Shown here: in pieces, positions 1 to 11,088 of the stretch | Layout of the letters: each line of letters opens with the position of its first letter | Position numbering within the stretch: the stretch's first letter is position 1 | Assembly (NCBI GenBank): GCA_016198645.1 | Contig: JACQIE010000042.1 | Location: 1 to 11,088 of the forward strand | Length of the DNA stretch: 11,088 nt | Direction of reading: 5' to 3' | Source of the DNA: Candidatus Aenigmatarchaeota archaeon | GTDB lineage: Archaea; Aenigmatarchaeota; Aenigmatarchaeia; GW2011-AR5 | The notes under the pieces: generated by a model | Database searches by the model: none | Told to the model about the DNA's origin: nothing | The model's input: only the letters and a program-made list of their open reading frames with translations | Program-made: the position numbers and the translations under genes

Positions 1-997
1 ATACAGAAGAATCTGAAGCGTTAGACTTGATTTCCAAAATAATGTTTTTTGGCAGCATGACATCCGGTATGGTTCTGTTGGGTAAAATCACGTGGAATCG
101 TGGGCATTTGAACAAGTTTTTAACGATTCGCATGATAAACATCTCCCATCTTTTTCCAAGATCGTTCCCGAGTGCATCTTTGTTCGGAACTATACCCGCT
201 GCGATTACAGCATTATTCCACGACCCGAATAATCTTGTAGCGGCCATTTTTAAATCAAGTTTTCCCATTGCCTCCGTTTCGGTCCTTGTTGGCATTCTCC
301 CGAACATGGCGTGAAGATCTTTTATTTCATTTATTACTGTTTCTTCGGACCATTTGTTCATTTCGGCTACTAACTCTAAATCCGCCGACGTCAAAAATTC
401 GTTATAAGTAGCGAAATATACGAATAGCGCATTTAACAAGTCATGTCTTCCAAGGCGCCTTAACTCATTCATAGAAGGAGTATGACCTATCTTTTTCGCG
501 ATTGCCCGTACATCTTCTAATACAACAGCCCTAGACCAATCATACCGTTTATGCGGGGTTACCCCACTTGCAATTAACGCAGAAGACCAGTTGCCAAATC
601 TTCTTTCCGCCGCTCTCGTTAATCCATAGCCCATCTGCGCAATAGCATCATCTCTTGTTGGGGATTTGCCTAATTTTTTAGAAAGAAGCCGTATTTCGGA
701 AATAATTTCATCTTTTTTCATATGTTTTGTCATAGGGCTGAGTCCACAGTAATAACACGAATTTCGCCAGCTTCCAAACAGTTTCACAGCTTCATAGAGT
801 AAGTCATTTCTGCCATGCATGCGCAAATAATTATAGTTTAGTGCATTCCTATTTCTAGATACCAACCACTTTACATGAGTGGCAAACTCTTGCTTAGTTC
901 GTATTCTGGAACGTCGCATATAACTACTGGACATATATAATTTCTTAAAATCGTCTATCTTTATCGCGCCGCTTCCTATAACCAGAACTTTCTTCAT
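1..997 (-). CDS. carB 5' end fused in frame to a homing-endonuclease-like ORF (partial)
   Basis: This frame is open from an ATG at 997 to the left edge: 332 codons, no stop seen. Residues 1-14 (MKKVLVIGSGAIKI) are the conserved CarB start; CarB should continue with a GQAGEFDYSG-like stretch, but here D-D-F-K-K follows. Residues about 34-88, 95-147, 154-205 and 216-270 form four imperfect copies of a helical unit (pattern LGKSPTR...RRFGNWSSALIASG, FGRMPTR...RLFGSWNNAVIAAG), matching my memory of the homing endonuclease associated repeat (HNH_repeat, PF18780). From about residue 280 a tail carries IPD(312)-x9-E322-I-K324, the PD-(D/E)XK nuclease signature. The ATG overlaps the carA stop as ATGA, with GAGGAT upstream as a possible ribosome-binding site, so it should be co-translated with carA. 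Base composition after codon 14 is AT-rich, unlike carA. Most likely an intron-encoded homing endonuclease extending the 5' exon. M22 (934) or M27 (919) could be independent starts. A decayed fusion or an assembly join is possible. Confidence 0.75.
   Translation of the reverse strand, partial: MKKVLVIGSGAIKIDDFKKLYMSSSYMRRSRIRTKQEFATHVKWLVSRNRNALNYNYLRMHGRNDLLYEAVKLFGSWRNSCYYCGLSPMTKHMKKDEIISEIRLLSKKLGKSPTRDDAIAQMGYGLTRAAERRFGNWSSALIASGVTPHKRYDWSRAVVLEDVRAIAKKIGHTPSMNELRRLGRHDLLNALFVYFATYNEFLTSADLELVAEMNKWSEETVINEIKDLHAMFGRMPTRTETEAMGKLDLKMAATRLFGSWNNAVIAAGIVPNKDALGNDLGKRWEMFIMRIVKNLFKCPRFHVILPNRTIPDVMLPKNIILEIKSNASDSSV
956..997 (-). other. carB: carB first 14 codons (interrupted 5' exon)
   Basis: These 14 codons encode MKKVLVIGSGAIKI, the start of the large subunit of carbamoyl-phosphate synthase. 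That subunit makes carbamoyl phosphate from bicarbonate, ATP and the ammonia supplied by CarA. The position directly after carA with a 4-base ATGA overlap is the expected carAB arrangement. Similarity to CarB ends abruptly after Ile14, inside the highly conserved GSGPIKIGQ region of the first ATP-grasp half. The remainder of carB (roughly 1050 further codons in the family) is not in the window and would lie to the left of position 1 if the gene is interrupted rather than lost. Confidence 0.7.
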
Positions 998-2010
998 GGC
1001 AGCATCCTCGCAAATTTGTCAAAGAGAAATGAAGTGTCCTGCGGGCCGGGCGCCGCTTCGGGATGGAACTGCACGGCGAATATGGGCAGCGTTTTATGCT
1101 CGAAACCCTCTATCGTGCCGTCGTTCATGTCAATCATCGTCGCCTCTGCATTCTCCGGCACGCCGCGCAATGCGAAACCGTGATTCTGCGACGTCATATA
1201 GCACCTTTTCGTCTTCGTGTCCATGCACGGATGATTCTGCCCGCGGTGCCCGAATTTGAGTTTGTATGTATTTGCGCCCAATGCTGCGCCAAGAAGTTGG
1301 ATGCCCAGGCATATGCCGAACATAGGCAGCCTGTATTCCAGAAGATTCTGCAGTGTGTCCACGACGTAGCGGGTGCTCTGCGGGTCTCCGGGGCCGTTGG
1401 ACACGACCAGCCCGCTCGGATTAAGCGCCATTATATCGCTTGCGCTGGACGTAGCAGGCACCACAATGACGCGCAAATTCCGCTGTACAAGCGAACGGAT
1501 TATGTTCATCTTCACGCCGCAATCTATGAGCGCCACGGTCTTTCCCGCCCCGAATTCTTTTATTTTCTGCGTGGTCACCATCGAAACGAGGTCGTCCTTG
1601 TTGGGATTGTACATCTCGCGCACGTCAGGCGCGTTGAATATCCCCCCGAGCATCGCCCCGCGGGTGCGTAGTATCTTAGCGAGCATGCGTGTGTCTATTC
1701 CCGATATTCCCGGAACGCGGTGCTCTTTGAGAAATGCGTCAATCGTCTTGCTCGCTTCAGTGTAATGCTCGCTTACCACGTACCCCCGTGCGTGAATCAG
1801 CGGAGATTCTTCGTCTTCCTTTCTGACGCCGTAATTGCCTATCAGCGGATAAGTCTGGCAGAGTATCTGCCCTTTATACGACGGGTCGGTAAGCGATTCA
1901 GTATACCCCGTCATGCCCGTGTTGAAAACGACCTCACCGCTCGTTTCCCCGTCGAAGCCGAAAGAAACGCCCCTGAAGACGGTCCCGTCTTCAAGAACCA
2001 GGTATTTCAT
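994..2010 (-). CDS. carA: Carbamoyl-phosphate synthase small (glutaminase) subunit
   Basis: CarA hydrolyses glutamine and channels ammonia to CarB for carbamoyl phosphate, the precursor of pyrimidines and arginine, in the cytoplasm. From the ATG at 2010 the protein is 338 residues and starts MKYLVLEDGTVFRG, the standard CarA beginning. An N-terminal CPSase_sm_chain domain (about 1-130, with VVFNTGMTGYTESLTDPSY) precedes a class I glutamine amidotransferase domain. That domain shows GPGDP near 207, the nucleophile elbow GICLGIQLL with Cys234, and the His316/Glu318 pair in FHPEAAPGP. The frame extends 16 codons upstream to 2058, but those residues do not resemble CarA, so I chose the internal Met. 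Its TGA overlaps the ATG of the carB-start frame as ATGA, implying translational coupling. The domain set is complete, so this copy looks functional even though the downstream carB appears interrupted. GC content is high, in contrast to the next frame. Confidence 0.96.
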   Translation of the reverse strand: MKYLVLEDGTVFRGVSFGFDGETSGEVVFNTGMTGYTESLTDPSYKGQILCQTYPLIGNYGVRKEDEESPLIHARGYVVSEHYTEASKTIDAFLKEHRVPGISGIDTRMLAKILRTRGAMLGGIFNAPDVREMYNPNKDDLVSMVTTQKIKEFGAGKTVALIDCGVKMNIIRSLVQRNLRVIVVPATSSASDIMALNPSGLVVSNGPGDPQSTRYVVDTLQNLLEYRLPMFGICLGIQLLGAALGANTYKLKFGHRGQNHPCMDTKTKRCYMTSQNHGFALRGVPENAEATMIDMNDGTIEGFEHKTLPIFAVQFHPEAAPGPQDTSFLFDKFARMLP

Positions 2011-2043
2011 CAAATAGAACCCTTGCTTAATCTGTAGGCAATT

Positions 2044-2051
2044 CTTAAAAA
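2044..2051. promoter_or_regulatory. Shared TATA-like box between carA and the divergent hypothetical gene
   Basis: The 69-base gap between carA (start 2010) and the plus-strand gene at 2080 contains CTTAAAAA, read TTTTTAAG on the other strand. It lies about 34 bases upstream of the carA ATG and about 29 upstream of the plus-strand ATG. These distances suit archaeal promoters with very short leaders. It is the only A/T-rich box of this kind in the gap, so it may serve one or both genes. This is inferred from position and composition only. Confidence 0.3.
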
Positions 2052-2079
2052 GGCTCACGGCTGATAAAGAAGTGATAAA

Positions 2080-2517
2080 ATGCCGCGCGACGTGAAGAAG
2101 ATAAGTGCTCTCATTATAGCGGCGACTATGATATTCTCGTCTTTCGCGTTCTTTATCACGGGGTTCCGCGCCTCAGGTGATACGACAGGTACGCAGAAGC
2201 TTGACTCGTTTGTCGTCAATTACGCCGTAGACAGCGACACGGAAAGCGCTTACATGGCTTCCGGCTTCACGTTCATGAAACTTTACTACGGCAACCAGAG
2301 CATGGCAGATTTTTCAGCAACGCTCCCGGACCAGATGACCACAGTCGACGGCAGAAAGCAGCTTGTTGTCGAGCTGCTGCGTTCTAACGAAACTTATGCA
2401 GTGCTACGAAGCGCAGTCAACGCGACGACGCTTAGAGAGCCAAAAGAAAGCAGTATAATGGAAGCGCTCTGCTCCGTGCTTGTCTTCAAGCCTTCGCGCT
2501 GCCTTTTGCCCGCTTGA
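2080..2517 (+). CDS. Hypothetical exported or membrane-anchored protein
   Basis: I do not recognise a family. The 145-residue product begins MPRDVKKIS, a short basic stretch, followed by a hydrophobic segment (about 9-29, ALIIAATMIFSSFAFFITGF). That looks like a signal peptide or single N-terminal anchor with the rest outside the cell. The remainder is soluble-looking, with a mixed alpha/beta pattern and two late cysteines (in EALCSVLVF and PSRCLLPA). GTGAT lies three bases before the ATG and resembles an archaeal Shine-Dalgarno site, supporting this start. The gene is divergent from carA and converges with the alaS strand; its last 32 bases overlap the small minus-strand ORF at 2486-2611. 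GC-rich codon use matches its neighbours. The N-terminal half is the most convincing part. Confidence 0.6.
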   Translation: MPRDVKKISALIIAATMIFSSFAFFITGFRASGDTTGTQKLDSFVVNYAVDSDTESAYMASGFTFMKLYYGNQSMADFSATLPDQMTTVDGRKQLVVELLRSNETYAVLRSAVNATTLREPKESSIMEALCSVLVFKPSRCLLPA

Positions 2518-2611
2518 CGTCGTCAGCGAAGCGCTTCAGCACTTTCGGCACGTCTTCCACGCTGACCCGCAGGAGAGTCGCCACGAGCTTCATCTTTTTT
2601 ATGTCATCCAT
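2486..2611 (-). CDS. Small 41-residue basic protein downstream of alaS
   Basis: The ATG at 2611 overlaps the last bases of alaS (ATGGATGA, an 8-base overlap with the alaS TGA at 2606-2604), and the frame runs to a TGA at 2488-2486. The product begins MDDIKKMKLVATLLRVS, continues into VEDVPKVLKRF and ends RAKGSAKA. It is a short, highly charged, probably helical polypeptide with no cysteines or membrane segment. Tight overlap with the upstream stop suggests translational coupling in an alaS operon. I recognise no family. Its 3' end overlaps the convergent plus-strand gene by 32 bases, so at least one of the two ends is unusual. The length is short enough that a chance ORF cannot be excluded. 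Confidence 0.5.
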   Translation of the reverse strand: MDDIKKMKLVATLLRVSVEDVPKVLKRFADDVKRAKGSAKA

Positions 2612-5213
2612 CCACAATCTTCCTCATTCTCTTAAGCATGGCCTCATCCGGCTCTTTCTCGTAGATTCCCTGCGCTATCGCGCCTTCGCCGCCGCCTCTG
2701 CCGCCGCAAAGCTTGGCTGCCTCGGCGAAAAGCTTTGCGGCTTCGTTTTTAGTCGAAGTCACCACGATGCTGCGGTCTTTGCTTCCGAATAATATATACG
2801 TCCCGCCCGCCTTTGTAACGGCAAGCAGCTCCGCCCGCGAAAGCGGCATCACGGCAACGTGCTCGCCGCGCAGCGATTCTACGGTTGCCAGCGCGCTTTT
2901 TTCCCGCTCCTTTTTCAGTTTTTTCCACTCATTGAAAAGCCGCTCAGCGCCTTCTACGACGTTGGTCGTGCCGAGTATTTTTTCCGTTTCTTTCAGCAGC
3001 GCACTCATTCCCGCATGGTATTCTTCTGCGGCTCTTCCGGCCGCGAGCGTGAGCCTGACTATGCCGTCCTGTATCTTTTCAGTCCCGGTTATTATTATCT
3101 CGCCCACGTCTGCCGTATTTTCGACGTGCGTGCCGCCGCATGCTTCCACGTCCACGTCCTCCATGTCGATTATCCGCAGCTCTTTCGCCGGCACTGCCGG
3201 GCCCTGATATATTGTCATGCCGTATTTTTTCTCGGCGTCCGTACGCTCTATGACGCGCTTGGAGACGTGCACACGTCTCGTCACGGCTTCATTCGCTCTC
3301 CGTTCTATCTCTTTCAGCTCGTCGTCAGTAAGCGTCTTGTAGTGCGTCAAGTCTATGTGAGCCTTGTCCGGCGTTTTTAATGTTCCAGCCTGCCAGACAT
3401 GGCTTCCAAGCGTCTTTCGTGCCACTCCGTTCACTATGTGTATCGCGCTGTGGTGTGCCATGAGGCGCTTCCTTCTCTCATCGTCGACTGTTCCTTTCAC
3501 CGTGTCGCCCGCTTTGAACGGGACGTTCCCGATTTTGTGCCCTATAATGCCGGCGAATTTCTGGACGTCCGTTACTCTGGCGCCGTTTATTGTTCCCGTG
3601 TCGTTCTGCTGCCCGCCCCCTTCCGGATAGAACAGCGTCTTGTCGAGTATTATCCAGCCGTCTTTAATCGCCAGAACTTTCGCAGCAAACGTGCGGGCGT
3701 TCCCGTCTTTGTAATACAGCATCTCGGTTGCCGGCGCATTCACGTCCAGCGCCTTCGCCTCTTTTTTCGCCGCATGCCTGTGGCGCTCGGCGACCATGGG
3801 ATAGAAATTATCCGGTATCTCCACTTCAGGCTTTTCTTTCTTCACGGTTTCCGGGGTTATGCCATGGCTGTCATAGAGCTCTATCAGTTTCTCCGTGCCC
3901 ACATTTTTCAGCTTCGCTATTATTTCGCGGCTCTTTTTTTCCGTCGCCCCGTATTTTTCCTGCTCGTACGCCACTATTTCCGGCACGGCCTTTAATGAGT
4001 TTTTGAGTTCCGGGTACATTGGTGCGAGATATGATGCATGCATCTCAATCAATTTGGCAAAGTCTACTTCCCATCCGTGCCTTCTTGCGAGCGAGAATGC
4101 CCTCCTTAATATCAACCGCAGGTTGTAGCCGCCGCCGACGTTGCTCGGCAGCGTCCCATCATTCAGCGCGAAAAGCAGCGCTCTCGTATGCTCGGCTATT
4201 GAATATATGGCCGCCAGCGGAAGTATGCGCTCTTTCAGCGCCGCAGCGTCGTACGACGTCTTCTTCGCCACGGTGTTCCACGCCTTTGCCACGTCCTGCA
4301 CTTCATCCATGTTCAGCAGAGAGGCGTAAGGCAGAAACTCTTTCACGGCCTTTTCATCCGTCTTCACGTCCGATTTCTTTTTCAGATATTTCAGCACCGT
4401 GGGAAAGGTCGTCTCGTAGCTCGTGGATGCGCCCCGCGAGAACCACGCGTTTCTTTCCTGCCCCAGCCCCATGTCCAAGACTTTTAATGGCAGGTCTTCG
4501 TAGCCGCCGGGTGTTTGGCGGAACTGCATATATACCTGATTGGCCAGCTCAAGCCCGCGGGAAAAGAACTCAACACACGGCCCGAAGTTGCCGGAGCCCG
4601 CCCAGACGTCTTCATGCAGGACTATTTCTTCCATTGGTATGCCCATGCCTTCGGTGAACCATTTCAGCAGATGCAGAAAATAATCGCCGGCTTTGTAGTC
4701 TGCCGGCGTTTCAAAACGGTGCTGCCCTATCATGACGAAACACGTGTAGTGCGCGCCTGTTATCCCGACGTTTTCTATGTCGTTGAAGCGCAGGCACGGC
4801 TGCGGCACGACCAGCGGGTTGGCCGGCGGCTTCACTTCGCCTGAAACCACGTAAGGAATGAAGTCGTCTATCGATGCCTCGACGAAGTGCAGGTCATTGC
4901 GCCACCGCGCGCTTACAGGGTAACGGTTTATCGGCGTGTAGCCCTGCTTTTTCAATAGCACAGAAAAATTCTTCCACACGTCCGGATAGCTCATCGCATT
5001 CTTCGCCGGCGTGGCGCCGATGAACGAGTAGCCGCCGCAGCACGCAGAGTCGCCGCACACGCTTCGCGGCAGCGTCGACCAAAAGGCGCGGTTACACGAT
5101 GCGCACTTCTTGCGCGAGAAGCCCGTCTCTTTCATTGACGACGGATAATACTTCGTCGGATTTTTCGCGAACTCCGAGACGAATTTCTTTTTCAGTTCCT
5201 TGTCGGTGAGCAT
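2604..5213 (-). CDS. alaS: Alanyl-tRNA synthetase, archaeal type
   Basis: AlaRS charges tRNA-Ala with alanine in the cytoplasm and hydrolyses mischarged Ser/Gly-tRNA-Ala. From the ATG at 5213 the protein has 869 residues, close to the usual archaeal length of about 900. An N-terminal cysteine cluster (C37, C40, C53, C58, C59) marks the archaeal form. The class II core follows, with motif 2 around LRFNDIENVG (141-150) and ETP at 168-170, and motif 3 near GGGYNLRLILRRA (360-372). The second half holds the editing domain, with metal-binding H588-x3-H592 and C692-GGT-H696. A C-terminal domain has the DHHA1-like glycine-rich CGGRGGGEGAIAQG (836-849). The frame extends three codons upstream to a GTG, but those bases (GTGAT, four bases before the ATG) read better as the ribosome-binding site, so I place the start at 5213. 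No key residue is missing. The 3' end overlaps a small ORF, and the 5' end faces the giant subtilase gene across 100 bases. Confidence 0.97.
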   Translation of the reverse strand: MLTDKELKKKFVSEFAKNPTKYYPSSMKETGFSRKKCASCNRAFWSTLPRSVCGDSACCGGYSFIGATPAKNAMSYPDVWKNFSVLLKKQGYTPINRYPVSARWRNDLHFVEASIDDFIPYVVSGEVKPPANPLVVPQPCLRFNDIENVGITGAHYTCFVMIGQHRFETPADYKAGDYFLHLLKWFTEGMGIPMEEIVLHEDVWAGSGNFGPCVEFFSRGLELANQVYMQFRQTPGGYEDLPLKVLDMGLGQERNAWFSRGASTSYETTFPTVLKYLKKKSDVKTDEKAVKEFLPYASLLNMDEVQDVAKAWNTVAKKTSYDAAALKERILPLAAIYSIAEHTRALLFALNDGTLPSNVGGGYNLRLILRRAFSLARRHGWEVDFAKLIEMHASYLAPMYPELKNSLKAVPEIVAYEQEKYGATEKKSREIIAKLKNVGTEKLIELYDSHGITPETVKKEKPEVEIPDNFYPMVAERHRHAAKKEAKALDVNAPATEMLYYKDGNARTFAAKVLAIKDGWIILDKTLFYPEGGGQQNDTGTINGARVTDVQKFAGIIGHKIGNVPFKAGDTVKGTVDDERRKRLMAHHSAIHIVNGVARKTLGSHVWQAGTLKTPDKAHIDLTHYKTLTDDELKEIERRANEAVTRRVHVSKRVIERTDAEKKYGMTIYQGPAVPAKELRIIDMEDVDVEACGGTHVENTADVGEIIITGTEKIQDGIVRLTLAAGRAAEEYHAGMSALLKETEKILGTTNVVEGAERLFNEWKKLKKEREKSALATVESLRGEHVAVMPLSRAELLAVTKAGGTYILFGSKDRSIVVTSTKNEAAKLFAEAAKLCGGRGGGEGAIAQGIYEKEPDEAMLKRMRKIVDG

Positions 5214-5243
5214 ATATATCACGTAAACATTGCATTCTCATGC

Positions 5244-5267
5244 AAGTTTTTATCCGCATAAAAGCTT
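5244..5267. promoter_or_regulatory. Near-palindromic divergent promoter between alaS and the subtilase gene
   Basis: The 100-base gap holds AAGTTTTTAT, a 4-base spacer (CCGC), then ATAAAAGCTT: inverted arms matching at 9 of 10 positions. Each arm contains a TATA-like element, one facing each gene. The rightward box (about 5247-5253) is roughly 60 bases before the ATG at 5314, and the leftward box (about 5258-5264) roughly 45 before the alaS ATG at 5213. Both distances allow a start point some 25 bases downstream of the box and a short leader. The symmetry could equally be an operator for a dimeric regulator. Function is inferred from the layout. Confidence 0.4.
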
Positions 5268-5313
5268 TCATATTGTTAATTCAACAAGGCATACGAACCG
5301 TGTGGTAAGGGCA

Positions 5314-8300
5314 ATGGGGTCGGGCGGGCAATACGGTTTAGGCGTTTCATTGCATACCCCAACGAATGTGCGTTTTCATGCGAAATACGGCAAAATCCTT
5401 TCTCTATCCCTAATAATATTAATCGGATTGTTCTCGGCGTTTTACGTGGCAAGCCCAGAGCCAGACGTGCCGTTGCGCGAGAAAAATATAAGTGATACGC
5501 TGCCAGCGATGGGGCAAAACGAGCAAGTATCAGAACAGCCCAATCCTGCTGCGCAGCAGAATGAGCAGCCCGGCCAGCACACAGTAGAGAATTATGCGCC
5601 ATCTTCTGGTAGTGGGGGAGGCGGCGGTGGCGGCAAAATCGACAGCTCGTTACAGCAGATAATAGAAGAAAAGCCCGAGCAGACGACTGAAGTAATTCTT
5701 CATGTTGCCGAAGGGCAGAGCTTGAGCGACGTGTCATCCCAGATAACAAAAGCCGGCGGCTCAATTTCGGGCGTATACGCAATCGGTAATATTATAACAG
5801 CGCGTGTCCCGAACAACAGGATAGAATATGTCGTTTCAAATGCTTCTGTGTCCAACGCCTGGCCGGAGAGGCAGGTGCAGGTTCTGTCAGACGGCGGGGC
5901 GCAGATGAATGTTCAGTCTGTGTGGTCTGCGGGATATAACGGCAGCGGAGTAAAAATAGCCGTTTTGGATACAGGCATAGATTCCAGCCACGAGATTCTC
6001 AAAGGCAGGGTCTTGCTGGAAAAAGACTTCACAGGGAAGAACAGCCCGAAGGATGTTTTTGGGCATGGAACTCACGTGGCCGGTATCATAGCAGGCAACG
6101 GGAACGTTACCGGAATCGCCCGTGGCGCATTGCTTTTTAACGCGAAAGTGCTGGATGACAGCGGCTTGGGCAGCGACATAGACGTCATCCGCGCCATCAA
6201 CTGGGCGGTGGACCCGGATAGCAACGACGAAACAGACGATGGCGCGGATATCATAAGCATGAGTCTGGGCGGTCTTTATACGGACCCGTTCGGGCCGATA
6301 AGCATGGCTCTCAAAGCTGCGACAGAACGCGGCGTAATAGCTGTTGCAGCTGCCGGTAATTGCGGGCCGTGCGGAAGCTGCGGCGGATTCAAGGGAGTCA
6401 CTACACCGGGCGCAAGCCCTTATGCAATTACAGTGGGTGCCGTGGATGAGAACGGCCAGCACGCCTGCTTTTCAAGCGGGCAGTCCATCGGTGGGGTGGG
6501 AGTGAAGCCGGACGTGGCTGCGCCCGGGAAGAACATCTTGTCTTCCGTGCCTGGCGGTTATGCAACAAAGTCCGGAACCTCAATGGCTACTCCGCACATC
6601 TCCGGTGCGATTGCATTGCTTCTGCAGATGCAGCCGGGATTAAATCAAAGCGACGTAAAGCAGTTTCTTGAGAGCCTTTCCAAAGAGTCGGGAGTCCCGG
6701 GAAAAGATATTCAATACGGTTCCGGCCTGCTGGATATGGGACGGGTGCCGTACATGATGGTGATGCCGGAACCCGCGGTGCTGGAATATTCCAACGCGTC
6801 TGCCGGATTCAGGATATGGAATTTCGCCGGCAGAAACCTGACGATAAAAAATATTATATGCGAGAACTGCACGACGAACTTCACAGGCGAGATTGCCGTG
6901 GAGAATTCCAATGCCGCATCGTTTACTCTTAACGTCGGCGAGTTCCAGTCAAATCTTCCGGTGCACGTGGAGACGGATGTAACGAATGTTACGATTGTGG
7001 TGACGAAGCTTTTCGAAACCGTGCCTGAAATGGCGTACGGCTTTGTCAATGCGTCGTCGTTTGAAATTGGCGCGTTCACCCCGAATATTTCTTTATTATC
7101 CTTGGGCAAGGTCTACTGCGATTGGGCGGATAACGGCGGAAACAGCTTATGCTCGTATTACGGCGTGTGGAAGAATCTTGCATCCAGAAAACCGGAATTG
7201 GGCATGAACCCCGGGCAGGAATATAACAAATTTGGGGACATGAAGTCGGGAGACAAAGGCGGCATGTACGAGGAAGAAGACTCATTTTCGACAGTGGGGC
7301 TTGATGTCAGGATTGCGGACTTGTCAACACTGGACGTGAGCTATGCCGCCGGAGCCATGGATTATAATGCCGGATTCGGCGGTTGCGGCGTGTTGGAGCC
7401 GGGAAACTGCGACGTACCAAACATCAAAGTGGTATGTGACGGCACAGGCATCGTTGACAAGGACCCGTGCACGCTTGCCGTCTATCCATGGTGCAACAAT
7501 ATGCAGGAAACTACGACCTGCGTGCTGAAGAAGAACAGCGCCTACAAGGTGCAAGCCACAGGCTTAATATATACAAAAGACGCAAACAAGAATCTTATTG
7601 CCGTCACACATCCTGTTTCGTGGGCATTGAATATCGCGTGCACCAAAGACAGCGATTGCGGCGGCACAGGGAAATGCAAAATCACAACAGACAGCAGGTC
7701 AACGTTCTGCTCGTTCACGGACGAATGCACTGCCGGAGCCACGGAATGCACGAGCGCCACAAAGAAGCGGACATGCGGCGACTTTGACGGCAATGGCTAC
7801 ACGGAATGGGGTTCGCCTGCAACGTGCTCTCCTGTCGCGGCGTGTCACCCTGACACTTGCGTAAGCTCGCTGAAGAACTGCCCGACATGCAACCTGAACG
7901 CAGGATACAATTATATAAAATGGGTCGGGTCGCCAGCCTCCAGCGATGCGGCGTTCAAGAGCATCAAAGACAAATTACAGGAAACCCTTTACATAGGAGC
8001 GGATGATAAATGGCAGTCAAATCCGGCTGCCGTGGTTACAGGCGGCATTTACACGCTGAAATTGTCCGGTAGCGGGACTCTGACGTACGAATACTGCGGC
8101 GACAGCATATGCAACAACGGCGAGATGATGGATTCCTGTCCATCAGACTGCGGCAAGAAGCACAGCTACGGCAAATTCCCTTCCGGATGGAGCGCTGACA
8201 TAAGCTCCTTCGACCCGCAAATATACTATGGGAAGGATTACAGCTTGAAAATAAGCTACAAATGCAGCGCTGACGGCTACGTGTACTTCCCGCTTGATTT

Positions 8301-11088
8301 GAATAATACAGGGAATAGCGTGAAGTTTACCTGCGGGGACCCGGCTCACGACGTGGGATGCCAGAATGAGGTGTTGGTGAAAAGTTATTTCACCGGTTCC
8401 GATTGTAATACCGTAGTCAAGGAAAGAACGCTGACGTTCAAGATTCCTTCGGGCAGCAGCCCCGGGCCGCACAATTTGCAGGTTGGCTTCTGGCACGGCT
8501 ACGACCAGAGCGGCAAGCCTAAAATAGACGGCAGCGACGGCGGATATAACAGTGCGTCCGGTGCCAAAACGGTTACTGTAAGCGAGTGGAAATGCACCTC
8601 CAATGCGCAATGCACGCCGGAAGAGTTCTGCGGTTCAGAAGGCACGTGCAAAAAGGACGTATGCGCGCCGCAGGGCCAGAACTATTGCGACAGCAACAAC
8701 GTCTATTCCTGCAGCAGCGACGGCTCCAGCAAATCGCTGACGAAAACCTGCAGCAGCGACGAAGCCTGCCAAAGCGCAGCGTGCGTGAAAAAAGTAGTCT
8801 GCGGCAACAGCATCTGCGAATCGGGCGAGAATTACCTTAACTGTGCCAGCGACTGCCCGTCGCCTTGCAATGACTATTGCGTAAGCGACACGCGCTATTT
8901 CGGCGGCACATGGAGCGGCGGCAAGTGCAGCTATTCTTCCGGGCTGTGCACGTACGGATGCTTCAACGGCAAGTGCCTTTCCGCAACGCAATTCCCGTTC
9001 ACGATGTCAATGGAAGCCGCCCAGGGCGTGCCTGTTTACAAGCAGCCAGGCGACTACATAACATTCACGTTCAATTCTAAGAGCGCCCAGACCATAGACT
9101 TCTCACCGCCCTCGGCGTTCGATTACATTTCCGGCCCGTATTCCGCCGGCAAAGCGAATCTCGCGGCAGGCGCAACGAGCGTGACATTCCAGATAGGCGA
9201 GAACGCAAATGGCAATTATCCGGTATCAGCCGGCAATGCCTATACAAAGTCGGTGTTGTGGATGACCGTTACGGACGAACCGGCTTTTCTGATTGTGACA
9301 AACAGGAACGCATTATTGCAACGATTCGACGATAGCGACAAGGAGAAGGTCAGCGCCGTAGTACAGGAAGCATACTCGCTGGCAGGCAAGTCCACCGGCA
9401 AAGGCGTGGTATACGACCTCGCGGATTACAAGATGGGCGCGAGACCGTGGGCGAGCTTTGGCGAATATAAAGAAAAGCCGCTGGAGCCCGAGAAGAAGGA
9501 CAACGCCTACGCGAGCAATGTCGCCGCGTTTGTGCAGAAGAAATGCAAATCCTGCAAAAGCGTTATAATTCTAGGCGACGATTTCGTCGTGCCTATGTAC
9601 AGGGTAGATTACAGGATGTTTACGGGGTGGGAGATACCCATTCTCAACGCGTGGATTGGCAATAATCCGCAAACGAAAAACATCTACAGCGATTTCACCT
9701 ACGTTCCGAGAGACGTGAAGCCGATAGGGGATTTGAATACGATTTTCGAAGGCATCAACCAGAACAAAGGCGAAAAGGTAATCATAATAAAGCCTGACGG
9801 CAAAAGCTATTCCGAGCTGAGCAAACTCAAAGCCGTTCTTGCGTCCGAGTTTTCAATCAAGGATTCCAACATCGTGGAATACGAGTCCAAGAGCGTGGCG
9901 TGCAACGAATACGGAAAACTGAAAGGCCATACGCTGATTCTGATAGGCGACAGAAGCAGCAACAACGCGATAAAATGCGTGCCGTGGTTCGATGCCGGCA
10001 AGAAGCCCGGCGATACGTTCAAAGCGTCGATAACGCTTGAGCGCAACGTGTGGAGCGCAAAAGCCGATTACGCCGTGGTGCTTTCAGGCGATGAGCACAG
10101 CGCAATAGCAACGCTCACGGACTTTCTCGAGAATCCCGGTTATTATACGAATAACTTCATGAAAACCGCCCAAACTGCTTACATCCACGACTTCTCAAAG
10201 CCGCAAAATATGATAACCGGCACCGACTATCTGCAGGGATTTGTTTTAGGGCTATGCGAGCATGTCGGCGACTCCTTCATTGAGCAGAGTCCGTGCATAG
10301 CCAGCGACGTTACGGTGTCGTTCCTGCCGGGCATAGGCGCTGTAACAGACCTTAGGGACTTCGCTATCTACTGCGCTTCGGGATTTGTTTTCGACGGCGA
10401 CGGCATGGACAAGATACTGTGCGGCGTCTCTGGCGCCGGAACAGCGACAAGCATAGGGACTGTGTTGTTGGCTCCCACGGTGGTAGGTGCTGCCGTATCC
10501 GAGACTGGCGACGTGGCACTGGCAACCACCAAAGGGATATTAAAATCGTTGAAAGCCGCGATGAAATCCGCCCCGGCTTTCGAGAAAATTGCCAAGACGC
10601 TGAAATTAACCGATGCAGGCAGCATAAAGAAGTTCTTCCAGCTCGGCTCGGGAGAAGGCGTGGAAGCCGCCCAGAAAAGGTTCAAGAACATACTAACCGG
10701 CCCTTACAGGAAGTTTGCACTCAATGCGCTGGGAGAGCTGGACGAAGCTGCACTGAAAAACGGCATAAAGAACGCGGACGATTTGGAGAATGCGGTGAGG
10801 GGAAGCGAAAGAATTCTAGGCTCGTCACACGAGGGTCTTAAAGCATTGCCATTTTCGCAACTGGATAATGTGAAATTCCTGAAAAGTGTCGGGGAAGCCG
10901 AGAAGGCGTTTGAGATTTCTGAAAAAGGATTAAAGGGAATTAAATTCGTCGATGAAATAGAAGATGTCCCAAACGCTCTCGCAAAGTTCGATCCGAATAA
11001 CCAGATAATATCTATATCGAAGAGTACATTAAATGAACTAAAGGATGCAGGCCCGAATTTCCTGAATCGGTATGCAATATTCCACGAG
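5314..11088 (+). CDS. Giant exported subtilisin-like protease with Cys-rich modules and toxin-like C-terminus (partial)
   Basis: One frame stays open for 1925 codons to the right edge. Domains seen: cytoplasmic N-tail 1-27; hydrophobic anchor or signal about 28-45; Pro/Gln-rich linker with seven glycines at 101-107; I9-like propeptide about 125-190; peptidase S8 domain about 195-470 with catalytic D219 (AVLDTG), H251 (GHGTH), N349 (AAGN) and S423 (GTSMATPH), all present. Beta-rich stretches with N-glycosylation-type sites follow (about 488-720), then cysteine-rich modules (about 720-1210), a beta domain (about 1215-1320), and an alpha/beta region about 1326-1605 (LIVTNRNALL, VIILGDDFVVPMYR, HTLILIGD) like S-layer-associated or gingipain-fold proteins. 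Residues about 1640-1740 carry FLPGIGAVTDLRD and Gly/Ala-rich hydrophobic helices typical of polymorphic-toxin pre-toxin regions; the tail ends in IFHE. Likely a cell-surface or secreted protease acting outside the cell. A GTG at 5368 would give a shorter signal peptide. Protease call secure; C-terminal assignment tentative. Confidence 0.9.
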   Translation, partial: MGSGGQYGLGVSLHTPTNVRFHAKYGKILSLSLIILIGLFSAFYVASPEPDVPLREKNISDTLPAMGQNEQVSEQPNPAAQQNEQPGQHTVENYAPSSGSGGGGGGGKIDSSLQQIIEEKPEQTTEVILHVAEGQSLSDVSSQITKAGGSISGVYAIGNIITARVPNNRIEYVVSNASVSNAWPERQVQVLSDGGAQMNVQSVWSAGYNGSGVKIAVLDTGIDSSHEILKGRVLLEKDFTGKNSPKDVFGHGTHVAGIIAGNGNVTGIARGALLFNAKVLDDSGLGSDIDVIRAINWAVDPDSNDETDDGADIISMSLGGLYTDPFGPISMALKAATERGVIAVAAAGNCGPCGSCGGFKGVTTPGASPYAITVGAVDENGQHACFSSGQSIGGVGVKPDVAAPGKNILSSVPGGYATKSGTSMATPHISGAIALLLQMQPGLNQSDVKQFLESLSKESGVPGKDIQYGSGLLDMGRVPYMMVMPEPAVLEYSNASAGFRIWNFAGRNLTIKNIICENCTTNFTGEIAVENSNAASFTLNVGEFQSNLPVHVETDVTNVTIVVTKLFETVPEMAYGFVNASSFEIGAFTPNISLLSLGKVYCDWADNGGNSLCSYYGVWKNLASRKPELGMNPGQEYNKFGDMKSGDKGGMYEEEDSFSTVGLDVRIADLSTLDVSYAAGAMDYNAGFGGCGVLEPGNCDVPNIKVVCDGTGIVDKDPCTLAVYPWCNNMQETTTCVLKKNSAYKVQATGLIYTKDANKNLIAVTHPVSWALNIACTKDSDCGGTGKCKITTDSRSTFCSFTDECTAGATECTSATKKRTCGDFDGNGYTEWGSPATCSPVAACHPDTCVSSLKNCPTCNLNAGYNYIKWVGSPASSDAAFKSIKDKLQETLYIGADDKWQSNPAAVVTGGIYTLKLSGSGTLTYEYCGDSICNNGEMMDSCPSDCGKKHSYGKFPSGWSADISSFDPQIYYGKDYSLKISYKCSADGYVYFPLDLNNTGNSVKFTCGDPAHDVGCQNEVLVKSYFTGSDCNTVVKERTLTFKIPSGSSPGPHNLQVGFWHGYDQSGKPKIDGSDGGYNSASGAKTVTVSEWKCTSNAQCTPEEFCGSEGTCKKDVCAPQGQNYCDSNNVYSCSSDGSSKSLTKTCSSDEACQSAACVKKVVCGNSICESGENYLNCASDCPSPCNDYCVSDTRYFGGTWSGGKCSYSSGLCTYGCFNGKCLSATQFPFTMSMEAAQGVPVYKQPGDYITFTFNSKSAQTIDFSPPSAFDYISGPYSAGKANLAAGATSVTFQIGENANGNYPVSAGNAYTKSVLWMTVTDEPAFLIVTNRNALLQRFDDSDKEKVSAVVQEAYSLAGKSTGKGVVYDLADYKMGARPWASFGEYKEKPLEPEKKDNAYASNVAAFVQKKCKSCKSVIILGDDFVVPMYRVDYRMFTGWEIPILNAWIGNNPQTKNIYSDFTYVPRDVKPIGDLNTIFEGINQNKGEKVIIIKPDGKSYSELSKLKAVLASEFSIKDSNIVEYESKSVACNEYGKLKGHTLILIGDRSSNNAIKCVPWFDAGKKPGDTFKASITLERNVWSAKADYAVVLSGDEHSAIATLTDFLENPGYYTNNFMKTAQTAYIHDFSKPQNMITGTDYLQGFVLGLCEHVGDSFIEQSPCIASDVTVSFLPGIGAVTDLRDFAIYCASGFVFDGDGMDKILCGVSGAGTATSIGTVLLAPTVVGAAVSETGDVALATTKGILKSLKAAMKSAPAFEKIAKTLKLTDAGSIKKFFQLGSGEGVEAAQKRFKNILTGPYRKFALNALGELDEAALKNGIKNADDLENAVRGSERILGSSHEGLKALPFSQLDNVKFLKSVGEAEKAFEISEKGLKGIKFVDEIEDVPNALAKFDPNNQIISISKSTLNELKDAGPNFLNRYAIFHE
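8095..8154 (+). repeat. Cys-rich CGxSIC module, copy 1
   Basis: Residues 928-947 of the giant protease read CGDSICNNGE...CPSDCG, with five cysteines. This is the short disulfide-rich module (CGDGxCxxGE...C..DC) often repeated in archaeal and bacterial surface proteins. A second copy lies at 8800-8856 in the same protein. It supports an extracellular, disulfide-stabilised location. Confidence 0.7.
8800..8856 (+). repeat. Cys-rich CGxSIC module, copy 2
   Basis: Residues 1163-1181 read CGNSICESGE...CASDC and match the first copy at 8095-8154 in cysteine spacing and in the CGxSICxxGE core. Between the copies lie further cysteine-rich stretches, such as C1094-TSNAQC...GTC, related in style to C776-TKDSDC...GKC further upstream. 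Confidence 0.7.

Follow-up and report, generated by a model that had tools for sequence, protein, structure and literature searches.

The window analysed here comprises all 11,088 nucleotides of contig C9 from genome G000 (655 kb in 96 contigs, 70% complete), and its position 1 is the first base of that contig. On the minus strand, carA occupies positions 994..2010; a start at 2010 is preferred over the GTG at 2058 from the lengths of homologues, and the nearest named relatives of the gene belong to Candidatus Aenigmarchaeota/Aenigmatarchaeota. A further carA relative, P0014, has 84% identity and is found on JGI contigs of up to 9.9 kb. Directly after carA, sharing an ATGA overlap with the carA stop, an ATG at 997 opens a minus-strand reading frame of 332 codons (2-997) that reaches the contig end without a stop. 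Its translation begins MKKVLVIGSGAIKI-DDFKKLYMSSS..., and its first 14 codons (956..997, minus strand) resemble the carB start of all nine relatives compared. This carB stub, which continues in frame into an endonuclease ORF, ends (GAIKI) beside the position, referred to below as site A, at which related carB genes carry an intron. On the plus strand, an ORF of 1953 codons (5230-11088) is open at the contig end; by eye, it starts like a subtilisin-like protease and has Cys-rich parts.

The rest of the minus-strand frame (2..955) is a homing-endonuclease-like gene whose C-terminal end is missing at the contig end. It contains an HNH_repeat array (PF18780) of three stretches (Pfam E 1.2e-33), the best-scoring of which spans residues 217-269 (191..349, minus strand), and a P-D...E-x-K motif at residues 311-324 (26..67, minus strand), a candidate PD-(D/E)xK nuclease centre. 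There are 11 further homologues at E <= 1e-3, with lengths of 342-483 aa. Among 12 aligned endonuclease proteins P311, D312, E322 and K324 are invariant, and the motif, PD..EIK in the window ORF, is present in 12 of 12. An AlphaFold2 model of the relative P0002 (mean pLDDT 78, pTM 0.36) gave no Foldseek match at E 0.001 or better; its weak matches are headed by Bax1-XPB chains (E 4e-3), with Ecl18kI, EcoT38I and PA endonuclease lower, all of which we take to be PD-(D/E)xK nucleases. The G+C content is 40% in the endonuclease part of the ORF and 53% in the remainder of the contig. By its domain and candidate catalytic motif the product is a homing-endonuclease-like protein, for which cleavage and homing are predicted; what bears on site-specific cleavage and homing is limited to the scatter of the carB inserts on a tree and their linkage to such genes, both described below.

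These results bear out part of the original prediction. It had proposed a carB start with an ATGA overlap directly after carA, as the similarity of the 14-codon fragment to the carB starts of nine relatives confirms, and an in-frame, stop-free switch into a repeat-containing nuclease-like protein, as the HNH_repeat array and the P-D..E-x-K motif indicate. An intein at the junction, which it had considered improbable for lack of a starting Cys, Ser or Ala, is rejected because the residue that follows the stub is Asp.

The carB gene of the same genome

The TIGR01369 profile has a single match in G000, on contig C6 (C6:152-3241), with a TGA inside it. This carB has its own ATG at 149, preceded by AGGTGATC, presumably an archaeal Shine-Dalgarno sequence, and a stop that ends at 3283. 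After GSGA, in the same codon block in which the C9 stub breaks off, the gene is interrupted by an insert of 21 nt (C6:189-209) with an in-frame TGA; the order is MRIKKVLLLGSGA, the insert and then, once this is excised, IKIGEAGEFDYSG.... The insert obeys the archaeal bulge-helix-bulge (BHB) rule, and its excision restores GSGAIKIGEAGEFDYSG. Beyond it the frame is open for 1023 codons, with 71% identity to same-genus carB. Upstream lies the end of a glycosyltransferase-4-like fragment (E 6e-4, under the Pfam cut-off), not carA; this fragment (C6:3-155) ends at the carB start and is apparently shortened. C9:1 and C6:1 are both contig ends, between which no overlap was found, and the two could face each other.

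The endonuclease ORF had originally been read as the content of one large carB intron, in which case the C9 stub would be spliced to the carB body on C6. The stub does continue into the ORF in frame and breaks off at the right codon, and contig ends lie where the two halves would meet. However, carB on C6 possesses a start of its own as well as a complete small intron of 21 nt, and the stub forms no inner helix with the 3' site on C6 (0 pairs, versus 5 for the 5' site of C6 itself). In the relatives, moreover, the endonuclease has a gene to itself upstream of carB, and it is inside carB that the introns, of 17-36 nt, are located. Rfam covariance models find only a tRNA in the window and C6, with no match to a group I/II or other intron in the sequence on either side of the gap between the two contigs; they have no match in the loci of six relatives, shared N-terminal leader included. 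A large intron is thus barely credible. BHB, which had been named as an intron class worth testing, is the form of the C6 insert, and the intact carB elsewhere that would have spoken against the prediction exists only in part: carB is present, on C6, but carries a mini-intron. What was seen at the window is confirmed, although a large intron that simply splits carB is not the explanation.

The 96 contigs, the position of the relevant features near contig ends and the lack of carA on C6 raise the question of an assembly or binning artefact, whether a chimeric junction between stub and endonuclease, a chimeric C6 insert or a C6 contig from another organism. Such an error is most improbable, since a tree of 63 carB proteins places the C6 copy as sister to those of the two same-genus genomes (SH-aLRT 99), the G+C content agrees, and stubs, endonucleases and inserts of these kinds are found again in other genomes.

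Short inserts in carB and their geometry

A scan of GTDB contigs with the endonuclease alignment (A1) gave four loci, L036 to L039. In L036, L038 and L039 the endonuclease gene lies between carA and carB, and in L037 it follows carA on a contig that stops before any carB. The carB genes of L036 and L038 are doubly broken, at site A after GSGA and at site B after the GE of KIGEAGEFDYSG; that of L039 is uninterrupted and diverged at the site (SIGQGGEF). In 371 genomes from the phylum of G156, the L036 genome, carB was found at E 1e-50 in 62. Its 5' end was read in 60, of which 14 are interrupted and 46 uninterrupted; G173 and G445 have a carB without the 5' end. Together with G000 and G158 (L038), the 14 form a set of 16 genomes with 21 inserts of 17-36 nt, 7 at site A and 14 at site B, where the G438 insert is displaced by one nucleotide. 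For the phylum of the window itself, 59 genomes yielded ten carB genes over the cut-off, of which the G000 copy is the only interrupted one.

For each insert, all excisions that restore the protein motif were listed (1 to 7 each), which builds restoration of the reading frame and conserved residues into the test. An excision then counted as BHB if it had a central helix of 4 nt with the three inner pairs formed, bulges of 3 nt cut 2/1, and 3 pairs or more in the inner stem, where one bulge or mismatch was tolerated. The test was not blind, because the pattern had been seen in the first inserts before it was written. For every one of the 21 inserts, one protein-restoring excision, and no more than one, is of BHB form. 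In shuffled inserts the true excision fits in 0.4% on average; with the cuts moved by 1 to 3 nt, the number that fit is no higher than 2 of 21, and it is 0 in nearly all displacements. RNAfold predicts a hairpin in 21/21 inserts, and in 19 it also gives the central helix together with a 5' bulge of 3 nt. An exon Gly codon contributes its third base to a pair with the intron, which is either C-G or T-A (3 and 4 cases at site A; 11 and 2 at site B, G438 left out). Since an outer exon helix of at least 2 pairs, the canonical hBHBh' form, is found in only 5/21 inserts and the outermost central pair is mismatched in 8/21 (G.A in seven), most inserts have a relaxed BHB form. A scan for the motif without the protein criterion yielded, among the matches listed, candidates in most loci that are apparently due to chance, and it failed to recover some of the known introns; the BHB motif alone therefore cannot find introns.

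The splicing endonuclease (PF01974) has one match in each of 14 of the 16 interrupted genomes and was not found in G000, which is 70% complete, or in G441, which may be incomplete. A single match per genome may point to the enzyme type that is strict in other archaea, as the alpha2 enzyme of Haloferax is described to be (PMC7714728), which would count against the splicing of relaxed motifs.

Lengths that are not multiples of three are found in 12 of the 21 inserts, and all of the other 9 contain an in-frame stop (product of shuffled expectations, 6e-5); a stop in the frame of exon 1 is present in 20/21. Reading of UGA as an amino acid in carB is not supported, because carA itself ends in TGA and the 12 inserts shift the frame. 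The stops, together with further stops in the G401 carB, would fit genes in which the inserts are kept, carB being a pseudogene or having its translation begin further downstream, with the loss of the first ~25-30 residues. However, the long open frame of the C6 carB and its identity to same-genus carB, a BHB geometry in 21/21 inserts that is unexpected in a decaying gene, and the retention of the short exon between sites A and B wherever both inserts occur make this very unlikely. Hairpins and stops in inserts next to a homing endonuclease are also features of translational bypass in T4 (PMC5009743), and here too, as in T4 gene 60 or yeast mitochondria, ribosomes might hop over the inserts with no RNA splicing. 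Matched codons are described as not strictly required in mitochondrial bypass (PMC5009743). Yet the take-off and landing codons match in 0/21 inserts, and the 4-nt helix, 3-nt bulges and 2^1 geometry are a requirement of the splicing endonuclease, not of bypass, which renders hopping highly improbable. That the carB inserts are BHB introns is strongly supported by their sequences, and we infer that they are spliced.

Association of endonuclease genes with the inserts

Two unrelated endonuclease families occupy the same place directly upstream of interrupted carB genes. One is the HNH_repeat/PD-(D/E)xK-like family (L036, L038, L117, L118, L105); the other consists of LAGLIDADG_3 genes (L086, L088, L090, L091, L092, L093, L119), which exceed the Pfam cut-off in 7 of 7 cases. 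An N-terminal leader (TGHWTS..., MNNKQKSNK or LRAHAELPN...) is common to members of both (L048/L117, L091, L093, L036, L092). Some endonuclease genes look damaged, with stops within the matched stretch in G389 (2 TAG), G159 (1 TAA), and G500, G366 and G401 (one each). A truncated carB start just before the endonuclease is found not only in the window but in L088 (ending GVLKI), L092 (GSGS) and P0005 (GALKI), and all four stubs end at or adjoining site A. The endonuclease homologues P0005, P0006, P0008, P0009 and P0010 each carry a copy of the carB start at their end.

An endonuclease lies directly upstream in 12/16 interrupted loci versus 1/57 uninterrupted ones (L039; P 1.2e-9), a comparison that counts one genome twice among the 57 and includes three loci, L036, L038 and L039, to which the endonuclease itself had led. 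Restricted to the carB-selected sample, with G156 left out, the figures are 10/13 and 0/46 (P 4.6e-9). The upstream-gene profiles were built from these same endonucleases, and distant ones could be missed. No complete endonuclease gene precedes the interrupted carB in L087, where carA is directly before carB, in L089, or in L094, which has a relic match (E 0.009); at L034, the C6 locus, the contig ends. On the tree of 63 carB proteins the insert label requires 12 changes, at least 8 of them forced by strong branches; with shuffled labels the mean is 14.3, and 42 of 500 shuffles need no more than 12. The inserts are thus scattered on the carB tree and at most weakly clustered.

The inserts without an endonuclease gene, and the endonuclease without an insert in L039, would be accommodated if the inserts were spliced BHB introns but the endonucleases hitch-hiked upstream of carB with their target elsewhere, so that immunity would not be the role of the introns. 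This is unlikely, given the linkage in the carB-selected sample, the two unrelated families at the same place, the stubs that end at the insert site and the occurrence of the same pairing of endonuclease and insert in a second gene, cysS.

A search with the LAGLIDADG alignment, which had matches in 71/371 genomes at E 1e-12, led to endonuclease genes upstream of cysS, a gene whose profile matches 356 of the 371 genomes. At least six cysS genes are interrupted at TCGPT/VYDY (L130, L131, L134, L139, L151, L156). In all but the last of these there is a single protein-restoring excision, of BHB form and 28-32 nt long, which brings the BHB-fitting inserts of carB and cysS together to 26; in L156 the script found no BHB excision, and a manual fit requires a Pro to be taken as Leu. 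Five of the six have a LAGLIDADG endonuclease ORF upstream, and for L151 none was found in the stretch read. At L163 (G498), where an endonuclease is near cysS, there is no anchor, and the cysS profile match begins at position 1.

A proposed mobile module and its relation to known systems

What the DNA shows directly is the carB stub and its ORF, the inserts with their BHB geometry, and a linkage between endonuclease genes and inserts. The reading that probably accounts for these features is that a free-standing homing endonuclease is paired with tiny BHB introns, which break its target in carB and are spliced by the tRNA endonuclease. The window would then hold one half of a mobile module, the endonuclease gene upstream of carB. 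The endonuclease would target a conserved block of codons in the 5' part of carB (GSG-A-L-KIGEAGE-FDYSG), and the linked carB copy would be protected because one or two BHB introns (sites A and B) interrupt the target DNA. Removal of the introns from the mRNA by the host tRNA-splicing endonuclease and an RNA ligase would allow carB still to work. By homing, the endonuclease gene and the introns would be copied together into an intronless carB. In the window, the incoming DNA would have joined the broken carB of the recipient at the cut, leaving the 14-codon stub fused to the ORF. The stub would thus represent the left end of a double-strand break at the target, the right side having been repaired from the donor, and it is best read as a remnant of the old carB start.

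With somewhat less assurance, and still as the better bet, we propose a class of such modules in DPANN archaea. These would comprise free-standing homing endonucleases of at least two unrelated families and BHB introns of 17-36 nt that serve as immunity inserts, spliced by the host tRNA endonuclease, within conserved blocks of codons in several essential protein genes (carB at two sites, cysS at one). Such an arrangement gives a plausible reason for the origin and spread of the inserts, since the nuclease target is shielded at little cost to the gene.

Introns within archaeal coding sequences are almost unknown. Splicing of a BHB intron in coding sequence has been demonstrated by cDNA for the cbf5 pre-mRNA of Crenarchaeota (PMC2738675, PMC7714728). 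Unconfirmed predictions in other archaeal genes are also mentioned (PMC2738675), and a 2020 study describes a case in a 5' UTR and names cbf5 as the one further reported mRNA case (PMC7714728). Like the cbf5 intron, the inserts described here have BHB form and interrupt a conserved codon block of an archaeal protein gene, with the predicted cuts falling between bulge nucleotides two and three. However, the cbf5 case concerns one gene in Crenarchaeota, with no linked endonuclease gene described in the cited portions, whereas the present inserts affect carB and cysS, mostly in DPANN genomes, are 17-36 nt long and endonuclease-linked, and have predicted splicing. Endonucleases are also associated with the BHB introns of archaeal rRNA genes (PMC4496867, PMC6125680); there, in the sections cited, the endonuclease is encoded inside the intron, whereas here it lies outside an intron too short to encode anything.

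Two phage systems offer parallels. In T4 gene 60, an insert beside a homing endonuclease gene is suggested to shield against cleavage and is bypassed in translation (PMC5009743). T4 mobA/gene 60 thus shares with the present loci a free-standing homing endonuclease beside a gene with a short non-coding, possibly protective insert (PMC5009743, PMC2988022). The T4 insert, of 50 nt, is bypassed by the ribosome, whereas the inserts here, without matching bypass codons, fit RNA splicing. In collaborative homing, a free-standing endonuclease is aimed at the site of an intron without an endonuclease of its own (PMC2988022). The group I case resembles the present one in combining an ORF-less intron with a separate endonuclease at the same conserved site; however, as far as the cited text goes, it is described for phage introns, whereas the introns here are of BHB type and need a host protein enzyme.

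In the open-access papers searched, where absence is not proof, we found no report of archaeal BHB introns in carbamoyl phosphate synthetase genes, and none of a module that combines a homing endonuclease with BHB splicing in archaeal mRNA. On an mRNA intron and the splicing endonuclease in DPANN, the accessible portions of the open literature gave one paper, on circular RNAs of IS elements. If true, the proposal describes a new way for introns to spread in archaeal mRNA and an RNA-splicing counterpart of the T4 bypass insert. It would connect selfish DNA with the machinery that splices tRNA, and it would open the question of where archaeal introns come from to testing. Tiny mRNA introns of archaea would on this view owe their existence to selfish DNA, and some DPANN genes that look frameshifted would in fact be intact. 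Genes with such inserts will be truncated or split by gene callers.

Related endonucleases also lie beside other genes, named here by eye: no clear intron was seen by eye in topA, ribB, YchF-like GTPase, mcm or sufS-like genes next to them. HNH_repeat-type endonuclease genes are found between mcm-like and OB-fold-like genes in L051, L052 and L054. In G145 a related endonuclease gene (L041:1414-2469 and beyond) overlaps the start of the sufS-like gene, the first part of which looks AT-rich and has no intron visible by eye; protection there may come from recoding instead. One or more extra genes are present between carA and carB in L036, L039, L048, L049, L050, L089, L093 and L119, and by eye these are NUDIX, MazG-like or glycerophosphodiester phosphodiesterase-like. 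Finally, in L152 (G505:C36:39900-41334), a LAGLIDADG-type match lies ~250 nt after a match to the splicing-endonuclease gene, on the same strand.
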